From Planctomycetaceae bacterium (GTDB taxonomy: Bacteria > Planctomycetota > Planctomycetia > Planctomycetales > Planctomycetaceae), in assembly GCA_021732785.1 (NCBI GenBank), contig JAKFUG010000012.1:124001-188000 (forward strand): a DNA stretch of 64,000 nucleotides, read 5' to 3'. This document shows positions 1 through 64,000 of the stretch, one piece after another. Within the stretch, counting starts at the first letter, position 1, and the number at the start of each line of letters is the position of its first letter. A program made the translations under genes and the position numbers. A model generated the notes under the pieces. That model worked only from the letters and a program-made list of their open reading frames with translations, ran no database searches and was not told the DNA's origin.

Positions 1-2
1 GA

Positions 3-509
3 ACGTTCACGTACCGCCATGCGCGGCGAATGGCGATCGATGGTGTCCAGCGTCTGATCGGTCCCGCGGCCGATCGGCATATCCGTTTGGCTGTCCTGGC
101 AGACATCGGTCTGAAGTCGTCACAAAAATCGTTGCTGACATCCTGGGAGGCCGCTGCAGAATTTCTCGATGACATCGGCGCGCCGCATCTTGGTCTGGCG
201 GCACCGTTACCGACGCTGAAGTCCCTGGGCTCGGGGTCACAATGCTGGGAAGCGTGCGCGGCGAAACTGTTCATCGCGACTTCGCCCGCGGAGCCGGGAA
301 ATTCGGCGAGCCGCCCGTTGTTGGGAAATGCTCCGGCTGAGATCGCGGAGGTCATCACCGGACTCACCGCCGCGGGTTTTCGAGGGACCTGGGAGTTTGC
401 ATCGCCCGACTATTCGGCTCCGTGGTGGAATGGTCGGGAAGCGCTGCTGCATTGCTGCTCGTGGGTGAACACCGTATCACGACAGCGCGGGCGGGTTCGC
501 GCGGGGTAG
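3..509 (+). CDS. TIM-barrel protein, C-terminal part (truncated by window edge)
   Basis: The frame is open from the first bases of the window, so the N-terminus lies upstream and the ATG at 30 is probably internal. The visible 168 residues read like the C-terminal half of a xylose isomerase-like / AP-endonuclease-2 TIM barrel: alternating hydrophobic strands and helices, an AEVITGLTAAGFRGTWEFAS stretch resembling the last strand that carries a metal-binding Glu, then a short tail. A domain assignment is all I can support; the substrate cannot be inferred. The next gene begins 127 bp downstream on the same strand, so they could be co-transcribed. Confidence 0.55.
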   Translation, partial: TFTYRHARRMAIDGVQRLIGPAADRHIRLAVLADIGLKSSQKSLLTSWEAAAEFLDDIGAPHLGLAAPLPTLKSLGSGSQCWEACAAKLFIATSPAEPGNSASRPLLGNAPAEIAEVITGLTAAGFRGTWEFASPDYSAPWWNGREALLHCCSWVNTVSRQRGRVRAG

Positions 510-636
510 CGGACTCCTGCCACTTCGGGCACAATACCGGAATTGAAAGTGATGAGTCTTGTCGTCTCGACGGAGATGACCGCAGGCCATGACTTTCGGC
601 ACTCCCCCCGCATCCTTCCTGCCGGTTAGCCCGCCC

Positions 637-1341
637 ATGTCTCAAGACTGGTACACGCTTGACGAACTGTCGCGCCAACTCGGCCGCGATCGTCGTGAGA
701 TCGAGAAGCTGGTCCATCGGGGACGGATTCCAGGACGAAAGATCGCCGGCGACTGGCAGTTCCATCCCACGGAAATTACGCACTGGCTCGAGCAGGAAAT
801 GCGCGAATACACCGACCGCGAACTCGCGCTGGTCGAACAGACGCATCGTTCGGGTGAGGTCAACGACGATTCCCCGGTGGCCAGTTTGTTGACGTTGGAA
901 ACAACGCAGGTTCCGCTCGAAGCCCGGACGAAACGCTCGGTGCTGGAAACCCTGGTGGAAGTCGCCGGACGAACCTGGCAGATCTGGCAACCCGCGGCGG
1001 TGCTCGCCGCACTGCAGGAACGGGAAGCGGTCCTCTCCACCGCCTTCGATAACGGCGTTTCGATTCCGCATCCGCGCAATCCGCTGCCGGAAGCGATTGG
1101 CCAATCGGTGATCGCGTTCGGCAAGACGTCGTCCGGCATTCCGTTCGGGGCACCCAATCGCGAATTGACGGACATGTTCTTCCTCATCCTGTGCCGCGAC
1201 TCCCGCACCCACCTGCAAGTGCTGGCACGGCTCGGCCGATTGATGCAACAGCCGGGTTTTCTCGATAAGTTGCGTGCCACGGAAGATTCCGTAACAGCCT
1301 ATCAGACGATCGTGGATGCCGATCGGCAACTCGTGGTGTGA
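637..1341 (+). CDS. HTH (excisionase/MerR-like) - PTS EIIA fusion protein
   Basis: 234 residues. Residues 4-52 form an excisionase/MerR-type helix-turn-helix: YTLDELSRQLGRD, then RGRIPGRKIAGDWQF with the usual wing, then an HPTEITHWL helix. Residues from about 85 to the end match a PTS EIIA type-2 (PtsN/fructose-type) domain, with the phosphorylatable His at about 145 in GVSIPHPRNPLPE. This suggests a phosphorylation-sensing DNA-binding regulator, not a sugar transporter component; no membrane EIIC or EIIB gene is nearby. The ATG at 637 is preferred because the HTH begins there; an in-frame ATG at 589 adds 16 residues of low complexity. It is the first gene of a coupled run with the hydrolase-fold, deacetylase and phosphatase genes. 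Confidence 0.8.
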   Translation: MSQDWYTLDELSRQLGRDRREIEKLVHRGRIPGRKIAGDWQFHPTEITHWLEQEMREYTDRELALVEQTHRSGEVNDDSPVASLLTLETTQVPLEARTKRSVLETLVEVAGRTWQIWQPAAVLAALQEREAVLSTAFDNGVSIPHPRNPLPEAIGQSVIAFGKTSSGIPFGAPNRELTDMFFLILCRDSRTHLQVLARLGRLMQQPGFLDKLRATEDSVTAYQTIVDADRQLVV

Positions 1342-2323
1342 GCCTGCCTGCCATGTCCACTGTCGATGCCCTTTCCGCTTCCCCCCCGACGGCGGTTCCG
1401 ATGCCGAACGAGGGCTGTCCGCCGCCGCTGCGCTGCCGCGACGTTTGGGACAACGTGCATCATCAGGCAACCGTGTGGGAACGGACCTCCCCCCGTGGTG
1501 CAACACTGTCCGGATGGACGCTCGGCAGCGGTCCCACGGTCGTCTTCATCGCCCCCTTCGGCGGTTCTGCGGATCTCTTTGCACTGGTGGCGTGGTTGCT
1601 GCGCGATGAAGTCCGGTCGATCGCAGTCCAATGGCAGGACGCCGGGAACACGCGTTCAATCGCCGACTTTGCCAGCGATGTGTGGGATGTGCTGGACGCG
1701 GATTCATCGCCACCAATTTCACTTTACGGCACGAATTGGAGCGGTGCGGTGGCTTTGGAAGCCGCACGCTTGAGACCCGATGATACGGCGATGGTGTTTG
1801 TGCAGGACGGGTTTGTACAACGGCGGTTATCCATCGCCGAACGGTGTCTCGCGCATCTGACATTGTGGTCGCGTCGTCCGTTGGCCGACTGTCCGAACCG
1901 TGAGCGGGTGCAGATGCTGAACCATCGTCGCTGGTTCCCGCCGCTCGATCCCGATCGTTGGGCCTGCTTTCTGGAATCGACGGGAGCCAATCCGGTCTCG
2001 GTGCTGGCACGACAAGGGCTCGCGTGCCGAGGAATGGATTTCCGTCGCCCATTGTCGAACTGGAAGACCCCGACGTGGCTGATTAGTACGGAAGGTGCCG
2101 GTCTGCGAGCGCACGGTCACCATGCGGAGTTGCACGCCTGCTTGCCGATGGCGAAGACCGAATGGATGCACACGACCGGCACGCATGCGAGTTTCACCCA
2201 TCCGCATCGCATCGCCAAATTCTTGCGGCAAGCGCTGGGGCTGATTCCCTCGGCAGTTCCGGCGGAAAGTTGCTGTGGCAGCACGGACGCTTGTGAAACC
2301 GCGGACCACACGAACGGAAGTCC

Positions 2324-2327
<4 letters not shown>
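1338..2327 (+). CDS. alpha/beta-hydrolase-fold protein with unusual nucleophile elbow
   Basis: 329 residues. A GTG at 1338 overlaps the preceding stop (GTGA), suggesting translational coupling; an ATG at 1353 is an alternative that shortens it by 5 residues. Features fit an alpha/beta hydrolase: a strand [15 protein letters not shown] near residues 67-82 with an oxyanion-type loop, a strand-turn-helix [15 protein letters not shown] near 129-143, and a late His-containing [15 protein letters not shown] segment. At the nucleophile elbow the expected G-x-S-x-G reads G-T-N-W-S-G, which puts Asn at the nucleophile position, so ordinary esterase chemistry is doubtful. The function is unknown. It overlaps the next gene by 4 bp. 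Confidence 0.6.
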
Positions 2328-3070
<743 letters not shown>

Positions 3071-3109
3071 TCATCTCCTTTCGAGCGCCCGTCCGCGGAT
3101 AAGAACTTC

Positions 3110-3850
3110 ATGACCAAGCTACGCACGGGTCTGGTGAGCATTACCGGTCGCTTCCGCGACAACAACGAAGATAATGCGTACGTCGATCCACAGAACCGGT
3201 TTTTCCTCGTCGCCGACGGGATGGGCGGGCAATCGGCCGGTGAACGGGCCAGTGCGCTCGCGATGGAAATCGTCCCGCAAAAGCTGAACTCGATCGATTT
3301 TGCCAAGGCGTCACCCGAGCAAGCCGTGCGCGTCATCGATGAAGCCGTCGCTCAGGCGAACTTTGAAATTATGGCGTTGGGGGAACTCGACTCCCGTTTC
3401 AAAAACATGGGAACGACGATCACCTTCCTCGCGGACATCGCGGGATCGTTGTTCATCGGCGGCGTGGGTGACAGCCGCGTGTATCTGCTCCGCGGCGGCA
3501 AATTCGAACAGCTCACGACCGATCATTCGCTCGTCCAGGCATTGATCGATGCGGGAACGCTGACCCCGGAAGAAGCGGCGAATCATCGTTATCGCAACGT
3601 GCTGTACCGCTATCTCGGCGCGAAAGAGGGCGGCTCCGGCACCACGCCGAAACAGGTCCAGCCGCGTGTCGGCGACCGTTACGTGCTCGTCACCGACGGC
3701 GTGACCGGCGGGTGTTCCGACGAATTGATGGCGTCCATTCTTGCTGACGGCAACGACCCGCAGGCCATCGCCGAGGACATCGTTCGCGCCGCGGAAGACG
3801 GCGGATCCAAAGACAACATCACCGCGCTGGTGGTATTCGTCGAAGGCTGA
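3110..3850 (+). CDS. PP2C-family protein serine/threonine phosphatase
   Basis: 246 residues, the usual length of a stand-alone bacterial PP2C (Stp/PrpC type). Metal-binding signatures are intact: RDNNED at about 16-21, VADGMGG at 34-40, a GVGDSRVYLLRGG strand pair, VTDGVTGG, and a C-terminal GGSKDNITALVV. It is expected to be cytoplasmic and to remove phosphate from Ser/Thr of proteins, opposing Hanks-type kinases, which are numerous in planctomycetes; no kinase is adjacent. It lies 39 bp after the PIG-L gene and is probably the last gene of the 637-3850 operon. A strong hairpin follows it at 3867-3922. Confidence 0.93.
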   Translation: MTKLRTGLVSITGRFRDNNEDNAYVDPQNRFFLVADGMGGQSAGERASALAMEIVPQKLNSIDFAKASPEQAVRVIDEAVAQANFEIMALGELDSRFKNMGTTITFLADIAGSLFIGGVGDSRVYLLRGGKFEQLTTDHSLVQALIDAGTLTPEEAANHRYRNVLYRYLGAKEGGSGTTPKQVQPRVGDRYVLVTDGVTGGCSDELMASILADGNDPQAIAEDIVRAAEDGGSKDNITALVVFVEG

Positions 3851-3866
3851 TTGCCGGGCTCAACAA

Positions 3867-3922
3867 GCCGGAAGCGCAAGCGCCCGGTCTCTTCGCAGGA
3901 ACCGGGCGCTCGCGCTTCCGGC
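3867..3922. repeat. Perfect 22-bp inverted repeat behind the phosphatase gene
   Basis: Arms 3867-3888 and 3901-3922 are perfect reverse complements, beginning gccggaagcgcaagcg, with a 12-nt loop. It starts 17 bp after the phosphatase stop codon. There is no T-run directly behind it on the plus strand, so it may be a REP-type palindrome that also blocks read-through or protects the mRNA 3' end. It sits between two convergent transcripts: the phosphatase mRNA and the candidate RNA at 3945-4137. Confidence 0.7.
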
Positions 3923-3944
3923 TCGTCAATCTTGTTACGCGCGC

Positions 3945-3990
3945 AAAAAAACGAAGACCGCGGCGAATCCGGGGATTCGACGCGGTCTTC
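3945..3990 (-). terminator. Intrinsic terminator of the candidate RNA
   Basis: On the minus strand GAAGACCGCG (3990-3981) pairs with CGCGGTCTTC (3962-3953); the interior extends the stem with CGAATCC/GGATTCG around a 2-nt loop, and seven T residues (3951-3945) follow. This is a textbook Rho-independent terminator with no protein gene upstream of it on that strand. Confidence 0.85.
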
Positions 3991-4137
3991 TAATGCGATC
4001 AGCCTGTTCTCGATTGCGACGGTGGAGTCGCGGGCGAATAGGGCGGAATGCAGTCCCGCTAACGCGGTCACCGTTGGTCATTCGAGCCCTCGCTAAAGGG
4101 TTGGCACCTCCGACGGAATCTTGAGAACAGGTGATGC
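3945..4137 (-). ncRNA. Candidate 6S-like structured RNA gene
   Basis: No plausible protein lies here, yet the minus strand has a full transcription unit: promoter (4145-4173), about 190 nt, then an intrinsic terminator (3945-3990). By eye the RNA folds into a closing stem (CCUGUUCUC, 4131-4123, plus GAUU, 4120-4117, pairing with 4015-4003; 13 bp, 2-nt bulge). A large central bubble follows (4116-4094 opposite 4033-4016). It is capped by an irregular terminal hairpin: GCGA/UCGC, GGGC/GCCC, GAAUG/CAUUC, then CCGC-GUUA-GCGG at 4067-4056. Stem, central bubble and irregular hairpin are the architecture of 6S RNA, which mimics an open promoter and binds housekeeping RNA polymerase. The core is about 129 nt, short for 6S. 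The identity is inference; an independent RNA gene is well supported. Confidence 0.6.
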
Positions 4138-4144
4138 AGGACGT

Positions 4145-4173
4145 CTTGTAGATGTGGACTCGAAAGCAGGCAA
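4145..4173 (-). promoter_or_regulatory. Sigma70-type promoter of the candidate RNA
   Basis: On the minus strand TTGCCT (4173-4168) and TACAAG (4150-4145) are separated by exactly 17 bp; each matches 4 of 6 consensus bases. The predicted start lies near 4137, a few bases before the closing stem of the RNA. Confidence 0.5.
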
Positions 4174-4266
4174 GACCGATTTCACGTCCAGCGTCGTTTC
4201 GTCGCGAAGTGTTCATCGGCAATTGCCCCGCGCAGAATTGCATGATTCTTTACAAAGCGGATGAGC

Positions 4267-4328
4267 GGACAGTGGGCAGTGAACAGCCAGACGAAGAGGC
4301 TCCTCTTTCTGTTCCCTGCCCACTGTCC
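4267..4328. repeat. Palindromic repeat (agtgggcag type), copy 1
   Basis: Arms ggacagtgggcagtgaacag (4267-4286) and the near-complementary 4309-4328 form a roughly 20-bp stem with one mismatch. It lies upstream of the Tat-exported isomerase-like gene; a related element follows that gene at 5274-5345, so the gene is bracketed by the same repeat type. Confidence 0.6.
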
Positions 4329-4405
4329 ACTCCCGCCTCATTCACCGGCGCGGTATGGTATTTTTCCGTTCTCCGCGATGACAACATTTCCTGAAGGATC
4401 ACACC

Positions 4406-5272
4406 ATGACCGATTTTCCTTTCGCCGGACCGAGTCGCCGTCAGTTTCTGCAAGCCTCGGCAATGGCTGCCGCTGCGACGGTGCTGGGTACGTCGCGCCT
4501 CTTCGCGGCCGACGATCCGTATGCCGGTTTCAAAATGGGGCTGCAGAGTTATTCCCTGCGGGCGTTCGACACCGAAAAGGCGATGGAACACACGCGGACG
4601 CTCGGACTGAAGTATTGGGAATCGTTCCCCAAGCACGTGCCGATGGGAACCGTTCCGGCCCATATTGCCGAGCAGAAAGCCATTCTGACCAAGGGCGGCA
4701 TCACCGTGATGGCATACGGCGTGGTTGGTTTTGATGCCAACGAAGACGCCGCCCGCCGGACGTTCGATTTTGCGAAGGCCATGGGGATCGTGTCGCTCAG
4801 CGCCGATCCAGCCAAAGATAGCAAGACGTTCGACATGCTTGACAAACTGGTCGCCGAGTATGACGTGGCGATCGCGATCCACAACCACGGCCCGGGACAT
4901 CGGTACAACAAGATCTCTGATGTCGTGGACATGGTGAAGGATCGCCATCCGAAGATCGGCGGCTGCGTCGACACCGGCCACTACCTCCGCAGCGACGAAA
5001 GCCCGGTCGAAGCGATTGAAAAACTCGGCAAACGCGTCTTCGGCGTGCATCTCAAGGATGTGAAAACCGTCGAAAAGGATGGCCAGAAATCGAAGCAGTT
5101 CAAGATTCTCGGCGAAGGGGATCTCGATGTCCTCGGCTGTCTCAACGCACTCAAGAAACTCGACTACAAATATTGCCTGGCGATCGAATACGAAGAAAAC
5201 GCCGAAAATCCGATGTCGGATCTCGAAGTTTGCCTGAAGAATGTGCGCGAAGCCGTCAAGAAGATGAGCTGA
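4406..5272 (+). CDS. Tat-exported sugar phosphate isomerase/epimerase-like TIM barrel
   Basis: 288 residues. The N-terminus is a twin-arginine signal (SRRQFLQASAMAAAATVLG, about residues 10-28, ending near FAADDP). The mature part matches the xylose isomerase-like TIM barrel / AP endonuclease 2 family: KMGLQSYSLRAF, LKYWESFPKHVPMG, IAIHNHGPGH, GGCVDTGHYLRS, VFGVHLKDVK and CLAIEYEEN, which give the His, Asp and Glu metal-ligand candidates. Planctomycetes carry many such periplasmic proteins, some beside sugar dehydrogenases; the substrate is unknown here. The gene is monocistronic and flanked by palindromic repeats on both sides. Confidence 0.85.
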   Translation: MTDFPFAGPSRRQFLQASAMAAAATVLGTSRLFAADDPYAGFKMGLQSYSLRAFDTEKAMEHTRTLGLKYWESFPKHVPMGTVPAHIAEQKAILTKGGITVMAYGVVGFDANEDAARRTFDFAKAMGIVSLSADPAKDSKTFDMLDKLVAEYDVAIAIHNHGPGHRYNKISDVVDMVKDRHPKIGGCVDTGHYLRSDESPVEAIEKLGKRVFGVHLKDVKTVEKDGQKSKQFKILGEGDLDVLGCLNALKKLDYKYCLAIEYEENAENPMSDLEVCLKNVREAVKKMS

Positions 5273-5273
5273 G

Positions 5274-5345
5274 CAGTGGAGAGTGGACAGGGGACAGTGG
5301 GTAGCAGGAAATGAATGGCATTCCTGCTGTCCACTGCCCACTGAT
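5274..5345. repeat. Palindromic repeat (agtgggcag type), copy 2
   Basis: An imperfect inverted repeat begins 2 bp after the stop at 5272; cagtggg..agcaggaa pairs with ttcctgctgtccactg. It shares the gtggacagtgggcag vocabulary of the element at 4267-4328 and may stop transcription of the isomerase-like gene. Confidence 0.5.
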
Positions 5346-5360
5346 TTCTGTCCGCCTGGC

Positions 5361-5510
5361 TTACAACTTCTTGTTGCCCTGCATCCAGTACCAGCCGAGA
5401 ATGCCGATGAGCGTCAGGACCGTTGCGTAATCGAATGGTCCCATGTGGTCCCACCAGGAACCGGCGTATCGGCGGTAGAAATGAATGTTGTAGACAATCG
5501 CTTCGTACAT
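5361..5510 (-). CDS. 49-residue single-pass membrane protein
   Basis: A short protein that starts MYEAIVYNIHFYRRYAGSWW, continues with an amphipathic stretch, one predicted membrane span (about ATVLTLIGILGWYWM, residues 29-43) and a basic NKKL end. The ATG at 5510 follows an AGGGAAAG-type ribosome-binding sequence. The aromatic-rich N-terminus and clean single span make it a credible gene, not chance coding. I do not recognise a named family; a small inner-membrane accessory subunit is possible but unproven. It is read on the same strand as proB, 166 bp downstream of it and beyond the proB terminator. Confidence 0.6.
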   Translation of the reverse strand: MYEAIVYNIHFYRRYAGSWWDHMGPFDYATVLTLIGILGWYWMQGNKKL

Positions 5511-5607
5511 CGAATGTCTTTCCCTGAAATAGAGGAGGGCCCGCCTACCCGTGTGCAACTCTAGTTCAGCAAAGATGGGCTGGTGCCATTTTTTTTGAGG
5601 AAACGCG

Positions 5608-5636
5608 AAAAAAACGGACGGATCAGAATCCCGCCG
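5608..5636 (-). terminator. Probable proB terminator
   Basis: On the minus strand an interrupted stem (CGG..GGAT with ATCC..CCG, 5636-5615) is followed directly by seven T residues (5614-5608). It lies 41 bp beyond the proB stop. The stem contains a two-base internal mismatch, so it is moderate in strength. Confidence 0.55.
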
Positions 5637-5676
5637 AGAATTTTGCGGATTTCGATGCGCGGGCGTCGTCGAAAAA

Positions 5677-6819
5677 TCACACGCGGACCACAAGATTATC
5701 GCGGTGAATGATTTCGTCGTACGGAATGGAGCCGAGCGTGCGCGCGATGTCTTCCGCTCGTTTTCCCACGAGACTTCGCGCGGTGGAAGAATCGTAATTT
5801 GTAAGCCCGCGGGCAATTTCGTCACCGGCAAGATCGTACAGGGACACCACTTCCCCTTTGGCAAAGTCCCCTTCCACGGTCCGTACGCCAATCATCAACA
5901 GCGATCGACCCTGGGCGATGATCGCCCGGCAGGCTCCCTCGTCGAGAATCAGCCGTCCTTTGGGGGGCAGCGTATAACCAATCCAGCGCTTCCATGCGGG
6001 AAGCGCGTCCTGTTCCGCGACGAATAGCGTGCCGACATCTTCGCCGCGGAAAATCTGATCCAGCACATTCGGCTGCTGTCCGTGGGCGATGAACACGTGC
6101 GTTCCCACCGCAGTCGCCGTCCGGACGGCATCCAGTTTCGATCGCATGCCCCCGGTTCCGCGCGAGCTTTTACTGGCCCCCACGAGATCCAGCAGTTCGT
6201 CGTCGAATTTCTCGACCAGCGGAATGCGGCGACTGTCGGGCAAAGTCGGATCGCCGGTGAGCAAGCCATCGACCACGGAGAGCACGATCAGCACATCCGC
6301 GGGAATCAGGTTGGCGACCATCGCCGCGAGCCGGTCGTTATCGCCGAGTTTGATTTCTTCCGTGCTCACGGTGTCGTTTTCGTTGACGACGGGAATCGTG
6401 GCGTATTCCGAGAGGGTCAGCAGCGTGTTGCGGACATTCAGATAGCGATCGCGCTTTTTGAAATCGTTCGCGGTGAGGAGTAACTGGGCCGCGTGAAAGC
6501 CGAACTTTCGGAAGTTCACATCGTACAGGTGGATGAGGTGCGCCTGTCCCGTGGCGGCAGCGGCCTGAAGATGGGCCAGATCGTGCGGGCGTTCTTTCAG
6601 TCCCAGCAAGCCCATGCCGGCACCAATCGCCCCGCTGGAAACGAGGACCACTTTCCGACCGCTCGCCACAATGCCGTGCAGTTGTGCGGCGAGGGAACGG
6701 ATGCGGTCTTCATCGAGCCGGTCATCGGCGGTGGAAAGGACGTTGGTGCCTACCTTCACCACGACCGACCTGGCATGCGCCAGAATCTCCAATCGCCGAT
6801 CCCGTTCACCCGTTGTCAT
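5677..6819 (-). CDS. proB: Glutamate 5-kinase
   Basis: 380 residues. It phosphorylates the gamma-carboxyl of L-glutamate, the first step of proline synthesis, in the cytoplasm. The amino-acid kinase domain (about 1-255) shows [39 protein letters not shown] with [11 protein letters not shown], and [13 protein letters not shown]-terminal PUA domain (about 270-370) contains [13 protein letters not shown] and GEVVSLYD, as in the long ProB form. ATG 6819 is preferred over the adjacent upstream TTG because GGAG lies about 7 bp before it. No proA or obg is next to it. It diverges from purF across a 319-bp gap. Confidence 0.96.
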
Positions 6820-7138
6820 CAAAAAACTCCGCTCCGTCGGCAGATCCTGCCGTATTCACTCAATCGATGAAATCCTGGTGTCGCGTGCGGCTATTCTATC
6901 GGCATCGCGGTCGCGGGGACATTTGCGGGGCGGAATCGGACACTTCGGAACAGCCTTCGTTCATGTTCGCCGTCTGTCCTCCAGTGCAACTCGCCTGACA
7001 CGCCCCGAATTCTTCCGTTCCGTGAATTCCACGAATCGAGAGTTGGTCCGCACTCGCGACGTCGATATGATGGAAACTTCACGGAAGACGTCGTGGCCCA
7101 GGAAGGGACCGCAACCGGGTCGTTGCTAAGGGACCGGC
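6820..7138. other. Divergent intergenic region proB-purF
   Basis: 319 bp between divergently transcribed proB and purF. Apart from the purF promoter candidate at 7043-7071, I see no coding frame with a convincing start, no hairpin of note and no PurR-box-like palindrome. Confidence 0.5.
7043..7071 (+). promoter_or_regulatory. Sigma70-type promoter candidate for purF
   Basis: TTGGTC (7043-7048) and TATGAT (7066-7071) are separated by 17 bp; the -10 matches 5 of 6 consensus bases and the -35 matches 4 of 6. The purF ATG lies 67 bp beyond the -10. Confidence 0.5.
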
Positions 7139-8755
7139 ATGGCCGATCTGTTTCACGAGTGCGGAGTTGCGGCGGTCTACCATCTCTCCGGACAGGGAGC
7201 CAACCGGTTTCTGCCGCGCGAGTCACCGACCGATGCGGCCCGTACGATTCCGCGGATGCTGCTGGAAATCCAGAATCGCGGCCAACTCGCGGCGGGGATG
7301 AGTGCTTTCGACCCCACGCGGCCGGAGTTGCTGCACACCTACAAAGATGTGGGAACGGTCACCGAGGTCTTCCACCTCAATCATCAGAACGAATACGACG
7401 GGCTGATGAAGACGCTGGGCGGCGTCGCGGCGATTGGCCACGTGCGCTATGCCACCTGCGGGATTGACGACGCCAACAATGCTCAACCGTTCGAGCGACC
7501 GCACATCGAAAAGTCGAAATGGTTCAGCTTCGCCTTCAATGGCCAACTGGCGAATTTTCAGGAACTCCGCGACGAAATTCTGACTCAGCGGAATTTCCAT
7601 CTGTCGCGCGATACCGACACCGAAATCCTGATGCACCTGATTGCCCAGCAGCTTTCGGGGGACCGGCGTCCCACGATGATCCAACTGTTGCGGCATCTCA
7701 GCGAGCGTTTCGACGGCGCGTATAACATCGTCTATCTCAACGCGCAGGGGGACATGTTCGTCGCCCGCGATCCGCTCGGCATCCGACCGATGTGTTATGC
7801 GATCGATGGTCCGATGTTCGCGGCTGCCAGCGAAAGCGTGGCCCTGGCGAACATGGGGTTCGCGCCGTCCAAAATCCACAGCCTCGCCCCCGGCCATGCG
7901 ATCACGATTCAAAACGGTGAATTGAAGATCGAGCGGTTTGCCGAGAGCCCGCGCCACGCCCATTGTTTCTTTGAGTGGATTTACTTTGCGAATGTGGCGA
8001 GCACGCTGGATGAACGGAGTGTGTATCTCACACGGAAACGGCTGGGCGAAGAACTCGCGGAGCAGGAAACGATGATCATGGACGAGGACACGATTGTCGT
8101 CCCCGTTCCCGATACCGCCAAAGCCGCCGCGGATTCCATGGCGTATGCCCTCAAGGTTCCTTGTCTCGAAGGGTTGATCCGCAACCGTTATCTCGGCCGG
8201 ACGTTCATTGAAGGAAGCGCCAAGCGTGAAGCCAAAGTGCGGATGAAGTACACGCCGTTGCCGGAAGTGCTCCGTGGCAAGCGCGTGCTGCTTGTGGAAG
8301 ACACGATCGTGCGTTCGACGACGATGCAGGCGCTCATCAGCCAGTTAAAAGATCCGGAACGGGGGGGCGCTCGCGAAGTCCACGTTCGCGTGGCTTGCCC
8401 GCCGATCATTGCCCCTTGTTTCTATGGCATTGATATGTCGACGGTGAAGGAACTCTTCGCCCCGCGACATCTCATGGGGGGCGATTTGACGCCGGAAGTC
8501 GAGGAGCGGATGGCGAAGACGCTGGGAGCCGATAGTCTGCGGTATCTCTCGCTGCCGGCCATTGCCCGGAGTGTGGGGTTCTCGGAAACGAAGCTCTGCC
8601 GCGCTTGCCTGAACGGCGAATACCCGACGAACGCCGGTCGCGAGTTGTATCAACTCGCACTCGCCAAATCGACGCTTCCCACCACCACGACGGAAGTGGC
8701 CAGCCGAACGTATGACACTCCCGTCGCGCCGTTGGCTGCCGTCGGTTGCAGTTGA
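7139..8755 (+). CDS. purF: Amidophosphoribosyltransferase
   Basis: 538 residues. It transfers glutamine-derived ammonia to PRPP, the first committed step of purine synthesis. The start [10 protein letters not shown] places the N-terminal nucleophile Cys at residue 8, implying removal of a 7-residue propeptide as in Bacillus-type PurF. The class II glutaminase half carries [19 protein letters not shown] and [10 protein letters not shown]. The phosphoribosyltransferase half carries the PRPP loop [14 protein letters not shown]. Cysteines near the end ([11 protein letters not shown] and [12 protein letters not shown]) match the iron-sulfur ligands of the Bacillus type. Not clustered with other pur genes; a thioesterase gene follows after 30 bp. 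Confidence 0.93.
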
Positions 8756-8785
8756 TTCTTTATCTCCAGGTGATGCCGGACAATC

Positions 8786-9214
8786 ATGCTGACGGAGCAC
8801 GAAATCGAGATCCGCGTGCGGTACTGTGAGACCGACGCGATGGGGTTTCTGCATCACGCCAATCATTTCACCTATTTCGAAATGGGCCGGACGGAACTGC
8901 TGCGCGCGCAGGGCGGCAACTACCGGGCCGTGGAAGAAACAGGGTTATATCTCGTCGTCGTGAAACTCGCATGCAGTTATCACGCACCGGCTCATTACGA
9001 CGATCTGCTGCGCCTGGTGACGCGCGTCGAGAAAGTTTCCCCGGCGAAAATCGAACACAGCTACAAGCTGTATCGCGGCGATCAATTACTCACGACGGCG
9101 AGCAGCGTACTGGCGTGTGTCGATAAAGCGGGCAAGATCCAGCGAATCCCGGAGGTGATTGCGGAACATCGCCCCGCCGACGCACCGCGCGTCATTCCGT
9201 CGTCCAAACGCTGA
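8786..9214 (+). CDS. Acyl-CoA thioesterase, hotdog fold (YbgC / 4-HBA-CoA type)
   Basis: 142 residues, the standard length of a single hotdog thioesterase. The 4-hydroxybenzoyl-CoA thioesterase-type signature is clear: RVRYCETDAMGFLHHANHF near residues 10-28 with the catalytic Asp, followed by FEMGRTELLRAQG. It hydrolyses acyl-CoA thioesters in the cytoplasm; the substrate cannot be read from sequence. It sits 30 bp after purF on the same strand, probably by chance co-transcription. The C-terminal 20 residues are polar and likely disordered. Confidence 0.9.
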   Translation: MLTEHEIEIRVRYCETDAMGFLHHANHFTYFEMGRTELLRAQGGNYRAVEETGLYLVVVKLACSYHAPAHYDDLLRLVTRVEKVSPAKIEHSYKLYRGDQLLTTASSVLACVDKAGKIQRIPEVIAEHRPADAPRVIPSSKR

Positions 9215-9219
9215 TTCGT

Positions 9220-9612
9220 CTACGGCTGCCAGGCCTCGCCAAAGAGCCGCTTGCCGATGCCCGCGAGTTCTGGTGTTTCCCGTGACGCGGATTCCAGAAT
9301 GCGCGGATCCACAAACGGCAACACGACATCGCCGTGAGCAAACCGGCGCGCGACCTGCTCCAACTGCTGTTGGACCGGGCCATCGAGTCCATGCGTGGCG
9401 CACAACTGATCGAGCAGGGAACTTTGTCGGACGGAGCGGCGCGATTGTCGGCGACGGCGCGACCAGTCCGCGACAAACACCCCCATCCAGATCGCCACGA
9501 GGGCGGCAATCACCAAGCCGACAATCGCCGGGCCGATGGTTTGCCACGAACCACTCCCAGCGGCCGCGCAGACCAAGAAGCTATCGTGAGCCGCGAATAG
9601 TGGTGTATTCAT
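9220..9612 (-). CDS. Small membrane protein, unknown function
   Basis: 130 residues. One strong membrane span (about IGPAIVGLVIAALVAIWMGVF, residues 26-46) is followed by a basic stop-transfer stretch DWSRRRRQSRRS and a soluble C-terminal domain of about 75 residues with helical character. The start is ATG 9612; a GTG at 9615 is adjacent to the upstream stop, so translation is probably coupled to the HEAT-repeat gene. I recognise no family. The pairing suggests a membrane-anchored partner of the HEAT-repeat protein. Confidence 0.7.
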   Translation of the reverse strand: MNTPLFAAHDSFLVCAAAGSGSWQTIGPAIVGLVIAALVAIWMGVFVADWSRRRRQSRRSVRQSSLLDQLCATHGLDGPVQQQLEQVARRFAHGDVVLPFVDPRILESASRETPELAGIGKRLFGEAWQP

Positions 9613-9615
9613 CAC

Positions 9616-11244
9616 TCATCCTTCCCCAGGGACCGCTGACACACGAGCCGCCTGTGAAATTGCTTCCCAACGGTGCAACGCCGCCACGGCCTCGGTTTGC
9701 ACGCGCGGATGCGGATCGTTCTGCATGCGGTCCAGTACGAGAAACGCATCGTTGGTGGGGATCGTGCCCAGCACTTCCACGGCCGTGCGGCGCACCACCG
9801 GGTCGAGGTCATCGGTCATGGCGATGAATGCTTCCGGGACGATGGTTTGCAGTCCCAATTGGGCAACCGCACGCGCCACACGAATGCGCTTCTGACGTAT
9901 CGGCTGCGCGAGCAAGCGCCGCAATTTGGTGCCGACCTCCGCATCCACTTTGAGCAACAAGCGTCCGGCGACGCGGGCTTCCTCCGTCGAGAATTCATCG
10001 CTCATTTCGAGCACGCGTTCCGTGTTAAAGCTCGACAACTCCAGCCGGGCAGCGGCTCGCACCGATTCGTTGCTGTTGTCGAGCCGTTCGATGAGCAAGG
10101 CAAACGTTTCGGGAATGGCGTGCTGACGGAGTTGATGCACGGCCCAGGCCTGCACTTGCTCATCGCCGTCTTCCAGACTTTGGCGGACGACTTCCTGGAC
10201 AACATCTTCATCGATTCTCGGCAGATGCTCGTCCGCGGCCTCTTTCCCCGCCGGAGTGCCGTGTCGCAGCAGCCATTCGTGAATGGCCGTTTTCACGTTG
10301 TTTGCCAGTTTCGTTGCGGCCACAAACCGCACCAGTGCCGGCTGTAAGACCGGCGGAATGGACGCAATCATATCCGGGGCAATATCGAGCCAGGGCAACG
10401 TATGAATTTGCCGCAGATTTTTTTGCTGCTGTCCGGTAACCCGGTCTTCACAGGACCGCAACAGGGCCCCGATCAATTCCGGATCCGATCGCTGCCCGAT
10501 CGCTTCGATCACTTTCGGATGCGGGTACGCCATCGACAGCGAAGCCGCAATCTGCCGTAAAACACCCGGATGGCGACTCTCGAACAGAATGCGCCCGGCC
10601 ACATCACGACAGGCGGGCGGGCCATTCCACAGCGCCTTCTTGACCGCCGGGTGCGTCGGCTCAGCAAGGATGAGAATCCCTTCAATGACGCGCTCGGGAA
10701 CGGCGAGCTGGTCGTATTTCCCAATCGCGGCTTCCAGATGCGTCAACGTCCAGCGCCGCAGAGCCTCCGCCGCCGGGACATCGTCGTCGATCGCGTGAGT
10801 CCGCTGGCAGGCGTCATAGAGATTCTCGATGAGACTCCAGAAAGCCCGATTGACGAGGGGCAAGTCTCCCAGCGTCGGCTGTTTCAACAATTCCAGTAAG
10901 TGGGGAATCTGCCGGAATTGCTGCGTTTCTTCGATGATTTTGAGCGCCCGTGCTCGTGTGCTGCCATCGCCGTGCAACAACATCTGGCGAAACGCCGCTT
11001 CGAGCAGATCGCCCGCCTGCCGGATGGCAACGCGCGCCGCGGTCGGCAGCCGATCGAACCGGGCGAGCAATTCCAAATGATTGTTCAGTGACGGACGACG
11101 AACAATTGCCGTGGCCGCCGCAACCTGAACGGCTTCCCGTGGGAGATCCAGCGCACCGATGAGGGCTTCCGACGCGCGGACCATCCCCGAGGCGGCCAGG
11201 ACGGCCATCGTCGCCTCCAACGGCTGCGGCGCGGAAGAAGTCAT
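9616..11244 (-). CDS. HEAT-repeat protein
   Basis: 542 residues made almost entirely of helical pairs. Near the C-terminus HEAT signatures are clear, for example DDLDPVVRRTAVEVLGTIPTN, NDPHPRVQTEAVAALHRWE and NSNESVRAAARLELSSF. There is no signal peptide and no catalytic motif, so it is most likely a cytoplasmic protein-interaction scaffold. It is followed with a 3-bp gap by a small membrane protein, and the two were probably made together. The first 250 residues also look HEAT/ARM-like but are more divergent. Confidence 0.8.
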   Translation of the reverse strand: MTSSAPQPLEATMAVLAASGMVRASEALIGALDLPREAVQVAAATAIVRRPSLNNHLELLARFDRLPTAARVAIRQAGDLLEAAFRQMLLHGDGSTRARALKIIEETQQFRQIPHLLELLKQPTLGDLPLVNRAFWSLIENLYDACQRTHAIDDDVPAAEALRRWTLTHLEAAIGKYDQLAVPERVIEGILILAEPTHPAVKKALWNGPPACRDVAGRILFESRHPGVLRQIAASLSMAYPHPKVIEAIGQRSDPELIGALLRSCEDRVTGQQQKNLRQIHTLPWLDIAPDMIASIPPVLQPALVRFVAATKLANNVKTAIHEWLLRHGTPAGKEAADEHLPRIDEDVVQEVVRQSLEDGDEQVQAWAVHQLRQHAIPETFALLIERLDNSNESVRAAARLELSSFNTERVLEMSDEFSTEEARVAGRLLLKVDAEVGTKLRRLLAQPIRQKRIRVARAVAQLGLQTIVPEAFIAMTDDLDPVVRRTAVEVLGTIPTNDAFLVLDRMQNDPHPRVQTEAVAALHRWEAISQAARVSAVPGEG

Positions 11245-11402
11245 CGCGATGGTCTACCGAAGCGGAACCGGGAGCACCGTTTGTCATGGCTCCCATCGCC
11301 TCCCCATCGGACAACTGGGGCCGGAGTGTTCAAAAAACTCGGAATGGACGCTGCAAACGGCAGATCCGGCACGACCGTTACGGTGATTCAACCGGGCTGC
11401 TG

Positions 11403-12233
11403 TCAGGGAACAAATCGCGACAGAAACTCGAACGACTTCTGCAATTGCGTCGGCGCTTCGTGGCTGTGCCGCGCAAGTTCCACATGGACGCCGCCGGGAT
11501 AACCGACTTCACGCAGCGCGGCGAAAACGGGAACGAAGTCGATTGTTCCGTCACCGAACGGCAGATGCTCATGCACGCCGGGCCGCATGTCTTCGATGTG
11601 AATGTTCCACAACCGATCGGGCCAGCGACGAATGTGGTCGGCGATGGTTCCGTCCTGCAGGCAATGCACGTGACCGATGTCGAGCGTCAGTCCGAACAGC
11701 GGATGATTCACGGCTTCCAGCAGGCGTTGGAACTCGTCGCCCGTTTGGATGAACATTCCCGGTTCGGGCTCGAAGGCCAGTCGCACCGCTTCCCGTTTCG
11801 CGTGATCACACACCGCCCGACATTCCTCTACCAGCCGCGACCAAAGAATCTCGTGCGGCGTCTGTTCGTGATCCGTTCCCGACCAGAACGATACGGCGTC
11901 GGCATCGAGCGCGGCGGCGAGGTCCACGCAGTGTCGTAGAAACGCGGCACGCTGCGCGCGATCCTCGGCACGGGAACTCAAGAGAGTCGGCCCATGTTTC
12001 CAACTCGGGTCGAGAATAAACCGCGCTCCGGTTTCGATGACGCAGCGCAGGTCATAGCCATCCAACATTTCCCGCATCCGCCGGATGTCGCTTTGCAAGG
12101 TTGATGACCAAGGTGGCAAACAGTGATGGTCCACCGTGATTGCAACTGAGCCGTAACCATTTTCCGCAATGAGCGCGAGGGCATCCTCCCAGCGATGGTG
12201 CGCGAGACCGTTGGTGTTGTAACCGAGTCGCAT
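11403..12233 (-). CDS. Sugar phosphate isomerase/epimerase-family TIM barrel
   Basis: 276 residues without a signal peptide. It starts MRLGYNTNGLAHHRWEDAL and has the family pattern of a metal-dependent xylose isomerase-like barrel: VAITVDHHC, RCVIETGARFILD, FEPEPGMFIQT, GLTLDIGHVHC, LWNIHIEDMRPG and GGVHVELARHSH, which supply Glu, Asp, His and Glu metal-ligand candidates. Its beginning resembles TIM-barrel proteins of several secondary-metabolite clusters, but no cluster is present here. A GTG-led extension to 12263 is possible but would add only ten poorly supported residues that run toward the repeat at 12259. Substrate unknown. Confidence 0.82.
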   Translation of the reverse strand: MRLGYNTNGLAHHRWEDALALIAENGYGSVAITVDHHCLPPWSSTLQSDIRRMREMLDGYDLRCVIETGARFILDPSWKHGPTLLSSRAEDRAQRAAFLRHCVDLAAALDADAVSFWSGTDHEQTPHEILWSRLVEECRAVCDHAKREAVRLAFEPEPGMFIQTGDEFQRLLEAVNHPLFGLTLDIGHVHCLQDGTIADHIRRWPDRLWNIHIEDMRPGVHEHLPFGDGTIDFVPVFAALREVGYPGGVHVELARHSHEAPTQLQKSFEFLSRFVP

Positions 12234-12258
12234 GATGGGGAGTCCCGGTGCTGATGTC

Positions 12259-12292
12259 AGCACCCCGGCTGCTTCTGAGCAGCCGGGGTGCT
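12259..12292. repeat. Palindromic repeat family A, copy 1
   Basis: A perfect hairpin: 15-bp arms agcaccccggctgct / agcagccggggtgct around tctg. Identical arms occur at 24343-24376 and 27461-27494. Confidence 0.85.
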
Positions 12293-12313
12293 TCCCGCGT
12301 CGATGACAGTGGA

Positions 12314-12345
12314 AGAGACCCAGGGATCGGAATCCCTGGGCGTCT
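12314..12345. repeat. Palindromic repeat family B, copy 1
   Basis: The pattern is agagacccag-N-atcgga-N-ctgggc-tct. It ends 2 bp from the stop codon of the minus-strand cytochrome gene. Related copies are at 56597-56628 and 61921-61952, also directly behind stop codons. Confidence 0.8.
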
Positions 12346-12347
12346 GG

Positions 12348-15344
12348 TTATTTTGGAGGGGGCGACAAGGATTTGATGAAGGCGATCACGTCGGCAATTT
12401 GCTGTGGTGTCAGGTCTTTTTCCATTCCTTCGGGCATCAGCGACACGCCGTTGGAAACGAGTTCCTCAAGCTGGTTCCGCAGTACGACGTCCTCCTTCGC
12501 TTCGGCGCGCCGCAGGGTGACGCTGGCGGCGGTCTCGGCGGCGATGAGGCCGGTATAAACTTTGCCGTTTTCGGTGGATGCCGTGTAACTCACGAAGATC
12601 GGTTGCGCTTCCCGGTTCGGATCGAGGATCGCGATGAGCAAATCGTCGGGGGACTTGTTCTGGACGGAAACCAGATCGGGGCCGACGGCGTGACCGGTGG
12701 TTCCCGCGCGGTGGCACTGCATACAAATCTTCGCGTGAACGGCTTGGCCGCGCACCGCATCGCCCGATATTTCGAGGGCGGGTTGATACTTTGCGACCAC
12801 GTCCTTGCGGTTACTGGCCGCACCGCCGAGCAGTTTTTTCGCCTGGTCGCGAATCTCCGGCTGCGGGTAGTTCATCAGGAACTGCTGCTTGTCGCGATCG
12901 ATTTCCCCCGTCTTCACCGTTCCGGCAACCAAGCCAGCAATGAGACCGGCCGCTCCGGTGCGGGACTGCGTCAATCCGTCGATGGCGTCTTTGCGTGCAA
13001 TCGGACCAAGACCCTTCCATTGGGCGAGAACCTGTTCTTCCGCGGGGCCGTGTCCCAGCCGCAGCAGCGTCTTTACGGAGGCCTGCTGCAACTCGGGGGG
13101 CGTCTGCGGGGTGAGGAGTTGGCTCAACGTCGCCGTCGCATCGGCCGGCTTGACCAGCGCCAGCATTTGCACAGCCGCCAGACGGCCTTTTAACTCGCCA
13201 TCGGTTGCCAGTGCGGCTTGCTGTGCCGCGGTCTTTTGTTGCTCCATTTGTCGACGGACAAGGTTCTCCGCGGGGAGTTTATCGATCACGGTGCTGAGCG
13301 ATGTCCCCCGGATCCGCAAACCGTCACCGAGGGCCTGAAGCAGTTCGCGTGTTTGCAGGTATTGCGAAGAGATTTGTGCTCTCGTCAGTTCTTCCAGAAA
13401 GCGCGTCGCTTCCGCATCGGAGGAACTCCCCGCCATCTTCGCGACTTCACGAACCAGCGGACCGTTGCGTGTGGGATCGCTCGCCATCAACGCACCGCCA
13501 AACTCGGCGAGCGATTTCCCGATCGATGTCAGCACGGCCAGCCGCAAATCGGCGTCTTTCTCCCCGGCAATCGCCAGTTCCCGCAAGGCCTTGATCACCG
13601 TCGGCCCGCTGAATTCACCCAGCGAAAACGCCAGTTGCCACCGCACCCGCAGCTCGGCGTCACCGGTCATTGTGACCAGCTTCGCGAGCAATTTATCTCG
13701 GCGTTCCGGCACGCCTTCGCTGAGCACCAGCGCGTGTTCACGCACATGCGCATCGGCGTGATTCAACCCGAACAGCACATCCTCCGCAGCGAGGGCTTTC
13801 AAACCGGACAAGGACCACAGCGCATGGACCGCCGTTACCGGCTTGGTATCCGCGGCCTTGAGCAGCGCATGCAGTGGCGCGACCACGGCGGCATCCTGTC
13901 GTTCCCAGAGCAGACGATGCGCCGTATCGCGCTCCCACCCCTGCGCCGACTTCAGATGCTCCACCAGTTCGACAGTGCTCGTCTTCCCCAATTTCGGCGG
14001 TTGAATCCGTTTCATGTCGGGCGACACCAACCGATAGACACGACCACGATTGTTGCCGCTTTCGAGGTCGAGATGTTCCTTGATGTCCTCGGGGATCGAT
14101 GCCGGGTGTTCGATTGTTTCCCAGTACATGTCGAGAATGTAGAGCGTGCCATCCGGGGCGTTCACGAAGTTCGTGGGGCGGAACCAGTTGTCCGTCGAAG
14201 CGAGGAATTCGACATTCTGTTCGGTTCGCTCGCCGATGAGGGCGACACCGTTCGGTCGCAGCGTTTTGCGATGGACGAGGTTCCCGCCGACGTCGCCGAT
14301 GAAGACGTTCCCCTGATATTCCGGGGGATACGCCGTCCCGCGGTAGACCGTGATCCCCGTCGCCGAGGTGAAGAAACCGGTCGCCACGAGTTCGGTCGCC
14401 GGGAGCGAATTCTTGTACTTCGGATCGGCGGCTCGTCGCGCGGTGCGGACGATGCGCCACGGCTCGGGAGGGCTCTTGCGATAGACCGGCGCGGCAGCTC
14501 CCTCCGCCGCAATCGTGCGAATCACATTGGACGAAGAGACCTGCGGATTGCGGTCCAGATAGCGGGCCGGAATCACAATCTGTTCGAGGTGATTGCTGTT
14601 GTTGCAGACGAAGCGGTTACCCCAGTCGTCCATGGAGTGACCGAACTGTTCGCCTCCGGAGACCGGTGTCAGCGCTTTCTGTGTGGGATCGAGTCGCAGA
14701 TCGCGACGGCCCAGCACGAACAGCGGTTCGTCACCCTTTCGCAAGTTCGCCCCGGTGCGACCACCGGCGAAGTAAATGCCGTGGTCGAGATGCCACTTCA
14801 TGCCGTTGGTGAGGGCCTGCACGTTGTCGGTGTTGAAGCCGGTGAACCACTCTTCGCGGACATCGGCCACGCCGTCGCCGTTGGTGTCTTTCAGGTAGAA
14901 CAACGAAGGGGGCGTGAGGACCAACACGCCGCCGTTGTAGCAGCAGACCGATTGCGGCCATCGCAGTTTGTCGGCGAAGACCGTGCTCTTGTCCATCTTG
15001 CCGTCGCCATCGGTGTCTTCCAACAGGCGGACCGAACCCCAGTTCTCGGGTTGACGTTCGACATACTTCGCCGGTCGCTGATTCGGCAGGAACGGATAGT
15101 CGCGCATCTCGACGACGTACATCTTGCCGTCTTCATCGAACGCGGCGTCAATCGGATCGGCGACGTTCGGTTCGGACGCCACCAGTTCCAGCGTGAACCC
15201 ATGTTGAATGGTGAACGTCTTCGCCGTGTCCGTGGCTTCCGTATGGGGAATGCGCGGCAACAGCTCTTTCAGATTCGGTTCTTGCGCCCCCGCCGTCATG
15301 TTCAGACACAGAACGCTTGCCCACACGATCGCACTCAACCGCAT
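12348..15344 (-). CDS. PVC-type large secreted protein: beta-propeller, HEAT repeats, cytochrome c
   Basis: 998 residues. A signal peptide (about LSAIVWASVLCLNMTAGAQ) is followed by a membrane-bound-dehydrogenase-like propeller domain with EF-hand-like LLEDTDGDGKMD and LKDTNGDGVAD loops. A HEAT-repeat region spans roughly 520-850. A C-terminal heme domain has CMQCH, the downstream sequence GHAVGPDLVSV and PEGMEKDLTPQQIADVIAFI supplying the axial Met. This architecture is characteristic of planctomycete/verrucomicrobial (PVC) periplasmic proteins, presumably oxidising a carbohydrate-derived substrate. ATG 15344 is chosen because GGAAGGGG lies 5 bp before it; the frame is open to 15383. It is alone in its operon; a family B repeat abuts its stop. 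Confidence 0.92.
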   Translation of the reverse strand: MRLSAIVWASVLCLNMTAGAQEPNLKELLPRIPHTEATDTAKTFTIQHGFTLELVASEPNVADPIDAAFDEDGKMYVVEMRDYPFLPNQRPAKYVERQPENWGSVRLLEDTDGDGKMDKSTVFADKLRWPQSVCCYNGGVLVLTPPSLFYLKDTNGDGVADVREEWFTGFNTDNVQALTNGMKWHLDHGIYFAGGRTGANLRKGDEPLFVLGRRDLRLDPTQKALTPVSGGEQFGHSMDDWGNRFVCNNSNHLEQIVIPARYLDRNPQVSSSNVIRTIAAEGAAAPVYRKSPPEPWRIVRTARRAADPKYKNSLPATELVATGFFTSATGITVYRGTAYPPEYQGNVFIGDVGGNLVHRKTLRPNGVALIGERTEQNVEFLASTDNWFRPTNFVNAPDGTLYILDMYWETIEHPASIPEDIKEHLDLESGNNRGRVYRLVSPDMKRIQPPKLGKTSTVELVEHLKSAQGWERDTAHRLLWERQDAAVVAPLHALLKAADTKPVTAVHALWSLSGLKALAAEDVLFGLNHADAHVREHALVLSEGVPERRDKLLAKLVTMTGDAELRVRWQLAFSLGEFSGPTVIKALRELAIAGEKDADLRLAVLTSIGKSLAEFGGALMASDPTRNGPLVREVAKMAGSSSDAEATRFLEELTRAQISSQYLQTRELLQALGDGLRIRGTSLSTVIDKLPAENLVRRQMEQQKTAAQQAALATDGELKGRLAAVQMLALVKPADATATLSQLLTPQTPPELQQASVKTLLRLGHGPAEEQVLAQWKGLGPIARKDAIDGLTQSRTGAAGLIAGLVAGTVKTGEIDRDKQQFLMNYPQPEIRDQAKKLLGGAASNRKDVVAKYQPALEISGDAVRGQAVHAKICMQCHRAGTTGHAVGPDLVSVQNKSPDDLLIAILDPNREAQPIFVSYTASTENGKVYTGLIAAETAASVTLRRAEAKEDVVLRNQLEELVSNGVSLMPEGMEKDLTPQQIADVIAFIKSLSPPPK

Positions 15345-15691
15345 CACGACCCCTTCCGAAAACGTTGTTCGATTCATGCACACTAAGCGGGTTGAGCGCT
15401 CATCCCGACCATCACTTCAAGGCGAAGAGAGGAACCACGGAATACACGGAAAAAAGATGACATTCAACTCGTTCCCATGCTCCGCGTGGGAACGCCCGGC
15501 CGCGACGCTCTGCGTTGCCTGCGGGGAAACTGCCGAAAATCTGCGCTGGTGGTTCATCCGCTCATCACGCGGAGCTTGATGGTTACTTTGGTGGCCATCA
15601 CGCTCCGCGAGATGAGCGGCACGTTGAACCAGCGCGAGCCTTTCCTGCTCTCTCCTTCTGTGTTCTCCGTGTCTTCCGCGGTTCTCTCTTC
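15345..15691. other. Intergenic repeat cluster
   Basis: 347 bp holding only palindromes. An outer ccacggaatacacggaa element (15431-15447) has a degenerate partner, ttctccgtgtcttccgcgg, near 15660-15680. Inside lie cgttcccatgctccgcgtgggaacg (15472-15496) and a tcatcacgcggagc / gctccgcgagatga pair. No coding frame looks real. Confidence 0.6.
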
Positions 15692-16591
15692 TCACGCCTC
15701 AAACACCACCCGATCCGCGGGGAAGACCGGACCCTCGACGCACACTCGTTTGTAGTCCCATGTGCCATCGTCCTGCACGATGGGAGCCACGCAACTGAAA
15801 CACGCGCCGAAACCGCACGCCATCGGGGTCTCCAATGACAACCATGCCGGGATGTTCGCCTGCGTGACAATCTTCTGCACGGCGTGCATCATCGGTTCCG
15901 GGCCGCAGCAATAGACCGCGGTGGGCGGATCATCGGACGCGATCAACTTCTGCAAGAGTTGCGTCACATACCCATGATGCCCGACGGAACCGTCATCGGT
16001 CGCGAGATGCACATCCACGCCGGACTGAGCGAACCATTCGTTGACACCGGCGATATTTGCTTGCGATCGCGCTCCGTAACAGAACGACAATCGCCGCGGC
16101 CGTTTGCCCCACTCGCGCTGTGGTTGACCGTAGCGGGCTTTCCAGAGAGCTTCACGAATCACGCCGACAAACGGCGTTTGACCGATGCCCCCGGCGACAA
16201 TCGCGAGATGCCCGCCGTTGACGATCGGGAAACCGTTGCCGAGCGGGCCCCAGATTTCGAGTTCGTCCCCGGCGGTCATGGTGGACAACAGATTCGTGAA
16301 CTTGCCGACGGTGACGTAACCGAACTCGATGCCACGCGGTTGGCCGTGATCGTCGCGATATACATCCAGCAGCGCGAACGGGCGGCCCAGCAACGGGTCA
16401 CTGCGATCCGGCGACCGCAGCATGAAGAACTGACCGGGCAGAATTTGTGCCGCGATGTCCGGGCATTCGAGCCGCATCCAATAGGTGCGCTCGGCGAGCT
16501 TTCGCTGTTCGCGAATGATGGCCGTGGCTTGTGCCGCGGCCATCACTTGACCGGGAAGTCCCAACGCGGGAATCGTCGCGGTGCAGTTCAT
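15692..16591 (-). CDS. pyrK: Dihydroorotate dehydrogenase electron-transfer subunit (PyrK-type)
   Basis: 299 residues. The ferredoxin-reductase-like protein passes electrons from class 1B dihydroorotate dehydrogenase to NAD+. The order fits: an FAD-binding barrel with GRPFALLDVY (about 70-80), an NAD-binding Rossmann part beginning GGHLAIVAGGIGQTPF, and a C-terminal [2Fe-2S] site CGFGACFSC plus a later Cys in RVCVEG. No pyrD is adjacent. The internal insertion around KARYGQPQREWGKRPRR is longer than in typical PyrK. Other members of the family (sulfhydrogenase gamma subunits) are possible, but the Cys pattern and the pyrE gene 5 kb away favour PyrK. Confidence 0.85.
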   Translation of the reverse strand: MNCTATIPALGLPGQVMAAAQATAIIREQRKLAERTYWMRLECPDIAAQILPGQFFMLRSPDRSDPLLGRPFALLDVYRDDHGQPRGIEFGYVTVGKFTNLLSTMTAGDELEIWGPLGNGFPIVNGGHLAIVAGGIGQTPFVGVIREALWKARYGQPQREWGKRPRRLSFCYGARSQANIAGVNEWFAQSGVDVHLATDDGSVGHHGYVTQLLQKLIASDDPPTAVYCCGPEPMMHAVQKIVTQANIPAWLSLETPMACGFGACFSCVAPIVQDDGTWDYKRVCVEGPVFPADRVVFEA

Positions 16592-16632
16592 CGAAAGGCG
16601 TGTCCTTCGGACTGAGGTGCGTGATCTGCAAT

Positions 16633-16722
16633 GTAGCCCTGTCGCTCCGCGACAGGATAAGCCGACTCACATTCCGCGTCATTCCTGGCAACGGCTTTCC
16701 TGTCGCGGAGCGACAGGGCTAC
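16633..16722. repeat. Palindromic repeat family C, inverted pair 1
   Basis: Two inverted copies of a unit built on cctgtcgctccgcgacagg, itself a small hairpin. Left unit 16633-16656, right unit 16692-16722. It fills the gap between the pyrK start and the end of the pseudouridine synthase gene. Other pairs are at 30092-30198 and 31841-31960. Confidence 0.85.
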
Positions 16723-16729
16723 TTGAGGT

Positions 16730-17737
16730 TCAATTCGCTTTCGGTCGGCGGGGAGGGCGACCCCGGCTGGCGGTTTTGGTGGCGGGACGCGGTCCTTTGG
16801 AACGAGGGGGAGCACCCGGACGATGCCGTCCGCCCGGGGCCGTTCCTTCGGTGCGGGTTCGTGACGCGGAAGCGGTGGCAGGGCGCGAGGGACGTGCCGC
16901 CGGTTCACTCGCTGGTGTTGTCGGTGCGGCGGGCGGTGGGACACTCGGCCGACGAATCGTCGAGCGCCGCGGGCCTTTGCCGTTCGAAAAATCGACGAGC
17001 CCTTGCAGTTCTTCGCCACGCAGCGGACGGAAGGCACCGAGTTCCAAATCACCGAGTTTCAGTGGGCCGAACGCAATCCGCCGGAGCTGCATCACTTTGT
17101 GACCGACACGGGCGAACAACCGTCGGACTTCCCGATTCTGGCCTTCGGTCATCACGACATCGAGAATCGTGCTCTGACCCTTCGGTCGAATGTTGCGCAA
17201 ATCGCGCACGCGGAATTTGCCTTCGTCGAAGAAGAACCCGCGGCGGAGTTCGTCAAGGATTTCTTTCGTGGGCACGCCCGCAATCGTCGCCTTGTAGACC
17301 CGTTCCACCTGGAATTTCGGATGGGCTAACCGATGAGCCAAATCGCCGTCATTCGTGACGAGCAGCAGCCCTTCGGTTCCTTCATCGAGACGGCCAACGG
17401 TAAACAGCCGTGCCTCCGACGGCGGCAGTAAATCGATCACGCGCGTCCGGCCCGCAGGATCGGCATTCGTACACAAACATCCCGGCGGCTTGTTGACGAG
17501 ATAATAAAGTTTGCGATGAATCTTCAGCGGTTCGCCATCGACCGTGATCTTTTGCTGGCTGGTATCGGCCCGGGTGCCGAGTTCGGTAACAGTCTTCCCA
17601 TTGATCGTGACCCGGCCGGTGGTGATGAGTTCCTCGCACGCGCGGCGGGAACCGAATCCGGCGGCGGCCAGAACTTTCTGTAACCGTTCACCAGAAGCGG
17701 AGGGGGCAGCGGAACGGTCAGCAGGCGGGCGGGGCAT
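16730..17737 (-). CDS. 23S rRNA pseudouridine synthase (RluB-type) with basic tail
   Basis: 335 residues. Residues about 17-65 form an S4 RNA-binding domain ([31 protein letters not shown]). The catalytic domain carries [17 protein letters not shown] with the nucleophilic Asp, YKATIAGVP and the [18 protein letters not shown] motif of the RsuA/RluB/E/F family. A tail of about 80 residues rich in Pro, Arg, Ser and Thr follows, an extension also common in planctomycete members, probably disordered and RNA-binding. RluB isomerises U2605 of 23S rRNA in E. coli; RluE/RluF specificity cannot be excluded. Confidence 0.9.
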
Positions 17738-18105
17738 GGCGGGAGCATTTCTTCATAACCGGGCGGTCGTCGCGACCCCCGAAGTGCAGTGCGATATAGA
17801 TTACTTGTTCGCCGCCTCAGAAGGAAGCCGCGGAGAAGTTCGTGCAGGACAAGTGCCTTTTCAAAATGGAGAACCAGACGTGGGTGGCCGGGGCTGGAGC
17901 GTACTCACGAAGCCCCGGAACAGACAGCGCTGTCTGTTCTGGGGCTTCCCTTCGGTCCAGCCCCGGCCACCCCAACTTGATTAAAGCGTTGGCCCTGGAA
18001 GTTTCTGACCTCCGCAATCCGCAACGCATCAGGAATTGACAGCCTCCGGTTGATGGCACATGCTGCCGGTGGTTCCCGACGTCATTTTTGAGGGGTTTGA
18101 CACAC
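17738..18105. other. Intergenic region with nested cruciform
   Basis: 368 bp between divergent genes. It contains a nested palindrome at 17881-17974: outer arms gtgggtggccggggctgga / tccagccccggccacccc, inner arms gaagcccc-g-gaacagacagc / gctgtctgttc-t-ggggcttc. The bases just before the PQQ gene (18040-18105) are free for its promoter; I see no strong consensus there. Confidence 0.6.
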
Positions 18106-19410
18106 ATGTCTACCTGCCGACATTTCGCGAGCATCTTGTTCTCGTTCGCCGTCTTCGTGGCTGTCGTCACTGTCGAAGTTTCTGCGCAGGAAAAGGGAAT
18201 CGGCGATTTCCCGAAGCTTTCCGCAGCGAGCGATTGGCCGTGGTGGCGCGGTCCCCGTCGTGACGGCAAAGCAACCGATGCCCCTGTGCCGACGAAGCTT
18301 TCCGACAAAGACAACTTAGTCTGGAAGGTGAAAGTGCCGGGCCGTGGGCATTCCTCGCCCATCATCGTCGGCGACAAAGTTTTTCTGGCCACCGCGGATG
18401 AAGGAAAGAAAACGCATGCCGTGCTGGCCTTTGACCGGACCAAGGGAAAACTGCTGTGGAACGAAATCGTCAGTCGGGGCGGTTTCCCGGCGAAGAATCA
18501 TCCCAAGAATACCGAAGCGTCACCGTCCGTGGCCTGTGACGGTGAGCGGATCTTCGCGACGTTTTACCATCACGACAAAGTCGAAGCGATTGCCCTCGAT
18601 TTCGCCGGAAAAGTGGTGTGGCGGGAAGATGTCTGCGCGTTCCGACCTCGCGCTTTTGAATACGGATTTGCCCCCTCGCCGCTGATTTATCAGAACACGG
18701 TGATCGTTTCCGCCGAGTACGACGGCGACAGCTACATCACGGCCCTCGACCGCAAAACCGGCCAGCGCGTATGGCGTGCGAACCGAACGCCGATGATTTC
18801 GTTCTCATCCCCCGTGGTGGGGTTCGTCGCCGGGAAAGATCAACTGTTGATTTCCGGGGCGCAGAAAGTCGCCTCGTATGACCCGGCCAGCGGTAATCCG
18901 TTCTGGTCTGTCGATGGCACCACGTTTGCCACCTGCGGCACGATGATCTGGGAAAACGACATCGCCTTTGCCAGCGGCGGCTATCCGAAAGCGGAAACGA
19001 TTGCGGTCCAGGCCGACGGCAGCGGCAAGGTCTTGTGGCGAAACAATCAGAAGTGCTACGAACAATCCATGATCGTGGTCGATGGTTATGTGTATGGTCT
19101 CACCGATGGCGGGGTGATGTTCTGTTGGCGCGGGACCGACGGCCAGGAAATGTGGAAACACCGCCTCAAGGGTCCCGTCAGCGCGTCCCCGGTTTTCGCC
19201 GGCGGGCACATTTACTGGGCCAACGAATTGGGCACGCTGTACGTCTTCCGACCGAACTCCGAGAAGTTCGACCTCGTGGAAGAAAATCAGGTCGGCACCG
19301 ACTCGTTCGCCAGTCCCGCCATCTGCGGCGGTCAAATCTTCCTGCGCGTCGCCACCGGCAACGGCGTAGGCCGGCAGGAATGGTTGTATTGCTTCGCGAA
19401 CGGGAAGTGA
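18106..19410 (+). CDS. Secreted PQQ-like beta-propeller repeat protein
   Basis: 434 residues. A signal peptide (FASILFSFAVFVAVVTVEVSA, cleavage about residue 27) is followed by SDWPWWRGPRRDGKA, the conserved WRGPxxDG opening of planctomycete PQQ-propeller proteins. Repeated blade sequences follow: KGKLLWNE, KVVWRED, TGQRVWRANRT, NPFWSVDG, KVLWRNN and GQEMWKHRLKGP. It is not clear that PQQ is bound; many members are structural or assembly propellers like BamB. ATG 18106 is chosen because the signal peptide begins there; an ATG at 18088 adds 6 residues. A second gene of the same family is at 56638. Confidence 0.9.
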   Translation: MSTCRHFASILFSFAVFVAVVTVEVSAQEKGIGDFPKLSAASDWPWWRGPRRDGKATDAPVPTKLSDKDNLVWKVKVPGRGHSSPIIVGDKVFLATADEGKKTHAVLAFDRTKGKLLWNEIVSRGGFPAKNHPKNTEASPSVACDGERIFATFYHHDKVEAIALDFAGKVVWREDVCAFRPRAFEYGFAPSPLIYQNTVIVSAEYDGDSYITALDRKTGQRVWRANRTPMISFSSPVVGFVAGKDQLLISGAQKVASYDPASGNPFWSVDGTTFATCGTMIWENDIAFASGGYPKAETIAVQADGSGKVLWRNNQKCYEQSMIVVDGYVYGLTDGGVMFCWRGTDGQEMWKHRLKGPVSASPVFAGGHIYWANELGTLYVFRPNSEKFDLVEENQVGTDSFASPAICGGQIFLRVATGNGVGRQEWLYCFANGK

Positions 19411-19420
19411 GTTGTTGCCG

Positions 19421-19684
19421 TCACGAAAAAGTCCTGACGATCCGGTTGTATTCGGCGTGAGAACCAATCCAGAACCAGAGAGGACCGTCAGTCATATTGA
19501 CGGCAAGGGCTCGGTAGCCGATTCCGACGCGAACGGACCAGAGGGTTTCAATTTGCTTGAAGTGGAGCGAAGGATGTCGCGGATTGACCTGCAGTCGTTG
19601 ATAGTTGGCGTCCGCGAGGCGACGAATCGATTCGGGAAGCGCGTTGCAGCAATCCCAGAATGCCGACGTCGTATGATGATTCAT
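19421..19684 (-). CDS. RelE/ParE-superfamily toxin
   Basis: 87 residues, typical toxin size. The pattern TSAFWDCCNALPESIRRLAD, NPRHPSLHFKQIETLWSVRV, GYRALAVNMTDGPLWFWIGSHAEYNRIV matches the RelE/ParE fold: a helical hairpin, then sheet strands ending in the GxHxxYxRI-type motif with a His and a Tyr. It would act as an mRNA interferase or gyrase poison held in check by the upstream antitoxin. Its start codon overlaps the antitoxin stop by 4 bp, the classical layout of type II modules. It ends 10 bp from the convergent PQQ gene. Confidence 0.82.
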   Translation of the reverse strand: MNHHTTSAFWDCCNALPESIRRLADANYQRLQVNPRHPSLHFKQIETLWSVRVGIGYRALAVNMTDGPLWFWIGSHAEYNRIVRTFS

Positions 19685-19881
19685 AGCGGCTTCGTACGTC
19701 CCGCCTGATGGTCAGCCAGCGCCTGGTTGATCAGATGATCGAGTCGACCAGCGCGGGAATCCTGCTCAATCTGAGCATCCCATTCCGCCTCGGCGCGTTC
19801 TTCGAGCCACGCGCGAATTTCCGCAACTTGCTCCTTTGGGAGCTTCGCGATAGCGCTGGTAATCTCTTGAATGGTGGACAT
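19681..19881 (-). CDS. Antitoxin partner of the RelE/ParE-type toxin
   Basis: 66 residues. MSTIQEITSAIAKLPKEQVAEIRAWL is a short amphipathic N-terminal helix region, followed by a very acidic helix (EERAEAEWDAQIEQDSRAG) and a C-terminal LDHLINQALADHQAG segment that would wrap the toxin. The sequence resembles small antitoxins that pair with RelE-like toxins. ATG 19881 is preferred; upstream in-frame codons up to 19974 give an unlikely N-terminus. It is translationally coupled to the toxin gene by an ATGA overlap. Confidence 0.8.
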   Translation of the reverse strand: MSTIQEITSAIAKLPKEQVAEIRAWLEERAEAEWDAQIEQDSRAGRLDHLINQALADHQAGRTKPL

Positions 19882-20001
19882 TACAAACCCTGATTCTGAT
19901 GGGACAACTCGCTGATCAATCATAATCATCGAAGGCGCAGCGGGCGAGATCAAACTCAATTCGGTCGTCATCAATGTACCGCGTGTAAGTGAAATTAAGA
20001 C

Positions 20002-21342
20002 TCACCGAAACCGTCGCACAAATGCCCTGTCGATTCCGCATTTCAAAGCCCACGCCCAGCCGCTGCGGAGGGACCAGCCTTTGTAATCGAGAATCGCGGT
20101 CCCGTCGCCGCAGGCGAGCAGCACGAGCGAACCTCGCTGCGGATGGTAGATTTTAAGCGGTTTTCCGGTGAGGACCGCGCGCAGGTTATGCCAGAGGATC
20201 GGGCCCTGCCGCACGGAATACACGCCGGCTTTCGGAACGGGAATCGGGAAATCGGCGGTGTCGCCTGCCGCAAAGACCGGAACGTCAGCACTCGTTCGAA
20301 GCGTCCGATCCACTAGCACAAATCCCTTTTCCGACCGGGGCAAATGGAAGCCCTGCAAGACCGCAGGTGCTGCCGCCGCAGTGGCCCAAATCGCGAGATC
20401 ACAGCGCAGTCGGGAACCGTCTTCGAAAACGAGTGCGCTCGGCCCGTCCTCGTCGCAATCCACCACACGCTGCCCGAGATGCAAATCAATCCCGCGATGC
20501 TTCAACAGCTTGCGGGCGCGGCGAATCGCGCCGGGAGAAGCACTCCGCCAGACTTCGTTCGCCGCATCCACCAGGTGCATATCGATCGGCAAGTCCTCGT
20601 TGTGAATCCGTTCTTCCAGGCACAGGGCCAATTCCACACCCGCGGCACCGGCTCCGACGACGGCGAACTGCAAGCGCTTCGGAAGTTCGGCTTCGCGCCA
20701 TTGCACCAGCATTTCCTGCTGGCGGATTTGAAACCGTTGCCAGAACGTCGCCATCGGTTTCACGGACAGCAACATTCGATGACTTTGCCACAGCCGTTCC
20801 TGCCCGGGGACGGAACCGATATTGATCGATGCCACATCGAACGACAGGGCCGGTTGATGGGCCAGTTCGATCTGCCGTGCCTTGGGATCAAGCCGAATCG
20901 CCCGGTCCACAATCAACTGCACGTTCGATCGTTCGCACAGCTTGGGCAGATCGATCAGCATCTCTTCCGGTTCGAACCGCCCGGCGATCACCCCGGCGAG
21001 CATGCCGCTGTAGGCCGCCCGGTCAAATGCCGAGACCAGCGTCATCCGCACGCCGTGCAGCGGTCGTTTCCGCCACCACTGCACGATCTGCAAGTGGGCA
21101 TGCCCGGCCCCGATCAGCACGATTTCCCGTTGCGGTACGGGCGGCGGCAAGGGCTCCGGTTCGGGTTCCGGCTCAAGAAGAATCGCGTCTTCGACAACTT
21201 CCATCTCGACGAGATCGTGACTCTCGTAGAGATCCACCACCGCGATTTCACGGGCGGGCGTGGGTTCTTTCGGATCTTCTTCATCGGGAACCGGCACGGT
21301 GATGTCCCACCCGATGATGTGAGCGTTGTTCTGGTGTGCCAC
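20002..21342 (-). CDS. FAD-dependent pyridine nucleotide-disulfide oxidoreductase (SelD-associated/NDH-2-like)
   Basis: 446 residues. After an acidic, proline-rich extension (about 1-72, with an EPEPEPEPLPPPVP run) comes an FAD-binding Rossmann start REIVLIGAGHAHLQIVQWW, then YSGMLAGVIAGRF, an NAD-binding second Rossmann FAVVGAGAAGVELAL, and the FAD motif VFAAGDTADFP. The opening matches the oxidoreductase domain fused to selenide, water dikinase in some bacteria, a relative of type II NADH dehydrogenases. No SelD domain follows here. The start codon is GTG 21342, which lies inside palindromic repeat E. No Shine-Dalgarno sequence precedes it, and no better in-frame start lies between it and the upstream stop at 21382-21384. 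Confidence 0.82.
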   Translation of the reverse strand: MAHQNNAHIIGWDITVPVPDEEDPKEPTPAREIAVVDLYESHDLVEMEVVEDAILLEPEPEPEPLPPPVPQREIVLIGAGHAHLQIVQWWRKRPLHGVRMTLVSAFDRAAYSGMLAGVIAGRFEPEEMLIDLPKLCERSNVQLIVDRAIRLDPKARQIELAHQPALSFDVASINIGSVPGQERLWQSHRMLLSVKPMATFWQRFQIRQQEMLVQWREAELPKRLQFAVVGAGAAGVELALCLEERIHNEDLPIDMHLVDAANEVWRSASPGAIRRARKLLKHRGIDLHLGQRVVDCDEDGPSALVFEDGSRLRCDLAIWATAAAAPAVLQGFHLPRSEKGFVLVDRTLRTSADVPVFAAGDTADFPIPVPKAGVYSVRQGPILWHNLRAVLTGKPLKIYHPQRGSLVLLACGDGTAILDYKGWSLRSGWAWALKCGIDRAFVRRFR

Positions 21343-21416
21343 TGGCTCTGCCAGTGTCTTGGATTTGAACGGCTCGGATTTTCATTGGAAAGACACTGGC
21401 GGAGCCGTTGGCACAC
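21334..21416. repeat. Palindromic repeat family E, copy 1
   Basis: Arms begin gtgccactggctctgccag and its complement at the other end, with about 30 bp between. It covers the start codon of the FAD oxidoreductase gene. A second copy lies inside the CoA-transferase gene at 59937-60012. Confidence 0.85.
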
Positions 21417-21441
21417 AGACGAAATCTCGACCGAGCGGAGA

Positions 21442-21996
21442 TCACGCCCCCGGCGGTTTGATCCCGAAGTCTTCAATCGTCAGCAGCGACCGGAACGGCA
21501 GCTTGCGTTCGGCGAAGTTCGCCGCGCCGCCTTCCTTGCGGTCAATGATCCCGACGACCATCACGACTTCGCAGCCGTGTTCGACGATGCGGTCGACGGC
21601 CGCCAGCGCACTCCCACCGGTGGTAACGACGTCATCAATCACGACCACCTTCATGCCGGCCGTGACGGGGCCTTCGACGGCGCGTTTGGTGCCGTGGTCT
21701 TTGACTTCTTTGCGCACCAGAAAGCCGGTCAGGTCGCGCCCGGTTTCCGCTGCCGCGGTGAGGACGCCGCCGACGATGGGGTCCGCGCCGATTGACATGC
21801 CGCCGATGGCATCAAACGGTATGTCTTCCAGCAGGTCAAGCAACCCGTAGCTGACGAGTCGCAACCCCTCGGAGTGGAGCGAAATCTGCTTGCCGTCGAG
21901 GAAATATGACGACTTCTTGCCTGACGCGAGCGTGAAGTCGCCGAACTTCAACGCCCGCTGGTGAAACAACGCCATCAGCCGCGCGCGATCGTACAT
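21442..21996 (-). CDS. pyrE: Orotate phosphoribosyltransferase
   Basis: 184 residues. It converts orotate and PRPP to orotidine monophosphate in pyrimidine synthesis. The family pattern is complete: FGDFTLASGKKSSYFLDGKQISLH for the orotate site, GGMSIGADPIVGGVLTAAA, the flexible loop VRKEVKDHGTKRAVEG, and the PRPP-binding VVVIDDVVTTGGSALAAVD. The length is a little short but typical of the compact bacterial form. It lies downstream of an unknown gene on the same strand and upstream of repeat E; pyrK is 5 kb away. Confidence 0.95.
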   Translation of the reverse strand: MYDRARLMALFHQRALKFGDFTLASGKKSSYFLDGKQISLHSEGLRLVSYGLLDLLEDIPFDAIGGMSIGADPIVGGVLTAAAETGRDLTGFLVRKEVKDHGTKRAVEGPVTAGMKVVVIDDVVTTGGSALAAVDRIVEHGCEVVMVVGIIDRKEGGAANFAERKLPFRSLLTIEDFGIKPPGA

Positions 21997-22094
21997 CCGT
22001 CCAGACTTTCCAGTGAAACAGGGAACTTGATGCGACCAAGGTTATCCCGCACGGAGGAGATTGTGAACCGAACTCACCGAATGTCGTGAACGGA

Positions 22095-22829
22095 TCAGAT
22101 TCGGGATGGTGGGAATTGTCCGTCCATCGCATCCAGCAACGATTCCCGGAAGTGTTCGTCATCAATGAACTGAAGGGCTGCGGCCTGTACTTCCTCGGCT
22201 TCCGCGCGGCGATCATTCAAGACTAGCAGAGCGATTAGACAAAGGATGTGGTTGATGGTGGGCAGACTCACCACAGAGGGAGTGGGACCGGCACGATTGG
22301 AACGTCGATTGATGACGCGGCTCTCGATTTCATACGCTTGAGCTGCTGTCGCCATGCGTTTTTTTGGCTCAAGAAATGGATTGCATTCATGGTATCGCCT
22401 CGCGGCGATGAGATGCCGTTCTGCCACGATGTACAACAATTGAGCGGACTGGAAATTCATCTCGGCGATTTCCAGAAACAGATCAACCGTGCGCTCGTTT
22501 TCTCCCAATTCGCGATTGAACGCCGCCACATCATGGAAGGGAGAAAACTCCTGCGTTTGTCGAACAGCCGCTTCAGACTCGTCTCGGGTTTTGAAAAACG
22601 CTTCTTTTGCAGGAGGGTAAGTCTTGGCTAACTCTTTCCAATACATCAAGGCAAACGAAAGCCGCACACCGCCTTGGCCTTTGTAGGGATCGTTCAAAGC
22701 GTTGTGGTGATACCACAAATACTTCTCCAGCGCCTCGACATATCGTCCGTGTTTGGTGTCAACCACGGCGCTGTGGAGAATTTCCGACGGATCGGGATCT
22801 TCCGGGGGCACCCAAGCGGATTCAGTCAT
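22095..22829 (-). CDS. Hypothetical helical protein
   Basis: 244 residues, no signal peptide or membrane span. It opens with ESAWVPPEDPDPSEILHSAV and KHGRYVEALEKYLWYHHNAL, a tetratricopeptide-like helical hairpin, then has further helices; FALMYWKELAKTYPPAKEAF resembles one more TPR-like pair. Function unknown; a protein-protein scaffold is the safest reading. It lies 25 bp downstream of the DUF1501 gene on the same strand and may belong to that transcript. Confidence 0.65.
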   Translation of the reverse strand: MTESAWVPPEDPDPSEILHSAVVDTKHGRYVEALEKYLWYHHNALNDPYKGQGGVRLSFALMYWKELAKTYPPAKEAFFKTRDESEAAVRQTQEFSPFHDVAAFNRELGENERTVDLFLEIAEMNFQSAQLLYIVAERHLIAARRYHECNPFLEPKKRMATAAQAYEIESRVINRRSNRAGPTPSVVSLPTINHILCLIALLVLNDRRAEAEEVQAAALQFIDDEHFRESLLDAMDGQFPPSRI

Positions 22830-22854
22830 CGTCTTATCTCCCGATGGGAAATTA

Positions 22855-24306
<1,452 letters not shown>

Positions 24307-24342
24307 TGGTTCGGCATTTCAATGGAGGCAACCCGCGCGGAA

Positions 24343-24376
24343 AGCACCCCGGCTGCTCAGAAGCAGCCGGGGTGCT
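24343..24376. repeat. Palindromic repeat family A, copy 2
   Basis: A perfect 15-bp-arm hairpin in the opposite orientation (loop caga) between the DUF1553 stop and the DUF1501 start. Identical arms to 12259-12292 and 27461-27494. Confidence 0.85.
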
Positions 24377-24392
24377 GGACCGTGAGTATCGC

Positions 24393-27335
24393 CTAAAACA
24401 CGTACAGAAATTCGTTGGCATTGAGCAGCGCCCGGCACAACGCGGGCAGTCCGTGCGATTGAATCAACTCGACGGCATCCGCCGTTTCTTCATCGCGTGG
24501 TGAGCGCAAAAACAACAACTCGAACAACCGTCTTACCTGTTTGCGGGAATCATCACCGGTCTCTTGTTGAATCCGTTGGGCCAGCCTTTTCGATTGTTGC
24601 AACAGGAACGGGCTGTTGAGCAGATTCAACGCTTGCAGGGCCGTCGTGGAGGTCGTTCGTTTCGGGGCGATCTGGCCGGCGTCGGGGCAATCGAACTGGC
24701 CAAACGTGTCATCAAGCTGCATTCGCGGTTTCGCCTGATACACCATCCGCCGCCATTCGGTCGGGCCGAAACTGCGACGCGATTGGTACACCTTCACATA
24801 GTTGCCATTCGATTCAAAGAGATCGAATCCCGGCCCGCCCATACGGTCATCGAGATTGCCCGAGACCGACAGAATCGCGTCGCGCAACGGTTCTGCTTCC
24901 AGCCGTTGCGGCGGGAAACGCCACAGGAAGCGGGCATCGGCATCCACCGTGAGGGCGTCCAATCGCGCGGCACTGGATTGCCGATAGACCGCGGAGGTGA
25001 CGATCAACCGCTGAATCGCTTTCAGGCTGCCGTTGTGACGAATCAGTTCCGATGCGAGCCAATCGAGCAATTCCGGATGCGTCGGTTTCGCCCCGTTCAG
25101 ACCGAAGTCGCTCGGCGTATCGACCGGACCGCGGCCGAAGTGATGTTGCCACAGCCGGTTCACAATGACCCGCGCCGTGAGCGGATGCCGCGGGTCGGTG
25201 ATCCACTTCGCGAGGGCCTGACGACGCTCGGCATCGGCTGCATCGGCGGAGAGTTGCCAGCGGTCACCGAACGCGGACAGTCCACTGGGGGTGATCGGTT
25301 CTCGCGGTTGGGTCGGATCACCACGATGCAGCCGCAGAATCGGTTCGGGGGCCACGAAGCGCCCGGCATACACCATCGGCGACGAGGTCAATTGTGCCAG
25401 TTCGTTCTGCAAGACAAAGCGACGCGCGGCATCGTCATCGGAGGCAAGAGTACGCGCGAGTGAATTCGTGCCAAAGGGGACACGATCTGCCGAGGTCGCG
25501 ACGACATCCCAGCGTTCGCCATCCAACGAGACTTCGAAGCGATACCGTGTGGCGATGCGATCATTGAACCGCATGCCATCACCCCGATCGCGGCTCCACA
25601 CGAGGCGATCAATCCGTTCGACTTGCGGCAGTGTGACGGTCACTGTACCGCGGCCCGGTTCGTTGGAAATCCAGCTCCACGAGTTGCTGTATTTGCCGTC
25701 GTTCAAGTGTTTCAGTTGGTGAATCGGATACCCCGGCAAAGTGCTCGATGCGGCGACCGTCGCACCATGAGACGCGAGTGCCACATTCCGCGGCGTGCTC
25801 TCAGTGGTGAAAAGTTCCAATTCATCGATGCAAGGTTGTGACTGGTTGTTGGTCTCGTCGATCACCATCCGCACAAACTTCACCTCGCGCGGCAGAAAGC
25901 GTTCGATGTTGGTGCCGCTTGTCACCGCCGAGCGCCGCGGAGTTGCTGTTCCGTGACTGCCGGTGTCAGCGATGGGCTCGCGTTGTGCCGCGCGGGCATC
26001 GATTTCGGCCAGTTCGGTGCGGATTTCGTGCAATCGCCGTGAGCGCTCCTTCTCATCAAGACGTCGCAATGGTCGCTCGCCGTGTTGCACGCCGGCAAAG
26101 ACGGCTTTGATCGCGTGGTAATCGACCTGCGAGATCGGATCGAATTTGTGATTGTGGCAACGGGCACAACCCACGGTCAGGCCAAGAAACGCACTGCCGG
26201 TGGTGGCGACGATGTCGTGCAGTTCATCGGCCCGCTGCTGCATCGTCAACACCGGGTCGGGGCTTTTCACCTGATCCCACGAACCGCCGACGAGAAAGCC
26301 GGTGGCTTCATCGACGCCGACCGTATCCCCCGCGAGTTGTTCCGTCACGAACTGCGAATACGGGATGTCTTCGTTGAAGGCCCGAATCACGTAGTCACGA
26401 TACGGCCAGGCATTGGGTCGCGACTGGTTCATCTCGAAGCCGTTGCTCTCGGCGAAGCGAACCACATCAAGCCAGTGCCGCGCCCAGCGTTCGCCGTAAT
26501 GCGGATCGTCGAGCCACTTGTCGACGAGGCGTTCCCACGCATCGGGTGCGGTATCGGCAACGAAGTCCGCAGCTTCTTTGGGTGTCGGTGGCAGTCCACG
26601 CAGGCCGTAGGACAACCGTCGCAGCAACGTGAGCCGATCGGCTTCGGGGGAGGGCGTGAGTTGTTGGTCCTGCAAAGCGGCAAGCGTAAATTGATCAATG
26701 GCTGTACGGCACCATTCGTTCTCGTGGACCGCTGGTGGTGGGGTGTTCTTCAACGGTTGAAACGACCAGTGCGAGGCGGTCGGATCGTTGCCGGTGGTCG
26801 CCGCGGGCCATTTCGCCCCTTGATCGATCCACGCCCGCAGGAGGCCGATTTCTTTCGCGGTGAGCGCGGGTCCTTCCGGGGGCATTTTGAAGCCGTCTTC
26901 CAGACCGGCCACGACATGGATCAACGGGCTGGTTTCGCTCTTGCCGGGGATGATCGCCGGGCCGAGACTTTCGCCCCCTTTCAGCACCGCGCTGGCCCGA
27001 TCCAACCGCAGTCCGCCTCGCTGTTTATCGCCGTTGTGGCAACCGAGACAGCGCTGCTGCAAGAGCGGTTGAATGTCGCGTTCAAAATCAACGGGATTGG
27101 TCGCTGCTGGCGGAAGCTCCGCGGCAGACAATCTCGACAGCATCAGCGCGAGCATCATAAAGGCAGCAACGGTTGCAGATCGCGGTCTTGTGTGCCACGG
27201 CCGTGTCGGCCGTGCGATGGAGCAACACGCTCTGCCAATCTGCACGGCCGACACGGCCGTGGCACACGGAGTCGAATCCGCGGACCGGCGGCTGGTATGC
27301 CGTCGGGAGAATGGGGTAAGATTCGTCGTGACCAT
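24393..27335 (-). CDS. PSD1-type protein: cytochrome c + DUF1549 + DUF1553
   Basis: 980 residues. Its order is typical: PVDFERDIQPLLQQRCLGCH, the planctomycete cytochrome C (PSCyt1) heme motif, FKMPPEGPALTAKEIGLLRAWI supplying the axial Met; DUF1549 (DRLTLLRRLSYGLRGLPPT, GERWARHWLDVVRFAESNG) with a second CARCHNHKFDPI motif; a discoidin-like region; then DUF1553 (RHPLTARVIVNRLWQHHFGRG, PPQRLEAEPLRDAIL, LLNSPFLLQQSKRLA). ATG 27335 has AGGA about 9 bp before it. The signal peptide is unusual: its n-region is interrupted by about 26 codons from palindromic repeat D, before the hydrophobic stretch ATVAAFMMLALMLSRLSAA. It works with the neighbouring DUF1501 protein. Confidence 0.92.
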   Translation of the reverse strand: MVTTNLTPFSRRHTSRRSADSTPCATAVSAVQIGRACCSIARPTRPWHTRPRSATVAAFMMLALMLSRLSAAELPPAATNPVDFERDIQPLLQQRCLGCHNGDKQRGGLRLDRASAVLKGGESLGPAIIPGKSETSPLIHVVAGLEDGFKMPPEGPALTAKEIGLLRAWIDQGAKWPAATTGNDPTASHWSFQPLKNTPPPAVHENEWCRTAIDQFTLAALQDQQLTPSPEADRLTLLRRLSYGLRGLPPTPKEAADFVADTAPDAWERLVDKWLDDPHYGERWARHWLDVVRFAESNGFEMNQSRPNAWPYRDYVIRAFNEDIPYSQFVTEQLAGDTVGVDEATGFLVGGSWDQVKSPDPVLTMQQRADELHDIVATTGSAFLGLTVGCARCHNHKFDPISQVDYHAIKAVFAGVQHGERPLRRLDEKERSRRLHEIRTELAEIDARAAQREPIADTGSHGTATPRRSAVTSGTNIERFLPREVKFVRMVIDETNNQSQPCIDELELFTTESTPRNVALASHGATVAASSTLPGYPIHQLKHLNDGKYSNSWSWISNEPGRGTVTVTLPQVERIDRLVWSRDRGDGMRFNDRIATRYRFEVSLDGERWDVVATSADRVPFGTNSLARTLASDDDAARRFVLQNELAQLTSSPMVYAGRFVAPEPILRLHRGDPTQPREPITPSGLSAFGDRWQLSADAADAERRQALAKWITDPRHPLTARVIVNRLWQHHFGRGPVDTPSDFGLNGAKPTHPELLDWLASELIRHNGSLKAIQRLIVTSAVYRQSSAARLDALTVDADARFLWRFPPQRLEAEPLRDAILSVSGNLDDRMGGPGFDLFESNGNYVKVYQSRRSFGPTEWRRMVYQAKPRMQLDDTFGQFDCPDAGQIAPKRTTSTTALQALNLLNSPFLLQQSKRLAQRIQQETGDDSRKQVRRLFELLFLRSPRDEETADAVELIQSHGLPALCRALLNANEFLYVF
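27190..27267. repeat. Palindromic repeat family D, copy 1 (inside the DUF1553 gene)
   Basis: 78 bp, beginning gtgtgccacggccgtg and ending with the complement. It shares the core gcgatggagcaa-acgctctgcca with copy 2 at 28971-29039. Its length equals 26 codons and it is translated as residues 23-49 of the DUF1553 protein. Confidence 0.85.
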
Positions 27336-27418
27336 CGTTCGTAGTTCCTGCTTAGTCACTTCAATCTACCCGTTGATGAGAGTGGATGCACGAGTGATTC
27401 GCAGGTTGACGGCCTTGG

Positions 27419-27534
27419 GATCCTGCAAAGCGGCAAGCGTCGATTGGTAGCGGGAAAGCAAGCACCCCGGCTGCTTCTGAGCAGCCGGGGTGCTTTCTAC
27501 GACGGCGATCGGTGATCCTGCAAAGCGGCAAGCG
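27419..27534. repeat. 21-bp direct repeats bracketing a family A palindrome
   Basis: A 21-bp sequence ending tcctgcaaagcggcaagcg occurs at 27419-27439 and 27514-27534, with the family A palindrome (27461-27494) between. A 19-bp match in the same orientation lies at 26668-26686, where it encodes LAALQD of the DUF1553 protein. The flanks look like partial duplication of that coding sequence. Confidence 0.7.
27461..27494. repeat. Palindromic repeat family A, copy 3
   Basis: Same 34-bp hairpin as at 12259-12292, identical in sequence and orientation. It lies in the gap between divergent DUF1553 and folC. Confidence 0.85.
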
Positions 27535-27560
27535 ATGGCGTTGTTCAAGGACGAAGTTCG

Positions 27561-28964
27561 ATGACCGCGCTCGACACCTACGAACAAGCGATCGAGTACC
27601 TCTACGGCCGCATCAACTTCGAGCGCATTCATAGCGAAGCGTACACCACCGGCGACTTCAAGCTGGACCGCATGCGCCTGTTGCTGGAGCGGATCGGCAA
27701 CCCGCAGGAACGCATTCCGGCGGTGCATGTCGCGGGGACGAAGGGCAAAGGCTCCACCTGTACGATGATCGCGTCGATCCTCACGCAGGCGGGATATCGC
27801 ACGGGGTTGTATACGTCGCCGCATCTCATCCGGTATGAAGAACGCTTTGTGGTGGATGGCGTGCAACCCGAACCGTCCGCCGTTGTCGATCTCGTGAACC
27901 GCATCCGTCCGCATGTCGCCGCGATGGATCGGTTGCCCGCGCGAATGCACCCCACCTACTTCGAGATCACCACCGCCTTGGCGTGGATGTATTTTGAAGA
28001 CTGCGGCGTCGAACTTGCGGTCCTCGAAACCGGTTTGGGCGGGCGGCTCGATTGCACGAATCTCTGCCGCCCGCTGGTCACCATCATCACCAACATCAGC
28101 CGCGATCACACGCAGTTGCTCGGCAGCACGGTGCGCGAGATCGCCGGAGAAAAAGCGGGCATTCTCAAAGACGGCGTACCAGTCATTTCCGGCGTCAGCC
28201 ATCCCGATGCGATTGATGTCATCCGCACGGTTTCGCGCGAACGGACCGCACCACTGTGGCTTTTAGGAACCGACATCACACAGCATTGCGTGCAGGCCGC
28301 AGCGACGGAGAGCCGCTGGCAGATCGATGTCCCCGGGCAATCGTTCCCGTCGATTCCCGTCTCTCTGCGCGGAGAACATCAAGGGGCAAATGCGTCGCTG
28401 GCGATTGCGGCGATCGTCCGTCTGCGTGAAGCCGGCTGGGAGATTCCCGCGGAGGCGATTGATGCGGGCATGTTGCGCGTCCGCTGGCCGGCGCGCGTTG
28501 AAGAAGTCGGTCAGAAACCCAGCGTGATTCTCGACGCCGCGCATAATTGGGAATCGGCGAAAGCGCTGGTGAAATCGTTGGTGGACTTCCCGCCGGTGCG
28601 TCGTCGATTGCTCGTGTTCGCCACGACGCGCGATAAGGATTACCGCGGGCTCGTGCGGATTCTGTTACCGCACTTTGACACGATCGTCATAACGAAGTAC
28701 CTGGAGAACCCGCGCGGCGTGCCGATTGAGGAACTCGAATCGTACATCGCCACCATCGCCGACCGTCCGGTCCATCTCGCCGCCGATCCGTATGCCGCTT
28801 GGAAGCTGGCGTGCAAACTCGCAACGCCTGCCGATCAGATTGTTGTCACTGGATCGTTCTTTCTCATCGCGGAATTGCGGGAATTGATTCTCGATGATCT
28901 GCGCGAGGGGAGTGTCCCGGAAAACCCATTGATGGCGAACCCGCGCGTGGAAATCTCGCCGTAA
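27561..28964 (+). CDS. folC: Dihydrofolate synthase / folylpolyglutamate synthase
   Basis: 467 residues. The Mur-ligase-family enzyme adds L-glutamate to dihydropteroate or folates using ATP. Diagnostics are present: an ERIHSEAYTTGDFKLDRMRLLLE N-terminus, P-loop HVAGTKGKGSTCTMIASIL (about 55-73), TSPHLIRYEERF, LETGLGGRLDCTN, TNISRDHTQLLGSTVREIAGEKAGI, and the C-terminal domain VILDAAHNWESAKAL. Slightly longer than E. coli FolC. It ends a few bases before repeat D copy 2. No other fol gene is near. Confidence 0.95.
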   Translation: MTALDTYEQAIEYLYGRINFERIHSEAYTTGDFKLDRMRLLLERIGNPQERIPAVHVAGTKGKGSTCTMIASILTQAGYRTGLYTSPHLIRYEERFVVDGVQPEPSAVVDLVNRIRPHVAAMDRLPARMHPTYFEITTALAWMYFEDCGVELAVLETGLGGRLDCTNLCRPLVTIITNISRDHTQLLGSTVREIAGEKAGILKDGVPVISGVSHPDAIDVIRTVSRERTAPLWLLGTDITQHCVQAAATESRWQIDVPGQSFPSIPVSLRGEHQGANASLAIAAIVRLREAGWEIPAEAIDAGMLRVRWPARVEEVGQKPSVILDAAHNWESAKALVKSLVDFPPVRRRLLVFATTRDKDYRGLVRILLPHFDTIVITKYLENPRGVPIEELESYIATIADRPVHLAADPYAAWKLACKLATPADQIVVTGSFFLIAELRELILDDLREGSVPENPLMANPRVEISP

Positions 28965-28970
28965 AATCCT

Positions 28971-29039
28971 GTGTGCCACGGCCGTGCGATGGAGCAATAC
29001 GCTCTGCCAGTTGCCACGGCCGACACGGCCGTGGCACAC
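28971..29039. repeat. Palindromic repeat family D, copy 2
   Basis: 69 bp, like copy 1 at 27190-27267 but lacking one gtcggccgt-type segment in the left arm. It starts 7 bp after the folC stop. Confidence 0.85.
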
Positions 29040-29129
29040 GTTCTGATGGCGACCGCTTCGGGGCCGTGGTACGCTTGGTGTTTTGAAACGCAGCGAGAAT
29101 CAGCGGCACTCTTCAGAGAACGGGCGACG

Positions 29130-30095
29130 ATGCGGTATCTGGTCACCGGCGGTTGCGGGTTCATTGGCTCGCATCTTTGCACGCGCCTGCTGGACGCCGG
29201 GCATGAAGTCGTGGTCATCGATGATCTGTCCACCGGCCGGTTCGACAATATCGAGGCGATTCACCAGCACGCGGGCTTCCGGTTAATCGTCGGCAGTGTC
29301 CTCGAACACGATCTGATGGACGGCCTCATCCGCGATTGCGATGCGGTGTTCCATCTCGCGTCCGCGGTCGGCGTGAAGCTGATCATGGAGCAGCCGGTGC
29401 AGACCATTAGCACGATTTTCCAAGGGACCGACGTCGTCCTGAAGCTCGCCGCCCGGTATCGCAAGCGGGTGTTGCTCACGTCGACCTCCGAAGTCTACGG
29501 CAAATCGGAAAATGTGCCGTTTCACGAAGACGGTGATCGATTGGAAGGCCCGACCTCGAAACACCGCTGGGCCTATGCCTGCGCCAAAGCCCTCGATGAA
29601 TTCCTGGCCCTCGCCCATTGGAAGCAGTCACGGCTGCCGGTGGTGGTGGTGCGACTCTTTAACACGGTGGGACCGCGTCAGTCTGCCCAGTACGGCATGG
29701 TGATCCCGAACTTTGTTCGCCGGGCCTTGGCGAATGAACCCATCTCCGTGTACGGCGATGGCCAGCAAAGCCGCTGTTTCTGCCATGTTGCCGATGTGGT
29801 TGAAGCGCTGGTCGCGCTGATCGAATGCCCGGCCGCACACGGCAAGGTCGTGAATGTCGGCTCGACGGAAGAGATCACCATCCGCGGTTTGGCCGAAAGA
29901 GTTCGCGCGCTGATAAAAAGCGAATCCGAAATCCGCACAGTGCCTTATGCCACGGCTTATGGCGAAGGCTTCGAGGACATGCAACGCCGCATCCCGGCGC
30001 TGGATCGGATCGGCGAACTCATCGGCTGGAAGCCGCAGCGGTCACTGGAAGACATCCTCGCAGATTGCATCGCCGATGTGCGGACTTCGTTGTAG
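29130..30095 (+). CDS. NAD-dependent epimerase/dehydratase (nucleotide-sugar SDR)
   Basis: 321 residues. An extended SDR acting on nucleotide sugars: N-terminal NAD-binding RYLVTGGCGFIGSHLCTRLL, DDLSTGRFDN, DAVFHLASAVGVKLIMEQPV, TSTSEVYGKSENVPF with the catalytic Ser/Thr, the YxxxK pair in WAYACAKALDEF, and GDGQQSRCFCHVADVVEAL. Closest by eye to UDP-glucuronate decarboxylase / UDP-glucose 4-epimerase-like enzymes; the product cannot be fixed. ATG 29130 fits the Rossmann start; the upstream open frame runs through repeat D and is not convincing. The TAG stop (30093-30095) lies inside repeat C. Confidence 0.9.
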   Translation: MRYLVTGGCGFIGSHLCTRLLDAGHEVVVIDDLSTGRFDNIEAIHQHAGFRLIVGSVLEHDLMDGLIRDCDAVFHLASAVGVKLIMEQPVQTISTIFQGTDVVLKLAARYRKRVLLTSTSEVYGKSENVPFHEDGDRLEGPTSKHRWAYACAKALDEFLALAHWKQSRLPVVVVRLFNTVGPRQSAQYGMVIPNFVRRALANEPISVYGDGQQSRCFCHVADVVEALVALIECPAAHGKVVNVGSTEEITIRGLAERVRALIKSESEIRTVPYATAYGEGFEDMQRRIPALDRIGELIGWKPQRSLEDILADCIADVRTSL

Positions 30096-30198
30096 CCCTG
30101 TCGCTCCGCGACAGGACAGCCGTTCGAAGTGAAAGCGGACTTCAACGCGCAGCGCGTGCTGTGTCATCGGCTTTCCTGTCGCGGAGCGACAGGGCTAC
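30092..30198. repeat. Palindromic repeat family C, inverted pair 2
   Basis: Left unit 30092-30121, right unit 30168-30198, opposite orientation, with unrelated sequence between. It includes the epimerase stop codon and ends 2 bp from the adenylate kinase stop, filling the gap between two convergent genes. Confidence 0.85.
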
Positions 30199-30200
30199 TT

Positions 30201-30833
30201 TTACGACAGCGGGTCGTCCGGCAGGCCCGCGAGCCATTGGTTTTGCAGCGGGACGAGAACCTGCAGAATCGCCTGTAGCACTTCCGCGGGGGAACGCACG
30301 GCGTCGATTCGCGTCACCAGTTCCGGTGGATACGCATTGATCACCGGTTCGGAATCGGCCTGATAAACTTTGTACCGCGTCCGGATCGTGTCCTCGTTGG
30401 CGTCATCGGCCCGGTTTTCACGAATCGCCCGGCGTTTGATCCGGTCGATCATCGCGTTTTCGTCGGCACAGATCAGGTGGATCACGTGCTGAACGTTGAT
30501 GATGTCGTCGATCATCGTCACCTGATGCGGATTCCGCGGGATCCCATCGAGAATCAGAAACTCATCGGGCGGCTTGTACTGCGAGATCGCAATGTGCCCC
30601 TGCAGGGCTTTTTTCCAGATGCGAATGGTCAGTTCGTCGGGAACAAGTTGCCCCTTGGAACTGTATTCGTAAATCTCGCGGCCTTCCGGCGAGCCCATGT
30701 TGAGCGAGCGGAACACGTCGCCGCACGCCAGATGATAGAAGCCGGGAATGCGGCCAAGGATCGCGCCCTGGGTGCCCTTGCCGACTCCCGGTGCGCCGAA
30801 GAGCAGGACTGCGGGATAACGTCCGTCGAACAT
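30201..30833 (-). CDS. Adenylate kinase-family nucleoside monophosphate kinase
   Basis: 210 residues. P-loop LLFGAPGVGKGTQ (about 10-22), NMP-binding GDVFRSLNMGS, an ILDGIPRNPHQ segment (usually DGFPRT), and a short LID with RADDANEDTIRTRYKVYQ. This is a short-type adenylate kinase with some non-standard residues; planctomycetes often have several paralogs, so I do not name it adk. ATG 30833 is chosen: the N-terminal extension to 30890 would run through the stem-loop at 30861-30898. It lies downstream of rpsD on the same strand. Confidence 0.85.
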   Translation of the reverse strand: MFDGRYPAVLLFGAPGVGKGTQGAILGRIPGFYHLACGDVFRSLNMGSPEGREIYEYSSKGQLVPDELTIRIWKKALQGHIAISQYKPPDEFLILDGIPRNPHQVTMIDDIINVQHVIHLICADENAMIDRIKRRAIRENRADDANEDTIRTRYKVYQADSEPVINAYPPELVTRIDAVRSPAEVLQAILQVLVPLQNQWLAGLPDDPLS

Positions 30834-30860
30834 GGTGGCCAATCCGCGGGAGAACAACGA

Positions 30861-30898
30861 AACAGGACGTGATCGGGGTGTTCCGATCACGTCCTGTT
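30861..30898 (-). terminator. Strong hairpin behind rpsD, probable terminator
   Basis: A perfect 16-bp stem (aacaggacgtgatcgg with ccgatcacgtcctgtt) and 6-nt loop lie 47 bp downstream of rpsD on the minus strand and before the kinase ATG. The following minus-strand bases (TCGTTGTTCT) are T-rich, not a clean T-run. Confidence 0.6.
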
Positions 30899-30944
30899 GA
30901 TTAACAGCATCGTAAGGATTTCGGCCGGGTTCGACAAGCCGCGA

Positions 30945-31553
30945 TTATCGCGACATGAACGCCACGACCTGACCGATATCGATCGGCAGGCTGACATCGC
31001 GTGCCGTTGGCAGCGCCACCACGCGGGCTTCCATTCCCTTGGAATCGAATTGAATCCAGTCACACGGCTGGCGGGAGCCGGATTCGATAATATCACGGTA
31101 CATTTTGGCAAGATTCGGCCGCGGACGGAGGGTAATCACGTCGCCCGGCTTAATGACGATCGACGGCTTGTCGACGGTCTTGCCGTTCAGTTGGAAGTGG
31201 CGATGGACCACCCCCTGACGCGATTGCATCCGGGTAATGGTGAAGCCCGCCCGACGGATGACGTTGTCGAGGCGACGTTCGCACATCACCATCAGCAACT
31301 CGCCGGTGTTCCCTTTGTGGGCTTTGGCGTTGTCGAAGTACCGCCGGAGTTGCGCTTCGCGCAAACCATAGTAGTACTTGATCTTCTGCTTATCGGCGAG
31401 GGCCATACCGTACACCGACAGCTTCCGCCGCCGTTCGGCCATCCCCGGGGGAGAATCGCGCCGTTCGAGTGCCCGGACCGCTCCGGCATTTTCAAAGACC
31501 ATCGCCCCGAGGCGACGATTCACGCGTCCTTTCGGACCGGTATAACGACCCAT
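30945..31553 (-). CDS. rpsD: 30S ribosomal protein S4
   Basis: 202 residues, normal S4 length. MGRYTGPKGRVNRRLGAMVF is followed by GMAERRRKLSVYGMALADKQKIKYYYGLREAQLRRYF. The S4 RNA-binding domain is at about 92-155 (CERRLDNVIRRAGFTITRMQ, SRQGVVHRHFQLNGK). No zinc-binding cysteines are in the N-terminal part, so it is the zinc-independent type. S4 binds 16S rRNA early in 30S assembly and in many bacteria represses its own mRNA. The gene stands apart from the alpha-operon genes (rpsM, rpsK, rpoA) here. An in-frame extension to 31907 is not credible. Confidence 0.96.
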   Translation of the reverse strand: MGRYTGPKGRVNRRLGAMVFENAGAVRALERRDSPPGMAERRRKLSVYGMALADKQKIKYYYGLREAQLRRYFDNAKAHKGNTGELLMVMCERRLDNVIRRAGFTITRMQSRQGVVHRHFQLNGKTVDKPSIVIKPGDVITLRPRPNLAKMYRDIIESGSRQPCDWIQFDSKGMEARVVALPTARDVSLPIDIGQVVAFMSR

Positions 31554-31797
31554 GCCCTGCCGACTCCTGCGCGAAGGCTCCTCGCGCCGCAGACAATTTT
31601 CTGAAACCAAAACCGAGCCCGGAATCATGGCAACTCGCGGGCTGCGCGTCAACCGTTCCGTGGATTTCGGGAACAACTTCCTCCCAATCTCCGCGGCAGC
31701 CATGCGAAATTCGATCACCACGGGCTGGGATTTCCCCCCTCTGAGGGGTAAAACGGCGTGACAATTCTCCTCCCCACACGCCTTCAGGAATGCACTT

Positions 31798-33414
31798 GTG
31801 GGAACGCAACCTGCATTGGCAAAAGCTGTTACCCCCAAAGTCGCCCTGTCGCTCCGCGACAGGAAAGCCGATGCAGAGCCAGCGTGGAGGACAGGGGGTG
31901 TCGACAATCAACGGCAGCGGGATCTGACTCGGCGATCCTGTCGCGGAGCGACAGGGCTGCTTTTGGCAATCTTCGCCGTCTGTTGCATCTCGGCATCATC
32001 GTTCGCTGCGGACCGGCCGAATGTCGTGGTGATCGTCGCGGACGATCTGGGAATGCAACTCGGCTGTTATGGCGACAAGGTCGCGAAGACGCCCCATATT
32101 GATCGACTCGCGACGGAAGGGACGCGTTTCACTCGGGCATACTGCACCACATCGAGCTGCAGTGCCAGCCGGTCGGTGATTCTCTCCGGGCTTTATAACC
32201 ATGCGACCGGTCACTACGGCCATGCTCACGGCACCGGGCATTTCAGCACGTACGAGTCGGTCCGCACGCTTCCCAATCTGTTGAATGAAGCCGGGTATCG
32301 GACGTGCCTCATCGGGAAATATCACGTCGCTCCCGAACCGGTGTACCACTTCGAGACCGAACGGCAACAGGGGACGATGGGGGCCCGTCACACGGTGAAA
32401 ATGGCGCAGAATGCGCGGGAATGGATCGCGGAGAAGGATGACCGGCCGTTCTTTCTTTATTTCTGTCCGACCGATCCACACCGGGCGGGAACGGAGGACA
32501 CGTTCGCGAATCATGTGTCGAATCCCAGCCACTATGCGGGAATCACGCCCGTGCCGTTTGAACCGGAGCAGATGACGGTTCCGCCCTGGCTGCCCGATCA
32601 ACCCGAAGTACGTCTGGAATGGGCCGAGTTTTATCGGGCGATTGCGCGATTGGATGCGGGCGTCGGTGAATTGATGAAGGCGCTCGCCGACACGGGCCAC
32701 GACAAGAACACGCTGGTGATGTTTCTGAGCGACAATGGCCCGCCGTTTCCCGGAGCGAAGACGACCACGTATGAACCGGGCATCAATCTGCCGTTGCTGG
32801 TGCGCGATCCGCGTCAGGAAAAGCGTGGTGTGGTCTCTGAAGCATTCGTCAACTGGGCCGATTTGACGCCGACGATTCTCGATTACTGCGGTGTGAAAGT
32901 TCATCCCGCGACGCCGGTTCGTCCCGCGGAAAACACGGGGAAACCGGTCACCGCGGGGAAGGTTCAGCCGTATCGTTTTCACGGACGATCATTCGCGGGC
33001 ATTCTCGGCGAAGAGCGACCCGAAGGTTGGGATCATTTGTACGCCAGCCACACGTTTCACGAGGTGCAGATGTACTACCCGATGCGCGTCGTCCGCGTCG
33101 GCAAGTTCAAGTACATTTTCAACATCGCGCACGGACTGGAATATCCGTTCGCTTCTGATCTGTATGCCAGCCCGACCTGGCAAGGCGTGCTGTCGCGGAA
33201 GAACCTTGATGAGATGTATGGCCAACGGACCGTCCGGGCATATCTTCACCGCGCGAAGCACGAACTGTTTAACCTCGAAGCGGACCCGCACGAGACGAAA
33301 AATCTTGCCGAGGATGCGGACTACACCGTCACGCTCCAGGAACTGCAAACGCTCCTTCAGGATTGGCAGAAGCGCACGCAGGACCCGTGGGTGACGAAAT
33401 GGGAGTACGAGTGA
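31798..33414 (+). CDS. Sulfatase (S1 family), secreted
   Basis: 538 residues from GTG 31798, which has AGGA 8 bp upstream. The S1 sulfatase fold is clear: RPNVVVIVADDLGMQLGCYGD with metal-binding Asp-Asp, CSASRSVILSG at about 121 with Cys expected to become formylglycine (Pro of CxPSR replaced by Ala), and LVMFLSDNGPPFPGAKTTTYEPG. Closest by eye to heparan N-sulfatase-like (sulfamidase) sulfatases, with the C-terminal DPHETKNLAEDADY. It would desulfate polysaccharides in the periplasm. Repeat C (31841-31960) is translated as residues 15-55, before the hydrophobic core LLLAIFAVCCISASSFA. Signal function therefore depends on repeat-derived sequence, or an undetected start exists. Confidence 0.88.
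   Translation: MGTQPALAKAVTPKVALSLRDRKADAEPAWRTGGVDNQRQRDLTRRSCRGATGLLLAIFAVCCISASSFAADRPNVVVIVADDLGMQLGCYGDKVAKTPHIDRLATEGTRFTRAYCTTSSCSASRSVILSGLYNHATGHYGHAHGTGHFSTYESVRTLPNLLNEAGYRTCLIGKYHVAPEPVYHFETERQQGTMGARHTVKMAQNAREWIAEKDDRPFFLYFCPTDPHRAGTEDTFANHVSNPSHYAGITPVPFEPEQMTVPPWLPDQPEVRLEWAEFYRAIARLDAGVGELMKALADTGHDKNTLVMFLSDNGPPFPGAKTTTYEPGINLPLLVRDPRQEKRGVVSEAFVNWADLTPTILDYCGVKVHPATPVRPAENTGKPVTAGKVQPYRFHGRSFAGILGEERPEGWDHLYASHTFHEVQMYYPMRVVRVGKFKYIFNIAHGLEYPFASDLYASPTWQGVLSRKNLDEMYGQRTVRAYLHRAKHELFNLEADPHETKNLAEDADYTVTLQELQTLLQDWQKRTQDPWVTKWEYE
31841..31960. repeat. Palindromic repeat family C, inverted pair 3 (inside the sulfatase gene)
   Basis: Left unit 31841-31870, right unit 31931-31960, both built on cctgtcgctccgcgacagg; 120 bp in total, i.e. 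40 codons. It is in the reading frame upstream of the signal-peptide core. Confidence 0.85.
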
Positions 33415-34138
33415 AAAGAACCGCGCCGCTCCCCCGCTTGCGGTTTCGCGCTTCGCATGGATGGACCGAACTTGGCGGGACATTTCGCCGCGGCCCGTGT
33501 TGTCGCACCGCATGCCCCGGTTTCGCACACCGAAGCGTGGTTGATCACGCGATCAAACTGAACCGGGGATGTCGCCGCGATTGATTGCTGGCGAACAGCC
33601 ACCGAATTTCAGTGGTGCCCTGAGGATGAATTACCCATCGTGGTTCCGTTTGAAGAGTCGGGGGAGGGGCCCCGACCGGGTTCATTCGGTGACTTGGGAT
33701 AGCGCAAAGGTTGGCCTTCAGCCCCGAAGGGGGCGCGATTCGATAGCCCAGGGCGAAGCGTCTTCGCGCAGCCCTGGGTCAACGGATCAAAAGACGTCAC
33801 CAAGCCCCACCGGGGCGCGACGGTGTTGCCTGAAAGAGTCACGCCCCGGTGGGGCTGCGGGTGACATTCGATAGCCCAGCCCTCCGGAAGACCTTCGGGC
33901 TGGGCTATCGAATGTCACCCCGTTGGGGCTCCGGAGTCCGGGGTTGTTCATGGACGTTCCCCACCAAACACCGGATGCACCCCGCCCCGACCTGGGGATG
34001 GGAGAATGAACTGAAATCAAAGGTCAGGGCCCCTGCCCGCCTTTCCATTCCTATGGACCGACGACCGAATCACGCGCAATCGGAAAAGGCAGGGATTCCG
34101 CGAGGTTCAGCGCCGATAAGAAGTAAGGACCGTAACGA
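33415..34138. other. 724-bp intergenic region full of palindromes
   Basis: No credible gene. It contains nested inverted repeats: ggggaggggccccgacc at 33661-33677 with its approximate complement at 34022-34040; gcccagggc / gccctgggt around 33748-33780; ccccaccggggcg / cgccccggtgggg near 33805-33856; and a perfect 21-bp pair at 33861-33881 / 33898-33918 (gtgacattcgatagcccagcc). Such clusters look like several repeats that landed one inside another. Confidence 0.65.
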
Positions 34139-34438
34139 TTGTGCCGACGATTTCGGGAACCCTTCGTGCAATTCGCACCGCTGAATTTCTGCAGTCGCTG
34201 TCGATGCCACGGGCTTTTTCTCGTGGTCATCACAATCGCGGGCTGCGCGTTGCCGGACTATCACGTTCCCCACGGATTCAGCAGCACTTACTATCGTCAA
34301 CTCCAGAAATCGCAACAGTTTATGCCGGTTGCGCCCACACCGGCCGAACAACTGGCTCCGACTCCGGTTGCCGACCCCCGCGGGCCGTGGCCGACCGTTT
34401 CTGATCGGAGCCAACCGAATTCGCCCGCTGCGAAATGA
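34139..34438 (+). CDS. Small lipoprotein, unknown function
   Basis: 99 residues. A TTG start at 34139 with AAGGA about 9 bp before it; a GTG at 34166 is an alternative. The N-terminus gives a signal peptide with hydrophobic LFLVVITIA and lipobox IAGC (Cys about 36), then DYHVPHGFSSTYYRQLQKSQQF and a Pro-rich tail. The lipobox predicts anchoring to a membrane after cleavage by signal peptidase II. I recognise no family. The DUF11 gene starts 192 bp downstream on the same strand. Confidence 0.6.
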   Translation: MCRRFREPFVQFAPLNFCSRCRCHGLFLVVITIAGCALPDYHVPHGFSSTYYRQLQKSQQFMPVAPTPAEQLAPTPVADPRGPWPTVSDRSQPNSPAAK

Positions 34439-34629
34439 TTTCTGCGTAGTCCGTTGAGCGGTATCATTGCGGTTTACCGGCGGCAATTTGCTCGACCGGC
34501 AAAAACTGCTCTTCTCCCTTTTTTACAATTTTGGTAGTTCTGCTGCGCTAAATGGCACGACTGGGCCAAATTGGACGACTTCGCACGGGATGGCGAACGT
34601 CTTTGATCATTTCGGGGAAGGGATTCCCA

Positions 34630-37044
34630 ATGAGCGGACTGTGGAAGCTCGCCGCCATGTCGGTGGTGATTGGTGCGGGATTGGTTGTTGTGTGGCAGGC
34701 CCAACAGGGGCTGACATCGACGACTCCGGCCGCAGGTGTGATGAATCGCAGCGACACCGAGGTCGCGGCGGCGGCCGATCCCGATGTCAGTCTGGGGTTC
34801 GCCGATCCGGCTGCGCTCGGACTTCCGGCGGAGCCGATTGCCGACGCAACCGTACCGAAGAGCACCGTGGCCGTGGCGGCCTCCGTGCCTCCCGAGCAGA
34901 CCTCGGAAGTCTCGCCAGCCGCGGACGTTTCCAGGCCGAGCGAAGCCGCGCGCTATCGACGCGGGCTCAACTTTCGCGCGAATCCCACCATCGCCGAAAA
35001 GACGGACGCAGCGGCGATGCCTCCACGACGTCTGCCGACGGAGGGCTCGCCGATCGCCAGGAAAGACGCGTTTGATTTCGGACCGACGCTGGTGACGCTC
35101 CCCAGTGGAACCGACGGTCCGGAGATTATTCCCGTTGCAGCGAAAGAGCCTGCCGAAGAACCCGACCCGTTCTTTGGTGCCGCGCCACCGGCCGAGAAGG
35201 CGAGCGATTCCACCGCGCCGCGTTTGCCGGAAATCAAGCGTGATACATTCTCGGCGGAACCGAGTCCCGCACCGACGCCCAGCCTCGGTGCTCCCGTACT
35301 AGAACCGCTGCCGGTCGAAGATGTTCCCCCGATGCGCGCCGGCGAGGCACGCCGTCAGCCACCGGAGGCCGATCCGTTCCAGCAAGACGATCCTTTTGCC
35401 GCCGAACCGCCGCCCAAAACCAACCCAGCGGCAACGCCACCCGAACCGCCGCCCTCTCCCGTTGAAGACCCGTTCGATCCCTTTGCACCGGCGAAAGTGC
35501 CGACGCCTTCCGCTCCTGCGCGTGTTCCCGTGGAAGCCTTGCCGACACTCGACGCGCCCCCGGAACGGATGGAGTCCGAACCGCGGATACCGAATCGTCG
35601 TTCACCGGCAGCGACCGATCGCGTTCCCGGCGCAGACCTCATGCTCGGCGACGGTACTGCCTCCCCGGAAGTCCCCCGCGGTGTGCAGGAACCGCGACTG
35701 ACCATCGAAAAAATCGCGCCGCCCAAAGCCGTCCTGGGGCAGGTCCTCATTTACTCCATCGTGGTCCGCAACATCGGCAGCAGTCCGGCCACGCAAGTCA
35801 CCATCGAAGACCGTGTGCCCCGCGGCACCCGACTCATCGGGACGGCCCCGCGGGCGGAAATGCAGGAAAAGAAGCTCACCTGGAAGCTCGGTACGCTGCA
35901 ACCCAATGACGAGCGGAAGATTTCCATCAAGGTGATTCCGGAAGAAGAAGGGACACTCGGCAGCGTCGCGAAAGTCACGTTCGTCACCGAAGTCACGGCG
36001 GACATCGTCGTCAGTTCGCCGCAATTGCGGTTGCGCGTCAACGGTCCTTCGGAACTGCGGATGCAGGAAGCCACGGAGTTTGTCTTCACGCTCTCCAATC
36101 CCGGAGACAGCGATGCGAAAAATGTGACGCTGCGCAGCATCATCCCCGAAGGACTTTCGCACCCCGCGGGTAGCGATCTCGAATACAAGATCGAACGCTT
36201 GGCACCGGGCGAGTCGCGCGAAGTTCGCCTCGAACTCACCGGCACCAAAGTCGGCCGCACCACCTTGCAGTCCATCGCGATGGCCGAAGGGAATGTCTCG
36301 ACCGAAACCAAAACGAATGTCGAAATCGTCGGCGAACAAATCGTGCTGACGCGCAGCAGTCCGCCGCGGGTCTACGTTGGTCGGCAAGCTGTGTTTGCGA
36401 ACAAGATCGGCAATGAGGGACAGCGGATTGTGCAGCGCGTCCGGGTGACGGAAACCGTGCCCGCCGGGTTTGATTTCGTGGAAGCCAGCGACGGCGGCAT
36501 CTTCGATTCTTCCACCCGCACGATTACATGGAACGTCGGCCCGCTCGCCATCGGGGGCGAACATCGCGTCTCGGCGACACTGAATCCCAAAGCCCCCGGC
36601 AAATTTGAAGGGGTGATTTCCGCCACCGGTCCCACCGGCAGCGTCGCCACCGTGAAACCCAAAGTGTCGATCGAAGGTTTCCCATCGCTCGCACTGGAAC
36701 CGCTCGGTTTGCAGCGTCTGGTGGCCGTCGGCGAAAAGATCACCAGTAAAGTGCAGATCAAGAACAACGGCTCAGCGGTCGCGGACAACGTGCGGCTGAC
36801 GGTCAATCTCCCGCCGGAACTGAAGCTCGTGAATGTCAAAGCCCCGGCGGCGTATCAGGTCATTGGTCAGCGGTTGGAATTTGAAGCGGTGCCTTCACTG
36901 GCACCCAAAACCGGCGCGACTTTTGAGTTGGTATTGGAAGCCGTTGCTGCGGGAGATAGCCGCCTGGAAATGCAGTTCGCCGCGGACCATCTGCGCTTGC
37001 CGGTGAAACACGAAGAAGCGGTCAACGTCTTCAGCGAAAAGTAA
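34630..37044 (+). CDS. DUF11-repeat cell-surface protein with Pro-rich linker
   Basis: 804 residues. A membrane span LAAMSVVIGAGLVVVW (about residues 7-22) acts as signal anchor. Residues roughly 90-370 are low-complexity, rich in Pro, Ala and Glu with recurring DPFxxD/DPFAAEPP phrases. From about 370 come four or so immunoglobulin-like DUF11 repeats: IEKIAPPKAVLGQVLIYSIV, RNIGSSPATQVTIEDRVPRG, TLSNPGDSDAKNVTLRSIIPEG, IGNEGQRIVQRVRVTETVPAG and KNNGSAVADNVRLTVNLPPE. Such proteins occur in planctomycete cell envelopes, which may lack classical outer-surface structures. ATG 34630 is favoured because the hydrophobic segment begins just after it. Confidence 0.85.
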   Translation: MSGLWKLAAMSVVIGAGLVVVWQAQQGLTSTTPAAGVMNRSDTEVAAAADPDVSLGFADPAALGLPAEPIADATVPKSTVAVAASVPPEQTSEVSPAADVSRPSEAARYRRGLNFRANPTIAEKTDAAAMPPRRLPTEGSPIARKDAFDFGPTLVTLPSGTDGPEIIPVAAKEPAEEPDPFFGAAPPAEKASDSTAPRLPEIKRDTFSAEPSPAPTPSLGAPVLEPLPVEDVPPMRAGEARRQPPEADPFQQDDPFAAEPPPKTNPAATPPEPPPSPVEDPFDPFAPAKVPTPSAPARVPVEALPTLDAPPERMESEPRIPNRRSPAATDRVPGADLMLGDGTASPEVPRGVQEPRLTIEKIAPPKAVLGQVLIYSIVVRNIGSSPATQVTIEDRVPRGTRLIGTAPRAEMQEKKLTWKLGTLQPNDERKISIKVIPEEEGTLGSVAKVTFVTEVTADIVVSSPQLRLRVNGPSELRMQEATEFVFTLSNPGDSDAKNVTLRSIIPEGLSHPAGSDLEYKIERLAPGESREVRLELTGTKVGRTTLQSIAMAEGNVSTETKTNVEIVGEQIVLTRSSPPRVYVGRQAVFANKIGNEGQRIVQRVRVTETVPAGFDFVEASDGGIFDSSTRTITWNVGPLAIGGEHRVSATLNPKAPGKFEGVISATGPTGSVATVKPKVSIEGFPSLALEPLGLQRLVAVGEKITSKVQIKNNGSAVADNVRLTVNLPPELKLVNVKAPAAYQVIGQRLEFEAVPSLAPKTGATFELVLEAVAAGDSRLEMQFAADHLRLPVKHEEAVNVFSEK

Positions 37045-37960
37045 TCCAGCCCGGTTCGGCTTTGAGCGCGGCAATCTCGCCGCGCAGATCGGGCATGGCT
37101 CCGGCGCGACCGGCGACTAAGGCACCGATGCGATTCGCATAGTGCAGCGTGGTTTTAAGCGGCCACCGCTGAAGCCGAAACGCAATCAGCGCGGCGGTGA
37201 ACGCATCCCCCGCACCGACGGTGTCGATGACGCTCACGGATAGTCCCGGCACTTCCGCCGTCTCCGTTCTTGTCACGCCGATGGCCCCATGGCCACCGCG
37301 CGTGATGCACACCAGTTCGAGTTGCGGGAAGCGCTCGAGCAGCCGCTGCGCAACCTCAACCGGTGTCGCCGTCGGGATCGACAACATCTCCGCGAGCAGG
37401 CGGGCTTCATCGTCGTTGAGCTTCGCGACCTGCGCGAAGGCGATCGAATCCCAGATCCATTCCGCCTGATAAAACGGCGGGCGCAGGTTGATGTCGTAAA
37501 CCACCAGACACGGTTTCGGCAGCCCGCCACGCAGCGTGCTGTAAATCGCTCGTCGGGATTTTTCGTTCCGCTGTGCGAGTGTGCCGAAGACGATTGCGTC
37601 GGCATGGGGGATCGTTGCCCCTTTCAGAAAATCCCACGCGGAGTTTTCGAGGAAAACGTAATCCGTGTGTCCATCCGGGCGTGGCGTCGCGGTCACCGTT
37701 CCCGTGGAATGAACGGGATCACGCTGCACGAAATCGGTGCGCAGGCCCTTCTCCGTGAGATACGCAATCAACTCATCGCCGAGCGGATCGGTCCCCACGC
37801 GCGTGACCACCGCCGCGGGGATGCCAAGTTGCTGGACATGGAACGCCACATTCGCCGGCGCACCGCCCGGTAACCGCCCCGTGGGAAAGCAATCCCACAG
37901 CAGCTCGCCCAAGCCGACGACCAGCGGCGCGTGAAACGGATTCGGTTTGTCAGCGGGCAT
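37031..37960 (-). CDS. PfkB-family carbohydrate kinase (fructokinase-like)
   Basis: 309 residues. It phosphorylates a sugar with ATP in the cytoplasm. Family signatures: VVGLGELLWDCFPTGRLPGGAPANVAFHVQQLG at the N-terminus, GTLAQRNEKSRRAIYSTL, LNDDEARLLAEML, and the anion-hole/catalytic DTVGAGDAFTAALIAF with the base Asp. The sequence resembles fructokinase more than ribokinase or adenosine kinase, but the sugar is uncertain. It overlaps the end of the convergent DUF11 gene by 14 bp. Repeat H lies upstream of its start. Confidence 0.9.
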   Translation of the reverse strand: MPADKPNPFHAPLVVGLGELLWDCFPTGRLPGGAPANVAFHVQQLGIPAAVVTRVGTDPLGDELIAYLTEKGLRTDFVQRDPVHSTGTVTATPRPDGHTDYVFLENSAWDFLKGATIPHADAIVFGTLAQRNEKSRRAIYSTLRGGLPKPCLVVYDINLRPPFYQAEWIWDSIAFAQVAKLNDDEARLLAEMLSIPTATPVEVAQRLLERFPQLELVCITRGGHGAIGVTRTETAEVPGLSVSVIDTVGAGDAFTAALIAFRLQRWPLKTTLHYANRIGALVAGRAGAMPDLRGEIAALKAEPGWITFR

Positions 37961-37986
37961 GGGTCACCAACGTAGTCGAGAGTCTA

Positions 37987-38048
37987 GAGACGAGAGTTAA
38001 GAGCCAAAGAGGACATAAGTCTCAAATCCGGCTCTTGACTCTCGTCTC
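37987..38048. repeat. Inverted repeat H
   Basis: Arms gagacgagagttaagagcc (37987-38005) and 38030-38048 pair over 19 bp with one mismatch. It lies between the PfkB start and the end of the hydrolase gene, both minus strand. Confidence 0.7.
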
Positions 38049-38065
38049 TCCGCTCTCGACTTCTT

Positions 38066-38857
38066 TCACGCTTTATCCGGATCGAACCCGCGGACGAGTT
38101 CGTCTTCCCATTCTTCCAGCAGCGGCCAATCGACGGCGCACGTACCGAAATCCGCCATGTGCTGATACTCGGTCAGGCGGTCGATCGTCTTTTGCAGCAC
38201 CTGCTTGTTCTTGCGGAAGACCGGGCCGTGACTGGGGAGCAACCACTCGACATCGGCGTCGCGGATGCGCTCCAGCGATTTCACGAAGTCCGGCAAATCG
38301 GAACCGTGATGGGCGTCGATGTTCCCCACACAACCGTCGCGGTAAATATTGTCACCCGAAAAGAGCAGTTTGCCGAGTTTGAATGCCAACTGGCTGGGTG
38401 TATGCCCCGGCGTATTCCACACCTCGAGCGTCAACCCGCCGAGCGTGAGCTTGTCCCCTTCGTTGATCGTTTCCTGAATCGTGATCACCGGCAGATCGAT
38501 CGAAATGCCTTGCGCCGAAATCTCGGCATACGTCATGATCCGATCCGCGGCCGCGAGCACGGTCTGGCATTCGGGATGGCCGATCAGCTTCGCCGACGGC
38601 AGCAGTTCCTGCGCGCGCTTCATCCCCTGAATGTGATCCACATCGGCATGCGTGCAAACGAGGTACTTGCACTGCGACAGTTGAAAGTCCATCTGCCGGA
38701 TCAGATCGACGATTTCCTCGGCGGTGTCTTCGTAACCGATGTCGATGAGCAGCCATTCCCCACGGTCATGGACGAGATAAACCGAACAGCCCATCCGCTG
38801 ACGGGCCTGATAATTCATTTCGATGACGTGAGGGAACAACTCGCGACGAGGCAACAT
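38066..38857 (-). CDS. Metallo-beta-lactamase-fold hydrolase
   Basis: 263 residues. Metal motif is [11 protein letters not shown] (about 75-85), i.e. HxDxDH where the family consensus is HxHxDH, then [10 protein letters not shown] with the third His, [12 protein letters not shown] with the bridging Asp, and LLPSHGPVF with the last His. A zinc or iron hydrolase, glyoxalase II/flavoprotein-like in arrangement; no specific substrate can be given. ATG 38857 fits; the frame is open to 38917. It is followed on the same strand by the PfkB gene. Confidence 0.82.
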
Positions 38858-39098
38858 GCAGCAATACCAGCCTTCTAACCGGGGGGAGACGCATCTCAGA
38901 AAATGGCGTGCGTGCATCTTAGTCGAGACGGGATCGTCTGCGTAGCGAGCGAGTTTGGCATTCTCTGGTAATCATCGAGTTCCTCTTGAAAGCCGGACGG
39001 CGATGGGCCACACTTCTCAGACCGCCTGTCTGAATTTTGATTTGATCCGCGGCGTTCTCCATTCCGTTTGCATCGGTCGATGTGAAGGAACTTTCACG

Positions 39099-39362
39099 AT
39101 GTTCGGCCTGATGTTTGTCCTCGTCATCATTGTCTTCGCGATCGTCGCCGTGGGGATGGTGGCTCACATGGTCGCCTTTGGATCGGTCTTCTGGCTGATT
39201 GCGAAGAAGGTGGCGGATGCCGCGGAGAATCAGCGACCGAAACCGTGTGCCTTTTGCGGGGGTACGCTCCTCCCGGAAGCCAAAGCGTGCGACACCTGCG
39301 GGGCACCGCGTGATCCGAAGCACGTCGCCGTTCGTTCCACGCACCAGGATTCTCCGTCGTGA
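39099..39362 (+). CDS. Small membrane protein with zinc ribbon
   Basis: 87 residues. MFGLMFVLVIIVFAIVAVGM and the following hydrophobic VAHMVAFGSVFWLIA make one or two membrane spans; then a cytoplasmic zinc-ribbon-like PCAFCGGTLLPEAKACDTCGAP with two CxxC pairs, 11 residues between. ATG 39099 is preceded by AAGGA. Longer starts upstream (to 38955) are unlikely. The function is not known; the next gene begins 54 bp later and may be co-transcribed. Confidence 0.75.
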   Translation: MFGLMFVLVIIVFAIVAVGMVAHMVAFGSVFWLIAKKVADAAENQRPKPCAFCGGTLLPEAKACDTCGAPRDPKHVAVRSTHQDSPS

Positions 39363-39416
39363 TCCGCGACGGTATCGTGTTCCCCTTCGACATATCCCTT
39401 CTCGTGAGAACTCTCC

Positions 39417-40331
39417 ATGATCCGTTTTTCTTTGCCGCTGTTGTGCGTGCTGTCCGCCGGCATCGCGTCCTCCGCCGAGGTGACCCTGCAAAACAAGGTG
39501 ACGCCGAATAGCAAACGCGTCTATCACCTCGATCAAAAATCCGAACAGGTGTTGACGCTCGGCCCCCAGGACATTGAAACCAAGACCAGCACGTTCATCG
39601 TGCAGCATCAAACCGCGGGTCCGAAACTGGCGGACGGCTCGGTGGAAATCGTCGAGAAAGTCGAAGTCCTGCAGAACGAGATCAAGCTGCCGGGCGGATT
39701 GACGTTTCAATTCGACTCGGCGAATCCCGACAAGAAAGCGGATGATGCCCGGCTGGAACCCATCGCCACCTTGTTGCGGCTGACGCTCAAGAACCCGCAG
39801 ACCGTGGTGTTCGATGCGTCGGGCAAAGTGTCTGCGGTTCGTTTCTCCGAAGATCTCGCGAGCCAGGTCGGCGAAGATTATCGCTCGATGTTTGACACCG
39901 ATCGCCGGAAGAAAACCGCCAATCAGGCCTTGGCCTATCTGCCCGAGAAAGCCGTCAAGGTGGGCGATCAATGGGAATATACGGTCGATACGGACCTCGG
40001 CAGCGGACAGACGCTCACGGTCACGAGCCAGGTCGAATACAAAGGGACCGTCGAAGCGGGTGGCAAGACTCTGCATCGTCTGGTGACGACTCCCAAGTCG
40101 ACCACTTATTTTATGGATCCGAATTCGAAGTCGCCGCTGAAAATCCTCGAAAGTGACCTGAAGCCCACCGAGGGGGGTGGGGAAGTTCTGTTCGATGCCG
40201 AAGCGGGCGAATTGCAGAAACTCGAATCGAAAATCCGGATTCAGGGCAAGTTGAAGGCGGAAGCGATGGGGCTGCAATTCCCTGGAAAACTGGACCTCAC
40301 ACTGGCGGGCAAAATGGTGCGGCAACCGTAA
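39417..40331 (+). CDS. Secreted DUF6263-like protein
   Basis: 304 residues. Signal peptide IRFSLPLLCVLSAGIASSAE (cut near residue 20), then a single soluble domain with repeated beta strands: VTLQNKVTPNSKRVYHLDQ, DIETKTSTFIVQHQTAG, ANQALAYLPEKAVKVGDQWEY, GKTLHRLVTTPKS and GELQKLESKIRIQGKLKAEA. The organisation (KVGDQWEYTVD followed by a beta-sheet half) resembles the DUF6263 family. No enzymatic motif is seen. Probably periplasmic. Confidence 0.7.
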   Translation: MIRFSLPLLCVLSAGIASSAEVTLQNKVTPNSKRVYHLDQKSEQVLTLGPQDIETKTSTFIVQHQTAGPKLADGSVEIVEKVEVLQNEIKLPGGLTFQFDSANPDKKADDARLEPIATLLRLTLKNPQTVVFDASGKVSAVRFSEDLASQVGEDYRSMFDTDRRKKTANQALAYLPEKAVKVGDQWEYTVDTDLGSGQTLTVTSQVEYKGTVEAGGKTLHRLVTTPKSTTYFMDPNSKSPLKILESDLKPTEGGGEVLFDAEAGELQKLESKIRIQGKLKAEAMGLQFPGKLDLTLAGKMVRQP

Positions 40332-40518
40332 TGGAAGCGGCGACGGTCATTCGTGATTGTCGGAATGCCACGCGCAGTCTCGCACAGGAGCAGGGGGGGC
40401 CATCCCGGCGTGTTATCCCGCCTCGCGATCAATCCTCGATCTGACAAAATCGATGGGAACGGTGCGGCGGAATCGTCGCTTTCTCGCCAGCGTGTGCGAA
40501 GACAAACCGCGGAAAACG

Positions 40519-40550
40519 AAATCAGCCGGGAGAAAACTCCCGGCTGATTT
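40519..40550. terminator. Bidirectional intrinsic terminator
   Basis: A perfect 14-bp stem, aaatcagccgggag / ctcccggctgattt, with a 4-base loop and A/T ends on both sides. It lies 36 bp beyond the H1-like gene stop (minus strand) and could also end the DUF6263 transcript. Confidence 0.75.
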
Positions 40551-40586
40551 GCGTATTTCGTGCGACCAGCGGTCGCAGAAAGCGGC

Positions 40587-40733
40587 TTACTTGCCCGCTT
40601 TTGCCTTCTTCGAAGGCTTGGCGGCCGGCTTCGCAGCGGGCTTGGCCTTGGCCGACTTCGGGGCAGCAGTCTTTGCCGGGGCGGCTTTCGCCGGGGCAGC
40701 CTTCGTCGTCTTCGTGGTCTTGGCAGCGGCCAT
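40587..40733 (-). CDS. Histone H1-like Lys/Ala/Pro-rich small protein
   Basis: 48 residues: MAAAKTTKTTKAAPAKAAPA followed by alternating Lys, Ala and Pro to the end. No hydrophobic core or Cys. AGGAG lies about 7 bp before the ATG at 40733, and a terminator follows. Such proteins resemble the C-terminal tail of eukaryotic H1 and Hc1-like bacterial nucleoid proteins, binding DNA by charge. Coding is certain only on composition, but the good ribosome-binding site and terminator support it. The opposite strand also has an open frame (40357-40752), an expected shadow of this repetitive composition. Confidence 0.7.
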   Translation of the reverse strand: MAAAKTTKTTKAAPAKAAPAKTAAPKSAKAKPAAKPAAKPSKKAKAGK

Positions 40734-41420
40734 ATCCGTGGCTCCTATCTGAAGTCGGGTGCCCGTTTCCCTGGAAAGTTGTCTCTCTTTGGCACCCGCA
40801 AGAGAGAAGCAACGCAATTTCGCGACAGTCCGTTTGCCTGGCTCGGTCTGGATTCCCGACTTACCACGCATTCGTTCCATCAACTTTTATGGGTCTTCGA
40901 CGAATGAGTCAAGCGGAAAATCTGATTCTGTCTCATTTTGTTGCAATCAGTACGGTCGCAACTTTCCTTGATCCGCATCTGTCGCGGCGACGTAACTGCG
41001 CGCGACAGACTGATTCAGACCTCAATTTGATCGCTTGCAGTTCAGGCCGTTTGGAACGATCGCTCCGTTCACGACTGTTACAGCGATTTCATCGGCAGGA
41101 TAAGCCGTAGGGGTTTGGCGAAAATTGATGAATAGTCCAAACAGGGGGAAAACAACGGTCGCGACGGTTGGCGGAGGAAGGGGGTTAAGGGTCTCCACCC
41201 CGCTTGCGCTTCGCAGACCCCAAGACTCGCGGATTGTCCTCTGCATTCCTCTGAGTGAATAGGAAAACGAACGGCACTGGGTGTCCTGCAAAGCGCCAGC
41301 GAGTGGTTTCCTTTCGTTTTCGCGTCCTTGACGAACCCAATCCCACCGCCCGACAATAACTCAATTCGTCTATTCTCACTGGGGGAATGGTCCGTTCCAC
41401 GTGTTGTTAGTGGTGCCAGC
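40734..41420. other. 687-bp intergenic region before the aminotransferase
   Basis: It has no convincing gene. Seen: a minus-strand TTGACT (40912-40907) with ATAAAA (40890-40885) as weak promoter for the H1-like gene (16-bp spacing); a 9-bp inverted repeat tctgtcgcg / cgcgacaga (40978-40986, 41001-41009); a gggtct..agaccc palindrome near 41188-41219; a relative of the tcctgcaaagcg repeat at 41284-41295; and TTGACG (41328-41333) with GACAAT (41352-41357) as a plausible promoter for the aminotransferase. Confidence 0.5.
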
Positions 41421-42632
41421 ATGCCTGCCGTCCGTCTGTCTCCTGCGCTCAAGACTCTGAAGCCGTCCGCGACTTTGGCCGCTGCCGCCAAAGCCAAAGC
41501 CCTGAAAGCGCAAGGCGTGACGGTTTACGACTTCACGCTCGGAGAACCGGATTTCACCACGCCGGAGCACATCCAGCAGGCCGCGATGGCGGCCATGAAA
41601 GCCGGTCACACGCACTACACCGCCGCGGGGGGAATCGTCGAACTCAAGCAGGCCGTCTGCCGTTATTACGAGCGCGAATACGGCCTGAAATTCGATTCGC
41701 CGCAAGTGTTGATCTCGAACGGGGCAAAACACTCGATTCACAACGTGATCACCACGCTGTGCGGTCCGGGAGATGAGGTCATTATCCCGACGCCGTATTG
41801 GGTGAGTTACAGCGAACTCGTCGCGCTGACGGGCGCGACCCCGGTGCTGGTGCCCACGACGGAAGCCAGTGGATTCGTGATGTCGGCAGAGCAATTTGCC
41901 GCGGCGGTCACCCCGTACACGCGGTTGCTGATGCTCAACAGCCCCTGCAATCCCACGGGGACCGCTTACTCCGCGGCACAACTGGAAGCGATCGCCAGGG
42001 TCGCCGTTGAGAAGAAGGTGCCCGTGCTGGCCGATGAGATTTATGAGAAACTGATTTACACCGGCTCGCAATTCCGCTGTTTCGCCAGCTTCGGCAAAGA
42101 CGTCGCGGACCTGACGATTCTCGTCAGCGGTGTCAGCAAGGCCTACGCGATGACCGGCTGGCGCATCGGCTGGACGGTGGGCCCCGCCGAGATCATCAAG
42201 GCGATGGACAACCTGCAAAGTCAGGAAACGTCCAACCCATGCAGCATCAGCCAGTACGCCGCGATTGCCGCCCTGGATGGCCCGCAGGAAAGCGTTGAGG
42301 CGATGCGGGTCGAATTTGAAAAACGCCGCAACTATGTCATGGGTCGTCTGGAAGCCATGCGGTCGAAGTACGGCATCACGTTCGCCCAACCTGGGGGTGC
42401 CTTTTATGCGTTTTTCAACGTGAGTGCGTCATTCGGCAAGAACCTCGGCGGCGGCAAGGTTGTCCACAACGCGACCGAGTTCTGCACGGCGCTGTTGGAA
42501 CAAGCCCACGTCGCCCTCGTCACCGGCGATGCGTTCGGTGCGCCGGGCTATGTGCGGTTGTCGTTCGCCACCAGCCTGGACATCCTCGAAACCGGCCTGA
42601 ATCGGATTGAAGCGTTTCTGGCAGGGGTGTAA
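41421..42632 (+). CDS. Class I PLP aminotransferase (aspartate aminotransferase type Ib)
   Basis: 403 residues. Fold-type I aminotransferase: FTLGEPDFTTPEHIQQAAM, THYTAAGGIVELKQAV, SNGAKHSIHNVI, IPTPYWVSYSELV, NSPCNPTGTAYS, VLADEIYEKLIY, and SGVSKAYAMTGWRIGWTVG with the PLP Lys; C-terminal GYVRLSFATS with the carboxylate-binding Arg. The sequence is of the Thermus/Bacillus AspC type, transferring amino groups between aspartate and 2-oxoglutarate. It may also act on other amino acids. ATG 41421 fits the family N-terminus; open frame begins at 41328. Confidence 0.93.
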   Translation: MPAVRLSPALKTLKPSATLAAAAKAKALKAQGVTVYDFTLGEPDFTTPEHIQQAAMAAMKAGHTHYTAAGGIVELKQAVCRYYEREYGLKFDSPQVLISNGAKHSIHNVITTLCGPGDEVIIPTPYWVSYSELVALTGATPVLVPTTEASGFVMSAEQFAAAVTPYTRLLMLNSPCNPTGTAYSAAQLEAIARVAVEKKVPVLADEIYEKLIYTGSQFRCFASFGKDVADLTILVSGVSKAYAMTGWRIGWTVGPAEIIKAMDNLQSQETSNPCSISQYAAIAALDGPQESVEAMRVEFEKRRNYVMGRLEAMRSKYGITFAQPGGAFYAFFNVSASFGKNLGGGKVVHNATEFCTALLEQAHVALVTGDAFGAPGYVRLSFATSLDILETGLNRIEAFLAGV

Positions 42633-42645
42633 GAAGTCAAAAGCA

Positions 42646-42738
42646 GGAACCACGGAACACACGAAATACACGGAAAAATAATCTCACGAGCTCTTCGCCT
42701 TTTTCCTCTTCCGTGTGGTCCGTGTATTCCGTGGTTCC
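42646..42738. repeat. Inverted repeat I (ccacggaa type), copy 1
   Basis: Left arm 42646-42677 ggaaccacggaacac.., right arm 42701-42738 ..gtgtattccgtggttcc. It is a close relative of 58086-58240 and, weakly, 15431-15680. Confidence 0.75.
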
Positions 42739-42906
42739 GCTCTTTGTGTTGCCTGGAAATACGATGCACGTTTCTCCTTTTCGAGTTTCGTGCTTCCTTT
42801 GGATTTCGGATTTGAGATTTCGAATTTCCGCTTCATCGAAATGATGCTTTGTCCGGTACAATAAAATCTCGCTTTCATTTGTCCATTGCCATCACGAGAA
42901 TCGACC

Positions 42907-44313
42907 ATGTCCGACCGTCGCAATCTGTTCAACAAAGTCTGGGATTTGCACACCGTTCGTTCGTTGGCCGGGGGGCAAACGCAGCTCTTCATCGGCCTGC
43001 ACCTCATCCATGAAGTGACCAGTCCGCAGGCGTTCGCGATTCTGCGGGAACGCGGGCTGACGGTGCCGTATCCGGAGCGGACCGTCGCCACTGTCGATCA
43101 CATCGTGCCCACGGATAACCAGGCTCGGCCGTTTGTCGATTTGCTCGCCGAACAGATGATGTCGGCGATTGAAAAAAACTGCCGCGACTTCGGCGTCCGG
43201 TTGTTCAACATCGACGATAACCGCCAGGGAGTGGTCCACATCGTTGGCCCCGAGCAAGGTCTCACCCAACCGGGAATGACCATTGCGTGCGGGGACAGCC
43301 ACACCAGCACGCACGGCGCTTTCGGGGCAATCGCGTTCGGCATCGGCACCAGCCAGGTCGCCGATGTCCTCGCGACGCAAACGCTCGCGATGAGCCGGCC
43401 GAAAGTGCGCCGCATCGAAGTCACCGGCAAGCTCCGCCCCGGTGTCTTTGCGAAAGACGTGATTCTGCACATCATCCGCAAGCTCGGTGTGCAGGGGGGC
43501 GTCGGTTACGCCTACGAATACGCTGGCGAAGTCATCGACCGCATGTCGATCGAAGAGCGGATGACCGTCTGCAACATGAGTATCGAAGGGGGCGCTCGCT
43601 GCGGATATATCAACCCGGATCAGACCACGGTCGATTACATCAAGGGCCGTCCATTCGCTCCGAAAGCGGAAGAATTCGACAAAGCCGCCGCATGGTGGTT
43701 GAGCCTCGCTTCCGCGGCGGACGCTGAGTTCGATGATCATGTTACCTTCGATGGAAGTGCTATCGAACCGACCGTGACATGGGGCATCAACCCGGCGCAA
43801 GCCATCGGTGTCAACGAGTTGCTCCCCGCGGTGGCGTCCTTCCCGAAGGATGACCAGAAGGGCATCGTCGAAGCCTTCGAGTACATGAGCCTCAAGGAAA
43901 ACACACCGATCAAGGGCCAGAAGATCGACGTGGCGTTCATCGGCTCGTGTACCAACGGCCGCATCAGCGACCTGCGCGAAGCCGCCGCGATCGTGCAAGG
44001 CAAGCACGTTGCTAAGGGCGTGAAAGCGTTGGTGGTTCCTGGTTCACAACTCGTCCGCAAGCAAGCGATGGCGGAAGGTCTCGACAAGATTTTCTCCGCC
44101 GCCGGGTTTGAGTGGCGCGAAGCCGGATGCTCGATGTGCCTGGCGATGAACCCGGACAAACTCAAAGGCCGCGAAGTCTGCGCCTCGTCGAGCAACCGCA
44201 ACTTCAAAGGCCGTCAGGGAAGTCCCACCGGCCGCACACTCCTGATGAGCCCCGCCATGGTCGCCGCCGCCGCGATCACCGGCGCGGTGACCGATGTCCG
44301 CGAGATGCTGTAA
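42907..44313 (+). CDS. leuC: 3-isopropylmalate dehydratase large subunit
   Basis: 468 residues. It isomerises 2- to 3-isopropylmalate in leucine synthesis with LeuD, carrying a [4Fe-4S] cluster. Signatures: [99 protein letters not shown], and [15 protein letters not shown] with the other two cluster Cys. ATG 42907 was chosen; TACAAT (42857-42862) may be its -10. Two unrelated genes lie between it and leuD. Confidence 0.96.
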
Positions 44314-44333
44314 TCCTTGCAGGAGAGCCAATT

Positions 44334-44771
44334 ATGCCGGGGACATTGGAAATGGGCCGAGTGGTTGTGGCGGCGATCGTTGAAAATCTGGGCGATCTCA
44401 TCAAAGTTCATGAGGGACTTTTGGCTCCCGATGACGTGCGTCGCGTCGAGATTGACGAGGCTCTCGTCGATACCGGTGCCACGACATTGTGCCTTCCTGC
44501 CGGCATTATCGAGCAGTTGGGGCTCATTCAATTTGGCGAGCGCACTTCCATGTCCAGCCAGGGGCCCAAACGGACGCGGGTGTTTGGGACCGTGAACCTG
44601 ACCGTGCAAGGCCGTGATTGTAAAGTCGATGTGATGGAACTTCCCGATGGCGTCCCCACGCTGATTGGTCAAGTCCCGCTGGAGATTCTCGATTTCGTCG
44701 TCGACCCGCCCGGCCGTCGTCTCATTGGCAATCCCGCCCACAATGGCGAACAGATGGTGGAGATGTATTGA
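44334..44771 (+). CDS. Retropepsin-like aspartic protease domain protein
   Basis: 145 residues. Clan AA (retropepsin-like) fold: a catalytic EALVDTGATTLCLP (Asp 46), then beta strands VNLTVQGRDCKVDVMELP, and LIGQVPLEILDFVVDP in place of the C-terminal hydrophobic-hydrophobic-Gly motif. As in bacterial relatives it would work as a homodimer. AGGAG lies 8 bp before ATG 44334, 20 bp downstream of leuC. It has no signal peptide, so it is cytoplasmic. Related proteins of unknown role are common in cyanobacteria and planctomycetes, often beside toxin-like or Uma2 genes, as here. Confidence 0.82.
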   Translation: MPGTLEMGRVVVAAIVENLGDLIKVHEGLLAPDDVRRVEIDEALVDTGATTLCLPAGIIEQLGLIQFGERTSMSSQGPKRTRVFGTVNLTVQGRDCKVDVMELPDGVPTLIGQVPLEILDFVVDPPGRRLIGNPAHNGEQMVEMY

Positions 44772-44772
44772 G

Positions 44773-45342
44773 ATGACGACCATCACTATCGCCCCGATGA
44801 CTGCTGCCGAATTCGCCGCCCTGGACATTGATGTGCCGGTGGAACTCGTGCGCGGGGAGATTGTTGAAATGCCGAGACCGACCGTTGCCCATGGGATTGT
44901 GTGCAAGAACGCGGTTGTCATTCTCGATCGTTGGGCGGAAGCTCATCAACCCGCGGTTGTGGCCTGCAATGATGCCGGCGTAATCACTGAGCGCGACCCC
45001 GATACTGTGCGCGGACCGGATGCCTTCCTGTTTCAACAACCACCCAGTGGTTCGTTGATTGATGAGAATGGTTACCTTCGCGGGGGACCGCTACTCGTCG
45101 TCGAAGTCCTGTCGCCATCCGACCGCTGGCAGGACGTCATTGCGAAGATGGATGAATACTTTTCCGCTGGGACGCAGGAAGTCTGGATCGTCGACCCCGA
45201 CTTGCGGCAGGTGCAACAGCACCGTACCGTCCCGCCGCCGGTGATCTATCACGGCATGGAGACAATGACCTCCGCACTGCTCCCCGGTTTCTCTGCCCCC
45301 GCAGATGCTTTTTTTCGCGGCCTTTCTGCTCCAGCACAATGA
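44773..45342 (+). CDS. Uma2-family (DUF820) endonuclease-like protein
   Basis: 189 residues. The restriction-endonuclease-like fold: MTAAEFAALDIDVPVELVRGEIVEMPRP, GPDAFLFQQ with a metal Asp, PLLVVEVLSPSDRWQDVIAKMDEY with the Glu and downstream Lys of the nuclease core, EVWIVDPDLRQVQQH, and LLPGFSAPADAFF. Many bacteria, especially cyanobacteria and planctomycetes, have tens of these; their role is unknown. It begins 1 bp after the protease stop, so the two are coupled. Confidence 0.9.
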   Translation: MTTITIAPMTAAEFAALDIDVPVELVRGEIVEMPRPTVAHGIVCKNAVVILDRWAEAHQPAVVACNDAGVITERDPDTVRGPDAFLFQQPPSGSLIDENGYLRGGPLLVVEVLSPSDRWQDVIAKMDEYFSAGTQEVWIVDPDLRQVQQHRTVPPPVIYHGMETMTSALLPGFSAPADAFFRGLSAPAQ

Positions 45343-45397
45343 CATTCCCGCGGTCAGTCACCACGGGTTAGATACCTATTTTTAGAAATGTGAATTC

Positions 45398-45994
45398 ATG
45401 GTCCAAGCCGTCAAAACTATCCGTGGCCCCGGCGTGCCGTTGTTGCTCGATGACATCGATACCGATCGCATCATCCCCGCGCGGTTTCTGCGCTGCGTGA
45501 CGTTCGACGGCCTCGGCGAGCATGCCTTCGAGGATGATCGCCAGCAGGACAAGACGCATCCGTTTGACAACCCGAAGTATCGCGCCGGCAAGGTGCTTGT
45601 CGCCGGGCGGAACTTCGGCTGCGGATCGTCGCGCGAACATGCCCCGCAGGCACTGATGCGGTGGGGTATCCAGGCCGTTGTGGCAGAGTCGTTCGCGGAG
45701 ATTTTCTTCGGCAATTGCACCACGCTCGGCATTCCGTGTGTGAGTGCCTCGCGCGTCGATCTCGAACGCCTGTCGCAAGCGATCATTGCCAATCCGCAAG
45801 CAGAAGTCGTGGTCGACCTCGAAGCGAAACAGGTGACGCTGGGAAACATCACGGCCCCGATCACCGTTCTGGAAAGCGCCCGCTCGTCGCTCGTCACCGG
45901 CAACTGGGACTTTCTGGGGCAACTCCTCGACGGTGCGACCGCCGTCCAACAAGCCGCGGGCAAGCTGCCCTACATGGCAGGATTCAAGGCGTAG
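45398..45994 (+). CDS. leuD: 3-isopropylmalate dehydratase small subunit
   Basis: 198 residues, the usual LeuD length, partner of LeuC. Features: GPGVPLLLDDIDTDRIIPARFLR, KVLVAGRNFGCGSSREHAPQALMRWGI (substrate-recognition loop), VVAESFAEIFFGNCTTLGIPCV, and the C-terminal AGKLPYMAGF. It completes the dehydratase with the leuC product encoded about 1.1 kb upstream. Confidence 0.96.
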   Translation: MVQAVKTIRGPGVPLLLDDIDTDRIIPARFLRCVTFDGLGEHAFEDDRQQDKTHPFDNPKYRAGKVLVAGRNFGCGSSREHAPQALMRWGIQAVVAESFAEIFFGNCTTLGIPCVSASRVDLERLSQAIIANPQAEVVVDLEAKQVTLGNITAPITVLESARSSLVTGNWDFLGQLLDGATAVQQAAGKLPYMAGFKA

Positions 45995-46007
45995 AGGCGA
46001 TAAAAGT

Positions 46008-46076
46008 AGGGTGTGTCGCGACGCACCAATGGATGATATCGGGTATCGCTCAATCCGGTGCGTCGTGACGCACCCT
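46008..46076. repeat. Inverted repeat F
   Basis: Arms 46008-46027 (agggtgtgtcgcgacgcacc) and 46057-46076 pair over about 20 bp with two mismatches. It is 14 bp downstream of leuD; no further copy in the window. Confidence 0.75.
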
Positions 46077-46104
46077 GCAAAACTTGTGACAAGAGGAGAC
46101 AACG

Positions 46105-46482
46105 ATGTACGCCGCACCGCCCATCGCGAATCTCCTGGTATTGCGATCGCCCGATATCCACCGTGCGGCCGCGTTCTATACCGAACTCGGGCTCTTGTTC
46201 ACGCTCCATAGGCACGGCACTGGTCCGGAGCATTACACATCGATGGTCAACGGATTCGTCTTCGAAGTCTATCCGCTCCGTCCAGATGACCTGCCGACGA
46301 CAAATGTGCGGATTGGATTCAATGTCGATGATGTTGATGGTGTCGTTGAGTTAGTGACGGCCGCCGGCGCACAGATGGTCGCCACACCGCATGACTCCGA
46401 ATGGGGTCGCCGGGCGGTTGTCAAAGATCTGGACGGCCATACGGTTGAACTGGTAACGCCGCCAAATCGTGATGTCAGGTGA
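46105..46482 (+). CDS. VOC-family (glyoxalase/bleomycin resistance-like) protein
   Basis: 125 residues, single vicinal-oxygen-chelate domain with two beta-alpha-beta-beta-beta modules: IANLLVLRSPDIHRAAAFYTELGL and NVRIGFNVDDVDGVVELVTAAGAQMVATPHDSEWGRRAVVKDLDGHTVELVTPP. His and Glu near VELVTPP could bind metal. The likely function (lactoylglutathione lyase-like, or drug binding) cannot be decided. AGAGGAGA precedes its ATG. Confidence 0.88.
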   Translation: MYAAPPIANLLVLRSPDIHRAAAFYTELGLLFTLHRHGTGPEHYTSMVNGFVFEVYPLRPDDLPTTNVRIGFNVDDVDGVVELVTAAGAQMVATPHDSEWGRRAVVKDLDGHTVELVTPPNRDVR

Positions 46483-46508
46483 AACTCGCTCCGCCGTCTT
46501 CACCAACG

Positions 46509-46904
46509 ATGCACCGATTGAAATTGGTCTGTTCGTGCCAACCGGATGAATTGATGATGCCGCAGGAGCAATCACCGGAAGCGGACGAGCCATCGCCGGG
46601 TTGGGTGCCGGGGTATCCGTGGTGGGTGCGGGGGCTGGCAGTGCTGCACGTGCTGTCGCATGTCCTCGGGCCGGTGGGGTTTGTGGTGTTGATGGCAGCG
46701 GCCTGTATTCTGAGTGTGCGGCGGCGGACTGTGGACGACACGGTCCTCGCACTGGGCGCTTTGGCGTTGGCTTGCCCCCCCGTCTGTATGATCTATCGCG
46801 GTTGGCTGGAGCGCTGGGGACGACGGCACTGGCCCAATCCCCCCGCATCCAGCCCACCGGCTGCGGACAGTGCCTCCGAGATCCCTCACACGACGAGCCC
46901 TTAG
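46509..46904 (+). CDS. Small membrane protein, unknown function
   Basis: 131 residues. Two to three membrane spans (about VLHVLSHVLGPVGFVVLMAAACIL and TVLALGALALACPPVCMIY) and Pro/Ser-rich ends. Starts at 46479 (GTG overlapping the VOC stop), 46509 and 46554 are all possible; I prefer 46509. No recognised family. It is followed 6 bp later by the ADP-ribosylglycohydrolase gene. Confidence 0.6.
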   Translation: MHRLKLVCSCQPDELMMPQEQSPEADEPSPGWVPGYPWWVRGLAVLHVLSHVLGPVGFVVLMAAACILSVRRRTVDDTVLALGALALACPPVCMIYRGWLERWGRRHWPNPPASSPPAADSASEIPHTTSP

Positions 46905-46910
46905 TGAAAT

Positions 46911-47978
46911 ATGCCTATCGTGGATGACTTGCGATCTCCCATCAATGGAGCCATTCTCGGTTGTGCAGTGGGCGATGCGCTGGGGCTGCCGTACGAGGGG
47001 TTATCCAAACGCCGTGGTGTCCGGCTGCTGGGCGAACCGGTTCGACATCGTTTCGTGTTCGGGCACGGCATGGTGTCGGACGATACCGAGCATACCGTCA
47101 TGGTGGCCCAGGCGTTGTGTGCCTCGCCTGATGATTCCGCACGGTTCGCGCAAGAACTCGGCCGCCGGTTGCGGTGGTGTCTGCTCGGTGTTCCCGCAGG
47201 GATTGGGTTCGCAACGCTGCGGGCCATTCTCAAACTGTGGTGCGGATTCGGTCCCACCCGCAGTGGCGTCTTCTCTGCGGGCAATGGACCGGCCATGCGC
47301 AGCCCCATCCTGGGAGCGGCGATCAATGTCTTGCCAACGCTGCGGCGATTCGTTCAGGCATCCACGTACCTCACTCATACCGATCCCAAAGCGTGCCGGG
47401 GGGCACTCGCGACGGCTGTCGCAGCATGGTGCAGTAAACGTGGAATTGATGATGGGACTGCCTTCTTGCGTCATTACCACGAGACCACGAACGACGATCG
47501 CAACGCAGAATTTGACTCGCTGCTTGACGGAGTGGTGGCGAGTGTGTGCGATGGTGAAGCGACAGCGGATTATGCCGTGCGTTTGGGCTGTGAGCGTGGT
47601 GTCTCGGGTTATGTGTATCGAACCGTGCCCGTTTCGTTGCATGCGTGGCTGAGTCATCCGGCGGATTATCGGTCGGCGGTGACCGCGGTGATTCACTGTG
47701 GCGGTGACACGGACACCACCGCGGCGATTGTCGGGGCCATCGTCGGCAGTGGAGTTGGTCCCACAGCGATACCTGCCGAATGGATCAGCGGACTTTGGGA
47801 ATGGCCACAAACAGTTCGCTGGATGGAGCGTCTCGCCGGGATCACCGCACAAGCGATGAAAACCAGCCTCCCGCAGGCTTCACCGCGCGTGTTTCCCGGT
47901 GTGGGTTGGATTCGAAACAGTCTGTTCTTCGGGATCGTGCTGGCCCACATTGCCCGACGAATGGCCCCGCCGTACTGA
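46911..47978 (+). CDS. ADP-ribosylglycohydrolase family protein
   Basis: 355 residues. DraG/ARH-like fold: NGAILGCAVGDALGLPYEG (start), SDDTEHTVMVAQAL with magnesium-binding Asp, RSPILGAAINV, LTHTDPKACRGALATAVAAW, and CGGDTDTTAAIVGAIVGSGVG with the second Asp cluster. These enzymes remove ADP-ribose from proteins, dinitrogenase reductase or small molecules; no DraT partner or nif gene is here, so the target is unknown. The C-terminal 80 residues contain a hydrophobic SLFFGIVLAHIA stretch which may lie at the membrane. Confidence 0.9.
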   Translation: MPIVDDLRSPINGAILGCAVGDALGLPYEGLSKRRGVRLLGEPVRHRFVFGHGMVSDDTEHTVMVAQALCASPDDSARFAQELGRRLRWCLLGVPAGIGFATLRAILKLWCGFGPTRSGVFSAGNGPAMRSPILGAAINVLPTLRRFVQASTYLTHTDPKACRGALATAVAAWCSKRGIDDGTAFLRHYHETTNDDRNAEFDSLLDGVVASVCDGEATADYAVRLGCERGVSGYVYRTVPVSLHAWLSHPADYRSAVTAVIHCGGDTDTTAAIVGAIVGSGVGPTAIPAEWISGLWEWPQTVRWMERLAGITAQAMKTSLPQASPRVFPGVGWIRNSLFFGIVLAHIARRMAPPY

Positions 47979-48157
47979 GTGGGGTTGTCGTTATCTGCGG
48001 AGCCGGCAGCGGATTGGTGTCGATGAACCGTGAATCTGCCACATTCTTTGGCAATTCCGTCTTGTTCAGCATTGTGTCTGCTGTTCGCGGACGATGACAA
48101 TGCGCAGCTCATCTCTTCGGCGCGGTTCTTGGCGCCGTCCAGGGAAAGGACGTTGGC

Positions 48158-50110
48158 TTGTCGCTTCGCGCTCGTTCGGCTCGGAACTTTTGTCTTCCAA
48201 CATCACGGAAACCAACACGCAATCGCCCCAACATGGCGTGGATTGCGCTCGTGCTCTTCCTTGGGGGCATGCTCGCTGGTCTCCCGGTGCGCGCCGATGA
48301 TCCGCCCGTTGCTGAGAAGAACACGTGCCGATTCTTGAAGGGCATCGATGTCGATGGCCGGCTGCATCACTTCGCGGCGACTCCCGACTGCAAAGCCGTC
48401 GTGGTGGTGTTTCTCGCCACAAGTTGTCCCATCAGCAACGGGTCGCTGCCCACATTGCAGAAATTAGCAGCCCGATACAAAACCCGCGGGATCGAGTTCT
48501 ATGGCGTCGTTTCGGCACCGAATCTCAGTCGCGAAAAAGCCGCGAAACATCGGGATGAATATCGGATTTCTTTTCCCGTGCTGTTTGACGCTTCCGCAAA
48601 TCTCCGCAGCCGCTTGAAACCGACGCACACTCCGCAAGCGATGGTGCTTTCCCCCGTGGGACAGGTGCTGTATTCCGGACGCATTGACGATCTCTACCCC
48701 AGCATCGGCCGCAAGCGGGATGTCCCTTCCGAACATGAATTGGAAGATGCGCTGGCCGACATCGTCGCGGGCCGCACGGTGGCCGTTCCCGTCACCACGC
48801 CGGTGGGATGCGTGCTGGAAAACCCGCCGACGGCGAAAGTGGGTGATGTGACGTTTAACCGCGATGTCGCCCCGATTCTCTTCACCAGTTGCGTGGAATG
48901 TCACCGTCCGGGCGAAGCGGGGCACTTCTCCCTGATGACGTATGTCGATGCGTGCGAGCATGCGAATCAGATTGCGTTTGTCACCGATCAGCGGACGATG
49001 CCCCCCTGGCATCCCACCGAGGGTTTCGGGCACTTTCGGAATGATCGACGGTTAAAGGACGACGAGATTGCGCTCCTTCAAAAATGGGTGGCGGACGGTC
49101 TTCCCGAAGGAGAGGCTGGCGATCGGCCGACGCCGCCCAAGTTCATCGACGGCTGGCAACTCGGCAAGCCGGATTTGATTCTCAAGATGAGTGAACCGTT
49201 CGCCATTTCTGCGGACGGCCCGGACATCCATCAGCATTTTGTGCTGCCGACGGGCTTGAAGCGGAATCGATTGATCTCGGCCATCGAGTTCCGCGCGGGC
49301 AATCCGCGCGTGGCTCATCATGCTTCGTTTTATGTCGATACCAGCGGCGTCGCGCGCATGCTGGACCAGCGGGATCCCCAGCCCGGCTACGGCAGTTTTG
49401 CCGGGCCGGGGTTCGACAATTACGGTGCGTTTCGAAGCTGGCTGCCGGGTCAGACACCGCAGCGATTGCCCTTGGGGACGGGGAGTGCCTTGCCGTCCCA
49501 CAGCGACATCGTGCTTGAAATCCATTACCAGCGCACCGGCAAGTCCGAGACCGATCAATCCAGCATCGGTATTTTTTATGCGGAGGCTTCCGCCAAACAG
49601 CAGGTGCTGGAACTGCAGGTAATGAATAAGGCCCTGGACATTCCCGCCGGCGACTCGCGGCATCATCATCGGGCCACATTCACGCTCCCGGCGGCGGCAA
49701 CGCTTCTCGATGCCGCGCCGCACATGCACCTGCTCGGTCGCGAAATGAAAGCCACCGCGACGCTGCCCGGTGGCGAAGTGAAGCCGCTGGTCTGGGTGCC
49801 GGACTGGAACTTCAACTGGCAGGGCCAATACATCTATGTCGACCCGCTGCGGTTGCCGAAAGGGACGGTCATCACGGTCGATGCCTGGTTCGACAATTCG
49901 GCGGGCAATCCGCTCAACCCGCATTCACCGCCGCAGCGCATCACCTGGGGCGAACAAACTCGCGACGAAATGAGCCTGTGCCATTTTCGTTACCTCTGCG
50001 ATTCCGACAGCGACATGCTCGCCGTCCACAACAGCTATCGCGCCCATCAGGCCGAACAACAGCGGCGCTATCAGCAGGTTCAGACGGGAACGGCTGTCGT
50101 GAAACCGTAA
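48158..50110 (+). CDS. Secreted fusion: redoxin + cytochrome c-type heme motif + copper monooxygenase
   Basis: 650 residues. A TTG start (48158) with AGGGAAAGGA upstream; the signal peptide core is AWIALVLFLGGMLAG; ATG 48233 is an alternative. The order is AhpC/TSA-type redoxin (VVVFLATSCPISNGSLPTLQKL with one Cys; the second Cys of CxxC is replaced), then TFNRDVAPILFTSCVECH with a heme motif, MTYVDACEHANQI.., MPPWHPTEGFGHF. The rest resembles the peptidylglycine alpha-hydroxylating type copper monooxygenase (RVAHHASFYVD with paired His, HSDIVLEIHYQRTG, DAAPHMHLLGREMKATA with HMH). The three-part design is typical of planctomycetes and acidobacteria. Its substrate is unknown. Confidence 0.85.
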   Translation: MSLRARSARNFCLPTSRKPTRNRPNMAWIALVLFLGGMLAGLPVRADDPPVAEKNTCRFLKGIDVDGRLHHFAATPDCKAVVVVFLATSCPISNGSLPTLQKLAARYKTRGIEFYGVVSAPNLSREKAAKHRDEYRISFPVLFDASANLRSRLKPTHTPQAMVLSPVGQVLYSGRIDDLYPSIGRKRDVPSEHELEDALADIVAGRTVAVPVTTPVGCVLENPPTAKVGDVTFNRDVAPILFTSCVECHRPGEAGHFSLMTYVDACEHANQIAFVTDQRTMPPWHPTEGFGHFRNDRRLKDDEIALLQKWVADGLPEGEAGDRPTPPKFIDGWQLGKPDLILKMSEPFAISADGPDIHQHFVLPTGLKRNRLISAIEFRAGNPRVAHHASFYVDTSGVARMLDQRDPQPGYGSFAGPGFDNYGAFRSWLPGQTPQRLPLGTGSALPSHSDIVLEIHYQRTGKSETDQSSIGIFYAEASAKQQVLELQVMNKALDIPAGDSRHHHRATFTLPAAATLLDAAPHMHLLGREMKATATLPGGEVKPLVWVPDWNFNWQGQYIYVDPLRLPKGTVITVDAWFDNSAGNPLNPHSPPQRITWGEQTRDEMSLCHFRYLCDSDSDMLAVHNSYRAHQAEQQRRYQQVQTGTAVVKP

Positions 50111-50224
50111 AGTCGTACCACAGCGGAACGATCTTTTCGCGTTGCCGTGGCTTTGCGTTTCTCGATTCCATGCTGTGAAATCGATGGAGCTTTATCTCAC
50201 TCCATTCTTCAAGCTGCGTTTCGA

Positions 50225-51835
50225 GTGACCGTTTCCGCAACAAAACCGCTGCGCATTTTCCGGCTCGACTTCCCCACGGAATTGTTTTCGTGCGGGATTC
50301 GTCAGGACGGTCGGCGGATGTTCTTGCCGTTCCTGTGCGTCGTGTCGTTGTTGCTCACGGCGCTGGTGTTGTGGGGCGCTTCAGAAACGCTGCGGCCATT
50401 TCAGCGCACCGGGACCGGGTTGAAGCTGCTCCCGTTCGTTGTCGGAACCGTCTTCTTTGGCATGTTTGTCTTCCTCGGGTTGAACATCCCCTTCGCGCTG
50501 CGCGTGGCGACTGCGGACGACGATCTCCCGCTGGTGATGCTCACGGGATTGAGTCCGCTGGCGTTATGGCGAGCGCGAGTTGGCAGCGCTGCATTGCCCG
50601 CCTTCGCGATTCCGCTGGTCCATGTTCCGCTGCTGATGTTCCTCTACACGATGGGCGGGATTCAGCTCCGCGATTTCGGCTCCGTCGCGATCTTCTGGTT
50701 AGCAGGCTGGATTTTGTGTACCGGTTGGTCGGCGCTGGCGGGGTGCATCTGGTCGGGGGCCGCGCGTGATCGTTTGCAGGGATTGGCCCTCACCTTTTCG
50801 ATTGCATTTCTGCACGGCGTCGCGCTCGGCATCGTGGTGCGTGCGATGGCGTCGATGAGTTCGCCGTGGATGTGGTGGACGCTGCAATCTTTCCAGCCCC
50901 CGTGGCGTTGGACTGCGGCGGAATTCGCCCGGCTGGCAGCGCATGCCCTGGTCGGGGGGCTCGCCGCATGGTCCAGTGTGATCGTGCTGCGTGGTCGTTG
51001 GCGGACCGCAATGGAAAGCGGTTCAAAAGAGTCCGAAAGTCCTGCACCGGTACCTGTCACATCGATCGTTAAGGACCGTTTGAAAGAAGAACTCGCGCCG
51101 CAAACCGCTTACGCATGGTCGCCGATCCGACCCCGCTGCGGTCTGAATCCGTGGTTCTGGAAAGACTTCCACGTCAGCGGCGGAAGCTGGCGGTACTGGT
51201 GGGGGCGGATGGCCACGGCGATCGCCTTGACGATGCTGACGGGCTACTTTCTGAGCCGTTCGACTTCATCCCGGTTTGTCGAACCCGTCATCGTTTTGAC
51301 AATGATCGGCTGGTTCATCTGGATGATGTTTGAAATCGGTCAGGTGCTCACCGTTGAGTTTCAGGATCGCATGTGGTCGGTCATCCGCATTACGCCCAAT
51401 TCGGTCAGCACGATCCTGTGGGGCAAATTGGGGGCATTCGCGCTCAAGTTGTGTCCGTCGTTCCTGCCGTTGGGATTTGTGTGCCTCGTCGGCTTGACCA
51501 CCTACGCGCATCTGGTGGTGATCATCGGCTTGCCGGTGTTGATGTTGATCTCCGTTCCCATTGCGGTGCTGATTCTCTACGGCTCGGCGATTCCACAAAC
51601 CATGCTCGGAGCCGGCTGGCCGATGATGAAGACGCTCGTCCCCGTCGGCGTCATGATCTTCATGATGGGTTGCATCATCTCCTACGCGGAGGAAATCCCC
51701 AGCGAAAGCCGCGAGATCATCTTGTGGAGTCTGGCCGTGATCGTGAGCCTCAGCATCACGGCGTGGCTGTACTATTGCACGCTGTCCGAACTGAACAACC
51801 CCGCCCGGGAACGGCTGTCATCCGACGGCGGGTAA
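50225..51835 (+). CDS. ABC-2-like multi-span membrane protein
   Basis: About 536 residues from GTG 50225 (open upstream to 50147; start uncertain). About 10-12 hydrophobic spans arranged in two halves, separated by a hydrophilic stretch about RWRTAMESGSKESESPAPVPV. Examples of spans: FLPFLCVVSLLLTALVLWG, LKLLPFVVGTVFFGMFVFLG, and near the end SLAVIVSLSITAWLYYCTL. No ATP-binding protein gene is adjacent. A typical planctomycete gene of this kind is the permease subunit of an ABC-2 exporter, but this is inference from topology. Confidence 0.6.
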   Translation: MTVSATKPLRIFRLDFPTELFSCGIRQDGRRMFLPFLCVVSLLLTALVLWGASETLRPFQRTGTGLKLLPFVVGTVFFGMFVFLGLNIPFALRVATADDDLPLVMLTGLSPLALWRARVGSAALPAFAIPLVHVPLLMFLYTMGGIQLRDFGSVAIFWLAGWILCTGWSALAGCIWSGAARDRLQGLALTFSIAFLHGVALGIVVRAMASMSSPWMWWTLQSFQPPWRWTAAEFARLAAHALVGGLAAWSSVIVLRGRWRTAMESGSKESESPAPVPVTSIVKDRLKEELAPQTAYAWSPIRPRCGLNPWFWKDFHVSGGSWRYWWGRMATAIALTMLTGYFLSRSTSSRFVEPVIVLTMIGWFIWMMFEIGQVLTVEFQDRMWSVIRITPNSVSTILWGKLGAFALKLCPSFLPLGFVCLVGLTTYAHLVVIIGLPVLMLISVPIAVLILYGSAIPQTMLGAGWPMMKTLVPVGVMIFMMGCIISYAEEIPSESREIILWSLAVIVSLSITAWLYYCTLSELNNPARERLSSDGG

Positions 51836-52076
51836 GCCGCATCGTGCTACTTACGATTAGAATCTTTGCATGGCGCGAAGAATTGAGAAGTTCCAAATTC
51901 CAGACACCAAGTTCCAGACAAGGACCAAATTCTAAATTCCAAACCGGGAACAGCGTCTCTTCGTTTGGAATTTCGGTCTTCCTTGGAATTTGTTTGGAAC
52001 GTGGATTTTGGAGCTGGGAATTTCATAAATCGGGTTGCAGGTTGCCCGCGCTGGGCTCTCAACGGAAAAGTTCGAA
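51836..52076. other. Intergenic region with attcca-type repeat
   Basis: 241 bp. Contains the well-known ccaaattcca vocabulary: gttccaaattccagaca.. (51890-51945) opposite ttggaatttcggtcttccttggaattt (51964-51991), an imperfect inverted repeat. Nothing coding. Confidence 0.6.
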
Positions 52077-52631
52077 ATGTCACGCCGGAGACATGTCCGC
52101 TTCGAATTTCACCGTGGCTGGAGTACGGAAGCCCGCGTGATGATCGACGAACAATCGATTCCGATTCAGATCGTCCGTCCGGTCTTCACGCCTCAGAACA
52201 TCAATCTGCCACTGACGTATGCCGAGTGGAACTGGACGTGGATGGACGGCACGCGATACCAGTTCCGCTGTCGCGTTCCCAGTTTGCCGACAATTCCAGC
52301 GACCCGCGGGGAATTGCGGAAAAGTGACGAGACGGTCGCGGAAGGTTGGTTCCGCGGCCCATTATTCATCAAGTTCGCGCAGCAATGGTCGTGGCGAATG
52401 GGGGCAAGCAAGATCGACACCACTCACCGCATCGGCTGTCGCCCGCGGAGTTCGCTCCGAGACGACAACGGTCGATGTCTGGCGATGTGGTATCCCTGCG
52501 GTTCCCGAATTAGTGGCGTGATTCGCGGACAAGGCGATGATCCGCAGTTACCGCTTCGATGGGGAATGATTCTTTCCACGCTTGTCAAACCGAGCGTGCC
52601 GGTATGGAACGCGATGGGTTCAAAGCCGTGA
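52077..52631 (+). CDS. Hypothetical protein
   Basis: 184 residues, no signal peptide. MSRRRHVRFEFHRGWSTEAR is followed by a hydrophilic sequence with an aromatic centre (YAEWNWTWMDGTRYQFRCRV) and GCRPRSSLRDDNGRCLAMWY. No family recognised. Longer starts from 52035 exist but pass through the repeat region. Composition is similar to neighbours, so it is probably real but unknown. Confidence 0.5.
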   Translation: MSRRRHVRFEFHRGWSTEARVMIDEQSIPIQIVRPVFTPQNINLPLTYAEWNWTWMDGTRYQFRCRVPSLPTIPATRGELRKSDETVAEGWFRGPLFIKFAQQWSWRMGASKIDTTHRIGCRPRSSLRDDNGRCLAMWYPCGSRISGVIRGQGDDPQLPLRWGMILSTLVKPSVPVWNAMGSKP

Positions 52632-52738
52632 ATTGAAAGCTGCGCAGAGAATTCCCTTCACGGTGGGGAACAAAGGGCCGACCTTGGATGATGCCACCGT
52701 GAAGGGACAGAGAATGACCGACGAATGAGCAGCGCGAG

Positions 52739-53374
52739 TTAGGCGGGATAGAAATTCGCGTTCAGGTTGTAGAACTCGGCTTCGAGATATTCGAGCGCGA
52801 GCGCGAAGTTCAGAATGGCGATGTCGTTGGAAGCACTCGGCGTCGTGGAGTACGTGACCGGCGGCCCGCCATTCAGGTTCGCAATGAAGCCTCCCGCTGC
52901 GGCGACGACTTGTTCCGCTGTCAGCGGCGTGTCGAAGTCATCGTTGTTCGGCGTGACGGGAGTGTCCTGGAAGAAGTTCACCGCACCGGCGTGTCGGGCT
53001 TCCACCGTGGCGATGGACCCCGCGGCGGCGAGATACGCCTTGCTTTGAATGATCGGAGCGGCACCCAGGTAGGCCCCCACACCGGTGTTTTCCAGAGCTT
53101 GAGCGGTGCTCAGGAACGAATAGTACGTCAGCTTCTTCAGATTCTTGAACGTCGGCTTCGGCCGCGCCGCGCCGCCGAGGGCCGACACGAGAAACTCCAC
53201 ATGCGCGTTCTCGTGCTTCTGAATGGAGCGAAAGACCGCCATTGCCGGGGGGAAGTAGGCCACGATGCCAGCATCGGCCTGCTGTTGCTGCGACAGCAAC
53301 GCCAGCGGCGCGGCTGCCAGACCGCCACCGAGGAGCGCCCGGCGCGACATTGCTTGTTGGGACGTAGGAAGCAT
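52739..53374 (-). CDS. Tat-exported ferritin-like domain protein
   Basis: 211 residues. A twin-arginine-like signal MSRRALLGGGLAAAPLALLS (about 9-28) precedes a four-helix ferritin-like domain of the Ferritin_2 type: FRSIQKHENAHVEFLVSALGG, TVEARHAGAVNFFQDTP (Glu and His of the second metal set), and LNFALALEYLEAEFYNLNANFY. Such proteins may store or oxidise metals in the periplasm; others are structural. It is divergent from a Crp/Fnr regulator, which may control it, 209 bp away. Confidence 0.82.
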   Translation of the reverse strand: MLPTSQQAMSRRALLGGGLAAAPLALLSQQQQADAGIVAYFPPAMAVFRSIQKHENAHVEFLVSALGGAARPKPTFKNLKKLTYYSFLSTAQALENTGVGAYLGAAPIIQSKAYLAAAGSIATVEARHAGAVNFFQDTPVTPNNDDFDTPLTAEQVVAAAGGFIANLNGGPPVTYSTTPSASNDIAILNFALALEYLEAEFYNLNANFYPA

Positions 53375-53583
53375 GGTGAATACCTTTGCTGTTGGACGAG
53401 AAGAAATCAATCGGTTGTCCGATCGGTACGAGGCCAAATTACTCGACTGGGAAATCGGCTTCTGTATGCCACTTCACATAGCGGAGAAATCTTTGCAGAT
53501 AGAATCTCCGTTGTGGCGATCATTTCTCGATCGCTCGTCGGGTTCAGCGTTCTGCTACAATCACACGTGACAAGGCTTCGGAC

Positions 53584-54405
53584 ATGACAGCGCCGCGCAT
53601 AAGCCGAGCGGAAGCACTTCGCCCACCGGGTGCGTGGTTTCGTCTCGCGAGCGCACATGAGGGGGCGTCACGATTCGCAGCGCACAGTCTGGTGGCCGAG
53701 AAGGAACGTGCGACGGTGGAACAGCACTGGTATCTCAAGCAGTGCCGTTTGCTCGAACGGTTGCCGCCTGCCGATCTGAAGCAGTTGGAAGCACGCTGCA
53801 TCAGTCGCAAATTTGCGCAGGGCGACGTGATTTATCTCCCCGCAGATCGTGGCGACGCCGTGCTGGCGTTGATCTCCGGCCGCGTCAAATTGTGTCACGT
53901 CACGCGCGATGGTCGGGAATCGATTCTCGCTTTGATCGAACCGGGAGAAATCTTCGGCGAGCTCTGCCTGATCGACAGCGGCGAGCGCGAAGAACTGGCG
54001 AAGGCCGCGTCGCCGTGCGTCATCGTGCTGATTCCCCGCGATGAATTGCAACAACTGATGCAGCGCTTCGCCGATCTCGCGCAGGGGATTACCAAGCTCG
54101 TCGGCTTGCGACGCATTCGCATCGAACGGCGGTTGCGGTCGTTGTTGTTCCGGCCCGTGCGCGAGCGGCTGCTGCAACTCCTGGTCGAACTCGCGGCCGA
54201 TCACGGGATCCGCACGCCGCGCGGCATTGATATTCGCCTGAAACTATCGCATCAGGACTTGGCCAGCATCATTGGCAGCACACGCGAAAGTGTGTCCGCG
54301 GCGCTGGGCGAGTTTCAAAACCAGGGACTTGTCGTCCTGGGAAGACAATGTGTCACCATCTGTTCCATCGAGCGGCTCACGGCTCAAGCGGAACTCCATA
54401 GTTAA
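53584..54405 (+). CDS. Crp/Fnr-family transcriptional regulator
   Basis: 273 residues. After a 48-residue lead comes a cyclic-nucleotide-binding-like barrel: LLERLPPADLKQLEARCISRKFAQGDVIYLPADRGDAVLALISGRVKL, then EPGEIFGELCLIDSGEREELAKAAS, and a C-terminal winged HTH with LSHQDLASIIGSTRESVSAALGEFQNQGLV. There is no FNR-type N-terminal Cys cluster, and the cAMP-binding RxxS motif is not obvious. It probably controls itself, the divergent ferritin-like gene or the next gene. ATG 53584 is kept, although the first 45 residues could be non-native. Confidence 0.9.
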   Translation: MTAPRISRAEALRPPGAWFRLASAHEGASRFAAHSLVAEKERATVEQHWYLKQCRLLERLPPADLKQLEARCISRKFAQGDVIYLPADRGDAVLALISGRVKLCHVTRDGRESILALIEPGEIFGELCLIDSGEREELAKAASPCVIVLIPRDELQQLMQRFADLAQGITKLVGLRRIRIERRLRSLLFRPVRERLLQLLVELAADHGIRTPRGIDIRLKLSHQDLASIIGSTRESVSAALGEFQNQGLVVLGRQCVTICSIERLTAQAELHS

Positions 54406-54451
54406 CGCGTTCCTATCCCCCTCAGTCGTTTCCAAAGTCGGGACCACCGCC

Positions 54452-54802
54452 ATGACAGATTTACGCCCTTCGGATGCCGCCTGGGAAGCGTGTCCACCGG
54501 GACTGCTCTCGGGGTACCCGCAGAAGATCCACCGCCGTCGCATGTTCACGATTGCGGCGACAACGGCGGGGTCCTTCGCCGGTGTCGCTGCCACCGGCTG
54601 GCTCGGCTGGACAGCGTACATGCACCGGCTGGAAACGGAATACCAGTTCCACGGACTCACCTGTGCCGATGTCCGCGAACTATTGCCGGCTTACCGGTCG
54701 CACCAGTTGGATGCCAGGCGGAGCGAGTTGTTGGAGAAACACGTCCAGCGTTGTCCCCAATGCCAACGCTTCCGCGCGGAACTGCACCCCGCGGTGAGTT
54801 GA
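54452..54802 (+). CDS. Membrane protein with anti-sigma-like zinc-finger (HC2-type) domain
   Basis: 116 residues. One membrane span (about FTIAATTAGSFAGVAATGWLGW, residues 32-53) lies between a short N-terminal part and a C-terminal LTCADVRELLPAYRSHQLDARRSELLEKHVQRCPQCQRFRAEL. The Cys..His..CxxC arrangement is the HC2 anti-sigma zinc-finger pattern. In typical anti-sigma factors the zinc finger is N-terminal and cytoplasmic, so this inverted order is odd. No ECF sigma factor is adjacent; it lies 46 bp after the Crp/Fnr gene and is probably co-transcribed with it. Confidence 0.72.
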   Translation: MTDLRPSDAAWEACPPGLLSGYPQKIHRRRMFTIAATTAGSFAGVAATGWLGWTAYMHRLETEYQFHGLTCADVRELLPAYRSHQLDARRSELLEKHVQRCPQCQRFRAELHPAVS

Positions 54803-54848
54803 ATCGGGAAAGCCCCTTCTCCGCGCACTCACAGGAACCGTGAGAATC

Positions 54849-54972
54849 TTTGGTCGTGGGTCATTAAAGAGACGGGGCGGGGCCCCGACCTATCGATGGG
54901 AAATCAAATTGAAATCATCGGTCGGGGCCCCCTGCCCCGAAGTCTTGAATTTCAAACGGCCCCACGACCAAA
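54849..54972. repeat. Nested inverted repeats
   Basis: Outer perfect 12-bp arms tttggtcgtggg / cccacgaccaaa (54849-54860, 54961-54972). Inside: ggggcggggccccgacc (54873-54890) with ggtcggggccccctgcccc (54920-54938). The inner element is related to that at 33661-34040. Confidence 0.75.
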
Positions 54973-55047
54973 TCTTTTGAAATCGACGTCTCCCCGAACC
55001 TGAGCCGCCTGTTCGCTGTCTGGACCGATTGTCGATTCACCGTCGAC

Positions 55048-56595
55048 ATGGTCTTCCCGTGGAAACGCGAGCGTTCGATCAGGGTTGTGCCCTTTTCGTC
55101 GACGGACGATAGTGGTGAGAAGGGATTGACGTCGGGTTTTCGCCAAAGAGATTCACCGTTGCTTAAGACTTCCACGCATCGCCCCGGCGGTTACGCCGAA
55201 CTGCTGGCGATTGCGTTGCCCATGATGATGAGTTCCGGGACGCAATCGATCATGCACGTGATCGACCGCGTCTTTGTGTCCGGGTTATCCCCCGAAGCCC
55301 TCGCGGCCGCACTGCCGGCGGGGATTCTGTATTGGTCCTGCCTGAGTTTTCCATTCGGTGTGGGATCGTACGTCAACACTTTCGTGGCCCAGTACGACGG
55401 GGCCGGCAAGCCCGAACGGGTGGCGGCCGCGGTTTGGCAGGGACTTTACTTTTCGGTCGTTGCCGGGTTGTTACTGACGCTGTTATCCCCGTGGTCGGAA
55501 GCCATCTTCGATTTCATCGGCCATGCACCGGAAGTGGCGAAGCAGGAAGCGATCTATTTCCGTTGGCTCTGCTGGGGCGGCGTCCCCGCGATCATGCAGA
55601 CGGTTCTTTCCGCGTTCTTCACGGGACGTGGCGAAACACGGACGGTGCTCGCGGTGAACATTGTCTGCGTGGCGATCAACGCGGTGCTGGACTACGCCTT
55701 CATCTTCGGCTGGGGACCCATTCCCCGCATGGAAATGGCGGGGGCCGCACTGACCGACGTCCTGGGGAGTGTCCTCGCCGTCGGTATCTTTCTGGGCCTG
55801 TTATTCCGTCCGTCGTTGGTGAAGCACTATCCCATTACTACGGCATGGCGGTTTGATCGCGGCCTGTTTCGTGATCTGATGTGGTTCGGCGGTGCCAGCG
55901 GTTTGCAGTTCTTCATTGATGTCGCCGGGTTCATGGCGTTCATGATGATCGTCGGCTGGAGCGATCCGAAAGACCTCGCGGCGACGAACATCGCGTTCAA
56001 TCTCAACACGCTGGCCTTCATTCCCGTGGTGGGATTGGGCATCGCCGTGTCGACGTTGGTGGGGCAGCGCATTGGCGAAAAACGCCCCGATCTCGCCGCC
56101 GCATCGACATGGAAAGGGGCGATCGTCGGTTGCGGGTACATGCTCACTGCCGCGGCGATTTATGTCGGGCTGCCGCAGGTGCTGATCCTGCCGTACTCCA
56201 TTTTTGCTAAGCCGGAGGAATTCGCCCTGACGCAGCAGACCGTGATCGTGCTGCTGCGGTTCGTCGCCGTCTATTCATTCTTCGACGCGATGGCGATCAT
56301 CTTCAGTTCGGCGATTCGCGGGGCGGGAGACACGCGGTTTGCCATGGTGTTCGGCTTCGTCACGGTGTGGTTGATGCTGGTGCTGCCAACGTATCTGACG
56401 CGGGTCGCCTGGGGACCGCAGCTTTATTGGAGCTGGACGTACTGCGCGATCTACGTCATCGTCCTCGGCTTCGGTTACTGCGGCCGGTTCATGCAGGGCC
56501 ATTGGCGAACCATGAGCGTGATGCACCGCGAAGAAGCCGTCGCCCCTGAGGCGCTGGTGACGGAATCGCCCACGGTCGCGGAAGTGAGTGCGTGA
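55048..56595 (+). CDS. MATE-family efflux transporter
   Basis: 515 residues with about 12 membrane spans in two halves. MATE pattern: GGYAELLAIALPMMMSSGTQSIMHVIDRVFVSGLSPEALAAALPAG, SAFFTGRGETRTVL, GLGIAVSTLVGQRIGEKRPDLA and IRGAGDTRFAMVFGFVTVW. It exports organic cations or drugs with sodium or proton antiport. The first 45 residues (MVFPWKRER..) are polar and may not be translated; a TTG near 55159 is a reasonable alternative. Repeat B copy 2 begins right behind its stop. Confidence 0.9.
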   Translation: MVFPWKRERSIRVVPFSSTDDSGEKGLTSGFRQRDSPLLKTSTHRPGGYAELLAIALPMMMSSGTQSIMHVIDRVFVSGLSPEALAAALPAGILYWSCLSFPFGVGSYVNTFVAQYDGAGKPERVAAAVWQGLYFSVVAGLLLTLLSPWSEAIFDFIGHAPEVAKQEAIYFRWLCWGGVPAIMQTVLSAFFTGRGETRTVLAVNIVCVAINAVLDYAFIFGWGPIPRMEMAGAALTDVLGSVLAVGIFLGLLFRPSLVKHYPITTAWRFDRGLFRDLMWFGGASGLQFFIDVAGFMAFMMIVGWSDPKDLAATNIAFNLNTLAFIPVVGLGIAVSTLVGQRIGEKRPDLAAASTWKGAIVGCGYMLTAAAIYVGLPQVLILPYSIFAKPEEFALTQQTVIVLLRFVAVYSFFDAMAIIFSSAIRGAGDTRFAMVFGFVTVWLMLVLPTYLTRVAWGPQLYWSWTYCAIYVIVLGFGYCGRFMQGHWRTMSVMHREEAVAPEALVTESPTVAEVSA

Positions 56596-56596
56596 A

Positions 56597-56628
56597 AGAG
56601 ACCCAGCTATCGGAATGGCTGGGCTTCT
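56597..56628. repeat. Palindromic repeat family B, copy 2
   Basis: agagacccag-c-tatcggaatg-gctgggcttct, starting 1 bp after the MATE stop (56595) and 9 bp from the end of the next gene. Other copies: 12314-12345, 61921-61952. Confidence 0.8.
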
Positions 56629-56637
56629 GCCGGAATG

Positions 56638-57921
56638 TTACTTCCCGCGGATGGCCCACAGGTGCTGGAACGTGCGGATGTAGATCGTGCCGTTAGCGAT
56701 CGCCAGCGACGACGACATGTCTTCCTTGAGTTCGTTCTCGGCGACGATCTCGAACTTCGGGCCGGCTTTCACGACGGTCACTTTCCCGTCTCGCGCGGCG
56801 AGATAGATGTTCCCGTCGGCATACACCGGCGAGGCTCGATGCCGCTGGCGGTTGGTGCGCTCCATGTACAGTTTCTCGCCGGTGTCGCGGCGGATGGCCT
56901 GCAGGTCCCCGTTCTCCATGCAGAGATACACAAGGTCGTCGACAATCAACGGCGATGGCACGTCCGGCGTCCGGTCCAGCGTCCACAGATGGGCGTCCTT
57001 GTTCGCTGTGATGTCGCCTTGTCCATCGGGACGAAGGGCCATAATTGGACCGCGTTTCGCCGAAGGCACGACGATGATCCCTTTCGCACTGACGGGAGAG
57101 GAGACAAACCGCAGCGTGGGATCGTAGTTCGTCTTGCGGTTCAGTTCGCCGCAGCGCCAGAGTTCCGCCCCGTCACTGAGCCGATGCGCGACGATGTAAT
57201 CCGCCCCGTGCGTCAGCAGAAATTTCTTGTCGCCGTCGTTATACATCATCGGAGAGGCATAGGAATGTTCGTTCTCGGCATACCCATCGCTGGGTCGTTC
57301 AACCCGCCAGATCTGCTTGCCGGTCGCTTTCTCCAGCGCGACGACACAGGCTTCTCGCGTGGCGGCTTGGCCCTCACCGTGAATCAGTTGCAGATAGAGC
57401 ACGTCCCCATCGATGACCGGCGTGGAGGTCAAGCCGAACTGAATGACGAGCTTGCCGTAACGGTCCTCGACGTTGAATTTCCAGACTTCTTGGCCCGCAA
57501 CGGTGTAACAGCCGAGCGTGCCTTCGCCCATGAGTGTCCAGACGTGTTTGCCATCGGTCAAAGGCGACGGCGACGCGGAATTTCCTTCGTCACCCCGGGC
57601 GTTCTTGTTCCCGGTGGCGACAACCTGCCGCCATTGCTCTTTGCTGTCGACCCCGTACGCCAGCAGCAGCAATTGGCCGTCGGCGTCCACCGTAGTCAGA
57701 AAGATGCGGTCCCCCCACACGACGGGTGTCGATCCCGCCGGGCCGGGCATCGGGACTTTCCAGGCGACATTCTCGGTTTCGCTCCATCGCACGGGGACAT
57801 GCGTTTCCTGCGAAATCCCGTCATTCTTCGGCCCGCGCCAATTCGGCCAGTTCTCCGCCTGGATCGTGCTTCCGGAAGCGAACACGAAACCACAGACCAT
57901 CGCGAATCCGAGACGAGTCAT
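56638..57921 (-). CDS. Secreted PQQ-like beta-propeller protein
   Basis: 427 residues. A signal peptide MVCGFVFASGSTIQAENWPN, then NWRGPKNDGISQETHVPVRW (conserved opening of this planctomycete family), propeller blades with a KIWRVERPSDG-type motif, GAELWRCGELNRKTNYDPT, VVPSAKRGPIMALRPDGQGDI and KVTVVKAGPKFEIVAENEL. Some blades are weaker than in 18106. It probably scaffolds or binds quinone in the periplasm; no alcohol dehydrogenase motif (adjacent Cys pair) is visible. Confidence 0.9.
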   Translation of the reverse strand: MTRLGFAMVCGFVFASGSTIQAENWPNWRGPKNDGISQETHVPVRWSETENVAWKVPMPGPAGSTPVVWGDRIFLTTVDADGQLLLLAYGVDSKEQWRQVVATGNKNARGDEGNSASPSPLTDGKHVWTLMGEGTLGCYTVAGQEVWKFNVEDRYGKLVIQFGLTSTPVIDGDVLYLQLIHGEGQAATREACVVALEKATGKQIWRVERPSDGYAENEHSYASPMMYNDGDKKFLLTHGADYIVAHRLSDGAELWRCGELNRKTNYDPTLRFVSSPVSAKGIIVVPSAKRGPIMALRPDGQGDITANKDAHLWTLDRTPDVPSPLIVDDLVYLCMENGDLQAIRRDTGEKLYMERTNRQRHRASPVYADGNIYLAARDGKVTVVKAGPKFEIVAENELKEDMSSSLAIANGTIYIRTFQHLWAIRGK

Positions 57922-58381
57922 GAACGCACCACCCTACAACAGACAAATCCACAACCACCATTCCAACGAAATCAGTGTGGCACCACTCCGAACGAGCGTC
58001 AACCGCGCACTCCGAGACGAGTCCGAGTGAAAGACGATCCACAGATTTCACAGATTGGGAGAGGAGAGAAAGAAAAGGCAGGGGAGAGGGAACCACGGAA
58101 TACACGGAGGACACGGAAAAATGGCAAGATCAAGAGTCAGGAGTGAATTCTCTCACGTTTACACGATAACGCTCCCCCGTTCCATGAATCCAACTTCTCT
58201 GCTCCCCTTCCGTGTCCTCCGTGTATTCCGTGGTTCCCTCTCTTTATTCTCTCTTTCCGAATCGGTGCCCCTCTGTGAAATCTGTGGACCCTCCTTCTTG
58301 TCTTCTGTTCCCTCGTCGGCGAACGGTGAAGTCTCTAATCTGTACGCTTCCCATTCGTTGGCCGTTCTTGGAAACCCGCGC
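57922..58381. other. 460-bp divergent region with a large inverted repeat
   Basis: Between divergent PQQ and SDR genes. Outer arms ccacagatttcacagatt.. (58031-58050) and ..tctgtgaaatctgtgg (58271-58286); inner arms 58086-58118 and 58208-58240 are perfect over 33 bp (gagggaaccacggaatacac..). No promoter consensus stands out in what is left. No coding frame. Confidence 0.7.
58086..58240. repeat. Inverted repeat I (ccacggaa type), copy 2
   Basis: Perfect 33-bp arms, 89-bp spacer. Same vocabulary as 42646-42738 and 15431-15680. The spacer shows no similarity to the other copies. Confidence 0.85.
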
Positions 58382-59134
58382 ATGATTTCGTTGGATCTCG
58401 CAGGACGTGTCGCACTCGTTACCGGCGGCGGGCAGGGGCTCGGACAGGCCACCGCGCGGCGATTGCACGAAGCGGGGGCGTCCGTCGCTGTGAATTATTT
58501 TCCTGATGCCGCGGGAGCGAACCGACAGCGGGCAGAGGAAACCGTCGCGCCGTTTGGTGAACGGGGTCTCGCCGTCGGGGGCGATGTCTGTTCGCGCGAA
58601 CACATGGAAGCCTGCATCGCCGCCGTGAAGCAGCGTTTTGGTCGCCTCGATATCGTCGTCAACAATGCGGCGATCATTCGCGATAAGACCCTCAAGAACA
58701 TGGATGACGCCGACTGGCAGGCGGTGATCGACACCAATCTCACCGGCGTGTTCAACGTCTGCAAGGCCGCGCAACCGGTTCTTGCGGAAGGAGGCCGAAT
58801 CGTCAACATGGCATCGATCTCCGGCGTCGTCGGGTTCTTTGGCCAGGCGAATTATGCGGCCGCGAAAGCTGGGGTGATCGCGCTCACCAAGGTCCTCAGC
58901 AAAGAACTCGCGCGGAGAAAAATCACCGTGAATGCGGTGGCACCGGGTGTGGTCATGACCGAAATGGCGGCGACGATTCCCGACGAAGTCCAGCAGGAGA
59001 TGTTGAAGCAGATTCCGGTGGGAACGTTCGGTGAGCCCAACGACATCGCCAACGCGATTCTCTTTCTGTGCAGCGATCTCGCGCGGTACATCACGGGGCA
59101 GACACTGCACGTCAACGGAGGCTGGTGGGCGTGA
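58382..59134 (+). CDS. Short-chain dehydrogenase/reductase (FabG / 3-hydroxybutyrate dehydrogenase type)
   Basis: 250 residues, the classical SDR length. NAD(P) motif [18 protein letters not shown] (about 11-28), NNAA at about 95, catalytic Ser in [13 protein letters not shown] and Tyr/Lys in [17 protein letters not shown]-terminal [14 protein letters not shown]. It is FabG-like by eye, but sits in an operon with CoA-transferase and thiolase, so acetoacetyl-CoA reductase or 3-hydroxybutyrate dehydrogenase are as likely. ATG 58382 chosen on family start; the next gene starts at GTGA overlapping its stop. Confidence 0.9.
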
Positions 59135-60768
59135 GCCATGCATGCCAACCCCGTGTGATGTCGGCGGCCGACGCCGTGGCCCTCATTCCCGATGGCGCGA
59201 CGGTCTTCTGCGGTGGTTTCGTCGGCGCGGCCCATCCGGAAGCCCTCACGACGGCATTGGAAACGCGCTTTCTTTCGACCGGGCAACCGCGTGATCTCAC
59301 GCTGGTGTATGCGGCCGGGCAAGGCGACATGGCGACGCGCGGGTTGAACCATCTCGGCCATGCGGGCTTGTTGAAGCGCGTCATCGGCGGGCACTGGGGC
59401 CTCGTTCCCAAGATTGGACAACTCGCGCTGTCGAATCAGATTGAAGCGTACAACTTTCCGCAGGGGGTGATCTGTCACCTGCTGCGCGAAAGTGCCGCCG
59501 GCCGACCGGGCGTCTTCACCAAAATCGGCATGGAAACGTTCATCGACCCCATCCACGACGGCGGCCGACTGAATGCACGGACCACGACGCCGCTGGTCAG
59601 CCGCATTGAACTCGATGGCGAGACGTGGTTGTGGTACCGATCGTTTCCGATTCATGTCGGTCTGATCCGTGCGACCGCCGCCGATTCGTTCGGCAATCTG
59701 ATGATGGAGGAAGAAGCGATCATCGGCGAGGTATTGCCGATCGCACAGGCCGCCCGGAATGCCGGGGGGATTGTGCTCGCGCAGGTGAAGCGATTGTTGG
59801 AGACCCCGTTACCACCGCATCGGGTCCGCGTGCCGGGTGTGTTGGTGGATGCCATTGTGATTGCCGATGACGATCATCATTGGCAGACGTTTGGGGAACG
59901 GCATAACCGACAGTATTTCGAACCCGCAACCCCGGCGTGTGCCACTGGCTCTGCCAGTGCTCTTCTGATGGAAGATCCGGAAGAGAAGACACTGGCAGAG
60001 CCAGTGGCACACCGGGGAGGGGCGTTGCCTTTACTGACTCCGATGCCGTGGGATGAACGGCGGATCATTGCGGCGCGTGCGTGTGATGAATTGCAGCGGG
60101 GCGAAATCGTCAACCTCGGGATCGGCATGCCGGAAGGGATTGCGCGAATCGCTGCGGAACGGGGGTTGTTGCAGGACGTGGTGCTCACCGTCGAGAGCGG
60201 TCCCATCGGTGGCATGCCCGCGGGCGGGTTGAGCTTCGGAGCGTCGGTTCATCCCCGCGCGATCATCGATCAACCCGCACAGTTCGATTTCTATGACGGC
60301 GGCGGCCTCGATTTTGCCGCGCTCGGAGCTGCCCAAATCGATGCTGCCGGGAATGTGAACGTCTCGAAGTTCGGCACGCGCCTCGCCGGAGTGGGCGGGT
60401 TCGTGAACATCTCGCAGTGTGCCGGGCGGGTCGTTTTCTGCGGCACTTTCACGTCCGGCGGGCTGGAAGTCGCCATCGAAAACGGACAATTGCGGATCGT
60501 GCGCGAAGGTTCGATTCGCAAATGCCTCGCGAATGTGGAGCAAGTTTCGTTCAGTGGCGCTTACGCCCGGCGACAGCAACACGACGTCCTGTTCGTTACC
60601 GAACGCGCGGTCTTCCGATTGATTTCCGAAGGGTGGGAGTTGATCGAGATCGCACCGGGGATGGACCTCGAACGGGACATTCTGGGACAGATGAATTTCC
60701 GCCCCATCCTGCGCAATGTCCGACCGATGCCGCGGCCGTTGTTTGAAGTGGAAGGTTTGAAGCCATGA
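59131..60768 (+). CDS. CoA-transferase, fused alpha and beta subunits (SCOT/YdiF-like)
   Basis: 545 residues. GTG 59131 overlaps the SDR stop. The alpha half (1-265): [80 protein letters not shown]. The beta half (from about 305): [37 protein letters not shown], and [21 protein letters not shown] with the likely active-site Glu. It would move CoA between short acids such as acetate and acetoacetate. The linker, residues 269-294, is encoded by palindromic repeat E. Confidence 0.9.
59937..60012. repeat. Palindromic repeat family E, copy 2 (inside the CoA-transferase gene)
   Basis: 76 bp with arms gtgccactggctctgccag and its complement, matching 21334-21416. It lies in frame between the two subunit-like halves of the enzyme. 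Confidence 0.88.
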
Positions 60769-61916
60769 CCGATATCGTGATCCTCGCGGCGAAGCGGACC
60801 CCCATCGGGCGATTCTTTGGTGGATTGGTCGATGCTTCCGCAGTCGAGTTGGGATGTGCGGCGGGGGAAGCCGCACTCGTCGGGATCAACCGCGAAGAGA
60901 TCGATCAGGTCATTGTGGGGAACGTCCTCTCTGCCGGGCAAGGAATGAACGTCGCGCGGCAAATCGGCGTTCTTCTGAAGCTGCCGCTAGCCACTCCGGC
61001 CTTCAGCGTCAATATGATGTGTGCGTCAGGTTTGCAAGCGGTGCTCCTCGCCGCGCAAGCCATCCAGTCCGGTACATCCCAGTGTATCTTATGCGGGGGG
61101 ATCGAATCGATGTCGCTTGCCCCCTATCTCATGTACCGCGCACGGACTGGTTACAGTCTCGGCGACACTTGTTTGGACGATTCGATTCTGCACGACGGGC
61201 TTCATGACGCCTTCGATCACCGCCACATGGCCTTCACCGCGGAGGCCTTGGCAACGGAATACAACATCTCGCGTGCCGACCAGGATGCCTTCGCCTTGCA
61301 GAGTCAACAACGTTACGGGGCGGCGTCAGCGGCGCATGTGTTCGATGCCGAAGTCGTTCCCGTCGCAAAACTCAGCGTTGATGAACACCCGCGGCCGGAT
61401 ACGACAATCGAACGGCTGGCGGGGTTGAAACCGGCGTTTGATCCGGCGGGCACGGTCACTGCGGGGAATGCTTCCGGTATCAACGATGGGGCGGCGATGT
61501 TAGTGCTGGCCGATGCGCAGTTCGCGAAAGAACGCGGCTATCAACCGCTCGCGCGCTTTGTCGCCGGAGTTACCGTCGGCTGTGATCCGGCGCTCATGGG
61601 ACTCGGCCCGGTCCATGCGTTGCGAAAACTGCAAGCTCGAACGCAATGCCGCATTGGGGATCATGACTGGATCGAAATCAACGAAGCCTTCGCCGCGCAG
61701 GTGTTGGCCTGCACGCGGGAACTGGGATTCGATGCCGATCGCATCAATCCGCACGGCGGGGCGATTGCGATGGGGCATCCGATCGGCATGTCCGGGGCGC
61801 GGTTGGCGGTGCATCTGGCGCATCAACTTGCGACGGGAAAAACGCACCGCGGTTATGCGGCGCTGTGTGTCGGCGGCGGAATGGGAATCGCGGCGCGGTT
61901 CGACGCCGTGGTTTAA
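60765..61916 (+). CDS. Acetyl-CoA acetyltransferase (thiolase)
   Basis: 383 residues. Thiolase family: [16 protein letters not shown] with acyl-enzyme Cys 86, a middle [39 protein letters not shown], the [26 protein letters not shown] with catalytic His, and [11 protein letters not shown] with Cys 368. It starts with ATGA overlapping the CoA-transferase stop, so the three genes of the operon are coupled. In this context it would interconvert acetoacetyl-CoA and two acetyl-CoA. Confidence 0.94.
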
Positions 61917-61920
61917 GCGA

Positions 61921-61952
61921 AGAGACCCAGCCATCGGAATGACTGGGCTTCT
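61921..61952. repeat. Palindromic repeat family B, copy 3
   Basis: agagacccagccatcggaat-gactgggcttct starting 4 bp after the thiolase stop. Others are at 12314-12345 and 56597-56628. Confidence 0.8.
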
Positions 61953-61980
61953 GATGACACATCAGCAATTGCGGGATCGC

Positions 61981-62961
61981 TCAGTTCACCCCGGCGAGAT
62001 GCGGTTTCACGCTGCTGGAAATCACTGCCAGAACGTGATCGTTCCGTTCGTTCTCGGTCACCTGCCGCAGCACATCGATCACCGCGGTAGGCACGCCCAG
62101 CACATCGTCCGATTCCAGTTCGGCGAAGACGTCGAACGGGCGGCCATTTTGACCCGGTAGAGGACGATGCAGCAACTTCAGATAGGCCCGCACTGTCCGA
62201 ATGACTTCGGCACTGAGGGGCCGCGACTGGTCCATTTGCCGACCGCTGAAGTCATCGGCCTGGACCACACTTTGCGCAATCGGAAACGCGCCGGTCAGCA
62301 CACGGCCGAGGGAATTCACGAGTTCGCTTCCGGGCAAGGTTCGCAATCCCGGACCGTCTTCAATTTCATCGACGGCCTTACGAATGACGCGCGACGTAAT
62401 CTCCAGCGATTCCATATCGAGCATCAAAGCCGCGACCCGGATGTTGTCGACTTCCTGATCCGACAGCCGAAGTTTTCGACCCACTTTTTCGGACAATTCC
62501 GCCACGCGGCGCGCACGGAATTCCAGCCGCGGATTCACGGCTTGCAGGTAAGCACTGAGAACTTCCACGACACCCAGATAGGCTTCGCGGGCTTCGGCCC
62601 CTTTGACGTGGCGATCATCGCTGAGGGTCCCGACGAACACCGCCGTCAGGCCCAGTACCGCCCCCCAGATGCAGAGTGTGAGTAACACCACCACGGGTTC
62701 GGTCGACATCGCGAACGACCGGACGTCGGACATCACCACCACCGAGGCGGCGATTACGGAAAGAAAGGCGAGCGCACCGGCCCGATAACGCCCGAGAAAG
62801 AACCCGGCGCAAACGACGGGCAAATAGAACAGGTTCAAGACGACGGCCTTGCTGGCGACCGTCATGCCCAGCACGCAGACCAGGCCCAGCGTGATCACCA
62901 CCAGCATCCATTCCACGCGCCGACGATCGCGCCCTTGTTCGTCCGATTCCGTTGTTAACAT
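61981..62961 (-). CDS. Membrane protein with degenerate HD/HD-GYP-like domain
   Basis: 326 residues. Residues about 18-125 hold four membrane spans (WMLVVITLGLVCVLGMTVASK, LFYLPVVCAGFFLG, AFLSVIAASVVVM, VVVLLTLCIWGAVLGLTAVFV). The cytoplasmic part begins EAYLGVVEVLSAYLQAVNPRLEFRARRVAELSEKVGRKLRLSDQEVDNIRVAALMLDMES, which aligns with HD-GYP proteins, but the metal-binding HD reads LD and there is no GYP motif. Catalysis is unlikely; a sensor or partner role for the neighbouring HD-GYP protein is plausible. ATG 62961 preferred. Confidence 0.7.
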   Translation of the reverse strand: MLTTESDEQGRDRRRVEWMLVVITLGLVCVLGMTVASKAVVLNLFYLPVVCAGFFLGRYRAGALAFLSVIAASVVVMSDVRSFAMSTEPVVVLLTLCIWGAVLGLTAVFVGTLSDDRHVKGAEAREAYLGVVEVLSAYLQAVNPRLEFRARRVAELSEKVGRKLRLSDQEVDNIRVAALMLDMESLEITSRVIRKAVDEIEDGPGLRTLPGSELVNSLGRVLTGAFPIAQSVVQADDFSGRQMDQSRPLSAEVIRTVRAYLKLLHRPLPGQNGRPFDVFAELESDDVLGVPTAVIDVLRQVTENERNDHVLAVISSSVKPHLAGVN

Positions 62962-63025
62962 AGCTGAACTCTCTCTTGTTCCTGGAAGCGTCAATCTGAT
63001 GTCCTGAGGTCGGGTTCATCCGCCC

Positions 63026-64000
63026 TCAGCCCGTTTTGACCAGCGACTTGGCATCGGAGACGGTTTCGTCCAACGTCGTCGAGAACAGGGCACGGTCTTC
63101 CTCGGGAGTGTCGATCTGATGCGACAATTCGCGCTGCCGGCCCGGCGGCCAGCTTCCCTTCGTGAGGGACTCCTTCTCGGCGTAAGTCGCACGGATGCGA
63201 TCGAACTCCGATTGAATCTGCAGGAAGACATCGACGATCCCGGGATCGAAGTGTTTACCGGCTTCCACGCGAATGATTTCCACACATTGTTCGTGGAGAA
63301 TCGGTTGCTTGTAGCAGCGTTCGACGGAAAGCGCGTCGTAGACGTCGGCGAGCGCAACGATGCGAGCCGAGAGCGGAATGGCGTTGCCGGACAGACCTTG
63401 CGGATAGCCGGTGCCATCCCATTTTTCGTGGTGCAGCAGGGCGATTTCCCGTGCGGTTTCCATGAAATTGGCTTGTCCGAGGCGGCTTTCGATTTGGGAG
63501 ATACATTCCGCGCCGATGCGAGCGTGTTCCTGCATGCGGCGGCGCTCGATCGGACTGAGTGAGCCCGGCTTCAGCAAAATCGAATCTTCGACGCCGACCT
63601 TGCCGATATCGTGCAGAGCCGAGCAAACACCGATGTCGCGAATGAACTGGGCGGAAATCAACGAGCGGAACCGCGGATCGCGGCGCATCGCTTGAGCCAG
63701 CCGCGTGCAATATGCGGAGATCCGTTCCAGGTGAAAGCCGGTGTCGGTATCGCGCGACTCCGCGAGTTTGGCCAGACCGAAGATGACGGCATCCCGCGTG
63801 CGGACCAGTTCGCCATTCAATTGGGATTGCTGGTGCTTGAAGTCGTGTTCCAGATCGGACTGCTTTTTGCCGTCGCTGAGGACGTACAGAATCAGCGAAA
63901 ACAATTGCAGCGAAGCGATCCAGACGAAGAGAATCGCCGTCGTCAGATACGCCGAATGAGCGCCCGCCGTTGCCGTCCCTGTCGACAACATCCGACAGGC
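63026..64000 (-). CDS. HD-GYP domain phosphodiesterase (5' end at window edge)
   Basis: At least 321 residues; an ATG is at 63991, but the frame is open to the window end, so the N-terminus may be longer. A membrane span (about TTAILFVWIASLQLFSLILYVLS) is followed by a short helical region and an HD-GYP domain: VIFGLAKLAESRDTDTGFHLERI, CSALHDIGKVGV, and ALLHHEKWDGTGYPQGLSG. This domain usually hydrolyses cyclic di-GMP; residues are intact. The degenerate relative downstream starts 64 bp after its stop, so the two are likely co-transcribed. Confidence 0.9.
   Translation of the reverse strand, partial: ACRMLSTGTATAGAHSAYLTTAILFVWIASLQLFSLILYVLSDGKKQSDLEHDFKHQQSQLNGELVRTRDAVIFGLAKLAESRDTDTGFHLERISAYCTRLAQAMRRDPRFRSLISAQFIRDIGVCSALHDIGKVGVEDSILLKPGSLSPIERRRMQEHARIGAECISQIESRLGQANFMETAREIALLHHEKWDGTGYPQGLSGNAIPLSARIVALADVYDALSVERCYKQPILHEQCVEIIRVEAGKHFDPGIVDVFLQIQSEFDRIRATYAEKESLTKGSWPPGRQRELSHQIDTPEEDRALFSTTLDETVSDAKSLVKTG

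Follow-up and report, generated by a model that had tools for sequence, protein, structure and literature searches.

The question raised by this locus is whether an RNA gene on the minus strand of the window (the whole stretch of 64,000 nucleotides of Planctomycetaceae bacterium DNA that was analysed) is the 6S RNA of this lineage, as the original prediction suggested it may be, or a new class of RNA with the same plan. The result is close to the second alternative. The RNA has its own promoter, its own terminator and strong covariation and, judged from its sequence, almost certainly represents a new family. It is new at the RNA-family level because it fails every family tested and is without a counterpart in Rfam 15. 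The features of the locus are given below, with their basis in parentheses.

3110-3850, plus strand: PP2C phosphatase gene, convergent with the new RNA.
3945-3990, minus strand: intrinsic terminator, GC-rich stem AAGACCGCG..CGCGGTCTT followed by T7 (sequence and folding; equivalent in nearly all homologues).
3945-4138, minus strand: putative transcript of about 190 nt (promoter, conserved fold and terminator).
3994-4011, minus strand: closing stem P1, 3' arm GAGAACAGGCUGAUCGCA (folding and covariation).
4016-4031, minus strand: hairpin P3, GCGAC-UCCACC-GUCGC (alignments and covariation).
4034-4093, minus strand: long imperfect hairpin P2 with tip CCGC-GUUA-GCGG (folding; 22 of 22 modelled pairs changed on both sides).
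4094-4119, minus strand: AUU and junction strand J1/2, CCGUCGGAGGUGCCAACCCUUUA (alignments).
4123-4138, minus strand: closing stem P1, 5' arm UGCAUCACCUGUUCUC (folding; 11 of 11 modelled P1 pairs changed on both sides).
4145-4150, minus strand: -10-like hexamer TACAAG, spacer of 17 nt (sequence; TAYAAC in relatives).
4168-4173, minus strand: -35-like hexamer TTGCCT (sequence; the arrangement recurs upstream of congener and genus g34 homologues).
4215-4221, minus strand: TGCCGAT element upstream of the promoter (enriched upstream of homologues).
4406-5272, plus strand: TIM-barrel protein gene with a TAT signal, divergent from the new RNA.

The transcript start was placed about 7 nt after the -10-like hexamer, and the gene would be transcribed as an RNA of approximately 150-190 nt. 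The promoter-like site TTGCCT-17-TACAAG was found as predicted, and TTGNNN-17-TAYAAC occupies the same position in congeners and in another genus, g34 (Schlesneria-type); the loci concerned in congeners and g34 together are L003, L004, L005, L036, L041-L044, L092 and L103. The window promoter lies below the 9/12 consensus cut of a simple promoter scan and is hence unlisted there; the simple terminator scan did not list the terminator of the new RNA. The terminator with T7 was confirmed, and its equivalent lies directly after the P1 closing stem in nearly all homologues. The roughly 190 nt had been described as free of protein-coding features, and no plausible gene was found there; no protein-coding gene is evident because the stems covary and the homologues vary in length (mostly 143-160 nt). 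Of 100 homologues, 24 have TGCCGAT in the roughly 80 nt upstream, at varying distances, compared with 1.9% of random windows from the same loci (shuffled expectation 0.6). It is possibly a regulator or sigma-factor site.

The MFE of the region is -85.7 kcal/mol, compared with -60.1 +/- 4.3 kcal/mol for dinucleotide shuffles (z = -5.9). Compensatory changes among relatives, which had been proposed as a check, were sought in an alignment of 100 homologues (A5). As A5 was fitted to the covariance model and leans towards structure, its figures are to be read with this in mind: 38 of the 41 base pairs show changes on both sides, 858 compensatory cells were counted against 234 in shuffles, and 89.7% of cells are paired, compared with 68.5% in shuffles and 32-44% with the partners slid. 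When 14 sequences were aligned without a model, 13 of 22 predicted pairs carried double changes. The strongest couplings by APC-corrected mutual information (alignment A4) are nearly all modelled pairs. The locus is a conserved folded RNA gene, far beyond chance.

From 5' to 3' the RNA consists of P1, J1/2, P2, P3, an AAU leading back to P1 and the terminator, giving a three-way junction in which one joiner is long. The AUU before J1/2 pairs with the AAU preceding the P1 3' arm. The original prediction was right about the closing stem and the terminal tip CCGC-GUUA-GCGG; the length of 13 bp did not hold, the stem being longer, with bulges. The open central bubble of 23/18 nt was refuted: its 18-nt 3' strand is the conserved hairpin P3, in which 96.2% of cells are paired (100 sequences), so that the plan differs from that of 6S RNA. 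In distant members compensatory changes turn the stem of P3 into GCGGC/GCCGC and GCAG/CUGC. Genus g27 has P3 shortened or lost (L126 and L127 are without most of it). In L110 the match (2634-2864) spans 231 nt for a model of 152 positions and therefore holds a long insertion.

Conservation is centred on the junction (J1/2 and P3), while the stem sequences turn over. In the alignment of 14 sequences a long hairpin of varying sequence connects a conserved junction, ATTCCGTCGGAGGTGCCAA, with a hairpin, GCGACTCCACCGTCGCAAT. Outside the stems no element is better conserved than J1/2 (23 nt in the window; approximately CRGAGG-N(1-3)-CCAA), which is highly conserved across 15 families. Its GGAGG possibly docks on the CCACC of the P3 loop. 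One covarying pair joins J1/2 and P3 (44-176; GC80, AU10, GU4), and 95% of the cells of this pseudoknot pair, but they are near invariant and shuffled controls score almost as high. The docking is only suggestive, since most of the change falls within a single clade and shuffles do nearly as well.

Homologues were collected in steps of widening scope. With the locus as BLASTN query, about a dozen of 59 related genomes showed a clear match to the core. A first covariance model (R1), built after the 14-sequence alignment, located the RNA in 127 of 170 genomes of the family, with one significant match per positive genome and an additional weak second match in one genome. A second model (R2), from 90 sequences, located it in 214 of 397 genomes of the class (15 families and 101 of 185 genera), with one full-length copy per positive genome among the matches listed. 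The 36 positives in a phylum-wide sample of 392 genomes all fall within Planctomycetia, and no match was found outside that class in the sample. A pattern scan of GTDB contigs gave 61 matches, of which 51 were confirmed by the model; the named ones among these are planctomycetes (Gimesia, Schlesneria, Planctomycetaceae and others). The model did not bear out the pattern matches in non-planctomycetes such as Streptomyces and Xanthomonas, which were therefore rejected; viral contigs gave no matches. A 22-bit match in genome G399 (L128) and a second weak match in G177 were treated as chance. Families f2, f3, f4 and others have the RNA either absent or too diverged to detect, and it is therefore not universal in Planctomycetia.

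The identity with 6S RNA was examined with RF00013 and with a class-specific 6S model (R3; 24 sequences including weak hits, alignment A6). RF00013, searched against the whole genome with E up to 10, matches a single place, on another contig (C12:139020-139218; 60.1 bits, cut-off 46.4), and gives no match within 3700-4400 of the window. R3 scores the same C12 gene at 137 bits and finds nothing at the locus of the new RNA, while R2 finds no match in the 24 6S loci or in the SRP locus. By these tests 6S and the new RNA are unrelated, and membership of the 6S family was rejected. In principle a genome may hold a second 6S paralogue, as that of Bacillus subtilis does. The single-stranded central bubble of 6S was not found either, the 3' side being P3 and the 5' side long and conserved; this point carries moderate weight because a small hairpin at this position also occurs in some 6S RNAs.

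The distribution of the two RNAs was also compared. RF00013 was detected in 125 of 198 genomes of a class sample, and many genomes carry both RNAs (e.g. G000, the genome of the window, and G001, G006, G034, G076, G077 and G120). In families f2, f3 and f4 6S is present and the new RNA was not detected, while in most f5 and f106 genomes the new RNA is present and RF00013 was not detected. R3 finds diverged 6S in genomes of f7, f8, f107, f108 and f113; of the f5 and f106 genomes searched with it, most gave no convincing match. A role for the new RNA as a replacement for missing 6S is not supported in general, because diverged 6S was found in families that seemed to be without it.

A second RNA polymerase decoy that works like 6S without being homologous to it was also considered. 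In its favour, the arrangement of closing stem, asymmetric interior and terminal stem is reminiscent of 6S, promoter and terminator belong to the gene itself, and families f5 and f106 have the new RNA while Rfam 6S is mostly undetected in them. 6S has moreover been reported absent in Thermogutta terrifontis, Pirellula staleyi and Rhodopirellula baltica (PMC5673643). This report contrasts with a 6S candidate obtained with R3 (34.4 bits, E = 1e-6) in G045, taken as T. terrifontis R1, at L284 1501-1707 (G045:C1:768874-769080, minus strand). With that candidate and the diverged 6S of the five families above, the coexistence of canonical 6S in this genome and in many of the same family, the hairpin on the 3' side of the 'bubble', which makes that region a three-way junction, and models that do not cross-match, a decoy appears quite improbable. 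Nothing specifically supports a 6S-like way of working.

The other known families were searched with Rfam 15. No family reaches its gathering cut-off anywhere in the window, nothing matches the core with E up to 10, and 16 diverse homologues gave no match to the new RNA with E up to 1; a confident match to another family, for which a search had been recommended, was thus not found. The SRP RNA of the genome (RF00169, 49.2 bits) lies on contig C68, and SRP identity was rejected. Neither RNase P RNA nor tmRNA matched the new RNA in the Rfam searches; both are much longer. Low-threshold Rfam matches at 3864-3925 and 4255-4338, mostly to microRNA families, rest on perfect or near-perfect inverted repeats, score far below cut-off and were discarded. 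The first, a near-perfect repeat, lies between the terminator of the new RNA and the convergent PP2C gene, of which it is perhaps the terminator. The second and another at 5276-5345 are intergenic, built on GACAGTGGGCAGT and flank the TIM-barrel gene. Near matches to GACAGTGGGCAGT number six in the window against one expected, so that a dispersed repeat is possible.

The compact conserved junction with a terminator at once after it would also suit a cis-acting leader of a downstream gene, such as a riboswitch or an attenuator. The next downstream gene in the window is convergent, however, and downstream gene families do not recur from lineage to lineage. When ORFs around 95-100 homologue loci were clustered, no neighbour family was present in more than 10-12 loci; the commonest, the TIM-barrel gene (10-12 loci in several genera), lies mostly upstream and in two cases downstream. 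A leader is largely refuted by this synteny and is hardly probable at all. As no neighbour gene is conserved, the new RNA probably acts in trans. Its own promoter and terminator, its covarying fold and the lack of a fixed downstream gene are the marks of a stand-alone trans-acting ncRNA.

The best reading is therefore a new stand-alone, trans-acting structured ncRNA family of Planctomycetia, the junction of which probably binds a protein; our confidence in this reading as a whole is evenly balanced. A folded binding site is favoured because conservation sits in the junction while the stem sequences turn over, as is typical of such sites. The variable stems would hold the conserved junction (J1/2 GGAGGUGCCAA, possibly docked on the P3 CCACC loop) in place. 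The junction would be the working surface, most likely the binding site of a conserved protein, and the RNA may regulate or scaffold this partner, as other housekeeping regulatory RNAs do. That the RNA is a protein-binding (RNP) regulator acting through J1/2 and P3 is put forward tentatively, with slightly less than even confidence; against it, the neighbour genes suggest no partner protein. A wider proposal, which we consider rather unlikely, is a class-wide housekeeping RNP with a lineage-specific protein, controlling a basic process peculiar to Planctomycetia by a mechanism unlike those of 6S, SRP, tmRNA, RNase P or base-pairing sRNAs.

The conservation of J1/2 could equally be that of a base-pairing seed. 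In a trans-acting base-pairing sRNA, J1/2 (GGAGGUGCCAA) would pair with mRNA targets or, as an SD mimic, with the CACCUCC end of 16S rRNA. Its high conservation across 15 families fits such a role, GGAGG in which an A is changed to G could still pair with CCUCC through G-U, and the RNA has the Rho-independent terminator with a U tail that is usual for base-pairing sRNAs. The GGAGG columns are, however, mostly predicted to be paired in single-sequence ensemble folding (unpaired probability 0.10-0.44), which speaks mildly against an open seed; the f5 clade shortens GGAGG to GAGG, and P2 and P3, which a seed does not need, are conserved as well. We regard a base-pairing sRNA as unlikely.

GGAGG also contains the GGA recognized by CsrA, which the RNA might titrate as a sponge. 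CsrA genes were found in all 30 class genomes searched (2-16 matches each). Known CsrA sponges carry many GGA hairpin loops, whereas the new RNA has a single conserved GGA that is not in a hairpin loop, and CsrA is also multiplied in families without the new RNA. A sponge is very improbable. The genome of the window itself has eight CsrA-type genes.

Few single-copy structured RNAs are kept across a whole bacterial class, and many such known RNAs (RNase P, SRP, tmRNA and 6S) turned out to be core machinery. Roughly half of the Planctomycetia genomes sampled carry the new RNA, and the cell biology of this class is unusual. As it is not in Rfam, it is missed by annotation that relies on Rfam. 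The result averts a likely mis-annotation as 6S and offers a testable gene in a cultured species, T. terrifontis. Its position in strain R1 (CP018477) would be about 2,927,736-2,927,891 on the plus strand, provided that the contig of G045 is this record unrotated.

Among known systems, the Rhodopirellula-1 motif is a candidate structured RNA from Planctomycetes; according to its table row it occurs in Proteobacteria too, is apparently a cis-regulator and has no Rfam accession (Weinberg, 2010; PMC2864571). As far as this description goes, the new RNA is set apart from it, being without a conserved downstream gene and confirmed only in planctomycetes. The small SRP RNA (RF00169) is likewise short, single-copy and structured, but the new RNA folds differently and does not match it. 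The likeness to 6S/SsrS RNA (RF00013) is closer, with a similar length, an own transcription unit, a closing stem, an asymmetric interior and a terminal hairpin. The two nevertheless differ in that no covariance match exists either way, canonical 6S being encoded separately in the same genome, in the conserved J1/2 sequence, which is not seen in the 6S alignment, and in the centre of the molecule, where 6S has an open bubble and the new RNA a three-way junction with hairpin P3.
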